43,747 nt of DNA from Ilumatobacteraceae bacterium. GTDB lineage: Bacteria; Actinomycetota; Acidimicrobiia; Acidimicrobiales; Ilumatobacteraceae. The position numbers and the translations under genes are program-made. The stretch spans positions 1 to 43,747 of the forward strand of contig JAKMEY010000054.1 of the NCBI GenBank assembly GCA_022425725.1, in the 5' to 3' direction. This document shows, one piece after another, positions 1 to 43,747 of this stretch; position 1 is the first letter of the stretch, and the number at the start of each line of letters is the position of its first letter. The notes beneath the pieces were generated by a model. It ran no database searches. It was given only the letters and a program-made list of their open reading frames with translations, and had not been told where the DNA came from.

Positions 1-153
1 GTGCAGGGTGATCGATCCGGCGAACTTCGCCGGGCACTTCCGTTTCCGGTGATCGGCCGAGTAGCTGACGGTTGCACCTGGATCGATTTGAGGTCGGTTG
101 ATCCGTCTGACGATGACAACATCGCCCAGGCGCTCGCCGCGCTGGAAGGTTGA
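1..153 (+). CDS. selA: L-seryl-tRNA(Sec) selenium transferase, C-terminal end (partial)
   Basis: Frame 1 is open from the window edge to TGA at 151-153 and encodes the last 50 residues of a protein. The tail reads PFPVIGRVADGCTWIDLRSV followed by an acidic stretch. This matches the usual SelA C-terminus, in which a PVIGR segment is followed by a short beta hairpin of the form DGxxWxDLR. SelA is a PLP enzyme that converts Ser-tRNA(Sec) to Sec-tRNA(Sec) using selenophosphate. The catalytic lysine lies outside the window. The stop codon is one base from the selB start, so the two genes are almost certainly one operon. The identification rests on about 50 residues plus the selB/tRNA-Sec context. 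Confidence 0.85.
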   Translation: MQGDRSGELRRALPFPVIGRVADGCTWIDLRSVDPSDDDNIAQALAALEG

Positions 154-154
154 T

Positions 155-1849
155 ATGGCGGTCATCGCCACCGCAGGCCACATCGACCATGGCAAGTCAG
201 CTCTCGTTCGGGCAATGACGGGCATCGAGCCCGATCGATTCGAGGAAGAACGGCGACGGGGTCTCACGATTGATCTCGGCTTTGGGCACGTCGCCGCGCG
301 AGATGGCACTGTGCTCGACATCGTTGACGTACCAGGTCACGCTGACTACCTGAAGACGATGATCGCCGGCATGTCGCACGCTTCGATCGCGTTGCTTGTC
401 ATCGATGCAGTCGAGGGATGCCGGGCGCAAACTCGTGAACATCTTGCGGTCATCGATTCGATCAGGCCGTTAGCCGGAGTTGTTGCGCTGACCCGAGTTG
501 ACCTTGTGAGCGCTGATCGCAGAGTAGAGGTTGAGAGAGAAGTTGACGAACTGCTTGCCTCGTCACCTATTTCGTGGTCGCGCCCGCTGTGCACCTCAGC
601 GGTAACCGGAGAGGGCATTGAGGCTCTCGTCGACACGCTTGCGCAAACAGTGCGGGAGGTCGAAGCGAGTGAGCAGACGTTGAGCGAGTTGCCGGCACGT
701 TTGTTCGTCGACCGGGTGTTTTCAGTGAGCGGCGCGGGAACCGTGGTGACAGGAACATTGTCGTCAGGGTCAATATGTACCGGAGACGAGTTCGTTATCG
801 CGGGAACCGTTCAGAGTGTCAGCGTGCGGTCGGTTCAGCGACACGGCACCAACTGCGACCACATTGCTGCGGTGAGACGAACGGCTATCAATCTTTCTGG
901 TGTCTCAGCCACCGACTTAGGTCGCGGCGATGTCATTGTTGCCGCAGCACGTTGGATTCATACCGATGTTGTTGATGTGCAGGTTGAACTCGTTGAAGGA
1001 GCAACGATCAGAAATGGCAAGGGCTTTAGCGCTCATATCGGCTCGGCGCGCAGGGATATCACTCTTCGCCCCGTCGGAGGCCCCGACGGCGCTCAACGAG
1101 GGTGGTTCCGGATGCGTTTCCCAAACGCGTTGCCTCTCGCTCCAAACGATCGATTTCTGCTGCGAAACCACGGCTCTGGGGTGGTCGTCGGTGTTGCGAC
1201 AGTTTCCGATGTCTCACCGGTCGCCGCCCCGTCTCGCGCAACTCCAGACGGCTCGATCGACCAGCAACTGATTCATCATGGGTGGGTGACCATTGAGCAA
1301 GCTGAGCGTCTTACCGGGCGTGTCGTCGAGCCGTACGTTGGGCGATGGGTTGCGGCGAAGAGTGTGGTCGATGAGTCGATTGCGGCCCTGCGTGGACGTC
1401 TCGCTCAGTCGACGATCGAGACAGCGGAGTGCACCGAGGTTGAGCGGGCACTTCTGCAGACAATGGAGGGTGTTGTCATCGAACACGGTGCAGCGAGGAT
1501 CGGTGAATCGGATCCGGCACTCGAGTCTCCACTGGTTGACCGACTACTTGCCGAGGGAGTCTCTACCGGCCCGATCGAGGTGAGCGATCGAAAGGTTGCT
1601 GCTCGACTCGTCCGTCTCGGTGTGCTGGTGAGCCACGATGATGTCTACTTCCATGTTGATGTCATCCGAAGCCTTGAACCGATTCTCGAGATGCTCTGGT
1701 CGGCCGACCCAGATGGATTTACGGTGGCAGAACTTCGCGACGCACTTGGCGTGACCCGCAAACATGCTCTTCCGCTCGCGAATTGTTTCGACCAGATGAG
1801 GATCACTCGCCGCGCCGGTGACCGAAGGGTTCGTGGACGCGGTGAGTAG
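155..1849 (+). CDS. selB: Selenocysteine-specific elongation factor SelB
   Basis: This 564-residue GTPase delivers Sec-tRNA(Sec) to the ribosome and binds the mRNA SECIS hairpin through C-terminal winged helices. The start at 155 (MAVIATAGHIDHGKSA) was chosen over an upstream ATG at 98 because SelB proteins begin directly with the G1 loop and because 155 lies one base after the selA stop. Visible motifs are GHIDHGKS (G1), the RRRGLTIDLGF switch region, DVPGHADYL (G3) and TRVDLV (G4 position). EF-Tu-like domains 2 and 3 follow (from about RLFVDRVFSVSGAGTVVTGTL). The last roughly 180 residues are helical winged-helix type, with no extra domain. Length is slightly below the Escherichia coli protein. 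Neighbours selA and the UCA-anticodon tRNA confirm the role. Confidence 0.97.
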   Translation: MAVIATAGHIDHGKSALVRAMTGIEPDRFEEERRRGLTIDLGFGHVAARDGTVLDIVDVPGHADYLKTMIAGMSHASIALLVIDAVEGCRAQTREHLAVIDSIRPLAGVVALTRVDLVSADRRVEVEREVDELLASSPISWSRPLCTSAVTGEGIEALVDTLAQTVREVEASEQTLSELPARLFVDRVFSVSGAGTVVTGTLSSGSICTGDEFVIAGTVQSVSVRSVQRHGTNCDHIAAVRRTAINLSGVSATDLGRGDVIVAAARWIHTDVVDVQVELVEGATIRNGKGFSAHIGSARRDITLRPVGGPDGAQRGWFRMRFPNALPLAPNDRFLLRNHGSGVVVGVATVSDVSPVAAPSRATPDGSIDQQLIHHGWVTIEQAERLTGRVVEPYVGRWVAAKSVVDESIAALRGRLAQSTIETAECTEVERALLQTMEGVVIEHGAARIGESDPALESPLVDRLLAEGVSTGPIEVSDRKVAARLVRLGVLVSHDDVYFHVDVIRSLEPILEMLWSADPDGFTVAELRDALGVTRKHALPLANCFDQMRITRRAGDRRVRGRGE

Positions 1850-1856
1850 CGATAAG

Positions 1857-1949
1857 CGGAGGTGGACGGGAATCGAACCCGCCGGACGGAGTTCATCCGT
1901 CCCAACCGTGTTGAAGACGGCGGAGCCCACCAGGCGCTCGGACACCTCC
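1857..1949 (-). tRNA. selC: tRNA-Sec (anticodon UCA)
   Basis: Reading the minus strand from 1949 to 1857 gives a 93-nt tRNA. The acceptor strand GGAGGTG pairs with CACCTCC (1858-1864), and the eighth pair typical of bacterial tRNA-Sec would be a U-C mismatch. A 6-bp D-stem with a 4-nt TGGT loop forms if one G is bulged. The anticodon loop is CTTCAAC, so the anticodon is TCA (plus-strand 1912-1914). A long variable arm has a 7-bp stem, GGACGGA/TCCGTCC. The T-loop is TTCGATT. The discriminator base is G, and CCA is not encoded. A long variable arm together with a UCA anticodon identifies selenocysteine tRNA. The gene opposes selB and diverges from the next gene. Confidence 0.95.
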
Positions 1950-1956
1950 ACTCCGT

Positions 1957-1966
1957 AGGGTACCGT
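1957..1966. promoter_or_regulatory. Overlapping divergent -10 elements for tRNA-Sec and the thioredoxin-domain gene
   Basis: On the plus strand TACCGT (1961-1966) ends six bases before the ATG at 1973. On the minus strand TACCCT (1962-1957) ends seven bases before the first nucleotide of tRNA-Sec at 1949. The two hexamers share bases 1961-1962 around the GGTACC palindrome. If both are used, RNA polymerase can occupy only one direction at a time, and both RNAs would start at or next to the gene's first base. No good -35 was seen on either side. This is a prediction from sequence only. Confidence 0.55.
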
Positions 1967-1972
1967 TGTCAT

Positions 1973-3433
1973 ATGCCGACCCCAGCACAAGAACTTTCTT
2001 CCACAGATCTCTCTGACGGACTCACTGTCGTCGTGAAACGAGATTGTGAGACCTGCCAGATGGTCGAGCCCGTGATCGCAGAGATCGCTTCGGTGCTTCC
2101 CATCCGGGTGATTACGCAAGATGATCCGTCATTTCCGGGCTCAGTCGATCGCGAGCACGACGATGAACTGGCATTCTCTTGGCTTCACGACATCGAGACG
2201 GTGCCGACGCTCATCAAGGGGAGCTCGCAGGCTGAAGACGAGCGAACGGTCGGCTGGTCGCAGGCGGAGTGGCAGCGGATCACCGGCATTGATTCTTTAG
2301 GGGCTGACCTTCCCTTGATGCGACCGGGGTGCGGTTCGATGAGCGTTGACCCGAATCTCATCGACACATTGCGTGCACGTTTTGCAGGTGACGGGCTTGC
2401 GGCCCGAGAAGTTGAATTTGCTCAGGCTGAAGATTCGTTTGAAGCGATGTTCGAACGCGGGTGGACCGATGGGCTTCCGGTTGTTCCTCCCACAAGGGAG
2501 CGGGTGTTGCAGATGTTGGAGGGAACGACGCGAGCACCTGATGAGGTGGTCGCGGTCGCTCCTCCTGACCTCGTTGAACTCACGGTGGAAAAGATCGCAG
2601 TGAACGCGGTGATGGCCGGATGTCGCCCCGAGTATTTACCGTGGGTGATTGCTGCGATTGAGGCCGTGTGCAATGACACGTTCAACATGCATGGTCTTCT
2701 TGCAACGACGATGCCCGTGGGGCCAGTGTTGATCTGTAACGGGCCCGGCACGAAGGCCATTGGGATGAACTCAGGAATCAATGTGTTCGGTCAAGGAAAC
2801 CGGGCCAATCTCACTATCGGTCGAGCCGTTCAACTTGTGATCCGAAATGTTGGTGGTGGTCGTCCAGGTGAAGTCGATCGCGCAACTCACGGAAGTCCTT
2901 CGAAGATTTCGTTCTGCTTCGCCGAAGACGAGGCGGGTTCACCATTTCGCCCGCTGTCAGTGCAGCGGGGAATCGACGAAGGTGTTGACGCAATTACCGT
3001 GTTTGCCGGCGAGGGCCCAAAATGCATCGTCGACCAACTTGCCCGAACTCCAGAACAACTCATTGCGACCCTTGCCGACGCGTTGATGGGGCTTCATCAC
3101 CGCAAACTCGTCGTTGGATTCGACGTCGTGCTGGTGGTCAGCCCCGATCACTCTCGTATCTTCCACGAGGCGAAGTGGAGCGATGCTGAGGTTCTCGAAG
3201 CACTGTATGCCGCAACTGCTCGACCTGGTGCTGAACTGGTGAGAGGCGTTGGTGGCATCGCTGAGGGTGTGCCGGAAGGATTCGGCGAAATACCTTTACT
3301 GCCCAAGTTTCGACCCGATGGAATCCTGTTGGCCCACGCCGGTGGGGGAGCGGGATTGTTTTCTTCGATGATTGGCGGTTGGGTGAATGGAGAGATGGGT
3401 AGTGATCCTGTCACCGTCGAGGTTCGTCGATGA
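1973..3433 (+). CDS. Thioredoxin-like domain protein with large conserved C-terminal domain; probable partner of the UGSC selenoprotein
   Basis: The protein has 486 residues and unknown function. Residues 15-105 look like a thioredoxin-fold domain: a CETC active-site-like motif (25-28) at the start of a helix, and VPTL with a putative cis-proline at 78. PGCGS follows at 118-122. The remaining part (about 150-486) begins with GWTDGLPVVPPT (163-174) and contains MAGCRPEY, NGPGTKAIGMNSGIN and a glycine-rich AHAGGGAGLFSS tail. It holds several cysteines but no metal motif I recognise. An upstream in-frame ATG at 1862 was rejected because it lies inside the tRNA gene. ATG 1973 has a TACCGT hexamer six bases upstream, suggesting a leaderless mRNA. 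The gene sits directly before the selenoprotein, so a redox partnership is inferred. Confidence 0.7.
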   Translation: MPTPAQELSSTDLSDGLTVVVKRDCETCQMVEPVIAEIASVLPIRVITQDDPSFPGSVDREHDDELAFSWLHDIETVPTLIKGSSQAEDERTVGWSQAEWQRITGIDSLGADLPLMRPGCGSMSVDPNLIDTLRARFAGDGLAAREVEFAQAEDSFEAMFERGWTDGLPVVPPTRERVLQMLEGTTRAPDEVVAVAPPDLVELTVEKIAVNAVMAGCRPEYLPWVIAAIEAVCNDTFNMHGLLATTMPVGPVLICNGPGTKAIGMNSGINVFGQGNRANLTIGRAVQLVIRNVGGGRPGEVDRATHGSPSKISFCFAEDEAGSPFRPLSVQRGIDEGVDAITVFAGEGPKCIVDQLARTPEQLIATLADALMGLHHRKLVVGFDVVLVVSPDHSRIFHEAKWSDAEVLEALYAATARPGAELVRGVGGIAEGVPEGFGEIPLLPKFRPDGILLAHAGGGAGLFSSMIGGWVNGEMGSDPVTVEVRR

Positions 3434-3450
3434 CAGTCGGGCCAATCGTC

Positions 3451-3456
3451 TAGGGT
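3451..3456 (+). promoter_or_regulatory. -10-like hexamer of the selenoprotein gene
   Basis: TAGGGT ends seven bases before GTG 3464. This matches the TANNNT-to-start spacing seen for many genes in the window and supports GTG 3464 rather than GTG 3455 or 3458 as the start. No clear Shine-Dalgarno lies upstream of any of the three GTG codons. Confidence 0.45.
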
Positions 3457-3463
3457 GGTGGTT

Positions 3464-3985
3464 GTGAGCGAGAATCTTGTCCTCGACCCGACCGCAGAGC
3501 GTGCTCCGGCGACGCGCACGCGGCTTGCAAGGCCAGAGTCACTCGATGGGCAGATCATTGGCCTTCTCGATATCTCTAAGCCACGCGGCGATGTGTTTCT
3601 TGATGAGATCGAGCGTCAGTTAGTCGAGCGTGGCGCAACGGTTCAGCGCTACAAAAAGCCGACATTTTCAAAACCTGCCCCGGTCGACCTTCGACACGAG
3701 ATTGCAACGCAATGCACGATGGTGATCGAAGCCCTGGCCGATTGAGGCAGTTGCACGTCGTGCAGTGTGCACGACATCGCTGATCTTGAAAGTCGTGGAG
3801 TGCCTGGCGTGTTCGTTGCGTCGAGCGAGTTCGTAAGTGGTGCGGATGCTCAATCTGCAGCGCTCGGATTTCCCGATCTGGCGCGGATTTTTGTTGAACA
3901 TCCGATTCAAGACCGCACCGATGACGAAATGCGGGCCATTGCGGCTGGTGTGATTGACTCGGTCATCAACGAAATTACCTCCTGA
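3464..3985 (+). CDS. UGSC-family selenoprotein (in-frame TGA 3743-3745 read as selenocysteine)
   Basis: Two apparent ORFs (ending at 3745, and 3767-3985) are in the same frame, separated only by TGA at 3743-3745. Read as Sec, the product is 173 residues with U94 in the segment U-G-S-C-T-S-C-S-V-H-D. This is the signature of the UGSC family of (seleno)proteins, in which Sec or Cys precedes Gly-Ser-Cys. The region after it (LESRGVPGVFVASSEF, then a helix and EHPIQD) continues smoothly as one alpha/beta domain. C97 and C100 are extra thiols near the Sec. A SECIS-like hairpin follows the TGA, and selA, selB and tRNA-Sec are adjacent. The family's reaction is not established as far as I know; a thiol/selenol redox role is inferred. 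GTG 3464 is preferred; GTG 3455 would add three residues. Confidence 0.9.
3743..3775 (+). promoter_or_regulatory. Sec codon and bacterial SECIS-like hairpin
   Basis: TGA at 3743-3745 is followed by a perfect 8-bp stem, GTCGTGCA (3757-3764) with TGCACGAC (3768-3775), closed by the loop GTG (3765-3767). The loop lies about 20 nt after the TGA. It contains G and U, as SelB-binding bacterial SECIS loops usually do. The hairpin lies inside the coding sequence, as expected in bacteria. Confidence 0.8.
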
Positions 3986-4002
3986 CCTTCCGGCCTCTCT
4001 CT

Positions 4003-4029
4003 GCACGTGTGGCACGTGTCAACATGTGA
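4003..4029 (+). repeat. Three near-copies of a 9-bp unit upstream of the DUF169 gene
   Basis: GCACGTGTG (4003-4011), GCACGTGTC (4012-4020) and AACATGTGA (4021-4029) follow each other with period 9. Each contains a palindromic hexamer: CACGTG, CACGTG, ACATGT. They fill the short gap between the selenoprotein stop and the DUF169 Shine-Dalgarno. They could be binding sites or an RNA structure; no function is shown. Confidence 0.4.
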
Positions 4030-4055
4030 TGAGCCCTGACCTTGGGAGGTTTGGT

Positions 4056-4847
4056 ATGAGCGAAGCAGTTACAAAGGTTTCGATTGGCGACAATCTCGAC
4101 TGGTCCCAAGTGGTCGACGACCTCAATCGTTTGTTGCGTCTTCGCACAACACCGATCGGGATGAAAATGTTTGCAACCCGTGACGAAATGGAAGCAATTC
4201 CAAAGATTCGCCGACCGCAATCAATTCATACGACAGATCAAATCGTCGGTCAGGCAAGTCGACTCGGTTGGACTGTCGGAATCACGGTGGATGACCTTGT
4301 TGGCGATCAGTGTTCAACCGTTATCGGCTTGCATCCTCGTGACGATGAATGGCTCTCGGGTGAACGCATGACGGGGGTCTGGTACGAAACTCTTGAGGAC
4401 GCATCTGCGCATCAACATTCGATGACGACAGTGCCGTTCGGACAGTACGAGGCGATGGCAGTATCACCGCTCGTGAGTGGCCGACTCAGCCCACCAGATA
4501 TCTGTCTCATTTATGCGACACCTGCCCAGATGATTTTGTTTATCAACGGGCTGCAATGGACAGGATTCAAAAAACTTGAGTGGGGTTGTGTTGGCGAGTC
4601 ATCTTGTGCCGACTCCTGGGGTAGGGCACTCGCAACTGGCGAACCGAGTCTTTCCATTCCGTGTTTCGCGGAGCGGCGGTATGGCGGCGTCATGGAAGAT
4701 GAATTACTCATGGCGATTCCGCCGCGCTTTTTGCCAGGAGTGATTGCTGGCCTCGAATCGCTATCAAAGAACGGACTGCGGTATCCGATTCCGCCATACG
4801 GGGTGCAATCTGATGCCACCGCAGGTCTTGGCCGAAGCTACGGGTGA
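4056..4847 (+). CDS. DUF169 family protein
   Basis: This 263-residue soluble protein resembles the DUF169 family: an early RLRTTPIGMKMF segment, a central IGLHPRDDEW region, VPFGQYEAMAVSPL, then PAQMILFINGLQW and a C-terminal PPRFLPGVIAGLESL helix. The ATG at 4056 is preceded by GGGAGGT (4044-4050) at good spacing, so a longer frame from 3954 is not used. Cysteines in GCVGESSCADSWG and SIPCFAERRYGG are the most striking potential functional residues. The family is found in anaerobes and actinobacteria without a firmly assigned reaction. It starts 70 bases after the selenoprotein and may be co-transcribed with it. Confidence 0.75.
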   Translation: MSEAVTKVSIGDNLDWSQVVDDLNRLLRLRTTPIGMKMFATRDEMEAIPKIRRPQSIHTTDQIVGQASRLGWTVGITVDDLVGDQCSTVIGLHPRDDEWLSGERMTGVWYETLEDASAHQHSMTTVPFGQYEAMAVSPLVSGRLSPPDICLIYATPAQMILFINGLQWTGFKKLEWGCVGESSCADSWGRALATGEPSLSIPCFAERRYGGVMEDELLMAIPPRFLPGVIAGLESLSKNGLRYPIPPYGVQSDATAGLGRSYG

Positions 4848-4888
4848 CCGATATCGGCGCGTAGTTATCCGCGTGACAGACTGAGAGA
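4848..4888. other. Short gap between DUF169 gene and fdhD, with a 10-bp palindrome
   Basis: CCGATATCGG (4848-4857) is a perfect palindrome directly after the DUF169 stop. The rest of the 41-bp gap has no convincing -10. CAGACT (4877-4882) ends six bases before the fdhD GTG and only partly matches TANNNT. Confidence 0.3.
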
Positions 4889-5695
4889 GTGACCACGCGA
4901 CCTCTTCATGGACGAGCACGTCGCCATACGGCCGATCGTCATACGAGCGGGTGGTCGGTGCAGTCTGAGGAGTGGCTCGTTGTTGAACAGCCACTCGCCA
5001 TCCACGTCGATGGTGAAATCGTTGCGACGACAATGTGCACACCAGATGACCCAGCCGCGTTGGCTGTTGGGTTTTGTATCGCTGAGGGAATGCTTGATCG
5101 AGATGTCACCGCCGGGGTGACCGTAGATCGCTCGGGTCCGACCGTGACGGTGCAGGTAGAGACAGGCCACTTGCCGGGCTCATTCTCTGCGCGCCTCGGA
5201 ACCGTTTCATCATCGTGCGGGGCATGCGGCACTGCTGACATGGCTGCCCTTGTTGCAGGTGTGGCGCCAGTCAATGCAGGACGGCAACCCGACGGCGATG
5301 TGGTTTCTGCTGTTGCGTCAAACCTTCGCTCTCAGCAAGAAGTATTTGCTTTAACCGGTGGCTCTCACGCTGCCGCAGCGGTGACCGTTGACGGCCAGGT
5401 TGTTGACATCGCAGAAGATGTAGGCCGGCATAACGCGGTCGACAAAGTTGTCGGCCATCTGTATAACAGCGGTCGGCTGCCCGCAACTGATCTCATGCTC
5501 GTCATCAGCGGACGCGCAAGTTTCGAAATGGTGCAGAAGGCCTGCGCAGCAGGGTTTGGAACACTCATCGCAGTGAGTGCTCCGTCGTCCCTTGCCGTCG
5601 ATGCTGCTGGGCGCGCTGGACTGCGTCTCATCGGGTTCGCCCGTGACGATCGGTTCACTGCGTACGTCGATCCTTCATCGTCGCCGACGCATTGA
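4889..5695 (+). CDS. fdhD: Formate dehydrogenase accessory sulfurtransferase FdhD
   Basis: FdhD transfers sulfur from a cysteine desulfurase to the bis-MGD molybdenum cofactor and is needed for active formate dehydrogenases. The 268-residue product has the two active-site cysteines in SSSCGACGTADM (C110 and C113). It also has the conserved FALTGGSHAAAAV segment, EDVGRHNAVDKVVG and SGRASFEMVQKA. The GTG start at 4889 gives a normal family length. The next gene, seven bases downstream at the closest start, is a formate-dehydrogenase-like oxidoreductase and its expected client. Confidence 0.96.
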   Translation: MTTRPLHGRARRHTADRHTSGWSVQSEEWLVVEQPLAIHVDGEIVATTMCTPDDPAALAVGFCIAEGMLDRDVTAGVTVDRSGPTVTVQVETGHLPGSFSARLGTVSSSCGACGTADMAALVAGVAPVNAGRQPDGDVVSAVASNLRSQQEVFALTGGSHAAAAVTVDGQVVDIAEDVGRHNAVDKVVGHLYNSGRLPATDLMLVISGRASFEMVQKACAAGFGTLIAVSAPSSLAVDAAGRAGLRLIGFARDDRFTAYVDPSSSPTH

Positions 5696-5702
5696 GAACA
5701 CG

Positions 5703-7952
5703 ATGATTTCGTGGCGCCCCCTACGTCTGTGGCCTTGGCGTTGGCACCCACGTCGCCCTCGACCATCACTATGGGTGAGTTGGCGGCCGAATGGCATCGG
5801 GCTCGTGAAGCCGAATCACTATGGCGAGATGCTTCGAACAGTGTGGGCAAACCGTCGTAACTTGAAGTACGGATGGAACGTACTTACAAAGGGAGCCTGC
5901 GATGGGTGTGCTCTTGGCGTAGCCGGGCTTCACGACTGGGGGCAAGACGGCATCCACCTATGCAGCACACGCCTTCGGTTGTTGGAGTTCAATACTGCTG
6001 GCGTAATGAACGCCGATGCGTTGTCAGATGTTGCGTCGATAGCTCATCTCGACGGGGCAGGCTTGCGAGAACTTGGTCGACTCGGTTACCCAATGCGACG
6101 ACGGGCGGGAGAGCCCGGGTTCTCGGTGGTGAGTTGGGATGAGGCGCTATCGCTCACCGCCGATGCGATTCGTTCGACGACGCCCGACAGGGTTGGCGTA
6201 TATCTCACGAGTCGAGGGCTGACGAACGAGGTCTATTACGCCGCAGGAAAGGCTACGCGTTCGATGGGCGTCGCATCGATCGATTCGGCAGCTCGTGTGT
6301 GCCATGCACCATCGACGGTGGGGTTGAAAGCAACGATCGGTGTTGCGGCAACGACGTGTTCGATGGAAGACATCATTGCGTCTGACCTGGTCGTGATTTG
6401 GGGTGCAAACCCTGCGGCAAACCAGCCGGTGTTCACGAAGTATCTCTATCTTGCGAAAGCACGAGGGTGCAAAGTTGTCGTCATCAACCCGTTGCTTGAA
6501 CCCGCTCTCGACAGATATTGGGTTCCGAGCAATCTTGAATCCGCGGTATTCGGTACGCAATTGTGTGACCTGCATGTGCAGGTGCGCCCCGGGGGAGATG
6601 TGGCGCTGGCCCAAGCGGTCCTCAAGCGACTAGTCGAGAAGAATTCAGTCGACGTTGAGTTCATTGAACAGTGCACTACCGGGTGGGCTGAACTCGCTGA
6701 GCAATTGAATCGCCTTGACGAAACTGACCTGCTCGCAGCATCTGGCGTCGACGCCGGCACGGTCGCGGCACTTGCTGATCTCTACTCGACAACGGAGTCG
6801 GCCATCTTCGTCTGGTCAATGGGCATTACGCAACGTGCTGATGCGGTCGACGGTGTTCGGGCGATCGTCAACCTTGCCCTTTCGAGAGGAATGATCGGTC
6901 GCGATGGGGCAGGCCTCATGCCCATCCGAGGACACTCTGGGGTGCAGGGAGGTGCCGAAATGGGGGCGTATGCAACTGCGCTACCCGGCGGCGTGGACCT
7001 CAGTGATGAGAACTGTCGTTCACTGGGTGACAAGTGGGGATTTGAGATCCCGCAGGAGCCAGCGCGGACTGCACCTGAATTGGTCGAGGCTGCTCTGGCC
7101 AAAGAGATCGACGTGCTGTTGCTCTCAGGCGGCAACATGGTCGACGTCTTGCCTGATCCCCAGCGAGTGTCATCGTCGTTGTCGAAGGTGAAGCTACGAG
7201 TGCATCTTGATGTCGTCGCAACAACTCAGATGCTTGTTGACGGTGAAGACGTGCTGGTATTGCCCGTTCGAACCCGCTACGAGCAAGAGGGTGGAGGTAC
7301 GGAGACATCGACAGAGCGCAGGATTATTTTCTCCCCCGAGATTCCTCGCACCGTTGGAACGGCAAAGAGCGAGTGGCGTCTTTGGGGCGAAATTGCAAGC
7401 AGAGTTAACCCCTCGCATCACGAGCTCTTCAACTGGAGCGATAACCAGCACCTTCGCGCCGAGATTGCCGAAGTCGTGCCGGCCTATGCCGGAATTGAAG
7501 GCCTCTCTTCCACTGGAGATTCAGTGCAGTGGGGCGGCCGTCATCTGTGTGCTGGAGGAAAGTTTCCGACCGCAGATGGGAAGGCTCGATTCACAACACC
7601 GACTGCGAGGCCAGTGACTCTCTCAGATGGTGCATTCATGCTGTCGACGCGACGCGGCAAGCAGTTCAACTCGATTGTGCATGGTGCTCGCGACCCCCTC
7701 ACCGGAACGGCCCGAGATGCAGTGTTTATGAATCGGGTCGACGCGACTCGTCTTGGTCTGAGCAACGGTGACCCGGTGGTGCTTGAATCTCCGGCAGGAC
7801 ATTTCGACGGAACCGTTCACCTTGCCGACATTGCTCAGCAGTCGCTTCAGGTCGTCTGGCCGGAAGGCAACGTGTTGATGAGTGCGGGGGTGTCTGATAG
7901 CGAAAGTGGAATACCGGATTACAACGCCATCGTGACCGTCAGGCCCCGGTAG
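5703..7952 (+). CDS. FdhF/YdeP-type molybdopterin oxidoreductase (formate dehydrogenase-like), Cys form
   Basis: This large molybdopterin oxidoreductase is 749 residues from ATG 5703. An iron-sulfur cluster is indicated by C66 and C69 in GACDGCALG and by C87 in IHLCSTR. The catalytic segment is ARVCHAPSTVGL with C200 (TGC at 6300-6302), where formate dehydrogenase H of Escherichia coli has Sec in RVUHGPS. VVIWGANPAANQP and the C-terminal molydopterin-binding domain (RRGKQFNSIVHGARDP to GNVLMSAGV) fit the YdeP-like subgroup. The first 30 residues are unusually rich in Trp, Arg and Pro; homologues tend to begin near RPNGIGLVKPNHY, so GTG 5775 (725 residues) may be the true start. It forms an operon with fdhD. 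The substrate (formate or other) is not proven. Confidence 0.88.
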   Translation: MISWRPLRLWPWRWHPRRPRPSLWVSWRPNGIGLVKPNHYGEMLRTVWANRRNLKYGWNVLTKGACDGCALGVAGLHDWGQDGIHLCSTRLRLLEFNTAGVMNADALSDVASIAHLDGAGLRELGRLGYPMRRRAGEPGFSVVSWDEALSLTADAIRSTTPDRVGVYLTSRGLTNEVYYAAGKATRSMGVASIDSAARVCHAPSTVGLKATIGVAATTCSMEDIIASDLVVIWGANPAANQPVFTKYLYLAKARGCKVVVINPLLEPALDRYWVPSNLESAVFGTQLCDLHVQVRPGGDVALAQAVLKRLVEKNSVDVEFIEQCTTGWAELAEQLNRLDETDLLAASGVDAGTVAALADLYSTTESAIFVWSMGITQRADAVDGVRAIVNLALSRGMIGRDGAGLMPIRGHSGVQGGAEMGAYATALPGGVDLSDENCRSLGDKWGFEIPQEPARTAPELVEAALAKEIDVLLLSGGNMVDVLPDPQRVSSSLSKVKLRVHLDVVATTQMLVDGEDVLVLPVRTRYEQEGGGTETSTERRIIFSPEIPRTVGTAKSEWRLWGEIASRVNPSHHELFNWSDNQHLRAEIAEVVPAYAGIEGLSSTGDSVQWGGRHLCAGGKFPTADGKARFTTPTARPVTLSDGAFMLSTRRGKQFNSIVHGARDPLTGTARDAVFMNRVDATRLGLSNGDPVVLESPAGHFDGTVHLADIAQQSLQVVWPEGNVLMSAGVSDSESGIPDYNAIVTVRPR

Positions 7953-7992
7953 TCGAGTCATGTTGCTCTTGGCGCACTCGCGCAGCTTTCGC

Positions 7993-8856
7993 TCACACCG
8001 CTGATTGGAGGCGCTCGACGAGCATCTCAACGCCGGGGTGCTGGGGTGCTCCGGCACGTTGACAGATCACGAGGTTGCGGGTGGCGATTGCGTCACCGAT
8101 TTCCACGTCGAGGTGCGAGGGAACTTGAGCGATTGGCAACACACCCCACCCGAGACCAAGACTCACCATTTGTGCGAGCACGTCAGGCTGATGACTTTCA
8201 GCAACTACCTGGGGCAAGGCACCGATATCTCGAAGACTGCGCTCGATAAGTGATCTGGTTTGCGAGTTCTGAGGGAACAGCACCCAAGGACCCCACTTTC
8301 GTGCGGGAAGTGACCCGGTGTCGGGAGGCCGAACCACGACGAGTTCCTCTTCAAGTAGATGAGTAGATGTGGTCGACGGAGGTATTTCAGACGGCTGCAC
8401 ACAAACGATGAGATCGAAATCAGATCGCCGAAGCCCCGCAAGAAGTTCGCTTGAGGGGGCAACAGTGAGGTGGAACCTGATGTCAGGGAAGTCAGAGCGG
8501 AATGTTCGGAGCACTTCTGGAAAGTGCACCACTGCTCCTACATCGAGCATGCCAACACGTAGTGCTCCCATTTTGAGGGTATTCACACGTTCTGCCCACT
8601 GAGCCAGATCGTGTGACATCGTTTGCACGGTTCTTGCATGTTGCAGCACCGGCTCGGCGAGGTCGGTGAGCACTCGGCGACGGCCTTGCCGATCAAAGAG
8701 CTCAACTCCCAGGCGACGCTCGAGGTCTGCGAGACCTTGGGAAAGCGCCGGCGCCGATACTCCGATCGATGCAGCCGCAGCTGCCCAGGTCGAGTGGTCG
8801 GCAACTGCGACAAGGTATTCGAGTTGACGAAGTGGAATATCGAGAGGGTCAGCCAC
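7993..8856 (-). CDS. LysR family transcriptional regulator
   Basis: This 287-residue protein has a standard LysR N-terminal winged helix-turn-helix (residues about 8-66: LRQLEYLVAVADHSTWAAAA, then SAPALSQGLADLERRLGVEL). A periplasmic-binding-protein-like effector domain starts near ALRVGMLDVGAV. GTG 8856 is preceded on the minus strand by TAAAGT (8868-8863) with six bases between, suggesting a leaderless message. The gene diverges from the inositol-phosphate synthase gene, and an inverted repeat lies directly behind its -10. It probably represses itself and controls the neighbour; the effector is unknown. Its 3' end faces fdhF across a 40-bp gap with no evident terminator. Confidence 0.93.
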   Translation of the reverse strand: MADPLDIPLRQLEYLVAVADHSTWAAAAASIGVSAPALSQGLADLERRLGVELFDRQGRRRVLTDLAEPVLQHARTVQTMSHDLAQWAERVNTLKMGALRVGMLDVGAVVHFPEVLRTFRSDFPDIRFHLTVAPSSELLAGLRRSDFDLIVCVQPSEIPPSTTSTHLLEEELVVVRPPDTGSLPARKWGPWVLFPQNSQTRSLIERSLRDIGALPQVVAESHQPDVLAQMVSLGLGWGVLPIAQVPSHLDVEIGDAIATRNLVICQRAGAPQHPGVEMLVERLQSAV

Positions 8857-8868
8857 CTGAACACTTTA

Positions 8869-8895
8869 GTTAAGTAAGTCTTAACAAAAAGACTT
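8869..8895. promoter_or_regulatory. LysR-type operator between lysR and ino1
   Basis: GTTAAG-N5-CTTAAC (8869-8885) is a perfect inverted repeat that includes T-N11-A, the LysR-family consensus. A second overlapping inverted repeat is AAGTC-N10-GACTT (8876-8895). Relative to the predicted ino1 start (8925) the first repeat is centred near -48, where LysR proteins usually bind. Relative to lysR (8856) it touches the back of the -10, fitting autorepression. Confidence 0.7.
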
Positions 8896-8912
8896 TTAAT
8901 TAGTTAATGACT

Positions 8913-8918
8913 TATGTT
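8913..8918 (+). promoter_or_regulatory. -10 element of ino1
   Basis: TATGTT ends six bases before ATG 8925. The region upstream is very AT-rich and lacks a TTGACA-like -35 at 16-18 bp, which would suit an activator-dependent promoter. It supports ATG 8925 rather than ATG 8907 as the start. Confidence 0.55.
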
Positions 8919-8924
8919 CATCAT

Positions 8925-10226
8925 ATGACTACACACAACATCACCCCAGCACGGGGACGGCTTGGGGTTTTACTCCCAGGGATGGGGGCCGTCGCTTCAA
9001 CGTTCATGGCAGGAGTCATGGCAGCTCGCCGAGGAATCCATCCGCCGATCGGATCTGTGAGTCAAATGGCGAATATTCGACTAGGGAGGCGGGAAGAAGA
9101 TCGCAACCCATTGATTCGTGACTTTGTCTCGCTTGCCTCGCTCGATGATCTCGTGTTCGGTGGTTGGGATCCAATTTCGCCGAATGCCATGGAGGCAGCA
9201 AAAACGGCTGGTGTGCTTCAAGGGGGCGATCTCGAAGAGGTGGCCAAGGAGCTTGAAGGCGTTGTTGCGATGGAGGCCGTCTTTGACGAGGAGTGGGTGT
9301 CGCGCCTATCGGGTGTTCGGGTGAAGGCCATTCCGAATAAGTGGGATCAAGCCGTTGCGCTCATCGACGACATCAACCGATTTCGTGAAGAGAACGAATG
9401 TGACCGTCTCGTCATGGTGTGGTGTGGTTCGACCGAGGCGTATCAGGAGCCGAGTGCTGTCCATGCGTCGGTGGCCGCATTTGAGCAAGGCCTGAAAGAC
9501 AACGATGGCAATATCGCGCCAAGTCAGATCTACGCGTATGCCGCGCTGCAGTGCGATGTTCCGTTTGCGAATGGAGCACCAAACCTGACGACCGACCTCG
9601 ATTGCGTTGTGGAGCTCTCGAAGCAGCGCAAGGTGCCGATCGCCGGAAAAGATTTCAAGACCGGACAGACGTTAATGAAGACGATTCTTGCTCCCGGGTT
9701 GAAGGCACGCATGCTCGGTCTTCGTGGCTGGTACTCAACCAATATCCTCGGAAACCGGGATGGCGAGGTGCTTGACGCTCCGGAAAACTTTAAGACCAAA
9801 GAGATGTCCAAGCTTGGGGTGCTTGGCGGCATTTTGCAGCCGGAGGTGTACCCAGACCTCTACGGCAACATTGACCATGTCGTTCGTATCAACTACTACC
9901 CGCCACGTGGTGACAACAAAGAAGGTTGGGATGCGATCGATATCTTCGGATGGCTTGGTTACGAGATGCAGATCAAAGTTGACTTCTTGTGCCGAGATTC
10001 AATTTTGGCTGCCCCGATTGTTCTCGATCTTGCGCTGTTCATGGACCTCGCTCATCGCGCCGGTGAGTCAGGCGTTCAGGAGTGGTTGAGTTTCTATTTC
10101 AAGGCCCCACAGGCAGCGGGTGCGAGAGATGCAGAGCAAGACGTCTTTATTCAGCAGACAAAACTAAAGAACACCCTGCGCGAATGGATGGGCGAGGAGC
10201 CGGTCACACACTCTGAGGTCGGTTGA
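8925..10226 (+). CDS. ino1: Inositol-3-phosphate synthase (myo-inositol-1-phosphate synthase)
   Basis: The NAD-dependent enzyme converts glucose 6-phosphate to inositol 3-phosphate, the entry to phosphatidylinositol and related actinobacterial compounds. The 433-residue product has GRLGVLLPGMGAVASTFMAG (nucleotide-binding loop near residues 10-30) and VMVWCGSTEAY. It also has the highly conserved C-terminal active-site segments KDFKTGQTLMKT, LGLRGWYSTNILGNRDG and GWLGYEMQIKVDFLCRDSILAAPIVLDL. ATG 8925 is chosen because TATGTT ends six bases upstream; ATG 8907 would add six residues and overlap that hexamer. Divergent from a LysR gene with a shared operator. Confidence 0.95.
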   Translation: MTTHNITPARGRLGVLLPGMGAVASTFMAGVMAARRGIHPPIGSVSQMANIRLGRREEDRNPLIRDFVSLASLDDLVFGGWDPISPNAMEAAKTAGVLQGGDLEEVAKELEGVVAMEAVFDEEWVSRLSGVRVKAIPNKWDQAVALIDDINRFREENECDRLVMVWCGSTEAYQEPSAVHASVAAFEQGLKDNDGNIAPSQIYAYAALQCDVPFANGAPNLTTDLDCVVELSKQRKVPIAGKDFKTGQTLMKTILAPGLKARMLGLRGWYSTNILGNRDGEVLDAPENFKTKEMSKLGVLGGILQPEVYPDLYGNIDHVVRINYYPPRGDNKEGWDAIDIFGWLGYEMQIKVDFLCRDSILAAPIVLDLALFMDLAHRAGESGVQEWLSFYFKAPQAAGARDAEQDVFIQQTKLKNTLREWMGEEPVTHSEVG

Positions 10227-10251
10227 CCTGCGCGCCGATACCGGAGTTGCC

Positions 10252-10257
10252 TAACAT
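10252..10257 (+). promoter_or_regulatory. -10 element of the leader ORF and DMT transporter
   Basis: TAACAT ends six bases before ATG 10264, which opens a 12-residue ORF immediately before the transporter gene. The spacing equals that of the other predicted leaderless promoters. Confidence 0.5.
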
Positions 10258-10263
10258 CCGGTG

Positions 10264-10302
10264 ATGCCATTCAAGGTAACGAACTCAACGATGTTGTCGT
10301 GA
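10264..10302 (+). CDS. Predicted 12-residue leader peptide upstream of the transporter
   Basis: ATG 10264 to TGA 10300-10302 encodes MPFKVTNSTMLS. It lies at the predicted leaderless transcription start, and its stop is four bases before the transporter ATG (10307). No Shine-Dalgarno is visible for the transporter, so translation may depend on ribosomes terminating here and reinitiating. The peptide has no obvious amino-acid run that would suggest attenuation. The call rests on position only. Confidence 0.4.
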   Translation: MPFKVTNSTMLS

Positions 10303-10306
10303 CCTG

Positions 10307-11158
10307 ATGGCAATCCTCCTCGCAGTGATATCGGCCATCCTCTACGGCTGGTCGGATTACATGGGTGGCCGCGCTACCCGGCACATGTCGGTGTTGCGAG
10401 TGACGCTGTACGTCGAGTTTCTTATGACGATGTCGTACGTTGCGCTCGTCGTGTTCGACCCGGCCCCCTTTGTATTTCGAGATGTGATGTGGGGCGCAAT
10501 CGCTGGCATCGGCGGAGTGGGCGGCGTAGCGGCGTTCTACTTGGCATTATCGATGGGGGCGATCAGCGTTGCCTCACCAGTCGCAGGCGTACTTTCAGCG
10601 GTCGTTCCCGTCATCGTTGGCATTGCGTTGGGCGAACGTCCTGGTGCTATTGCGATGATGGGCATTCTGCTTGCGTTGTCATCGGTCGTACTCGTGAGCG
10701 GAGCATTGTCATCTCGCCGCGCCGAGGTCACGATGCCTCGACGACAAGTGACCCTGGTGATTGTCTCAGGGGTGCTCTTTGGGCTGTGGTATGCCGCCCT
10801 CGACATGGCTGGGTCAGAGAGCGGATGGTGGACGCTGCTGGGCTCGCGAGCGCTCACTGTTCCGGCGCTCGTCATCGCCGCATTTGTGCTTCGCGATCGA
10901 CTTAGGGCTGATCGGGCATCATCATCAGGAAACCGCTGGACCATCGGAGCGTGGGCGACAATTCTTATAGCGAACCTCGCGTATTTGGTAGCGGTGAGAT
11001 CTGGCTTGCTTTCCATAGTTGCGGTGATTGCTTCGATGTATCCCGCTAGCACGATCGGCCTCGCCATCCTCCTTGATCGAGAGCGGCTATCAAAGACCCA
11101 GTGGCTCGGTGTTGGGGTGGCAGGGTGCGCGCTAGTTCTTGTCGGTGTTGGCGCCTGA
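10307..11158 (+). CDS. EamA/DMT-superfamily membrane transporter
   Basis: This 283-residue, very hydrophobic protein has about ten transmembrane helices arranged as two EamA-like halves (about 1-135 and 150-283). They are separated by a basic, polar stretch (SSRRAEVTMPRRQ). Typical features are an N-terminal LLAVISAILYGWSDYMGG, helix-end glycines and acidic residues, and ASPVAGVLSAVVPVIVG in helix 4. The drug/metabolite transporter family exports small metabolites; the substrate cannot be told from sequence. The 3' end overlaps the convergent MBL-fold gene by 27 bp. Expression may depend on the short leader ORF just upstream. Confidence 0.85.
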   Translation: MAILLAVISAILYGWSDYMGGRATRHMSVLRVTLYVEFLMTMSYVALVVFDPAPFVFRDVMWGAIAGIGGVGGVAAFYLALSMGAISVASPVAGVLSAVVPVIVGIALGERPGAIAMMGILLALSSVVLVSGALSSRRAEVTMPRRQVTLVIVSGVLFGLWYAALDMAGSESGWWTLLGSRALTVPALVIAAFVLRDRLRADRASSSGNRWTIGAWATILIANLAYLVAVRSGLLSIVAVIASMYPASTIGLAILLDRERLSKTQWLGVGVAGCALVLVGVGA

Positions 11159-12481
11159 GTTTGCGTCAACGACCGCTTGCGACTCCTTGGCCGCCGCAGC
11201 GAAGATACCCTTCGCCATCAGTGAGGGCTCAGACTTTCTTCGTAGAAGATAAATAGCGCTTCGACGCTCGTGAACCTCCGGGTCATCAGGAGCAGCCCAA
11301 CCCGCAAGATCGGCAAGATGGCAAGCAACACGGAGATCGTTTGCATTGGCCTGATGCTCTGCTTCGGTGAGCAAAGCATCAGGCCCGCCAGTCATGCTGG
11401 CGAGTACTTCTGCGAGCCGAGCGTCGGGAGCAGGCTTGAGGCGGCTCGGAGATTTGTCCCACCAACCGCCGTACATACGCCAGATATTCCGCACAACGAA
11501 TTCTGGTTCATCGTAGAGAGGACGCAAATAGGGCAGTGCCAATGTGTCGGCAGGGAGAGACACCGTATGGATGATCTCATCGAGGGTGGCGCCATCGTTC
11601 ATGAGATCAACCACCGTCGAAACAAGATATTCAAGTGCTGAAGCGATGTCGTTCAACACTCGCTGGATTCGTTCGGTTCCGGTGATGGGAAGTCCGTGAG
11701 CGGGAACGATGAGTTCGGGATCCATCGCTGCCATCGCTCGAAGAGCCGCTGCCCACTCTCCCGGGTATCGCTGGACTTTCTGAGGGTTGCCGGCATTGGG
11801 GAAATTCCAGATGAGAAAATCGCCGGCCATGATCGTCTTCGACTGGGGAAGCCAGAACCACAGGTGGTCGTCAGTTTCGCCTCGAGCGTGTTGAGCCTCA
11901 ATGTCGACCGCACCGATCGTCATCGAATGGTGATCATCAACTTCAAGTGTGGGGCGAAGAGTTCCCTTCGGAAGGAAACTTCTCCATTGCCGTTCAGACG
12001 AGGCTGGCGCAAAGTCGCTCGCCGGGTCGTCATCTTCGGTGACGAGAGCAAGATTGAGGTCGGCGCGAATGCCACCGAACTGTCGGAGATTGATATCTAA
12101 GTTCCAGTCATTGGTACGTTCGTAGCGATCAAACCGGTGGGCAACATTGCTGTGGCCGACAACGACAGGCGACTCCCATCGTGCTGCAAATTCGCGGCTT
12201 CCCCCGACATGGTCAGCGTGGCCGTGTGTGTACATCAGGTGAGTCACCGGCTGTGGTCGCCAGCGAGCAATTTCATCGACAACTGCGCGCCCAGTGTTAC
12301 CGGCCGACGTGTCGAAGGCGACGAGCCCCTCTCCGCTGTCAACAACGACAGAGTGACTAAAGCTTTCGACGATTGCAAGGTCCTCACGAAGCTCGGATAG
12401 TTCTTGAGTAACCCGGTTAACGGGAGCATCTGCAACCCCGCTATCGATGACGCGCGATGAGAAATCGAGAAGACCAGCCAT
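11132..12481 (-). CDS. MBL-fold metallo-hydrolase with alkyl-sulfatase-like dimerisation region
   Basis: The protein has 449 residues. The metal site is THGHADHVGG (H86, H88, D90, H91), with further ligands likely in QHARGETDDH, MAGDFL and PAHG. The part after about residue 270 (YLVSTVVDLMNDGATLDEII, YGGWWDKSPSRLKP) resembles the dimerisation domain of SdsA1-type alkyl sulfatases, so hydrolysis of sulfate or phosphate esters or lactones is plausible; the substrate is unknown. ATG 12481 is preceded on the minus strand by TAATGT (12493-12488) with six bases between. Its C-terminus overlaps the convergent transporter gene. It heads a run of minus-strand catabolic-looking genes. Confidence 0.85.
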   Translation of the reverse strand: MAGLLDFSSRVIDSGVADAPVNRVTQELSELREDLAIVESFSHSVVVDSGEGLVAFDTSAGNTGRAVVDEIARWRPQPVTHLMYTHGHADHVGGSREFAARWESPVVVGHSNVAHRFDRYERTNDWNLDINLRQFGGIRADLNLALVTEDDDPASDFAPASSERQWRSFLPKGTLRPTLEVDDHHSMTIGAVDIEAQHARGETDDHLWFWLPQSKTIMAGDFLIWNFPNAGNPQKVQRYPGEWAAALRAMAAMDPELIVPAHGLPITGTERIQRVLNDIASALEYLVSTVVDLMNDGATLDEIIHTVSLPADTLALPYLRPLYDEPEFVVRNIWRMYGGWWDKSPSRLKPAPDARLAEVLASMTGGPDALLTEAEHQANANDLRVACHLADLAGWAAPDDPEVHERRSAIYLLRRKSEPSLMAKGIFAAAAKESQAVVDANSGANTDKN

Positions 12482-12526
12482 AAGGTCACATTACGCAATC
12501 TGTGGGCGGTGTTTGTCCACGAACTT

Positions 12527-13132
12527 TCACGAGAACCGTGTGTGCTCACCGTCAGGAAGAGGAACTGCAAACGTATTCAATGTGAATGAGACAAGGGTGT
12601 AGTAGCCGGCGAGCGCAACGATCTCGACTGCGGTTGGCTCACCAACGATGTCGACGAGCCGAGATAGCTCTTCTTCCGGAATAACGCCGTGCTCTACGAG
12701 AGCGGAGACCGCCGAGAAGATCTGTCCGTGAGATGCATCACTTGTCGCTGACCGAACAGCAGCTTCAGAGCCTGATTCGATAGCTTCGATGAGCTCTTCG
12801 GACATCCCGGCGCTTCGGGCGATCCCTGCGTGAGCCCAAAACTCAAATTCGCTTTTCCAATGCGCTCCGACGGTGAGAATGACTAACTCGCGAGTTATGG
12901 CATCAAGGCTCGAAGAAAATCGAAGTTGCTCACCCGCAGCAGCGAAGGCTCGACCGATGTGCGGAATCTGCAGCCAAGCATTAAACGGCCCGGTGAGCGC
13001 ACCATCTTGGACCATCCATGGTGCGGCACCCCGCGGCCCTTCGGTGATGTCGTTCCACAGTTGTGTTTGAGACTCGTTGAGATCTGCTTCTGTGAGAGCT
13101 GGAAGATGGCCAACCCGTCGGTTATCTGTCAT
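12527..13132 (-). CDS. Carboxymuconolactone decarboxylase-like (AhpD-fold) protein
   Basis: The 201-residue all-helical protein has the carboxymuconolactone decarboxylase core ITRELVILTVGAHWKSEFEFWAHAGIARSAGMSEELI (cited here as the stretch around residues 83-119, key residues E, H, E, H). It lacks the CxxC of AhpD-type peroxidases; HWKSEFEFWAH occupies that position, so a thiol peroxidase role is unlikely. ATG 13132 was chosen over GTG 13141 because TACGGT (13145-13140, minus strand) ends seven bases before it. It lies between the MBL-fold and LLM genes, suggesting a shared degradative pathway, but each appears to have its own promoter. Confidence 0.8.
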   Translation of the reverse strand: MTDNRRVGHLPALTEADLNESQTQLWNDITEGPRGAAPWMVQDGALTGPFNAWLQIPHIGRAFAAAGEQLRFSSSLDAITRELVILTVGAHWKSEFEFWAHAGIARSAGMSEELIEAIESGSEAAVRSATSDASHGQIFSAVSALVEHGVIPEEELSRLVDIVGEPTAVEIVALAGYYTLVSFTLNTFAVPLPDGEHTRFS

Positions 13133-13168
13133 AGCCGACACCGTAGGCGCGCCTGTTGTCGTGATGCG

Positions 13169-14323
13169 TTATGAGACCTTTGGCATGACATCTTCGGCAA
13201 GACGGTGAAGCTGGTCATCGACCTTGTCGTACGAGTCACCCGGCATCGCCGGGAAGATGATGAGGTTCTCGAGCCCGAGTTCGTCTTTGTACATGCCGAT
13301 CGTTTCCGCAACGTCTTCTGCGGTGCCAACCGCCCACGTCCGTTGTCGATCCATCGAGTCTTCGAGGGTGGGGATGAGGCCCGGGGGAGAGGGCTTTCCA
13401 TCGTCTCCCATGTAGCCCTTAGACCATCCGTAAGGGCCAAGAAATTTCCAAAACTCATCATGGCCGGGTCGCACCGATGCGATCGCTTCTTCTCGGGTGT
13501 CACCAACGCAGGTGCATAACACAAGCGTCCGCTTCTCGCCCTGGGGTAGATCTTCGCCGTGCACTGATGCGTAGGTCTCTGCGAAGTGTTCCCAGCGAGC
13601 ACGAGTAAATGAGTGGTGGTTGTTCCAAAACACGCCACCCCAACCAGATGTTGCGACTTGATCGAGCGTTGGCGGAGATGTGATGGCCTGCCATGTTTCG
13701 TAGGGGTATAGCGGACGTGGCACAAGGCTGAGTTCTTCAACGAAGCCTCCACGATCTGGAATGCCAGCAGGTGGAAAGTCAAAGACGTCGCCGTGAAACG
13801 AAAATGACTCGTTATTCATTGCGAGGTGAATGACTTGCATCGCCTCGTCAAACATTGCCCTGTTGAGATCATCGGCGGCCTTTGCATCGGGGTTATCAAA
13901 ACTGCCGATTTTCGTGCCGAGCGTCTCAGCTTCTCGTGGCACCGTGCCTCGGCCAACCCCAAGAATTCCTCGTCCGCCCGAAATGTTATGAAGCGTCGCG
14001 AAATCCTCGGCCAGTTTCAGAGGGTGCCATTGAGGGACGATGTTGAATGCCATACCAATGCGGATGTGTTCGGTGCGTTCAGCAAGGATTGCTCCGGTGA
14101 GAAGTCCGTTGGGGATGATCTCGTAGCCCTCATATTGGAAGTGGTGTTCGGTGAGCCAAAACGAGTCAAAACCCAAGTCGTCGGCGAGCACTCCCATGTC
14201 GAGGATTCGTTCGGTGGCGTGCCACACCGCAGCATTGTCATAGCGGCGATCGGTTGGTGCTGGCAGCCCCGCACCAGCGTCGTCCATCTCGACGCCGCCG
14301 AAGAGGAAAATTCCGGTTCGCAT
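13169..14323 (-). CDS. LLM-class flavin-dependent oxidoreductase
   Basis: This 384-residue bacterial-luciferase-like monooxygenase or F420/FMN-dependent dehydrogenase is recognised by GVLADDLGFDSFWLTEHHF, RIGMAFNIVPQWHPLKLAED, ISGGRGILGVGRG and a C-terminal GTAEDVAETIGMY segment. The start ATG 14323 (MRTGIFLFGG) replaces a longer frame from 14404 because the family begins at this strand and TACAGT (14336-14331, minus strand) ends seven bases upstream. The cofactor cannot be decided between FMN and F420. It diverges from the enoyl-CoA hydratase gene. Confidence 0.88.
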   Translation of the reverse strand: MRTGIFLFGGVEMDDAGAGLPAPTDRRYDNAAVWHATERILDMGVLADDLGFDSFWLTEHHFQYEGYEIIPNGLLTGAILAERTEHIRIGMAFNIVPQWHPLKLAEDFATLHNISGGRGILGVGRGTVPREAETLGTKIGSFDNPDAKAADDLNRAMFDEAMQVIHLAMNNESFSFHGDVFDFPPAGIPDRGGFVEELSLVPRPLYPYETWQAITSPPTLDQVATSGWGGVFWNNHHSFTRARWEHFAETYASVHGEDLPQGEKRTLVLCTCVGDTREEAIASVRPGHDEFWKFLGPYGWSKGYMGDDGKPSPPGLIPTLEDSMDRQRTWAVGTAEDVAETIGMYKDELGLENLIIFPAMPGDSYDKVDDQLHRLAEDVMPKVS

Positions 14324-14388
14324 GACAACCACTGTAGATGATCGTTCGTCTCTCTGTTTCAGGCGGTGATCGTCAAGAATCGGGAGGT

Positions 14389-15219
14389 ATGAGCAATTGG
14401 ACAACGATTCGTTATGACATGCCGGTTGAACGGGTAGCGAGAATTACGCTCGCTCGTCCAGAGAAGGCGAACGCTCAGGATTACACCATGCTGAGTGAGA
14501 TCAATGAGGCGTTCGATCAGGCGGCGAATGACCCCGAAGTTCGTGTGATCGTGCTTGCAGCTGACGGAAAGCACTTCTCGTCAGGCCATGATCTCGCTGC
14601 GGGAACGTCGATGGACGACATTGATGCGATCGGGACGTGGTGTCATTTTGATGCTCCCGGTGCTGAGGGCTACATGGCAACTGAGGCCGAGATGTACATA
14701 GGACTCTGTTGGCGTTGGAGAAACCTTCCGAAGCCGACGATTGCGCAGGTGCAAGGCAAGGTCATTGCTGGAGGGCTCATGCTCGTCTGGCCGATGGATC
14801 TCATCGTCTGTGCTGACGATGCGTCATTTTCCGATCCGGTTGTTGCGTTCGGTGTGAATGGTCACGAGTATTTCACCCATCCGTTTGAGGTCGGGGCGCG
14901 TCTTGCGAAAGACATGCTCTTCACCGGACGTGCAATCACTGCTGATGAGGCCCATCGCGCGGGAATGGTGTCCCGGGTGGTGCCGCGTGACGAACTTGAG
15001 GACACCACGTTGGAATTGGCATCTCATATCGCAAAGCGCCCGATGTTTGGCCTCAATCTTGCGAAGCAAAGTGTTAACCACACCTTGGACGCAATGGGGA
15101 TGTACACCGCTATCCAGTCAGCATTTGGATTGCATCACGTCGGCCACAACCATAATTTCCGCTTACACGACATGTTGGTTGACCCGTCAGGAATCGACGT
15201 GATTCGTTCAGAGGCGTAA
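14389..15219 (+). CDS. Enoyl-CoA hydratase/isomerase family protein
   Basis: The 276-residue crotonase-fold protein has VARITLARPEKANAQD at the N-terminus and the oxyanion-hole segments GKHFSSGHDLAAG and VQGKVIAGGLMLVWPMDLIV. It also has the usual C-terminal helix region (LFTGRAITADEAHRAGMVSRV). ATG 14389 fits the family start; GGGAGG lies only one or two bases before it, too close to be a normal Shine-Dalgarno, and ATG 14338 would add 17 residues. The exact acyl-CoA substrate is unknown. The 3' end faces the geranylgeranyl-reductase-like gene across 26 bp. Confidence 0.88.
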   Translation: MSNWTTIRYDMPVERVARITLARPEKANAQDYTMLSEINEAFDQAANDPEVRVIVLAADGKHFSSGHDLAAGTSMDDIDAIGTWCHFDAPGAEGYMATEAEMYIGLCWRWRNLPKPTIAQVQGKVIAGGLMLVWPMDLIVCADDASFSDPVVAFGVNGHEYFTHPFEVGARLAKDMLFTGRAITADEAHRAGMVSRVVPRDELEDTTLELASHIAKRPMFGLNLAKQSVNHTLDAMGMYTAIQSAFGLHHVGHNHNFRLHDMLVDPSGIDVIRSEA

Positions 15220-15245
15220 TGGCCGCAAGATTCGATTGGATCGCG

Positions 15246-16463
15246 TCAGGTGTACGCGCCTGGACGGTTGAACATCGAGCGATGCCAGCGTCGCGGGGTG
15301 ACCGCAATTGCTCGTGGCTCGTCTTCAAACATCCAACGAGCAAAGTTTCGTCGTCCCCATCGGCCGCTTTTCGCAACGATCGTGAGCGCGGTTTCTGCTC
15401 CTCGTTGCGAGGCAAGAATTTTGCCAAGCCGGACTGACATTCGATGGTCAGCAACAAGTTCTTGTCGAACAGAGCGCTCGTAACGTTCTGTGACTGCGGT
15501 CGTCGATCCGCCGTTGAGAATCGACTCGGCTGCGAGACGTCCTGTGAGTAGTGCTTGACCGATGCCTTCTCCGGTCATCACATCGGTAGCCGCAGCGGCA
15601 TCACCGGTAAACATCACCGAGCCTGAAATCAACGGTAACTCGCCAACCCGGGCAGGGATTGGCCAGGCGGTATGACGATCGATGAGGGTGCAGTCGTCAC
15701 CGAGCGCTTCACGGATGTGCGGCCGCTCGAGAAGGTCGCGCCAGATGTTCGCCATGTTCTTCCCCGAGAGGATTTCGCCGCGAGGCATGCCGAATCCGAT
15801 ATTGACGTCGCCGTTGCCGAGGGGGAATGACCATGCGTAGCCCGGCAGCAAATCGCGCTCAAACCAGACGATGAGTTCGTTGCGCGCTGATCCTGTGGCG
15901 CCTTGGCCATATTGCCGGAATGCGTGCCACTCACCTCGGTAGCCCTCCGGAGTGAGCCCGAGTTCACGGCGAACCGTGCTCCACATGCCGTCGGCAGCCA
16001 CAACAAACGATGGGGTGACCGGCCCGAGGCCATCGAGATCAACGGTGACCACGTCTCCCTCTCGCGATGCCCCGCTCACGCTGACACCCTGAAGAACCTG
16101 TGCCCCTTCGCGTTCAGCGGATGCAAGCAATGTGGCATCGAGGTCGAGTCGACGGGCGACAGCGGCGTAGGTGCCCGTCGTCGGCAAGGGAACGGTGAAT
16201 TCTCTGCCGGCGGGGGAACGAAGACGGGCGCCACCGATTTCAGTAAATGAGGTGATGTCGTCGGTTGGCACTCCGAGATGTTCAAGCTCTCGCAGCGCAA
16301 GGGTCGTGAGACCGTCACCACAGCACTTATCTCGTGGGAAGGTCGCCTTGTCGACGATGGTGACCGATCTGCCGGCTCGGGCGAGCGAAATTGCCGCTGC
16401 AGAGCCGGCAGGGCCTCCACCGACGACGAGCACGTCAACCTTCGGAGGCTCAGCGTTTGTCAC
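15246..16463 (-). CDS. Geranylgeranyl reductase family FAD-dependent oxidoreductase
   Basis: The 405-residue flavoprotein begins with the dinucleotide-binding motif VDVLVVGGGPAGSAAAISLA (residues about 9-28) and has DKCCGDGLTTLALREL. GDAAAATDVMTGEGIGQALL (FAD ribityl binding, GD motif) is near the C-terminal third. This fits the family that reduces isoprenoid chains of lipids, quinones or carotenoids. GTG 16463 is preceded on the minus strand by TAATCT (16476-16471) with seven bases between. The substrate in this organism, for example the menaquinone side chain, is not shown by the context. Confidence 0.88.
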   Translation of the reverse strand: MTNAEPPKVDVLVVGGGPAGSAAAISLARAGRSVTIVDKATFPRDKCCGDGLTTLALRELEHLGVPTDDITSFTEIGGARLRSPAGREFTVPLPTTGTYAAVARRLDLDATLLASAEREGAQVLQGVSVSGASREGDVVTVDLDGLGPVTPSFVVAADGMWSTVRRELGLTPEGYRGEWHAFRQYGQGATGSARNELIVWFERDLLPGYAWSFPLGNGDVNIGFGMPRGEILSGKNMANIWRDLLERPHIREALGDDCTLIDRHTAWPIPARVGELPLISGSVMFTGDAAAATDVMTGEGIGQALLTGRLAAESILNGGSTTAVTERYERSVRQELVADHRMSVRLGKILASQRGAETALTIVAKSGRWGRRNFARWMFEDEPRAIAVTPRRWHRSMFNRPGAYT

Positions 16464-16562
16464 GCCCTCGAGATTAGAGGCGAACTGCCTTCGGTGTTGA
16501 TTCGTTCTCCAAACATGTGGAGCGCAGGTTCTCCGCCTCCCTTGTTGTCAGGTCATGCGCTC

Positions 16563-16604
16563 TAATCTGATCGGGTGAGCAACAGCACGGGCTCGATTGC
16601 CCGT
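16563..16604 (+). promoter_or_regulatory. Promoter and leader hairpin of the SDR-MaoC operon
   Basis: TAATCT (16563-16568) is the likely -10. It is followed six bases later by GTG 16575, which opens an overlapping 24-codon ORF, and by a hairpin ACGGGC (16587-16592) / GCCCGT (16599-16604). The SDR Shine-Dalgarno GGAGGGA starts a few bases after the hairpin. The arrangement could allow translation-dependent control, but no ligand or factor is evident. Confidence 0.45.
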
Positions 16605-16649
16605 CGACTATCGGAGGGAACATGGCACGGCTTTGTCAAGGGCGAGTAG
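16575..16649 (+). CDS. Possible leaderless upstream ORF overlapping the SDR start
   Basis: GTG 16575 to TAG 16647-16649 encodes 24 residues in a different frame and runs through the SDR ribosome-binding site and start codon. It is proposed only because it begins exactly six bases after TAATCT. It could equally be a non-coding leader. Confidence 0.25.
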   Translation: MSNSTGSIARRLSEGTWHGFVKGE

Positions 16650-17548
16650 CGATTGTGACGGGTGCGGGTCGAGGGATCGGGCGTGAGCACGCTCTAAGCC
16701 TCGCTCGCCAAGGAGCAAAGGTCGTAGTGAATGATCTTGGTGGAGGGGTCGACGGCACTGGTGGCGAACTCACTCCAGCACAGTCTGTTGTCGATGAGAT
16801 CATCGCGATGGGTGGCGAAGCTGTTGTGAACGGTGACAATGTTGCCGACTTTGATGGTGCAGGGAGAATGATTGCCCAAGCGGTTGACACCTTCGGTGAC
16901 TTGCACGCAGTTGTTAATAACGCAGGAATTCTTCGAGATCGCATGCTCGTCAACATGACAGAAGACGAGTGGGATGCGGTCATCAATGTGCACTTGAAGG
17001 GCACATTTGCGCCGGCAAAGCATGCGTGCGGCTATTGGCGAGATCGATCAAAGGCAGGTGATGCGGTCAGCGGCCGAATTATTAATACGTCTTCGGTGTC
17101 GGGTATCTACGGCAACCCGGGCCAGACAAATTACGGGGCAGCAAAGGCAGGCATTGCGGCGTTTACGGTCATTTCTGCTCTTGAAATGGAGCGATATGGA
17201 GTGACCGTTAATGCAGTTGCTCCAGTCGCATTGACTCGCATGACGGAAAATCTCGGTCCTGCACCCGAAACACCCGAAGAGGCCGACCTTCGGTCGCCGC
17301 GTTGGATTGCTCCGATCGCAACCTGGTTGGCCTCGGAGGAGTCAAGTGGGGTGACGGGTCGCGTATTTGAGGCGTCAGGTGAATTCTTGGCAGTAGCCGA
17401 AGGCTGGGTGCGTGGTCCGTCGGTGTCACCAATCGACGATCCGGAAGCGCTCGGTTCGCTCGTTGAGACTCTGCTCTCCACCGCTCGGAAAAATTCAGGA
17501 ATGAACGGTGTTGCCGGAGGTCCTCCGCAACCACAGGAAGGGAACTGA
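16622..17548 (+). CDS. SDR-family (3R)-hydroxyacyl-CoA dehydrogenase-like protein
   Basis: This 308-residue short-chain dehydrogenase has TGAGRGIG (residues 13-20) for NAD(P), NDLGGGVDGTGG after strand beta-2 and NNAG (99-102). The catalytic residues are S157/S158 and Y171-x3-K175. The NDLGG insertion and the length fit the dehydrogenase domain of peroxisomal multifunctional enzyme type 2. GGAGGGA sits just before ATG 16622. It is followed with one base spacing by a hydratase-2 MaoC gene. The pair would catalyse the hydration and dehydrogenation steps of (R)-specific beta-oxidation, possibly of branched or steroid-derived acyl-CoA. Confidence 0.88.
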   Translation: MARLCQGRVAIVTGAGRGIGREHALSLARQGAKVVVNDLGGGVDGTGGELTPAQSVVDEIIAMGGEAVVNGDNVADFDGAGRMIAQAVDTFGDLHAVVNNAGILRDRMLVNMTEDEWDAVINVHLKGTFAPAKHACGYWRDRSKAGDAVSGRIINTSSVSGIYGNPGQTNYGAAKAGIAAFTVISALEMERYGVTVNAVAPVALTRMTENLGPAPETPEEADLRSPRWIAPIATWLASEESSGVTGRVFEASGEFLAVAEGWVRGPSVSPIDDPEALGSLVETLLSTARKNSGMNGVAGGPPQPQEGN

Positions 17549-17549
17549 T

Positions 17550-18386
17550 ATGCCACTCGATCCATCTGCAGTTGGGACAAAAGGCGACACGGTCGACCTC
17601 TCATGGGATTCAAAAGATTGTCTTCTCTACGCGGTCGGCATCGGCGCCGGTGCTGATGAGCTGGCGTTCACCACAGAAAACACAGCTGACGTTGTCCAGC
17701 AGGTCTTTCCAACATTCCCGGTCGTTCTCGGTTGGGGCAAAGGCTCACCGATGAAAGCTGTCGGCGAGTTCGACCCTGCGCTACTCGTTCACGGTCAACA
17801 GGCGGTGACACCTGCTCGAGCGTTGCCGACGTCGGGTTCTGCGACGATGCAGAGTGAGATCGTCGCCATGTACGACAAAGGGAAAGCCGCTGTTGTGGTG
17901 TCAGAAACGACGCTGACCGATGCCGATGGAGTGCTCTGCACATTGACATCGTCGGCATTCATCCGCGGTGCCGGCGGTTGGGGTGGTGATCGCGGGCCTT
18001 CGGGGGCGGTGAACGAACCCCCCCAGCGAGACCCTGACCATATGGTGAGTTACACCACCGCCCCTGATCAGGCGTTTGTTTACCGTCTGTCAGGTGACCG
18101 TAACCCGCTGCATACAGATCCGTCGTTTGCGGCTCGCGGCGGGTTCCCCATCCCGATTCTGCATGGACTGTGTTCGTATGGGTTCACCGGCCGTGGCCTT
18201 CTTCACTCGCTGTGTGGGTCTGACCCATCTCGCTTCAAGCACATCGAGGCTCGGTTTGCGTCGCCGGTTATCCCGGGAGAAACCCTCGACATTCGAATGT
18301 GGGATAACGGCGACGGGTCAGCCATGTTCACCACCTCAGTCGGTGACCGCACGGTGATCGACCAAGGGCTCGTCAAGTTTGATTGA
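17550..18386 (+). CDS. MaoC-like (R)-specific enoyl-CoA hydratase (hydratase 2)
   Basis: The 278-residue double-hotdog protein carries the hydratase-2 signature YRLSGDRNPLHTDPSFA (D183, N185, H188), followed by GGFPIPILHGLCSYGF. The N-terminal half starts YAVGIGAG and PTFPVVLGWGKG, as in hydratase domains of multifunctional enzyme type 2. ATG 17550 lies one base after the SDR stop and has AGGAAGGGA upstream; a longer frame from 17508 overlaps the SDR gene and is rejected. It should hydrate trans-2-enoyl-CoA to (R)-3-hydroxyacyl-CoA for the neighbouring SDR. Confidence 0.9.
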   Translation: MPLDPSAVGTKGDTVDLSWDSKDCLLYAVGIGAGADELAFTTENTADVVQQVFPTFPVVLGWGKGSPMKAVGEFDPALLVHGQQAVTPARALPTSGSATMQSEIVAMYDKGKAAVVVSETTLTDADGVLCTLTSSAFIRGAGGWGGDRGPSGAVNEPPQRDPDHMVSYTTAPDQAFVYRLSGDRNPLHTDPSFAARGGFPIPILHGLCSYGFTGRGLLHSLCGSDPSRFKHIEARFASPVIPGETLDIRMWDNGDGSAMFTTSVGDRTVIDQGLVKFD

Positions 18387-18394
18387 GGTCATCT

Positions 18395-19636
18395 ATGTCG
18401 ATTGATCCCCGCTCGATGTACCGAACATTTCGTTCGGTCGTTCGTTTTAAGTCCTTCGAACTCGATCCGGTCGAACGTCGTTTGTCGAGTTGCGCCGATA
18501 TTGAAGATCTTCGGCGTATCGCTCGGCGTCGCCTCCCTCGAGGTGTTTTCGATTACATCGATGGCGCGGCCGAAGATGAGCGAACGCTGGAGCGGAATTC
18601 TTCGGCGTTTAGCCGTCTTGGACTTCGCCCAAATGTGCTTCGTGATGTGAGCGATATCGATACGTCAGTCGACTTTTTTGGAAGCACGTTGCCGTTGCCG
18701 CTAATGCTCTCTCCGACGGGGTACACGCGGATCACTAACTCTCAAGGTGAACTTGCCGTTGTTCGAGCAGCGCAGCGGGCCGGAATTCCATATTCGTTGT
18801 CAACGATGGCGACACGCTCGATTGAAGAGGTCGCCGACGCAGGACCAAATGTCGACAAGTGGTTTCAGGTGTATACCTGGCGCGATCGAGGGCTTGTCGC
18901 CGAACTCGTCGGTCGAGCGAAGGCTGCGGGTTACACGGGCCTTTGGCTCACCGTTGACACCGCAGTGCTTGGTCGTCGTGAGCGCGACGTTCGACGCGGG
19001 TACACGATTCCTCCAAAGATTGGTCCCGGCACCATCATCGATGGCATTTTGCATCCGGGGTGGACTCTTGATTTCATCACGAACCCACCGATCATGTTCG
19101 CCAACGTTGTTGGACATGACGGCCACGACGAAGACGGCACCGACCCCATTTCGCTTGCGGAGCACGTGATGCATAGTTTCGACCAGGCACTGTCGTGGGA
19201 CGACGTGCAATGGTTGCGTTCGCTGTGGGATGGCCCCATCGTGCTGAAAGGCGTTCAGCGCGTTGACGATGCGCAGAGAGCAGTTGACGCAGGTGTCGAA
19301 GGTATTGCTCTCTCAAATCACGGTGGTCGCCAACTCGATGATGCTCCGGCACCCGTTGAGCTCATTGAGCCTGTAGCCCAGGCGGTAGGCGGCCAGATCA
19401 AGATCATTTGCGATGGTGGAATTCGTCGGGGATCTGACATCGTGAAAGCACTTGCATTAGGGGCTGACATGTGCTCGATCGGCCGTGCGTATCTGTACGG
19501 GATGGGTGCGGCTGGTGAACGTGGGGTCGATCACGTGATCAAGTTCCTCGACGACGGTGTTCGTCGCACGATGGCGCTGTCGGGTCGGCGTTCGATCGAT
19601 GAGATCGATCGTGATCTCGTCGAATGGCGTGTGTGA
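18395..19636 (+). CDS. FMN-dependent alpha-hydroxy-acid dehydrogenase/oxidase
   Basis: This 413-residue TIM-barrel flavoprotein belongs to the lactate dehydrogenase (LldD) / glycolate oxidase family. Evidence is FDYIDGAAEDERT (52-64), LSPTGYTRI, WFQVYTWRDR, GLWLTVDTAVLGRRERD and the catalytic motif SNHGGRQLDD with H309 and R312. CDGGIRRGSDIVKALALGA (phosphate binding) and IGRAYLYG follow. ATG 18395 has GAGGT nearby and starts eight bases after the MaoC stop, so the gene belongs to that operon. Alternatives include a MftD-like mycofactocin enzyme, but no mycofactocin genes are visible here. Confidence 0.87.
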   Translation: MSIDPRSMYRTFRSVVRFKSFELDPVERRLSSCADIEDLRRIARRRLPRGVFDYIDGAAEDERTLERNSSAFSRLGLRPNVLRDVSDIDTSVDFFGSTLPLPLMLSPTGYTRITNSQGELAVVRAAQRAGIPYSLSTMATRSIEEVADAGPNVDKWFQVYTWRDRGLVAELVGRAKAAGYTGLWLTVDTAVLGRRERDVRRGYTIPPKIGPGTIIDGILHPGWTLDFITNPPIMFANVVGHDGHDEDGTDPISLAEHVMHSFDQALSWDDVQWLRSLWDGPIVLKGVQRVDDAQRAVDAGVEGIALSNHGGRQLDDAPAPVELIEPVAQAVGGQIKIICDGGIRRGSDIVKALALGADMCSIGRAYLYGMGAAGERGVDHVIKFLDDGVRRTMALSGRRSIDEIDRDLVEWRV

Positions 19637-19648
19637 CAAAATGCTCTC

Positions 19649-20563
19649 ATGACGCTCGACAGTTCTGCCGAAAGTTTTCTACAGATGCTCGTTGATGCAG
19701 GGCGCCCCCCGCTGCATGAGTCGACTCCCGTTGACGCTCGAGCTGGGTATGACGCTATGGCGCCGTTCGGCGGTGAGGGTGCTGACGTTGAGTCAGTAAC
19801 TGAGACCACAATCGATGGAGTGCCATGTCACGTGATTCAGCCACGCGGGGTAAGCGCTCCGCCGGTGCTCGTGTGGTTCCATGGCGGCGGCTGGGTGATT
19901 GGTTCTTCGGAAGCCTCGCTCGCGGTGTGTCGAGATCTCGCTGCTGCTGCCGGATGTGCGGTGGTGTCTGTTGATTACCGGCTCGCTCCTGAACATCCGG
20001 CGCCGGCTGCGGTCATGGATTGCACTGCGGTGACAAAATGGGTTCTCGAGCATGGGTCTGAGATTGGTCTTGATCACCGTCGGGTTGCCGTCGGCGGTGA
20101 TTCAGCGGGGGGCAACCTTTCGGCCCTTGTCGCTCTCGATCTTGGCGAGGAACTCTGCCATCAGGCTCTTGTGTACCCCGCCGTAGACCTCACCATTTCG
20201 CATCCGTCGATCGACGAAAACGCCGAGGGTTACCTGTTGACAAAAGTAGGCATGGAATGGTTTGTCGGTCATTACCTTGGCGGGACTGGCATCGACGCCG
20301 GTGATGCGTCGGTGTCTCCGCTAGCAGCACCGGCGGCCCGAATGCGAAATGCGGCAACTGCGTCAGTGCTCGTTGCTGGGTTCGACCCATTGCGCGATGA
20401 GGGGCTTGCGTACGCAACCGCTCTGTCCAATGCTGGGGTGTCGGTAGAGACCAGAGCATTCTCAGGTCAGATCCATGGCTTTTTTTCGGTACGGATGCTC
20501 ATCCCGGAGGCTGGGGAGGCCATCGATTGGGTTGCGCAACAATTGAAAGATGCGTTCGCCTAA
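19649..20563 (+). CDS. Alpha/beta hydrolase, hormone-sensitive lipase type esterase
   Basis: The 304-residue protein has HGGGW (78-82), the oxyanion-hole motif of the HSL family. The nucleophile elbow is GDSAGG (S152), VDYRLAPEHPAP follows the HGGGW strand, and FDPLRDEGLAYA supplies the likely acid and QIHGFF the catalytic histidine. It would hydrolyse carboxylic esters. ATG 19649 is 12 bases after the preceding stop. CAAAAT ends six bases upstream, a weak -10 match, so it may have its own promoter or be read from the operon. The 3' end faces proS. Confidence 0.9.
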   Translation: MTLDSSAESFLQMLVDAGRPPLHESTPVDARAGYDAMAPFGGEGADVESVTETTIDGVPCHVIQPRGVSAPPVLVWFHGGGWVIGSSEASLAVCRDLAAAAGCAVVSVDYRLAPEHPAPAAVMDCTAVTKWVLEHGSEIGLDHRRVAVGGDSAGGNLSALVALDLGEELCHQALVYPAVDLTISHPSIDENAEGYLLTKVGMEWFVGHYLGGTGIDAGDASVSPLAAPAARMRNAATASVLVAGFDPLRDEGLAYATALSNAGVSVETRAFSGQIHGFFSVRMLIPEAGEAIDWVAQQLKDAFA

Positions 20564-20587
20564 GGCTCAGGGCTGACTGCGCGCTCG

Positions 20588-22357
20588 CTATGCATCTGCA
20601 AGTAGCGCAGTGATGTGAGCGGTGACTTCCCCGATCGGCATATCTGCACGTTCACCCGAGAGGCGATCTTTCACTTCGACAAGGCCCTCGGTGATTCCTC
20701 GGCCAACAACGACAATTGTGGGCACGCCAATGAGTTCCGCATCTTTAAACCGCACCCCGGGGGAGACCCCCTCGCGATCATCGAAGAGAACGTCGATACC
20801 GGCGGCTTCAAACTCGGCAGCAAGCGTTTCGGCTGCGGGCCGCTGCGGGCCATCATCTTTGCCGGCGATGACAAGATGCACGTCGGCAGGAGCAACAGCC
20901 CGTGGCCAACACAACCCGTACTCGTCATGATGTGATTCTGCGATGGCGGCTACCGCTCGAGAGACGCCAATGCCGTACGACCCCATCGTGACCGTCACCT
21001 GCTTACCATCAGCATCCAACACCTTGAGGTCGAGTGCTTCGGCATATTTGCGTCCGAGTTGGAAGATATGACCGATTTCGATTCCGCGGGCCATCGACAT
21101 GGGCTCACCACATTGGGAGCAGGGGTCGCCTTCGAGCACTTCAGCTGCCTCGATCGAGCCATCTGCGGTGAAGTCGCGGCCGCACACAAGGTGAGTGACG
21201 TGATGTCCAGCAGCATCTGCCCCGGTGACCCACGCAGTGCCGTTGACGACTCGGGGATCGACGAGGTAACGAATCCCAGACGGAGAGTTAGTGCCAAGCG
21301 CCTGCGGGCCGATGTAACCCTTTACGAGCGACGGGTACTTCTCGAATTCGGCATCGGTGAAGGGCGTGGGCTCTGCAGGAGCAACCTGCGCTTCGACACG
21401 TTTGAGATCGACTTCTCGATTTCCTGGAATTCCGATGGCAAGAGGCTCGACGACGCCATCGGGGTAAACGAGATTGAGCACCACGTTTTTCAACGTGTCG
21501 TCGGCCGCCCACGGTCGGTCGGAGCGTTGTGTGGCGTCGGCGGCATTCAGGTGTTCAACGAGCGAATCGATTGTCGGGGTATTCGGTGTATCGACGACGG
21601 TTGCCGCCGGGTGATCAATAGAAGCTGCTGGAGTTGCCGCCACAAGTACCGCTTCGGTGTTTGCTGCGTAACCGCATGACGTGCACTGCACAAATGTGTC
21701 TTCACCGACATCGATAGGAGCGAGGAACTCCTCTGAGGCAGAGCCTCCCATGGCGCCTGACATTGCAGACACGATGACGTAGGGCAGTCCGAGTCGGTTA
21801 AAGGTCGAGATATATGCATCGCGATGTCGGTCATATGACGCCTGAAGTCCTTCATCGTCGACATCAAATGAGTACGAATCTTTCATCACGAACTCACGGC
21901 CCCTCAACAAGCCAGCGCGCGGACGAGCCTCGTCACGATATTTCGTTTGGATTTGGTAGATCGACAAAGGAAGGTCGCGGTAGGAAGAGAAGAGATCACG
22001 AACGACGAGTGTGAACATTTCCTCGTGGGTAGGCGCGAGCAGAAAGTCGTTATCTCGACGATCTTTCAGCCGAAAGAGGTTGGGGCCATACTCGGTCCAG
22101 CGCCCGGTCGCCTCATAGGGCTCTCGAGGCAGAAGCGCAGGGAAGTGAACCTCCTGAAAGCCGGCGGTGTTCATCTCATCTCGAATGATGTCCTCGACTT
22201 TTCGATAGGTGATCCAGCCGAGAGGAAGCCACGTGAAGCCCCCAGGGGCTGCCCTGCGGATGTACCCGGCTCGAACGAGCAGCCGGTGCGAGGGCACTTC
22301 GGCGTCTGATGGGTCGTCTCGAAGTGTTCGCAAGAAAAGAGTTGACATCCGAAGCAC
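20588..22357 (-). CDS. proS: Prolyl-tRNA synthetase (bacterial type, with insertion domain)
   Basis: This 589-residue class II synthetase attaches proline to tRNA(Pro). It has [19 protein letters not shown], motif 2 around [21 protein letters not shown] (residues about 131-151) and an editing insertion domain. [14 protein letters not shown] and motif 3 [16 protein letters not shown] precede the anticodon-binding domain ([11 protein letters not shown] to the C-terminus). Length matches the bacterial type with the YbaK-like insertion. GTG 22357 is preferred because TAGTGT (22369-22364, minus strand) ends six bases upstream; ATG 22348 would drop three residues. It diverges from rimP across about 200 bp. 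Confidence 0.96.
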
Positions 22358-22385
22358 GTCCGCACACTACCGTGCGGCCTTGGCT

Positions 22386-22403
22386 GCCCCTAGTAACTGG
22401 GGC
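22386..22403. repeat. Inverted repeat between proS and rimP
   Basis: GCCCC (22386-22390) and GGGGC (22399-22403) flank an 8-base loop. It lies upstream of the proS -10 and upstream of the rimP -10, so it could be a regulator site for either gene. No specific factor is suggested. Confidence 0.3.
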
Positions 22404-22438
22404 GGTCAGCACCCTTCCCGATTCCTCTTCGACTCAGG

Positions 22439-22444
22439 TATGAT
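22439..22444 (+). promoter_or_regulatory. -10 element of the rimP-nusA-infB operon
   Basis: TATGAT is the best -10 match in the proS-rimP gap. A weak -35 (TTCCCG, 22415-22420) lies 18 bp upstream. The predicted leader is about 110 nt long and contains a strong hairpin. Confidence 0.5.
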
Positions 22445-22491
22445 AAGAGGGCTATTTCGAAACGAATAACGCTCTATGCGTATCCGACCGA

Positions 22492-22520
22492 AAGGCGTGG
22501 GGTTTACCCCACGCCTTGTT
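22492..22520 (+). terminator. Strong hairpin in the rimP leader, possible attenuator
   Basis: AAGGCGTGGGG (22492-22502) and CCCCACGCCTT (22507-22517) form a perfect 11-bp stem with the loop TTTA, followed by GTTTGTTGG. The stem is strong enough for an intrinsic terminator, although the T-tract is interrupted. It lies between the likely promoter and the rimP start, about 40 nt before the Shine-Dalgarno, so it may attenuate the operon that encodes NusA. Confidence 0.5.
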
Positions 22521-22561
22521 TGTTGGATGGGCACAGGTGACACAGCACAAAGGAGGGCACG

Positions 22562-23134
22562 ATGACATCTACAACGATCGATCGAGTTCGAGCCCTCGTT
22601 GAGCCTGTGGTCGGTGATTTGGGTCTTGAGATCTATGACCTTGAGCAACGTGGTGGAACACTACGAGTGATGATCGACACCCCGCCGGGTTCCAAATCTG
22701 GAGTCAGTCTTGACACCATCGCAGTGGTGACTCGACTCGTGTCACGAGAGCTTGATCATGAAGACCCGATTCCGGGGAAATACACGTTGGAGGTCACCAG
22801 CCCTGGTGTCGAACGTGCTCTTCGTACCCCACACCATTTCACCCGTGAAGTCGGTAAGCGCATCAGCGTTCGACTCGCTGACCCATCGGTCGAGCAACGT
22901 CGAGTTGAGGGATTGCTCTCCTCTTGTGACGGAAGCGTGATCGTGCTTGATACCGATGCAGGACCGCTGACCATCGACATTTCTGCGATCGATAAGGCCA
23001 AAACAATCTTTGAATGGGGACCGGCGCCGAAACCCGGCGGTCCCCGAAACAAAAAACCCCGGCAAACGGGAACATCAACAACCGATCTCGCCCCGTCGAA
23101 AGACAGCGGGACAGACGCGGAGGAACAACCGTGA
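22562..23134 (+). CDS. rimP: Ribosome maturation factor RimP
   Basis: RimP acts in 30S subunit maturation. The 190-residue product has the N-terminal alpha/beta domain (VEPVVGDLGLEIYDLEQRGG), SLDTIAVVTRLVSRELD and YTLEVTSPGVERALRTPHHF. An SH3-like C-terminal domain follows, with a Lys/Thr-rich tail longer than usual. ATG 22562 has the strong Shine-Dalgarno AAAGGAGGG. The stop overlaps the nusA GTG by four bases (23131-23134), giving the usual rimP-nusA coupling. Confidence 0.95.
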   Translation: MTSTTIDRVRALVEPVVGDLGLEIYDLEQRGGTLRVMIDTPPGSKSGVSLDTIAVVTRLVSRELDHEDPIPGKYTLEVTSPGVERALRTPHHFTREVGKRISVRLADPSVEQRRVEGLLSSCDGSVIVLDTDAGPLTIDISAIDKAKTIFEWGPAPKPGGPRNKKPRQTGTSTTDLAPSKDSGTDAEEQP

Positions 23135-24411
23135 GTAATCTCGACATGAGCGAAGCCATCAAGATGCTTGCCCAAGACAAGGGCTTGTCTGTCGACGCAC
23201 TGTTGCAGGTACTAGTTGAGGCACTGGCAAGTGCGTACAAGCGCCGTCCTGACGCAGCCGATGAAGTGCAGGTGGGTGTAGACCCCGACACGATGGAGTT
23301 CACCTTCACCGCTTACGACCTCGACGAAGATGGCGAATGGGTGAATCCTCGCGATGACACGCCAAATAAGGAAGAGCTCGGCCGCATCGCTGCTCAAACC
23401 GTTCGTCAGGTGATGTCACAACGCATTCGTGAGGTGGAGCGTGACCGCAAGTTCGAGGAATACGCGAACCGTGAGGGCGACTTGGTGTCGGGGATTATCG
23501 AGCGCACCGAGGCTCGTTATGCCCTGCTCGACCTCGGACGAGTCGAAGCTCTGATGCCACAAGCTGAACAAGTCCCGTATGAGCGACCAAACCGCGGTGA
23601 TCGTTCGAAGGCCTACATCGTTGAGGTTCGCAAGACCGCCAAGGGGCCGCAGATCGTTGTCTCTCGAACACACCCAGGTTTGATCAAGCGCCTATTCGAA
23701 CTTGAAGTTCCCGAAATTGCGGACGGCGTCGTTGAGCTCCGAGCGTGTGCTCGCGAGCCCGGACACCGAACGAAAATCGCGGTGTGGTCGAATGATCACA
23801 ACGTTGATCCGGTTGGAGCGTGCGTAGGTGCTCGTGGTGCCCGGGTGCGAATGGTCGTCAATGAGCTCCGTGGCGAAAAGATCGACATTGTCCCCTTCAG
23901 CGATGATCTTGCTGATTTCGTGTCGAAGGCGCTGTCGCCTGCGAAGGTCACACAGGTAGTGATCTCTGATGACGGCACCCAAGCCGATGTCATCGTCCCC
24001 GATCATCAGCTGTCGCTCGCAATTGGGCGTGAAGGTCAAAACGCTCGCCTCGCAGCTCGATTGACCGGTGTTCGCATCGATATTCGGTCTGAAACCCAAG
24101 ATGCCGATGGGGAAACCTCGGGGGGCTACGCAGCCGAGCTCGGCAATGTCGAGTACGCAGAAGGCGAATGGGTCGAGAACGCAGAGTCGGGCGAAATGGA
24201 GTGGCACGCTGCCGACGGAAGTGTGATGAGCCAATCTGAATGGGCGGCACAGACCTCTGACGGCGTTGAAGAATCTGACGGCGTTGAAGAAGAGGCGGCC
24301 GAAAGCGGTGAAGATGAGGCCCCAGAGGCTTCGGAGACACCAGAAGTACCGGATAGCAGCGACAGCGAAGTTGCTGATGGCGAAGCCGAAGGCGGTGATG
24401 ACGTCGACTGA
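23131..24411 (+). CDS. nusA: Transcription termination/antitermination factor NusA
   Basis: This RNA-polymerase-binding factor modulates pausing and termination. GTG 23131 (VSNLDMSEAIKMLAQDKGLS) overlaps the rimP stop by four bases; a longer in-frame ATG at 23014 inside rimP is rejected. The 426-residue protein has the N-terminal RNAP-binding domain, an S1 domain (EGDLVSGIIERTEARYALLDLG) and two KH domains (DPVGACVGARGARVRMVVNEL; LAIGREGQNARLAARLTG). The last 75 or so residues are acidic (runs of Glu, Asp and Ser). Two copies of an acidic repeat (DGVEE/SDGVEE) occur near residues 376-390. Confidence 0.97.
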   Translation: MSNLDMSEAIKMLAQDKGLSVDALLQVLVEALASAYKRRPDAADEVQVGVDPDTMEFTFTAYDLDEDGEWVNPRDDTPNKEELGRIAAQTVRQVMSQRIREVERDRKFEEYANREGDLVSGIIERTEARYALLDLGRVEALMPQAEQVPYERPNRGDRSKAYIVEVRKTAKGPQIVVSRTHPGLIKRLFELEVPEIADGVVELRACAREPGHRTKIAVWSNDHNVDPVGACVGARGARVRMVVNELRGEKIDIVPFSDDLADFVSKALSPAKVTQVVISDDGTQADVIVPDHQLSLAIGREGQNARLAARLTGVRIDIRSETQDADGETSGGYAAELGNVEYAEGEWVENAESGEMEWHAADGSVMSQSEWAAQTSDGVEESDGVEEEAAESGEDEAPEASETPEVPDSSDSEVADGEAEGGDDVD

Positions 24412-24667
24412 ACTGCGGCTGAGAACCTGCATCGGGTGTCGCGAGCGTCGTGAACAAGACAAGTTGTTTCGATGTGTGTACGGCGACAGGGGAGCGGTCA
24501 TTGACCGCAATGGTGCAGGACGTGGGGCATGGCTCTGTGGCGTTGAATGCGCACAACAGGCGCTCCGGACAGGTGCGTATGCGAAGGCATGGCGAGTAGA
24601 AGTTGACCGAAACGACATAGAAGAGATGATCCGTTCGCAGGTGTTTGCTGGCACTGAACGGGTGTGA
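24398..24667 (+). CDS. ylxR: YlxR family RNA-binding protein (DUF448)
   Basis: The 89-residue protein has RTCIGCRERREQDKLFR and GRGAWLCGVECAQQAL, the YlxR signature with its paired cysteines. ATG 24398 lies inside nusA and overlaps it by 14 bp, typical for nusA-ylxR. A longer frame from 24266 runs over nusA and is a shadow. YlxR proteins bind nucleic acid and are linked to RNase P and rRNA expression in other bacteria; the role here is inferred by family. Confidence 0.92.
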   Translation: MTSTELRLRTCIGCRERREQDKLFRCVYGDRGAVIDRNGAGRGAWLCGVECAQQALRTGAYAKAWRVEVDRNDIEEMIRSQVFAGTERV

Positions 24668-24719
24668 CGACGAGAATTGTTTGAGAGACTGGGAAACGAC
24701 TGAGGGATAGAGGAATCAA

Positions 24720-27635
24720 GTGGCGAAGAACGTAAGAGTGCATGAGCTAGCGAAAGAACTTGGCATGACCAATGCCGAGATGGTCGAGCTCTGCCACAGC
24801 CTCGGTGTGCCGATCAAGGGCCAGTCCTCGTCGCTCAACGAGGCCTATGCCGACATGGTGCGTCGTAAGGCCGAGCGCGAGGGTCTCACCCGCGATGAAC
24901 AGCCCCAGGAAGCACCCGCAGAATCTGGTGGATCGACGGCAAAGAAGGCGCGCTCAACCATCCGCGTTCACGCCCTCGCAAAAGAACTCCAGATGACAAA
25001 CCCCGAACTCGTTGCGTTCTGCCAATCGCTCGACCTTGCAGTAAAGGGGCATTCGTCGACGCTGAACGAAGATGACGCGGCAATGGTCCGCGAGAAAGCC
25101 CAGCAGGGTGGGCTCACCGGATCAACAGCCCCAGCGCCGGCACCGGCGCCTGCAGCCGATGAGCCAGCTGCCGTCGCAGAAGCGGAACCCGCAGAGCAAC
25201 CCGCCGCAGAGCAACCCGCCACAGAGCCAGAGTCCGCCGCCGTAGAAGAGCCGGTCGACGAAACTCCTGATTCCACCCCAGAGGCTGATGGTGAGTCGAG
25301 CGACGAGTCCCCAACTCCCAAACCACCTGCAGATCCTGCCCCACGGGTAATTTCGAGTGCCGGTCCGGGAAGCCCGCCAGATCGAGTGGTGTCGAGTCCG
25401 GGACCCGAATCTGCAAAAGCGGCGCCTCCAACTGAGTCTGATCGCCCGCCATCAAGTGCCACACCGCGGCCGACACCTCCGGTCGGGGCAAGTGGTCGCT
25501 CAATTCCGCCGCCTCCGGGTCGTCCAGTGTCGTCGAGTGGTAAACCCATTCCTCCGCCCCCGGGTCAAGCAAATAGTCCCGGCCGGCCGGCTCCAGGCGG
25601 CCGCCCCGGGGCTCCGCGGCCTGGTAACCGACCTGGCGGCTTTGGCGGTCCTCGTCCCGGCGGTGGCCCAGGTGGTCCCGGCGGTGGCCCAGGTGGTCCG
25701 GGTGGTGGTCCCGGTGGCCGGCCAGGTCCGGGTGGTAGACCGAGCGGACAACGCCGTCCACCTCGTCGTTCGAAGCGACGTCGTCGCCGCGATCAAGACG
25801 AGTTGCAGCCACAGCATCTCCAGTTAACCGATCGCTCGGCTCCGGTTCCTGACGGCACGATTGTGATCGAGCGTGGAGTGTCCGCGCAGGAGTTTGCGCC
25901 GAAGCTCAACCGCACAGCGGCCGATGTCGTGAAGTTCCTGCTCAACAACGGTGAAATGATTACGGCCACCCAGGCGCTGTCAGATGATCACATGGAATTG
26001 TTCGCCCTCGATGTCGGCGCCGAACTTCTTCTCGTCGACCCTGGTCAACAGCAAGAGATTGAACTGCAAGCACTCTTCGATGACAGTGACGATGACGACG
26101 AGGAGGCACAGCAGCTGCGTCCGCCAGTCATCACGGTGATGGGCCATGTTGACCACGGAAAGACCACGGTTCTTGACAAGATCCGATCGGCCAACGTTGT
26201 CGACGGGGAGGCAGGTGGCATCACCCAACACATCGGTGCCTACCAGGTCGACCGAAGTGAACACGTCATTACGTTCATCGATACACCCGGTCACGCTGCA
26301 TTCACGAATATGCGTGCCCGTGGAGCACAAGCCACCGACATTGTCGTGCTCGTCGTGGCTGCCGATGACGGTGTGATGCCTCAGACCATTGAGGCGATCA
26401 GTCACGCTCGTGCCGCAGAGGTTCCGATCATTGTGGCGGTGAACAAGATCGACAAAGAAAACGCAGATCCGCAACGAGTGTTGACACAACTCGCTGAACA
26501 CGAACTTGTCCCCGAGGCGTGGGGCGGTGACACGATCGTGGTCGAGATGTCTGCTCTACAAGATGTCGGCATCGACGACCTTCTTGATCAGTTGCTCGTC
26601 GTCGCCGAACTCGAAGAACTGACTGCGAACCCCACCGGCCGAGCCAAGGGCATTGTGCTCGAGGCAAACCTCGATAAGGGTCGCGGCCCTGTTGCCACGA
26701 TTCTCGTCGATAAGGGCGAATTGAAGGTCGGTGACCCGATTGTCGCCGGGGCATCTTGGGGTCGCGTCCGTGCGATGATCAACGACCGAGGCGAGCAAAT
26801 AAAGGTTGCCGGGCCGTCGTCACCGGTAGAGGTGCTCGGCCTGTCGTCAGTGCCGGCAGCTGGCGATGAGTTCCGTGCTGCTCCTGATGAACGCATTGCG
26901 CGAACGGTGGGAGAAGCTCGAACACATCACCGCAAGATTCGTGATCAGCGATCCGACGCCCGCGTGAAGACCGGGACCAAACTTGAGGACATTTTCAATC
27001 AGATTCAGAGTGGCGAATCAGCAACGCTCAACATCGTGCTGAAAGCCGATGTTCAAGGTTCGCTTGAGGCGGTTACCGACAGCCTGCGCAAGTTGGGCCG
27101 CGATGAGGTTGAGCTTGTGTTCGTGCACCGAGCGGTCGGGGCGATTTCTGAAAACGACATCACCTTGGCGGCGACCACCAACGCAACGATTCTTGGTTTC
27201 AACGTCCGCCCAGATCGCAAGAGTCGCGAACTTGCCGACCAGCAAAACGTCGAAATTCGAACGTACGAGATCATCTACAAACTGCTCGAAGACATTGAAC
27301 AGGCGATGGTTGGCATGCTCGAGCCCGAGTATGAAGAAGTCGTCACCGGTGACGCTGAAGTGCGTGAAATCTTCCGTGTGCCAAAACTCGGTGCCATCGC
27401 GGGTTGTTATGTTCAGAACGGCACTATCACGCGTGGGTCCAAAGTGCGCTTCCTCAGGGAGGGCACGATCATTTGGAAGGGCGAGATCAACTCGCTTCGT
27501 CGGTTTAAAGACGATGTCCGTGAGGTCCGTGAAGGATTCGAATGCGGTATCGGTCTGAGCGATTTCCAAGATCTGAAACCTGGTGACGTCATCGAAACGT
27601 TCGATGAGCGTGAGATCGCACGAACGCTGAGTTGA
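24720..27635 (+). CDS. infB: Translation initiation factor IF-2
   Basis: This 971-residue GTPase positions initiator tRNA. It starts with two tandem IF2_N domains (residues about 4-56 and 80-132) that are clearly similar to each other. A long Ala/Pro/Glu and then Pro/Gly-rich linker follows (about 135-360), with GGPGGGP repeats and a basic [13 protein letters not shown] patch. The G domain begins at GHVDHGKT (475-482) with [16 protein letters not shown] and NKID. Domains II to IV follow through to the C-terminus. GTG 24720 is preceded by AGAGG. Same operon as nusA and ylxR. Confidence 0.97.
25659..25721 (+). repeat. 21-bp tandem repeat in infB (Gly/Pro linker)
   Basis: A GC-rich unit starting GGCGGTGGCCCAGGTGGTCC occurs at 25659 and again at 25680 (period 21 bp, 7 residues), with a degenerate third copy up to about 25721. 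It encodes GGPGGGP repeats in the disordered linker. Copy number could vary between strains. Confidence 0.7.
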
Positions 27636-27638
27636 CCC

Positions 27639-28049
27639 ATGGGCTCCCGTGGCGGACGGCGTTCGAGCCGATCATCAAGTGGGGCTCACCGTTACCCTCG
27701 GTCAGCGCGGGTTGGTGAGACGTTACGAGAGATCATTGCGGAAGAATTGGTGCGAATCGGTGACGAGCGCCTCGAATTCGTGACCGTCACCCGAATCGAT
27801 GTCGACGATGAACTCAACCGAGCTCATGTGTACTACGACTCGTTGTCAGGCCCTGAAGCCGATGAGGAAATCATCGACGCGTTAGGCGAACATCGTGTTC
27901 GAATTCAGTCATCGATTGGCAGGCAGATTCGGGCTAAGAAGACCCCGATTCTCCAGTTCGCTCCTGACGATGTGATCAGAGCTGCCGAGCGAATTGATGA
28001 AATTCTTCGGGCGGATGGTCGTTCTGATGAGGCAGGCGTAGGGGAGTAG
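27639..28049 (+). CDS. rbfA: Ribosome-binding factor A
   Basis: RbfA is needed for 16S rRNA processing and cold adaptation. The 136-residue product has an early basic Ser/Arg/Gly tail, then RVGETLREIIAEELVRIGDERLE, a KH-like fold with VTRIDVDDELNRAHVYYD, and SSIGRQIRAKKTPILQF. It starts three bases after the infB stop, and its own stop abuts the truB ATG. Confidence 0.94.
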   Translation: MGSRGGRRSSRSSSGAHRYPRSARVGETLREIIAEELVRIGDERLEFVTVTRIDVDDELNRAHVYYDSLSGPEADEEIIDALGEHRVRIQSSIGRQIRAKKTPILQFAPDDVIRAAERIDEILRADGRSDEAGVGE

Positions 28050-28928
28050 ATGGCTCGCCGCCGCCCGCCAACCGTCCACGGTGTCTGCATTGTTGACAAA
28101 CCGGCTGGCATGACGAGTCACGACGTGGTCGGCCAACTCCGGAAACGCTTTTCTGAGCGGCAGATTGGCCATGCCGGCACTCTCGACCCTGATGCCACCG
28201 GTGTGCTGGTGGTCGCGGTTGGCATGGCAACTCGTCTACTCCAATTCGCCACGGCGTCAACAAAGACCTACACCGGCGAGGTCGTGCTCGGTGTCGAAAC
28301 CTCGACGTTGGATGCTGCAGGCGAGGTCGTTGCGACCCACGACATGTCAGCGGTGACAGTGATTGATGTTGAGCGGGTTGTTGCGGAGAACCTCATTGGT
28401 GAGATTGATCAGATTCCTCCGATGGTGTCTGCGATCAAGGTCGACGGCAAACGGCTTCATGAACTCGCTCGCGAAGGAGTTGAGATTGAACGCAAACCTC
28501 GTCGCGTAACGGTGAGCCGGTGCGATGTTGCGACGACCTCCGAACCCACTGTGTTCTCACTTCATGTGGAGTGTTCAGCAGGAACCTACATCCGAACAAT
28601 CGCTGACGATATTGGACACCTCCTTGGCGGTGGAGCGCACCTTCGCAACCTTCGCCGCATCGCCTCAGGGTCGTTCAGCGTTGACCGAGCTGCGCCTCCT
28701 GAGCATTGTGAACTACTGCCGGTTGAAACGATCGCCGAGGGCATCGAGCGGGTCGACGTTTCGGCTGAGATTGCCCAGCGGGTGGCGGTCGGCGGGTTGT
28801 TACCTCAGTGGAGTGGACTCGGGCCGTGGGCCGTCTTTGCTGACGGGGTGCTCATCGCGGTGTACGAGCCGTTTCGTGACGGTGATGCGAAACCTACGGT
28901 GGTGCTTCCAACGGCATCTCAGCGATAG
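28050..28928 (+). CDS. truB: tRNA pseudouridine(55) synthase TruB
   Basis: TruB forms pseudouridine 55 in the T-loop of tRNAs. The 292-residue protein has DKPAGMTSHDVV, the catalytic GHAGTLDPDATGVL with D46, the KTYTGEVVLGVETSTLDAAG segment, QIPPMVSAIKVDGKRLHELA and YIRTIADDIGHLLGGGAHL. ATG 28050 follows the rbfA stop with no gap. Confidence 0.96.
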   Translation: MARRRPPTVHGVCIVDKPAGMTSHDVVGQLRKRFSERQIGHAGTLDPDATGVLVVAVGMATRLLQFATASTKTYTGEVVLGVETSTLDAAGEVVATHDMSAVTVIDVERVVAENLIGEIDQIPPMVSAIKVDGKRLHELAREGVEIERKPRRVTVSRCDVATTSEPTVFSLHVECSAGTYIRTIADDIGHLLGGGAHLRNLRRIASGSFSVDRAAPPEHCELLPVETIAEGIERVDVSAEIAQRVAVGGLLPQWSGLGPWAVFADGVLIAVYEPFRDGDAKPTVVLPTASQR

Positions 28929-28939
28929 GTTTCCTCAGC

Positions 28940-29878
28940 GTGCTCGTCATTCGTTCGTTAGGTGATCCCGTGTTCGAGGGTGATCGATCGGTAGTCACGA
29001 TCGGGGCATACGACGGTCTTCACCGTGGGCACATCGCTGTGATCTCTTCTGTCGTTGAGCGTGCTCAGAAGGTAGGTCAGCGCAGCGCCGTGGTGACGTT
29101 TGATCGGCATCCAGCATCAGTCGTCCGGCCTGAATCGGCTCCGCTGTTGATCACCAGTCTCGAACAGCGGATCGAGTTGTTGCGTGATACCGGCGTTGAT
29201 GCAGTCGTGGTGCTGGAGTTCGATGAGGCAGCGGCATCTGAAGAAGCTGAAGATTTCATCAATCGAGTGTTCGTTGGTGGCCTTGCGGCGTCAGAGATCA
29301 TTGTGGGTGAGGATTTTCACTTCGGAAGAGGTCGTCGGGGAAATGTCGAGCTGTTGTCAACGATGGGTAATGAGCACGACTTTGTGGTGACCCCCCTTTC
29401 ACTTCAAACGACGGAAACGTCGGAGGTCATCAGTTCGACTGCGATTCGGGCTGCGCTTCGGCGAGGTGACCTTGACGGCGCAAGCAACATGCTCGGACGA
29501 ACGGTTGTCATCTCCGGTCGTGTCGTTCATGGTGATGAGCGAGGTCGAACGATTGGTTTTCCGACGGCGAATGTTGATGTTGATGAGCGATTCATTCTCC
29601 CAGCAGACGGGGTGTACGCGGCGTGGTGTCACACTGAGGCGGGGGGTCGGTACTCGTGCGCGGTCAACATCGGGAAGCGTCCGACGTTTTACGGCAATGC
29701 CGATCGGTCGCTCGTCGAGTGTCATCTCCTCGATTTCTCGGGGGACCTGTACGACCATGTGCTCACCGTCGAGTTTGCTGCCAGGCTGCGTGATGAGCAG
29801 CGATTTGATGGTCTTGAAGCGTTAACAACTCAACTTCAAACCGACGTCGCTCGAGCGCGTGAGATCGCCAGGTTGTGA
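28940..29878 (+). CDS. ribF: Bifunctional riboflavin kinase / FMN adenylyltransferase
   Basis: This 312-residue enzyme makes FMN and FAD from riboflavin. The N-terminal nucleotidyltransferase domain shows GAYDGLHRGHIAVI, TFDRHPASVV and GEDFHFGRGRRGNVELL. The C-terminal flavokinase domain has GRTIGFPTANVDVD, PADGVYAAW and the SVECHLLDF-like ending SLVECHLLDFSGDLY. GTG 28940 is used. TAGGTT (28926-28931) ends eight bases upstream and overlaps the truB stop, so an internal promoter is possible. Confidence 0.94.
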   Translation: MLVIRSLGDPVFEGDRSVVTIGAYDGLHRGHIAVISSVVERAQKVGQRSAVVTFDRHPASVVRPESAPLLITSLEQRIELLRDTGVDAVVVLEFDEAAASEEAEDFINRVFVGGLAASEIIVGEDFHFGRGRRGNVELLSTMGNEHDFVVTPLSLQTTETSEVISSTAIRAALRRGDLDGASNMLGRTVVISGRVVHGDERGRTIGFPTANVDVDERFILPADGVYAAWCHTEAGGRYSCAVNIGKRPTFYGNADRSLVECHLLDFSGDLYDHVLTVEFAARLRDEQRFDGLEALTTQLQTDVARAREIARL

Positions 29879-29895
29879 GCGTGCACCAACCCTCA

Positions 29896-29949
29896 TAACA
29901 TCTCGATGTCCGTTGGGGTTCCGACTCTGGCGGATGCACCGATTGGTGC
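29896..29949 (+). promoter_or_regulatory. rpsO promoter and leader hairpin
   Basis: TAACAT (29896-29901) is a likely -10. The leader contains the hairpin GCACC (29936-29940) / GGTGC (29945-29949) with the loop GATT, about 15 bases before the Shine-Dalgarno AAAAGGTAGG. Leader structures of rpsO are S15 autoregulation sites in other bacteria; whether this one is cannot be told. Confidence 0.45.
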
Positions 29950-29983
29950 GACCACCTCAACCAATAAAAGGTAGGCAAATCTC

Positions 29984-30247
29984 ATGGCTATTGAGCCAAA
30001 AGCGGATGTCATAGCTCGTCACAAACAGAGCGATAGCGACACCGGATCCCCTGAGGTCCAGATCGCCCTTCTCTCCTCGAGAATTCAGCACTTGACCGAC
30101 CACCTGAAGACTCATCCGAAGGACCACCACTCTCGTCGTGGTCTGTTGATGCTCGTCGGTCGTCGTCGGCGCATGCTCGACTACATCCGTGAAATTGATG
30201 TTGAGCGCTACCGCTCAATTGTCGCTGAACTCGGTCTTCGTCGCTAA
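29984..30247 (+). CDS. rpsO: 30S ribosomal protein S15
   Basis: The 87-residue protein has the S15 pattern: [58 protein letters not shown]. It binds the central domain of 16S rRNA. ATG 29984 has an AGGT-containing Shine-Dalgarno. It stands upstream of pnp, the usual rpsO-pnp order. Confidence 0.97.
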
Positions 30248-30513
30248 GAACCCTCGTCGCCGGCTGAGGGTCTTGGCCCTCGAAGCGGCGTTACCCCCTT
30301 GTCGCCTTGCGCAGTGGCGAGCGGGTGTCGTCGTTACCGGATAGCCTGTCCTGTGGGCGTCATCGTCCACATATTACCGAGTAGCTGATGTCGGTTACCG
30401 GTTGCTGAGATCGTGTCATCGTCAACGAACTATTTGATGCGGTGTTGCCAACTGGGAACCGGAGAGCTGCTCCACATCATTTGGGAACGTCCCAAATTTG
30501 AAAGGAGCCAATA
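30248..30513 (+). other. rpsO-pnp intergenic region with two hairpins
   Basis: The first hairpin follows the rpsO stop: ACCCTC (30249-30254) / GAGGGT (30265-30270). It has no T-tract and may be a processing or weak terminator site. The second, ATTTGGGA (30479-30486) / TCCCAAAT (30490-30497) with the loop ACG, is a perfect 8-bp stem ending a few bases before the pnp Shine-Dalgarno AAAGGAG. In Escherichia coli the pnp leader hairpin is cut by RNase III for autoregulation; a comparable role is a guess. TAGCCT (30342-30347) is a possible -10. No gene was seen in the 266 bp. Confidence 0.5.
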
Positions 30514-32895
30514 ATGGCTGATCCCATCCGTGTGTCTGGAGCAATTTCAGGCACCGACCGAACCCTGACGTTTGAGACAGGGAAATTTGCCCCACAAAGC
30601 CAAGGTGCAGTTCTTGCGACTATTGGTGAAACTCGTGTTCTCACCACAGCGAACGCTGCACGCGATGTCCGTCCAGGTGTCGATTTCTTCCCGTTGACGG
30701 TCGACGTTGAAGAGCGTTCATACGCAGCCGGCAAAATTCCCGGCTCGTTCTTCCGTCGTGAGGGTCGTCCAACAGAAGATGCAATCCTTACCTGTCGCCT
30801 TACCGACCGGCCTCTCCGACCTGCATTCCCTGACGGTTTCCGTAATGAGGTTCAGGTCGTCTCAACCGTGCTTGGCGTTGACATGGCAAATCCCCACGAC
30901 GTGCTGTCGATTAACGCTGCATCAGCGGCTCTTATGATCTCAGGTATCCCATTTGAAGGGCCGATCGGCTCGGTTCGTGTGGCCTACACCACCGGAGGTC
31001 AGTGGATTCCTCACCCCACCTACGACGATGGTGAAGCTTCAACTTTCGAACTTGTTGTCGCTGGTCGTGAACTCGACAACGGCGACGTGGCCATCATGAT
31101 GGTTGAAGCCGGAGGCACTGAGCAGAGCTTCTACTTTTACGAAGACGGCGCCCCCAAAGTTGATGAGGTCGCGCTCGCGGAAGGTCTTGACGCGTCGAAG
31201 CAGTGGATCAAAGAGTCGATCGCATTGCAGCGTCAGCTCGTCGCAAGCGTCATCGCAACATCGGGCCCGATTGAAGAACTTCCGTTCACTCCGGTGCTCG
31301 ACTACACGCCCGAAGTGTTCGCTGCCGTGGAAGGCTGTGTGCACGGCGAGATCAGTGCCGCTGTCGCAATTGCAGGTAAGGCGGAACGCAATGCCGCAAC
31401 CGATGAAGCGACCGCAAAAGCGCTCGGCGCGCTGTGCGGCGAAGATGGCGAATTCGCTGGTCAAGAAAAGGCCGTGAAGGAAGCAGTTCGCTCTCTCACG
31501 AAGAAACTTGTTCGTCGTCGCATTGTTGACGAAGGTCTCCGAATCGACGGTCGCGGGGTCCGAGACCTCCGTCCGGTATCAGCAGAAGTTGGTGTGCTTC
31601 CGACCGCCCATGGTTCGGGTCTTTTCCAGCGTGGCGAGACCCAAGTCATGAACGTGTTGACCCTGGCGATGCCTCGTATGAACCAGTTGATTGACTCATT
31701 GTCTCCCAACAACGAGAAGCGCTATCTGCATCACTACAACATGCCGCCGTGGTCCAATGGCGAGACCGGTCGAGTGGGTTCACCGAAGCGTCGCGAGATC
31801 GGCCATGGTGCTCTTGCTGCTCGGGCAGTGATGCCAGTTGTTCCAAACCAGGAAGACTTTGCATACACGCTTCGCCTCGTGTCAGAGGTCATGTCGTCAA
31901 ACGGTTCAACGTCGATGGGGTCGGTGTGCTCATCGAGCCTTTCGTTGATGGATGCCGGTGTGCCAATTCGAGGCGCAGTTTCAGGCATCGCAATGGGCCT
32001 CGTGAAAGATGGTGACAACTACGTGACGTTGACTGACATCCTCGGTGCCGAGGACGCGTTCGGCGATATGGACTTCAAAGTTGCGGGAACCCAGGACGCG
32101 ATCACTGCACTCCAGCTCGATACGAAGATTGAGGGAATCCCCGCTCAGGTGCTTGCCGACGCCCTTCAGCAAGCCCGTGAAGCTCGTATGGAGATTCTTG
32201 ACGTCATGAATGCTGCTATCGCTGCCCCTCGAACAGAGGTTGCAGAAACTGCTCCGAAGATCGTGACGATCACCATTCCGATCGACAAGGTCGGGGAGGT
32301 CATCGGGCCGAAGGGCAAGATCATCAACACCATTCAGGCCGAGACCGGAGCAGACATTGCAGTCGATGACGACGGTGCGGTGGGCATTGTGACTATTGCG
32401 GCGGTCGAATCATGGCGCATGGAAGAGGCTCGCACGGCGATCGTCAACATCGTCGATCCGCCGAAGGCTGAAATTGGTGTCACCTACACCGGTCGTGTCG
32501 TCAACATCACCAAGTTTGGGGCGTTTGTCAACATCCTTCCTGGTCGTGACGGCCTGCTGCACATCTCGAAGATTGGCCGTGGCAAGCGGATCAACTCCGT
32601 TGAAGATGTGCTCTCGCTTGGAGATGAGGTCGAAGTTGTCGTTGATGAGATCGATGACCGCGGCAAGGTGTCATTGAGCCCAGCGGGCGACATCGTTCCT
32701 GATTCTGGGGGCGATGGTGCGTCCGACTCAGGTGCCCAGGCTGCAGATACTGCTCCTCAGGCTTCGGGTGACGGAGAGATTGAATCGGTCAGTTTCGACG
32801 CAAGCTTTGATGCTGAACTCGCAGATGAGCTTGGTGACCTCGGCCCAAGCGCCGAGCGCCGAGGTGGCGGCGATGGACGTCGCCGGCATCGCTAA
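30514..32895 (+). CDS. pnp: Polyribonucleotide nucleotidyltransferase (PNPase)
   Basis: This 793-residue 3'-5' phosphorolytic exoribonuclease forms a trimer. Two RNase PH domains flank an alpha-helical domain: the first is marked by FFPLTVDVEERSYAAGKIPG and FFRREGRPTEDAIL, the second by GLFQRGETQVMNVLTLA and SSNGSTSMGSVCSSSLSLMDAGVP. A KH domain (VGEVIGPKGKIINTIQAETG) and an S1 domain (YTGRVVNITKFGAFVNILPG) follow, then an acidic tail. The strong Shine-Dalgarno AAAGGAG precedes ATG 30514. The last residues (RRGGGDGRRRHR) are basic. Confidence 0.97.
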   Translation: MADPIRVSGAISGTDRTLTFETGKFAPQSQGAVLATIGETRVLTTANAARDVRPGVDFFPLTVDVEERSYAAGKIPGSFFRREGRPTEDAILTCRLTDRPLRPAFPDGFRNEVQVVSTVLGVDMANPHDVLSINAASAALMISGIPFEGPIGSVRVAYTTGGQWIPHPTYDDGEASTFELVVAGRELDNGDVAIMMVEAGGTEQSFYFYEDGAPKVDEVALAEGLDASKQWIKESIALQRQLVASVIATSGPIEELPFTPVLDYTPEVFAAVEGCVHGEISAAVAIAGKAERNAATDEATAKALGALCGEDGEFAGQEKAVKEAVRSLTKKLVRRRIVDEGLRIDGRGVRDLRPVSAEVGVLPTAHGSGLFQRGETQVMNVLTLAMPRMNQLIDSLSPNNEKRYLHHYNMPPWSNGETGRVGSPKRREIGHGALAARAVMPVVPNQEDFAYTLRLVSEVMSSNGSTSMGSVCSSSLSLMDAGVPIRGAVSGIAMGLVKDGDNYVTLTDILGAEDAFGDMDFKVAGTQDAITALQLDTKIEGIPAQVLADALQQAREARMEILDVMNAAIAAPRTEVAETAPKIVTITIPIDKVGEVIGPKGKIINTIQAETGADIAVDDDGAVGIVTIAAVESWRMEEARTAIVNIVDPPKAEIGVTYTGRVVNITKFGAFVNILPGRDGLLHISKIGRGKRINSVEDVLSLGDEVEVVVDEIDDRGKVSLSPAGDIVPDSGGDGASDSGAQAADTAPQASGDGEIESVSFDASFDAELADELGDLGPSAERRGGGDGRRRHR

Positions 32896-32915
32896 CCGCT
32901 CGATAACGCGTTGAC

Positions 32916-32988
32916 GACCGAGCGTGTTGCCGTTCTTGACATTGAGTTGACCGTTGCGGTGAACCCATTCAAGAACACACGCTCGGTC
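32916..32988 (+). other. 73-nt extended stem-loop downstream of pnp
   Basis: GACCGAGCGTGT (32916-32927) pairs perfectly with ACACGCTCGGTC (32977-32988). After a small internal loop, TTCTTGA (32933-32939) pairs with TCAAGAA (32969-32975). Inside that, GTTGACCG and CGGTGAAC can pair except for one G-G mismatch. No T-tract follows, so it is not a standard intrinsic terminator. It could be a factor-dependent terminator, an mRNA 3'-end stabiliser or a small RNA. Confidence 0.6.
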
Positions 32989-33158
32989 TCAACTTGTGTA
33001 GGGAAGTATGGGAGCTCACAAGACGATCTGCGCACATCGCTGGTGTGCGATCGTGCAGTGTCGCCTCAGTAGATTCACTACTGATCTCAGCAGCCGTTTA
33101 CGGGGCAAAGCGTGTCACTGTCTCGGATCGTGTCGCGTAACGGAGTACCGTCTTCGCC
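32989..33158. other. Gap before dapB
   Basis: No ORF with coding character was seen. TACCGT (33146-33151) ends seven bases before the dapB ATG and is the likely -10 of a leaderless dapB message. GTAG-ATTCA-CTAC is a short inverted repeat within the gap. Confidence 0.5.
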
Positions 33159-33926
33159 ATGGCGAGCATTCGTGTGGGAGTAGTTGGCGCAACTGGACGG
33201 ATGGGTCAAGCCGTCTGTGATGCGGTCAGCGATGCCGAAACCCTCGAGTTAGTCGCCGCTGTTGATGTGAATGGCTCTGGCATCATTCATGGAGTTGAAG
33301 TGTCATCAGATCTCCGTGCGCTAGCCGAAGCATCGTGTGATGTGGTGGTTGACTTCACGACGGCCGAGGCTGCACGGGTCACGCTTCCATTTCTCGCTCT
33401 GCATGGCATACACGCAGTTGTTGGTACGACCGGTTTTGATGACGATGACATGGCTGCCTTTGCGTCTGCGTTTGACGGGTCGGGTGCCAATTGTCTGATC
33501 GCCGCAAATTTTGCGATTTCAGCGGTGCTGATGATGAAGTTCGCGGCGGAAGCCGCTGCGCTGTTCGATACAGCCGAGATCATTGAGTTGCATCACGACG
33601 AGAAAATTGACGCGCCGTCGGGGACTGCGCTTGCGACCGCCAGAATGATGCAGCCCGGCGAGCACGGCTGGGCGGATGATCCAACTCAGATTCAAGAACC
33701 CGAGGGCGCTCGAGGCGGAGAAGGCCCAAACGGAGTTCGAATTCATTCGGTGAGAATGAGAGGAATGACTGCCCACCAGGAGGTCATCCTTGGCGCTCAG
33801 GGGCAGACGCTGAGCATTCGTCAAGACTCGTACGACCGCACGAGCTTCATGCCCGGAGTGGTACTTGCATGCAAGAAGATCCAGGAGGCATCGGGCCTCA
33901 CCGTTGGTTTAGACGCTCTGTTGTAG
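33159..33926 (+). CDS. dapB: 4-hydroxy-tetrahydrodipicolinate reductase
   Basis: DapB catalyses the second committed step of lysine/diaminopimelate synthesis. The 255-residue protein has VGVVGATGRMGQAV for NAD(P), VDFTTAEAARVTLPF, VVGTTGFDDDD and NFAISAVLMMKFA. The catalytic stretch is ELHHDEKIDAPSGTALATA. ATG 33159 is preceded by TACCGT with seven bases between. dapA lies about 4.5 kb downstream, separated by five other genes. Confidence 0.95.
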   Translation: MASIRVGVVGATGRMGQAVCDAVSDAETLELVAAVDVNGSGIIHGVEVSSDLRALAEASCDVVVDFTTAEAARVTLPFLALHGIHAVVGTTGFDDDDMAAFASAFDGSGANCLIAANFAISAVLMMKFAAEAAALFDTAEIIELHHDEKIDAPSGTALATARMMQPGEHGWADDPTQIQEPEGARGGEGPNGVRIHSVRMRGMTAHQEVILGAQGQTLSIRQDSYDRTSFMPGVVLACKKIQEASGLTVGLDALL

Positions 33927-33953
33927 AGCGAGGCGGAACGTTGCGGATCGGCG

Positions 33954-34148
33954 TCAGCCGAGTGTGCACGCCATGTCAACGCCGCAGCAGAGCGGTGACT
34001 TAATTTTGCCGTGGTCGTTCGGGCATTTCGAGATTTGCACAGTTGAGCCGTCATCGCGGGTGAGTACATCGTTTTCAAGGGGTGCGTTGCAGGCTCCGCA
34101 TGTTGCGTTGACCGTCATTCCACATGATGAACATTCGTAGGTGTGCAT
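33954..34148 (-). CDS. Small zinc-ribbon protein
   Basis: This 64-residue protein has C6-x2-C9 and C17-x2-C20, followed by C42, H46 and the CC pair 54-55. The pattern is that of one or two zinc ribbons. ATG 34148 has GGAG seven bases upstream on the minus strand; TACTGT further upstream is a possible -10. Homologous small zinc-binding proteins are common in actinobacteria, but no function is known to me. Confidence 0.75.
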   Translation of the reverse strand: MHTYECSSCGMTVNATCGACNAPLENDVLTRDDGSTVQISKCPNDHGKIKSPLCCGVDMACTLG

Positions 34149-34214
34149 GTTGCTCCAATCTCTCCCGGAAACTTCCAGATCGTCATCGAACAGTATCAGG
34201 TGGTGCGATCGCTC

Positions 34215-34844
34215 TCAGGACCGACGCGTATTTCTCATATTGGTGAGAAGCACGAGAATGACGGAACCGCCGACAAACCACCACGAGTATTTCTGAAGCA
34301 GATTGATCACGTCGGTGAGCTGTTCGCTGAAGACATGTGCGAGCCATTGAATGAGGGCGAGACGCGCAATGAGGCCGAGAGCAATGAGAGCCGCAAGCCT
34401 GGCTGGTGCCGTTCGTTGAATGCCGCTGATTGCCGCAACGATGTTTGAGCCGACGAAAAAGGGGATCAGCGCCCAGTCGGCTTTCGTAAAGCCCGCTCGA
34501 AGTCGCGTGATCGTCGGCTCGTCAACGCCAAGGTATTTCACGAACAGGGCAAGAATCTGATCGCCGTATGCACGTCCGGCGAGGTGGCAGACAATGAACG
34601 CAATTGCGAGGCGTGAACTCCCGATGAGCCAGTAGGCAACTCCGCTGATGTCAGTGCCGAGCACGAGAGCGAGATAGCGATTTCTTGACGACAGCACGAG
34701 GAGCACTTCGGGTGACGACAGCACGAGGCGAGCCCACGTGATTGCTGCAATGTTGGTGCAGACCACAAGGACGATGAAAGCAGCGATCGATGCTCGGCCC
34801 CATCGGGGGCGGAGTGGTATCGAGTCTGTCGGTTCTGAGGTCAC
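34215..34844 (-). CDS. Integral membrane protein, VTT/DedA-like
   Basis: The 209-residue protein has about five hydrophobic segments, including AFIVLVVCTNIAAITWARLV, VAYWLIGSSRLAIAFIVCHL and WWFVGGSVILVLLTN near the C-terminus. FFVGSNIVAAISGIQRTAPARLA recalls the F-x-x-x-N and Gly pattern of VTT (DedA/SNARE-associated) proteins, but the match is weak. GTG 34844 is preceded by TATCGT (minus strand, 34856-34851) with six bases between. Could be a generic membrane protein of unknown function. Confidence 0.6.
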   Translation of the reverse strand: MTSEPTDSIPLRPRWGRASIAAFIVLVVCTNIAAITWARLVLSSPEVLLVLSSRNRYLALVLGTDISGVAYWLIGSSRLAIAFIVCHLAGRAYGDQILALFVKYLGVDEPTITRLRAGFTKADWALIPFFVGSNIVAAISGIQRTAPARLAALIALGLIARLALIQWLAHVFSEQLTDVINLLQKYSWWFVGGSVILVLLTNMRNTRRS

Positions 34845-34905
34845 ATGTAAACGATATCTGTCAGCCCTTCGGCCTGAGTTTCTGAGTCGGTTAGCGTTTT
34901 AGGTC

Positions 34906-36534
34906 ATGCAAGGCCTCATGCAAGACGTACCACTAAATATTTCTCATCTCTTCGATCGGGCGGAGCGGTATCACCCTCACAAAGAACTGGTGACGGCAAC
35001 AGTAAATGGTCGCAAGCGGACGAACTACGGCGAGTGGGCGACAAGAACTCGCCAGTTAGGCGGTGTGCTCGACGCACTGGAGATTTCTGAGTTCGGGCGA
35101 GTGGCGACCTTCTCATGGAATACCGCACAGCATCTTGAGTTGTACTTCGCTGCCCCGTGCACCGGTCGGGTCTTGCACACGTTGAACATCAGGTTGTTCC
35201 CAGAACAACTCACCTACATCGTCAATCACGCTGATGACGAAGTGATCTTTGTTGATCGTTCGTTGCTGTCATTGCTCGCTCCGTTGCTTCCGACGTTTGA
35301 TCGTTTGAAGCATCTCGTACTCATCGATGACGGTGACGGTGACATCCCTGACGATCTTTCAGGCTTTGAGTTGTTGCACTACGAGGATCTGTTGGAGAGC
35401 TCGGCTCCAGTCGAATGGAAACCGGTTGATGAGCACCGTGCGGCAAGCATGTGTTACACCTCGGGCACGACGGGAAACCCCAAAGGCGTCGTGTATTCGC
35501 ACCGCAGCACGTTCCTCCACACCATGGGCACGATGACCGCAGATTCCCTCGGAGCACGAGAATCAGACGTCGTGATGCCGGTGGTGCCGATGTTCCATGC
35601 AAATGCTTGGGGGCTCGCTCACGCGGGTGTCGCAACAGGAGCGAAAATGGTGATGCCCGGTGCCGACCTTTCTGGCAAGGCGCTGGCTGACCTCATTGTG
35701 GAAGAGCGGGTTTCCCTTGCCGCAGGTGTGCCCACGATTTGGATGCAGGTGCTGCCCGAACTTGAGGGCCGCGATACGTCATCTTTGCGGGCGATTCCTT
35801 GCGGAGGGTCAGCAGTCCCGCGAGGCCTCTCGGAGGGCTATCGCGAGATCACGGGACTCCCGCTTCTTCAAGCGTGGGGAATGACTGAGACAAGTCCGAT
35901 ATGCGCGGTGTCCCACCTCGATGCAGATCAGCACGACCTGTCGATTGATGAGCAAGCTGAACTTCGGACGACGGTCGGACGGATTTCGTTTGGCGTTGAG
36001 ATGCGCGTTGTTGATCCAGATTCGCAAGAGCGGGTCGATTGGGATGGCGAGTCGAGCGGAGAATTGCAGGTAAGCGGTAACTGGATTGCAAAGACGTATT
36101 ACAACGATGAGCGAGCGAACGAGAGTTTCACTTCCGATGGCTGGCTGCGCACAGGTGACGTTGCGAGCGTTGATGAGCGGGGAAGGGTTCGACTCTTGGA
36201 TCGAACGAAAGATCTCATTAAGTCTGGAGGCGAGTGGATCTCTTCGGTTGAGTTGGAAAACGAGTTGATGTCACATCCGGGGATTGCCGAGGCTGCAGTG
36301 ATTGGGGTACCGCACCCGCGATGGTCAGAGCGTCCGTTGGCCTGTGTTGTGCGGGCTGAAGGTAGCGACATCACCTCCGAAGAGGTGATCGACTTTCTTC
36401 GTGACCGGGTGGCCCGGTGGCAATTGCCTGATGCGGTTGAGTTCATCGCAGAGGTGCCAAAAACCAGTGTGGGCAAATTTTCCAAGAAAGATCTGCGGGC
36501 GCAATATGCCGACTACATACTGCCCGAAGGGTGA
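34906..36534 (+). CDS. Long-chain fatty acid-CoA ligase (AMP-forming)
   Basis: This 542-residue ANL-superfamily enzyme has the P-loop-like YTSGTTGNPKG (184-194), VVPMFHANAWGLAHAG, LLQAWGMTETSPICAVS, GWLRTGDVASVDERGRVRLLDRTKDLIKSGGEW (cited as the region near residues 420-450) and the C-terminal lysine in KTSVGKFSKKDLR. The sequence fits medium/long-chain acyl-CoA ligases of actinobacteria. ATG 34906 has TAGCGT ending eight bases upstream. Divergent from the membrane protein gene. It may supply substrate to the adjacent ferritin-like gene, but this is inference. Confidence 0.9.
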   Translation: MQGLMQDVPLNISHLFDRAERYHPHKELVTATVNGRKRTNYGEWATRTRQLGGVLDALEISEFGRVATFSWNTAQHLELYFAAPCTGRVLHTLNIRLFPEQLTYIVNHADDEVIFVDRSLLSLLAPLLPTFDRLKHLVLIDDGDGDIPDDLSGFELLHYEDLLESSAPVEWKPVDEHRAASMCYTSGTTGNPKGVVYSHRSTFLHTMGTMTADSLGARESDVVMPVVPMFHANAWGLAHAGVATGAKMVMPGADLSGKALADLIVEERVSLAAGVPTIWMQVLPELEGRDTSSLRAIPCGGSAVPRGLSEGYREITGLPLLQAWGMTETSPICAVSHLDADQHDLSIDEQAELRTTVGRISFGVEMRVVDPDSQERVDWDGESSGELQVSGNWIAKTYYNDERANESFTSDGWLRTGDVASVDERGRVRLLDRTKDLIKSGGEWISSVELENELMSHPGIAEAAVIGVPHPRWSERPLACVVRAEGSDITSEEVIDFLRDRVARWQLPDAVEFIAEVPKTSVGKFSKKDLRAQYADYILPEG

Positions 36535-36550
36535 GTGGGTTGCCTCACGG

Positions 36551-36583
36551 TTGACGTGAGACATCTTTGGTAATAATGTCTCA
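36551..36583 (+). promoter_or_regulatory. tetR promoter with internal operator
   Basis: -35 TTGACG (36551-36556), a 17-bp spacer and -10 TAATGT (36574-36579) form the best promoter in the window. The inverted repeat TGAGACAT (36557-36564) N11 ATGTCTCA (36576-36583) fills the spacer and overlaps the -10. A TetR dimer there would block its own promoter. The start GTG 36587 lies seven bases after the -10. Confidence 0.8.
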
Positions 36584-36586
36584 GGT

Positions 36587-37219
36587 GTGACAGTTGCCAC
36601 ATCGCGAAAGGATTCTGCGGTTATTGAACACGCAGTTCTCGACGCGGCGCTCGTCTGCATCCACCGTCTTGGCTTCTCAAAGGTGACGATTGACGACATC
36701 TGCCAAGAATCAGGCGTATCGCGTGCTTCGGTATACCGACTGTTTCCTGGGGGTCGCGATGTGCTCTTTGAGGCGTTACACGTCCGCGAATTGCACCAGT
36801 TCTTTGAGCAGGTGCTCGCAGAGATCGATGGCCTCGACACCGTCGAAGATGTTGTTGCCCGCAGTGTTGCCACAGCAACTTCGCTTCTGCGCACGCACTC
36901 CCATCTCGCAATGATGCTGAGCTCTGAGCCAGGTGAAGCACTTGGCCAACTCACCGCAACCGGACTGCCGAGAATCATCCGAATGGCAACAGTTGCGCTT
37001 TCACCGCAACTTGACCCCCTCATCGGCCGAGAGTCGGCCCACAGATTGATCGACCTTGTCGCCCGTCTTACCGTCTCGTATTTCCTCTCACCGGACGAAT
37101 CAGTTGACCTCAGTGATGCTGATATCGCCCGCCAATTTCTCTGCCCAATCATCACCGCAGTGGCCTTGCCGGAGTCGTTTTCTGGCACAGCCGCAACCCT
37201 CAACAGGAGCACATCATGA
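36587..37219 (+). CDS. TetR family transcriptional regulator
   Basis: The 210-residue protein has a TetR N-terminal helix-turn-helix (VTIDDICQESGVSRASVYRLF, residues about 33-53, then GGRDVLFEAL) and an all-helical ligand domain. GTG 36587 starts seven bases after TAATGT, so the mRNA is probably leaderless. The stop overlaps the next ATG by four bases (37216-37219), so the regulator is translationally coupled to the ferritin-like protein, its likely target. A long open frame on the opposite strand here is a shadow. Confidence 0.93.
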   Translation: MTVATSRKDSAVIEHAVLDAALVCIHRLGFSKVTIDDICQESGVSRASVYRLFPGGRDVLFEALHVRELHQFFEQVLAEIDGLDTVEDVVARSVATATSLLRTHSHLAMMLSSEPGEALGQLTATGLPRIIRMATVALSPQLDPLIGRESAHRLIDLVARLTVSYFLSPDESVDLSDADIARQFLCPIITAVALPESFSGTAATLNRSTS

Positions 37220-38349
37220 GCACCACCGAACAACCAACAGGTCACGCAGCAAACGCTGACATCATCGGCCGCGACGAAATCGACGATATCGAGGCAATTC
37301 TGTCGGTATCCAACGTCGACGTTGACGAGGTTGAACACGTTGTCAAAGACAATGCGGACGCCATCTTCACCTGGGACTATTCCCTTGCGAGGCCACAACT
37401 TCGAAAGTTGTACGAAAAGGCAAAAGTAGGACAGTGGAACGGTACGACCGACTTGCCGTGGGACACCGAAATCCAACTCGACGAGGTCGTGACCTCTGAT
37501 CAGGCGGCATTTTCTGCCGGTCTCAGCCCCGACCATTACGCCGGCACTGTCGTCGAGAAGTGGGGCGATAAAGAGTGGCTCGAATTCGGTATCGATAGTC
37601 GCCGTTGGACGCTGTCGCAGTTCCTTCATGGCGAGCAAGGTGCATTGCTGTGCACCGCTAAAATCACCGAAACGGTTCCGTGGTATGACGCCAAACTGTA
37701 TGCCGCAACTCAGGTTGTTGATGAGGCCCGTCACGTTGAGGTTTTCGCTCGCTACCTCGACGAGAAAATGGACGGAGGATTCCAAGTCAACGCACACCTT
37801 CGGATGCTGCTCGATGACATCATCGAAGACTCGCGATGGGATATGACCTATCTCGGCATGCAGGTCATGGTCGAAGGTCTAGCTCTCGCAGCATTCGGCT
37901 TCATGCACCAAATGACTGAAGAGCCTCTCCTGAAGCAACTGCTTCGCTACGTGATGAGCGACGAAGCTCGACATGTCGCCTTTGGTGTTCTGTCGCTGAA
38001 AGAGGTGTACTCCGAGATGACCGATCGCGAATTGATGGAGCGGCAAGAGTTTGCCTTCGAGGCAGCCATTCGCATGCGCGATCGTTTCTTGCAGCAAGAG
38101 GTTTGGGAAAAGCAGGGTGTGAACCCGAAAGATGTTGTCCCGCTGGTGTTGCGTGACCCGACCCGCGACGTGTTCCAGCAGATGCTGTTCTCGAAGATCG
38201 TGCCCAACTGTAAGAAGCTCGGGCTGCTCGATCGGAACGAATCATGGCTCCGCCGCCGATTCGAGGACATGAACGTCATTCAGTTTGAAGATTGGGAAGA
38301 CACCGGTTCGGAATACCTCAAGTTCGAACTGGGCTCAGAGATTTCCTAA
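37216..38349 (+). CDS. Ferritin-like di-iron oxygenase-type protein
   Basis: The 377-residue helical protein has the full class-I di-iron ligand set: E140 (HGEQGAL), E170-x2-H173 (VDEARHVEVF), E220 (VEGLALAAF) and E250-x2-H253 (SDEARHVAFG). The layout is that of ferritin-like oxygenases/desaturases and R2-like proteins rather than iron-storage ferritin (too long). The acyl-CoA ligase upstream suggests a lipid or CoA-thioester substrate, but this is inference. ATG 37216 overlaps the tetR stop. Substrate unknown. Confidence 0.85.
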   Translation: MSTTEQPTGHAANADIIGRDEIDDIEAILSVSNVDVDEVEHVVKDNADAIFTWDYSLARPQLRKLYEKAKVGQWNGTTDLPWDTEIQLDEVVTSDQAAFSAGLSPDHYAGTVVEKWGDKEWLEFGIDSRRWTLSQFLHGEQGALLCTAKITETVPWYDAKLYAATQVVDEARHVEVFARYLDEKMDGGFQVNAHLRMLLDDIIEDSRWDMTYLGMQVMVEGLALAAFGFMHQMTEEPLLKQLLRYVMSDEARHVAFGVLSLKEVYSEMTDRELMERQEFAFEAAIRMRDRFLQQEVWEKQGVNPKDVVPLVLRDPTRDVFQQMLFSKIVPNCKKLGLLDRNESWLRRRFEDMNVIQFEDWEDTGSEYLKFELGSEIS

Positions 38350-38389
38350 GCGTGGCGACGTGTCATCAGATCACTAGTCTTTGATCTGC

Positions 38390-39286
38390 ATGTCATCGCC
38401 AACGTTCGGACGAATCCTCACCGCTCTGATCACTCCATTTGGGAGTGATGGCAGCGTTGACCTCGACGTAGCTCAGCAACTTGCACGCCGGCTTGTCGAC
38501 GAGGGCAACGAGGGTCTCGTCGTGTGTGGCACCACTGGCGAGTCGCCAGCACTGTCCGATGACGAAAAACTTTCGATGTTGTCAGCGGTGCTTGAAGCTG
38601 TCGACGTTCCGGTCATTGCGGGCACTGTTGGTAACAACACCGCTCATTCGGTCGAACTTTCGTTGCGGGCAAAGGCGCTTGGAGTCCACGGAATCTTGTC
38701 GCTGTGCCCTTATTACAACCGACCGTCGCAGGCAGGTATCGAGCAGCATTTACGTGCCATTGCCCAAGCGGTTGATCTGCCGCAAGTGATTTATGACATT
38801 CCAGTTCGAACAGGCCGGAAGGTTTCATCCGAGGTATTGCTTCGGTTGGCCCATGAAGAGAAGAACGTCATCGGATTGAAAGACGCCGCAGCGAACCCCG
38901 CTGAAACTGCCCAAGTCATTCGCGAAGCACCGGCAGATTTCGAGGTGTATAGCGGCGACGATGGTCTCACCCTTCCGCTGTTGTCGGTGGGCGCCGTGGG
39001 AACGATCGGGGTTGCGACCCACTGGACGGCTCCCGACCATGTCGACATGTTCGCAGCGCTCGAGAGTGGCAATCTTGAGGCGGCGACAGCGATCAACCAG
39101 CGAATGTTGCCAAGTTTCGCGTTCGAAACTGGAGATCTCACCCCTAACCCAATTCCGTCAAAGGCGATGATGCGCACCCTCGGTTTCGAGGTGGGTCAGT
39201 GCCGACTCCCGTTAGGTGATGCGCCGGCCGGTCTCGAAGACGAAGCTCGCCGAATTTACGCAGAGCTGGTGTCAGCACGTGGCTAA
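38390..39286 (+). CDS. dapA: 4-hydroxy-tetrahydrodipicolinate synthase
   Basis: DapA condenses pyruvate with aspartate semialdehyde in lysine/diaminopimelate synthesis. The 298-residue TIM barrel has VCGTTGESPALSDDEK, CPYYNRPSQAGI, the catalytic Tyr in VIYDIPVRTG and the Schiff-base Lys in VIGLKDAAAN. ATG 38390 (MSSPTFGRILTALITPF) fits the family; TTG 38381 is less likely. TAGTCT (38375-38380) is a possible -10. The rnj GTG overlaps the end of dapA by eight bases. Confidence 0.95.
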   Translation: MSSPTFGRILTALITPFGSDGSVDLDVAQQLARRLVDEGNEGLVVCGTTGESPALSDDEKLSMLSAVLEAVDVPVIAGTVGNNTAHSVELSLRAKALGVHGILSLCPYYNRPSQAGIEQHLRAIAQAVDLPQVIYDIPVRTGRKVSSEVLLRLAHEEKNVIGLKDAAANPAETAQVIREAPADFEVYSGDDGLTLPLLSVGAVGTIGVATHWTAPDHVDMFAALESGNLEAATAINQRMLPSFAFETGDLTPNPIPSKAMMRTLGFEVGQCRLPLGDAPAGLEDEARRIYAELVSARG

Positions 39287-40979
39287 ACCGGTTCGGATAG
39301 TCATCCTCGGCGGTCTCGGAGAAATTGGCCGAAACTGTCTCGCAATCGAACAAGGAACAGACGTCGACCGATCGATTCTGGTGATCGACTGCGGCATCAT
39401 GTTTCCGTCGGCCGACCTGCACGGCATCGACCTCGTGTTACCCGACTTCACCTACTTGCGGGAGAACGCGTCATCGATCGTTGGTCTTGTCGCAACCCAC
39501 GGCCACGAAGATCACGTTGGCGGCATTCAGTTCCTTTTGCGTGACGAACACGGAATTGGTGATCGCCGGGATACCCCTTTGCCGGTGTTTGGGTCGAGGC
39601 TCACCCTAGGCCTGGCGAGGAACCGCATTGAAGAATCCGGTCTTCTCGGCAGAGTTGATTTCGTGCCGACAAAAGATGGTGACCGGGTGTCGATCGGTCC
39701 ATTTGAGGTCGAATTTGTGCCGGTCACCCACTCGGTGCCGCATGCCCATGCAATTGTCGTTCGCACCGAGCAGGGCGTCATCTTGCATTCCGGCGACTAC
39801 AAGCTTGACCTCACACCGGTTGATGATCGGCGTTGCGATCTCGCCCGTCTCGGAGAGATTGCGCGCTCAGAAGGAATCCGATTGCTGCTTGCAGATTCAA
39901 CGAACGCAGAAGAGGCCGGCTTTGCCCCGAGCGAAACCTCCGTCGGCAGCGTGCTCCGCCAAGTCTTCGCCGAGCACGAAGGCAGGCGCATCATCACTGC
40001 GAGCTTTGCAAGTCACTTGCATCGCATCCAGCAGATTGCAGATGCAGCCATCGCCGCAGGTCGAAAAGTTGCGACGCTTGGTCTCAGCATGCGCAAGAAC
40101 GTCCAGCTCGGACGGGACCTTGGTGTCATCTCAATTCCCGACGCGTCGCTCATTGACGTAGAAGACATCGATCGATACCCGCCAGGCGAAATCTGTGTGA
40201 TTTCCACCGGTAGCCAGGGCGAACCGATGTCAGCTCTCGCGTTGCTCGCTCGAGGTGAGAATCGTTTCGTGCAACTTGGTGACAGCGACACTGTTGTGCT
40301 GTCGAGTCATGCAATTCCGGGTAATGAGAACAATGTGAACCGAGTCATCGATGGGCTGCTGCGTCGAGGAGCGCAAGTCGTTCACTCCGGTGTCGCCGAT
40401 ATTCATGCAACCGGTCACGCTCAGGCTGATGACATCAAGACGTACCTCTCGATCGTGCAGCCCGAGTGGTTTGTCCCCGTACACGGGGAATACCGACACC
40501 TCGTTGCGAACGCCGCTCTCGGTCGAGTTATGGGTCTCGCTGATGACCGAGTGTTGCTGTGCGAAGACGGTGATGTCTTGATGCTCGATGGTGGTGGCGC
40601 CGGCCACGTTGACCGGGTTCCGGCCGGGTATGTCTACGTCGACGGCATCATCGGCGATGTTGGTAATGGTGTCATTCGCGACCGACGGGTACTCGCCGAA
40701 GAAGGTGTCGTCGTCGTCGTGGTGACGGTCGATGTGCAATCTGGGTCGGTGCTCACTGGCCCGGAGATCATCACTCGCGGGTGGGTGTATGCCCCAGAGG
40801 CTGAAGATCTTCTCGATGAGGCATGTGACACGGTGGCTGCGTCGGTCGAACGAGCCCTTGCTGACGGCATCAGAGATGTCGAGGCGCTCGAACGAGAAGT
40901 TCGTCGCTCTGCCGGGCGGTTTGTCAACGAACGAACGAAACGTCGACCGATGATTGTTCCGGTTGTTATGGAAACCTGA
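39279..40979 (+). CDS. rnj: Ribonuclease J
   Basis: This 566-residue metallo-beta-lactamase/beta-CASP RNase processes and degrades mRNA and rRNA. It starts with GTG 39279 (VAKPVRIVILGGLGEIGRNC), overlapping dapA; an upstream frame from 39216 is a shadow extension. THGHEDHVGG gives metal ligands H74, H76, D78 and H79; HSGDYKLD, FASHLHRIQQIADAA, STGSQGEPMSAL and HATGHAQADDIK are further beta-CASP motifs. The C-terminal domain ends near MET. dapA-rnj is a common actinobacterial arrangement. Confidence 0.94.
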   Translation: MAKPVRIVILGGLGEIGRNCLAIEQGTDVDRSILVIDCGIMFPSADLHGIDLVLPDFTYLRENASSIVGLVATHGHEDHVGGIQFLLRDEHGIGDRRDTPLPVFGSRLTLGLARNRIEESGLLGRVDFVPTKDGDRVSIGPFEVEFVPVTHSVPHAHAIVVRTEQGVILHSGDYKLDLTPVDDRRCDLARLGEIARSEGIRLLLADSTNAEEAGFAPSETSVGSVLRQVFAEHEGRRIITASFASHLHRIQQIADAAIAAGRKVATLGLSMRKNVQLGRDLGVISIPDASLIDVEDIDRYPPGEICVISTGSQGEPMSALALLARGENRFVQLGDSDTVVLSSHAIPGNENNVNRVIDGLLRRGAQVVHSGVADIHATGHAQADDIKTYLSIVQPEWFVPVHGEYRHLVANAALGRVMGLADDRVLLCEDGDVLMLDGGGAGHVDRVPAGYVYVDGIIGDVGNGVIRDRRVLAEEGVVVVVVTVDVQSGSVLTGPEIITRGWVYAPEAEDLLDEACDTVAASVERALADGIRDVEALEREVRRSAGRFVNERTKRRPMIVPVVMET

Positions 40980-41491
40980 TGCGACTCGCACGGCTGGTTG
41001 CTATTGCGGCCGTTGGTATCGCAGGGTGTGGTTCGTCAGCAGACAGTGCTCGGCCGTTAATCGACGATATTCCGGTGGCGATCAGTGCCCTCGAATCGTC
41101 GATCGGCAGTGACCTTGAATACTTCGAAGTCTCAGCCGACCTCACAGGGGTCACTCTCATCCTTGCCGAAACCGCTGAATCTGATTCGGGGGAGGCTTCC
41201 GGCATGTACGCAACGACGTATCGGTTCGAAGACGGTGAACTTTCCTCTGCCGGTGAAACATTGCCCGCTGAAGGAGCGACGTTTCGGGCTGCGGCGATCG
41301 ACATTGACCCAACGAAACTCTTCATTCAGATCGATGCCGAGTTGTCGCAACCAGTGATTGTCGATGTGGCAGTGCAGGGTGCCGGGGACGGAACTGCCAT
41401 CGTCGATGCAACCGTGGTGAACGAAAAAGGGGGGACACTGCTCGTGCTCCTGTCGGGCGACGGTCGAATACTTGGCGTTCAAGCGTCATAG
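40979..41491 (+). CDS. Predicted lipoprotein of unknown function
   Basis: The 170-residue product has an N-terminal signal peptide (MRLARLVAIAAVGIAGC) with a lipobox I-A-G-C at C17, so it should be a membrane-anchored, exported lipoprotein. The mature part is acidic and predicted beta-rich. I do not recognise a domain. ATG 40979 overlaps the rnj stop (TGATG). It stands between rnj and ftsK, and co-transcription with rnj is likely. Confidence 0.75.
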   Translation: MRLARLVAIAAVGIAGCGSSADSARPLIDDIPVAISALESSIGSDLEYFEVSADLTGVTLILAETAESDSGEASGMYATTYRFEDGELSSAGETLPAEGATFRAAAIDIDPTKLFIQIDAELSQPVIVDVAVQGAGDGTAIVDATVVNEKGGTLLVLLSGDGRILGVQAS

Positions 41492-41525
41492 CGGGGTATG
41501 GCTGAACCAAAGGGCGCCGCGTTGG

Positions 41526-41531
41526 TACCGT
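41526..41531 (+). promoter_or_regulatory. Possible -10 of ftsK
   Basis: TACCGT ends nine bases before ATG 41541, a longer distance than at the other predicted leaderless starts. No Shine-Dalgarno is obvious, so the true start site is open. Confidence 0.35.
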
Positions 41532-41540
41532 TAGGGGTGC

Positions 41541-43747
41541 ATGGCAAATGGCAAAAATGCCCCAAAGTCGCGCCCCTCAGCCCAAAAGAAGGGGTCTGCG
41601 AAGAAGGCTGCGAAGGGCGGAAATTCGCGCGCACGGTCAGCCGGGCGTGAGGCCGCAAAGAGCGACGATGGAGGCCTGCTCGGCATTGCGTTAATTGCGA
41701 TTGGTGTGTTGCTCATCCTTGGGGTGTGGTTTTCGCTTGCTGGCCCCGTCGGCGACGGCGCAGGCACATTTCTTGGTTGGTTCCTCGGCATTGGGCGTCA
41801 TGTTCTGCCTATTGTGCTCATCGGTAGCGGCGTGGCAGTGCTTCGTGATCACGAGCCGCAAGAACCAATTCGTCTCGGTGTGGGTTGGGTGCTTGCGGTG
41901 TTGTCATCTCTCGGGTTCATTCATGTCATCCGCACGCCAACTTCGTTGACCGACCTCGATGCGCTCGGTTCGGCTGGAGGTCTCCTCGGCGTGGCCGGTG
42001 GCGAGGCTCTGCAGCGTCTCGTCGCACCTGCAGGAGCGGTGGTGGTTCTCATTGCAGCCTTCATCGGCTCCGTTGCGCTTATCACCGGAGCATCGCTGCG
42101 GAAGATGGCGGTGCTGACCGGGACGGGGATCGCAGCAGGAGCCCGTCCCGTGGCGAAGTTCCTTCGTCAGTCAATGTCAAACCTCGCCACCTTGCAGAGC
42201 GAACGTGCTGAGGAACGGCGACGCTCGCAAGAAGAAGCCGATGACGACGTTGACGAGCCCCAGGCGACGCTCGACCCTCTCGCTGTTTCTCCAACTCTTT
42301 ACGACGGTGCCGATGATGACGAGTTCGCGGAGGCAACACCGAAGCCACCGCGGAAGAAGCGGGCACCCAAGGCTGCCCCTGCTCAATCTGAAGCGGCTCA
42401 GGTTCCTGCAGCACCGGTGAAGCCAGGCGAATGGCGCCTGCCTTCAATGGTGATGCTGGAAAAGGCAGGTGAACAGTCGGTTGACATGAAGTCGGTCGAG
42501 GCACGTGGGGCAACCCTGCAAGAGTCACTTTCGCAACACGGTGTTGATACCCAGCTCGTGGGTTTCACGGTGGGACCAACGGTTACTCGTTACGAACTCG
42601 AACTTGGCCCCGGCGTCAAAGTGGCGAAAGTGACGAGCCTTCAAAAAGACATTGCGTACGCAATGGCCGCAACCGATGTGCGGATCCTCGCCCCGATTCC
42701 CGGCCGCTCGGCAATTGGCGTTGAAGTTCCAAATGCCCGACGGCAACTTGTCGCGCTCGGCGATCTTCTCGTCTCACAAGAAGCGAAAAAGGCCACTCAT
42801 CCACTTGAAGTTGCGATCGGAAAAGATATTGCCGGCAAAGCAGTCTTTTTGAACCTTGCGACGACCCCACACATGCTGATCGCAGGAGCAACAGGTGCGG
42901 GTAAGTCGAGCGGTATCAACTGCATCATTACGTCGCTGCTCATGCGGACAACACCAGACCAAGTGCGTCTCATTTTGATTGACCCGAAGCAGGTTGAAAT
43001 GGGTCAGTATCAGCGTCTCCCGCATTTGCTGACGCAGCCGGTGACAAACCCAAAGAAGGCGGCCAACGCCCTGGGCTGGGCGGTCAAAGAGATGGAGCGG
43101 CGTTATGACGCCCTCTCCGAATGCGGATACCGAGATATCACGGGTTACAACACGGCAGTCATCAAAGGCTCTCTACAGGTGCCTGCGGGGCGTGATGCAG
43201 CCGAGTACGAACATATGCCGTACATCGTGGTCGTCGTCGACGAGTTAAACGACCTCATGATGGTTGCGGCGCGCGACGTTGAAGAGTCGATTACCCGAAT
43301 CGCGCAAAAGGCGAGAGCGGTCGGTATTCACCTCATCGTCGCGACTCAGCGTCCATCGGTGAACGTGATCACCGGAGTCATCAAAGCGAACGTGCCCGCT
43401 CGCATGGCCTTCGCCGTCTCGAGTCTCACCGACTCCCGGGTCATCCTCGATCAGCCAGGAGCCGAAAAATTGGTCGGTCAAGGCGACATGCTGCTGCTGC
43501 CCGGTAACTCGTCGGTGGCGAACCGTATTCAAGGGTCTTGGGTGGGCGAAGAAGAGGTACGACAGGTTGTCGATCATTGGCGGGCACAGGCTCCTGAACC
43601 GATCTACTCGAGAGAGGTTGAAGGCGGCGAGGCATCGGCTGCGGGCGGTGGCGCCGGGGGAGCGAGCGATTTCGCTGATGTCACCTCTGATGCTCACGCA
43701 TTTTCGGCTGGCGATGACGATGAAGACGCGGTCATCATGCGACAAGC
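41541..43747 (+). CDS. ftsK: DNA translocase FtsK/SpoIIIE (3' end outside window)
   Basis: The frame is open from ATG 41541 to the window edge (735 codons). The N-terminus is a Lys/Ala-rich cytoplasmic tail, then about four transmembrane helices (residues about 50-190). An acidic/Pro-rich linker follows (SERAEERRRSQEEADDDVDEP to about 290). The motor domain has the alpha/beta region VGFTVGPTVTRYELELGPG, Walker A GATGAGKS (449-456), LILIDPKQVEM, a Walker B-like IVVVVDELNDLMM and HLIVATQRPSVNVITG. The gamma (DNA-orienting) domain is not complete in view. It pumps chromosomal DNA at the septum. Confidence 0.96.
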   Translation, partial: MANGKNAPKSRPSAQKKGSAKKAAKGGNSRARSAGREAAKSDDGGLLGIALIAIGVLLILGVWFSLAGPVGDGAGTFLGWFLGIGRHVLPIVLIGSGVAVLRDHEPQEPIRLGVGWVLAVLSSLGFIHVIRTPTSLTDLDALGSAGGLLGVAGGEALQRLVAPAGAVVVLIAAFIGSVALITGASLRKMAVLTGTGIAAGARPVAKFLRQSMSNLATLQSERAEERRRSQEEADDDVDEPQATLDPLAVSPTLYDGADDDEFAEATPKPPRKKRAPKAAPAQSEAAQVPAAPVKPGEWRLPSMVMLEKAGEQSVDMKSVEARGATLQESLSQHGVDTQLVGFTVGPTVTRYELELGPGVKVAKVTSLQKDIAYAMAATDVRILAPIPGRSAIGVEVPNARRQLVALGDLLVSQEAKKATHPLEVAIGKDIAGKAVFLNLATTPHMLIAGATGAGKSSGINCIITSLLMRTTPDQVRLILIDPKQVEMGQYQRLPHLLTQPVTNPKKAANALGWAVKEMERRYDALSECGYRDITGYNTAVIKGSLQVPAGRDAAEYEHMPYIVVVVDELNDLMMVAARDVEESITRIAQKARAVGIHLIVATQRPSVNVITGVIKANVPARMAFAVSSLTDSRVILDQPGAEKLVGQGDMLLLPGNSSVANRIQGSWVGEEEVRQVVDHWRAQAPEPIYSREVEGGEASAAGGGAGGASDFADVTSDAHAFSAGDDDEDAVIMRQ

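Follow-up and report, generated by a model that had tools for sequence, protein, structure and literature searches.

UGSC, with 255 selenocysteine (Sec) sequences in the Global Ocean Sampling (GOS) data, ranks there with the most abundant selenoprotein families, according to excerpts of the 2008 GOS paper (PMC2398784), which also contain a UGSC/Unknown_1 fusion; the selenoprotein status of UGSC is thus not new, being in print by 2008. Excerpts of that paper and of a 2026 review (PMC13188914) place UGSC among the thioredoxin-like selenoproteins, and the review, again in excerpt, counts it among the families with functions largely uncharacterised. UAG-encoded UGSC-motif selenoproteins of Geodermatophilaceae have also been published (excerpts of PMC5330540). 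The other described system considered here is GrdB/PrdB (PF07355), the Sec subunit of glycine and D-proline reductases. We analysed a stretch of 43,747 nucleotides from an Ilumatobacteraceae bacterium (assembly GCA_022425725.1, contig JAKMEY010000054.1), hereafter the window, in which a UGSC gene lies downstream of a partner gene and of genes for Sec incorporation:

1..153, + strand: 3' end of a frame resembling the SelA C-terminus, recognised by eye
155..1849, + strand: selB, Sec-specific elongation factor (TIGR00475, 277 bits, cut-off 242.25)
1856..1949, - strand: tRNA-Sec gene, anticodon TCA (RF01852, 63.4 bits)
1973..3433, + strand: partner protein, 486 aa from the likely ATG 1973, with a thioredoxin-fold N-domain and an unnamed domain
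2330..2332, + strand: Cys codon of the partner PG[C/U]GS motif, UGA in 13 distinct relatives
2621..2623, + strand: Cys codon of the partner NAVMAGC motif, invariant in 17 rows
3464..3985, + strand: UGSC-family selenoprotein gene, 173 aa, GTG start, stop TGA 3983-3985
3743..3745, + strand: UGA codon read as Sec94, from the frame and the Sec codons of relatives (UGA; UAG in two genomes)
3752..3754, + strand: Cys97 codon, the invariant resolving-Cys candidate of UGSC (20-row alignment)
3757..3775, + strand: SECIS hairpin, stem 3757-3764 / 3768-3775, loop GUG 3765-3767

An earlier note on this DNA had proposed that a single frame is split by the TGA at 3743-3745 and that reading it as Sec gives a UGSC-family protein with a Sec-Gly-Ser-Cys motif. 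Both parts were borne out. The frame from GTG 3464 to the terminal TGA has this one internal break, which as Sec yields A-D-U94-G-S-C97-T-S-C100 (GTG 3455, in the same frame, could also be the start). The fused 173-residue protein, which the note had suggested searching against family profiles, scored 160.1 bits against NF041046 (cut-off 125) and 162.3 bits against PF24696 (cut-off 25), with the residues 5' and 3' of the UGA matching the first and second half of both profiles, respectively, and with UGA at the first position of the family motif U94-G-S-C97. By profile score and motif, the window gene adds a member to the known UGSC family NF041046 / PF24696. A second UGSC gene, also with UGA, is present on another contig of the window's genome (C62).

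To place this codon among its relatives, 61 genomes were searched, namely the window's own and 60 relatives, and the UGSC family was found in 45 of them. Among the UGSC matches listed, 66 out of 71 contain a single internal stop, a TGA, and the remaining five contain none. Loss of the open frame after the TGA, named earlier as a sign against readthrough, was seen in none of 15 close relatives: the 77 codons 3' of the TGA are stop-free throughout, and the changes are mostly third-position (2/1/34 at codon positions 1/2/3 in L018), showing that the frame 3' of the UGA is under purifying selection. Relatives with Cys at the Sec position, also proposed for comparison, exist as well, since loci with [U/C]G[S/A]C in the family match comprise 193 Sec and 10 Cys, a count over overlapping and not independent loci that leaves TAG rows and motif variants outside. 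Such variants, UGAC, UPGC and UDGC instead of UGSC, occur in L175-L177, L180 and L181.

The 8-bp hairpin with a GTG loop that the note had placed at SECIS distance is present, 19 nt separating the UGA from the loop, and its stem covaries across relatives. Folding energy was rejected as proof of a SECIS, as the 48-nt piece gave a z of -1.08 against dinucleotide shuffles and 34 out of 200 shuffles fold as well. Against synonymous-codon randomisation of its own stretch, the window hairpin reached p = 0.01 (2000 draws), and all eight stem pairs formed by chance in 351 of 20000 such draws. A synonymous-codon energy test at 0.05 was passed by 80 and failed by 48 of 128 UGSC Sec rows, one of the 129 rows being left out for want of codon usage. 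After identical 54-nt sequences had been collapsed, 129 distinct Sec rows remained (127 TGA, 2 TAG), in which 93% of the 8-bp stem is paired, versus 6-56% for slid versions of the stem. Two pairs between third codon positions, 17-29 and 20-26, formed in 123 and 128 rows, above all 2000 shuffles; a third such pair, 14-32, was not in excess (864 of 2000 shuffles did as well). The five Cys rows of UGSC form 1 to 5 of the eight pairs, and each of four rows of the paralog subfamily TSGTVRD forms five. As judged from these alignments, covariation supports the SECIS more strongly than folding energy does.

The Sec codon itself differs in some relatives. TAG stands at this position in Candidatus Blastococcus massiliensis AP3 (L076) and Geodermatophilus obscurus (L113), and both genomes carry a tRNA-Sec with anticodon CTA (Rfam tRNA-Sec score 64-65 bits). 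ARAGORN labels this CTA-anticodon tRNA-Sec of the two Geodermatophilaceae genomes (L229, L230) as tRNA-Pyl. Family scores, selection after the TGA, stem covariation and the UAG/CTA genomes all agree with the central claim of the note, a selenoprotein with Sec94 and a SECIS, and on this comparative evidence readthrough of UGA94 is near certain.

The note had further pointed to adjacent selA, selB and tRNA-Sec. selB and tRNA-Sec are in place, and selA is represented by its 3' end only. The selB score is that of the mechanical ORF from 98, its likely ATG at 155 having been set by eye. Elsewhere in the window's genome, a further selA piece lies at the edge of contig C79 and selD on contig C30. The gene 3' of UGSC, at 4056-4847, encodes a DUF169 protein; DUF169 relatives were seen in nine loci, of which two represent the window and the other seven its genus, most loci in this count covering a flank of 1.5 kb only.

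A selenol/thiol centre of Sec with C97 and C100 had also been suggested, and for Cys100 this part of the note is weakened. In a 20-row UGSC alignment, only C94(U), G95, S96, C97 and G135 are invariant. Cys100 is absent from other UGSC subfamilies and was rejected as a family-wide catalytic thiol. Its codon lies within the SECIS stem, and among the four Sec rows with Trp at position 100, three (L045, L145, L149) compensate on the opposite strand to keep 8/8 pairs, the fourth (L039) forming five. Since the codon is part of the stem and is compensated there, the conservation of Cys100 in the window's subfamily can be explained at least partly by the RNA. Homologues without the U/C-Gly-Ser-Cys position were sought too, and one case was found, L147:1306-3054, a UGSC-partner fusion in which MGTS replaces UGSC and both Sec and Cys97 are lost; neither is thus needed there, which counts against an absolute need for the selenol.

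The partner gene upstream encodes an N-terminal thioredoxin-fold domain with CETC, followed by an unnamed domain of ~340 aa (its mechanical ORF begins at 1862, inside the tRNA-Sec gene). The window's copy gave no nameable Pfam, NCBIfam or PHROG match and no PDB relative by sequence, and in some relatives the N-terminal part has weak, below-cut-off matches to thioredoxin models (best E 1.4e-4). The NAVMAGC Cys is Cys in 72/72 rows with a residue there. When the unnamed domain was used as query, at least 576 relatives were found in the genome collection. A UGSC match was present in 77 of the 80 partner loci kept from the first collection, the three misses running off their contigs, and in 29 of 30 loci of a second partner search, with the miss at a contig end. 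Overall, 205 out of 210 partner loci carry UGSC, a total in which many loci were retrieved by UGSC itself; the five without it comprise L147 and four loci at contig ends (L070, L073, L114, L190). Conversely, three UGSC loci have no partner in the stretch covered: L155 and L174, which represent a single gene close to the start of a contig, and L172, which ends with its contig.

The arrangement of the two genes varies, as they lie kilobases apart in L063, L065 and L115, are divergently oriented in L082, L084 and L096, and are fused, UGSC first, in five loci. The predicted model of the read-through chain has a pLDDT of 94.0 and a pTM of 0.90 over 670 residues. We infer that Unknown_1 of the GOS paper is this partner. 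The association of the genes is directly observed, from it we infer a physical complex, and on these genomic patterns UGSC and its partner likely form a working pair. In L033, L040 and L061, an alpha/beta-hydrolase-like gene, recognised by eye, abuts or nearly abuts the partner start.

The partner itself appears to carry Sec in some relatives. In the first set, four partner rows have an in-frame TGA at PG[C/U]GS, two from Acidimicrobiaceae and two from Betaproteobacteria MAGs. The partner was found in 136 out of 395 genomes of the window's class; in family f92, each of the nine genomes matched has a single TGA in the partner, none occurring elsewhere among the matches listed, and in these nine the TGA falls at the same motif and a UGSC gene with its own UGA follows. 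Over 138 distinct rows, the motif codon is TGA in 13 and Cys in 125. All eight pairs of the partner hairpin form in 7/13 TGA rows versus 1/125 Cys rows (Fisher p 8e-8, which is not a clean probability because the rows are related by descent), and the two Betaproteobacteria TGA rows form five pairs in a shifted stem. None of the four partner Sec hairpins tested passed the synonymous-codon energy test, so the case for a partner SECIS rests on this difference in pairing. The TGA partner genes (L087, L101, L115, L121, L217-L226; 13 distinct rows) share a loop start of CGGG. Neither NCBIfam nor the 119 selenoprotein families tabulated in 2026 include the partner family, and the listings of literature on UGSC and on Acidimicrobiia selenoproteins showed no report of such a family. 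The partner is probably a selenoprotein family in some of these relatives, unlisted so far, and as far as our searches show, the paired system with a second putative selenoprotein is unreported.

For UGSC, the predicted fold (pLDDT 95.2) is E-H-E-H-E-H-E-H-E-H, five alternating strand-helix pairs, and the structure matches listed are generic Rossmann folds. The model is Rossmann-like rather than thioredoxin-like; a thioredoxin fold was rejected, the predicted element order not being that of thioredoxin. Profile comparison with GrdB/PrdB by hhalign gave E-values of 2.7e-5 and 4.6e-5 over 61 columns with the Sec columns aligned, at a probability of only 69-75%, for which reason the likeness is treated as a lead. 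The score of 39.2 (150 column shuffles reached no more than 24.5) was 35.2 with the Sec column masked and 31.6 with Sec and +3 masked, and 46 other neighbour families, the partner among them, scored at most 25.9 in the same comparison (49 clusters minus three that are UGSC itself). GrdE-like proteins scored 26.6 against UGSC, showing that background reaches that level. The UGSC protein had no PF07355 match at E up to 0.01, matching PF24696 only. GrdB-like chemistry for UGSC may tentatively be envisaged from these profiles.

A GrdE/PrdA-type role of the partner was considered and rejected, its hhalign score against PF09338 proteins from seven loci being 15.2 (background), and PF09338 was not found in the window's genome (93% complete). 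The genomes searched also hold GrdB/PrdB-like proteins with an in-frame UGA at the Sec position (G000:C8:16171-16575, L156-L167), in which U-P-[LIV]-C is present in 9/11 rows; four genomes with a GrdB/PrdB-like match (G000, G004, G027, G033) gave no PF09338 match.

The gene neighbourhoods of divergent UGSC copies were searched with Pfam for 97 out of 242 ORFs, picked near the pair, with gene calls by codon score. These 97 proteins include seven short-chain dehydrogenases, six AMP-binding enzymes, and three each of CoA transferases, acyl-CoA dehydrogenases, nitroreductases and TRAP transporter parts. The second UGSC copy of the window's genome adjoins an aldehyde dehydrogenase and a carboxymethyl-hydroxymuconate isomerase, and the neighbours of the window's own subfamily are varied. 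One genome (G047; L034, L044-L047, L185, L186) has ten UGSC matches from different subfamilies. Proteins of ~80 aa near divergent UGSC genes match NifU over the Pfam cut-off at L045:8228-8476 and L182:4978-5235 and weakly at L034:5166-5411, with look-alikes by eye at L043:6755-6982 and L174:381-695.

We tentatively favour a reductive selenoenzyme of two components that brings its own thioredoxin-like reductant. UGSC is translated through UGA94 by means of the SECIS, SelB and tRNA-Sec, as the comparative evidence shows, and would form the selenol-bearing subunit, the product of 1973-3433 being the putative other subunit. Sec94 would lie between a strand and the following helix of the Rossmann-like domain, where GrdB/PrdB appear to carry their Sec, for which the profile evidence is moderate. 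There it could attack a small carbon compound at an activated carbon or heteroatom, the bond being broken reductively with Cys97 as the resolving thiol, and it might be recycled by the thioredoxin-fold CxxC and the PG[C/U]GS residues of the partner. To judge from the neighbours, substrates and surrounding catabolic gene clusters may vary from one subfamily to another. The alternative to the first of these steps, that UGA is a true stop giving two short proteins or a broken gene, has almost no probability: the unremarkable energy of the hairpin against dinucleotide shuffles would suit it, and profile scores on both halves, the covarying stem, Sec/Cys exchange, the genomes with a CTA tRNA-Sec, purifying selection and the synonymous-codon p all oppose it.

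It is possible, if somewhat doubtful, that the pair serves as an enzyme of general thiol/selenol redox chemistry or detoxification, reducing peroxides, disulfides or electrophiles, in which the thioredoxin domain of the partner recycles UGSC and no carbon-bond chemistry takes place. The thioredoxin-fold N-domain, the U/C-x-x-C motif of UGSC, its place with redox proteins in the reviews as excerpted, and the varied gene surroundings of the window's subfamily, which would fit a housekeeping role, all speak for such an enzyme; the UGSC domain is not modelled as a thioredoxin fold, however, divergent copies match the unnamed domain of the partner only and not its thioredoxin part, and ten copies in one genome, as well as the location of divergent copies among catabolic enzymes, argue against it. 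A role of UGSC and its partner in Sec synthesis, or in handling selenium or a metal, is suggested by the pair lying here beside the selA 3' end, selB and tRNA-Sec, but SelB-like clusters occur in only 10/80 loci and SelA-like clusters in 9/80 (up to 8 kb each side, first ORF clustering), and Cys versions of UGSC exist, which makes this reading improbable. With the reductive two-component enzyme as the preferred reading, one may go further and see in the pair a new selenoenzyme class, a widespread GrdB/PrdB-type branch with its own thioredoxin-fused partner and varied carbon substrates, both subunits having Sec in one family of the window's order, two Acidimicrobiaceae and two Betaproteobacteria MAGs; this extension is rather unlikely.

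In summary, a near-obligate partner, Cys/Sec exchange, a corrected fold and a candidate chemistry would give the orphan UGSC a defined assay with two proteins. With the partner comes a further, probable selenoprotein family, in which a UGA taken as a stop would truncate the gene call at about residue 100 to 120. Compared with the UGSC family as described, the window protein is alike in its full-length match over curated cut-offs, its UGSC motif, Sec/Cys exchange and SECIS, and no difference was seen; our additions concern the partner, the fold and how Cys100 is read. The two genomes with a TAG-encoded UGSC and a CTA tRNA-Sec match the UAG-encoded selenoproteins of Geodermatophilaceae, whereas the window uses UGA. 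With the thioredoxin-like selenoproteins, UGSC shares U-x-x-C, but the thioredoxin fold belongs to its partner instead. With GrdB/PrdB, it may share a remote profile likeness around Sec and, in most rows, the pattern of strand, Sec-x-x-Cys and helix, although UGSC is far shorter and its partner is not GrdE/PrdA-like.
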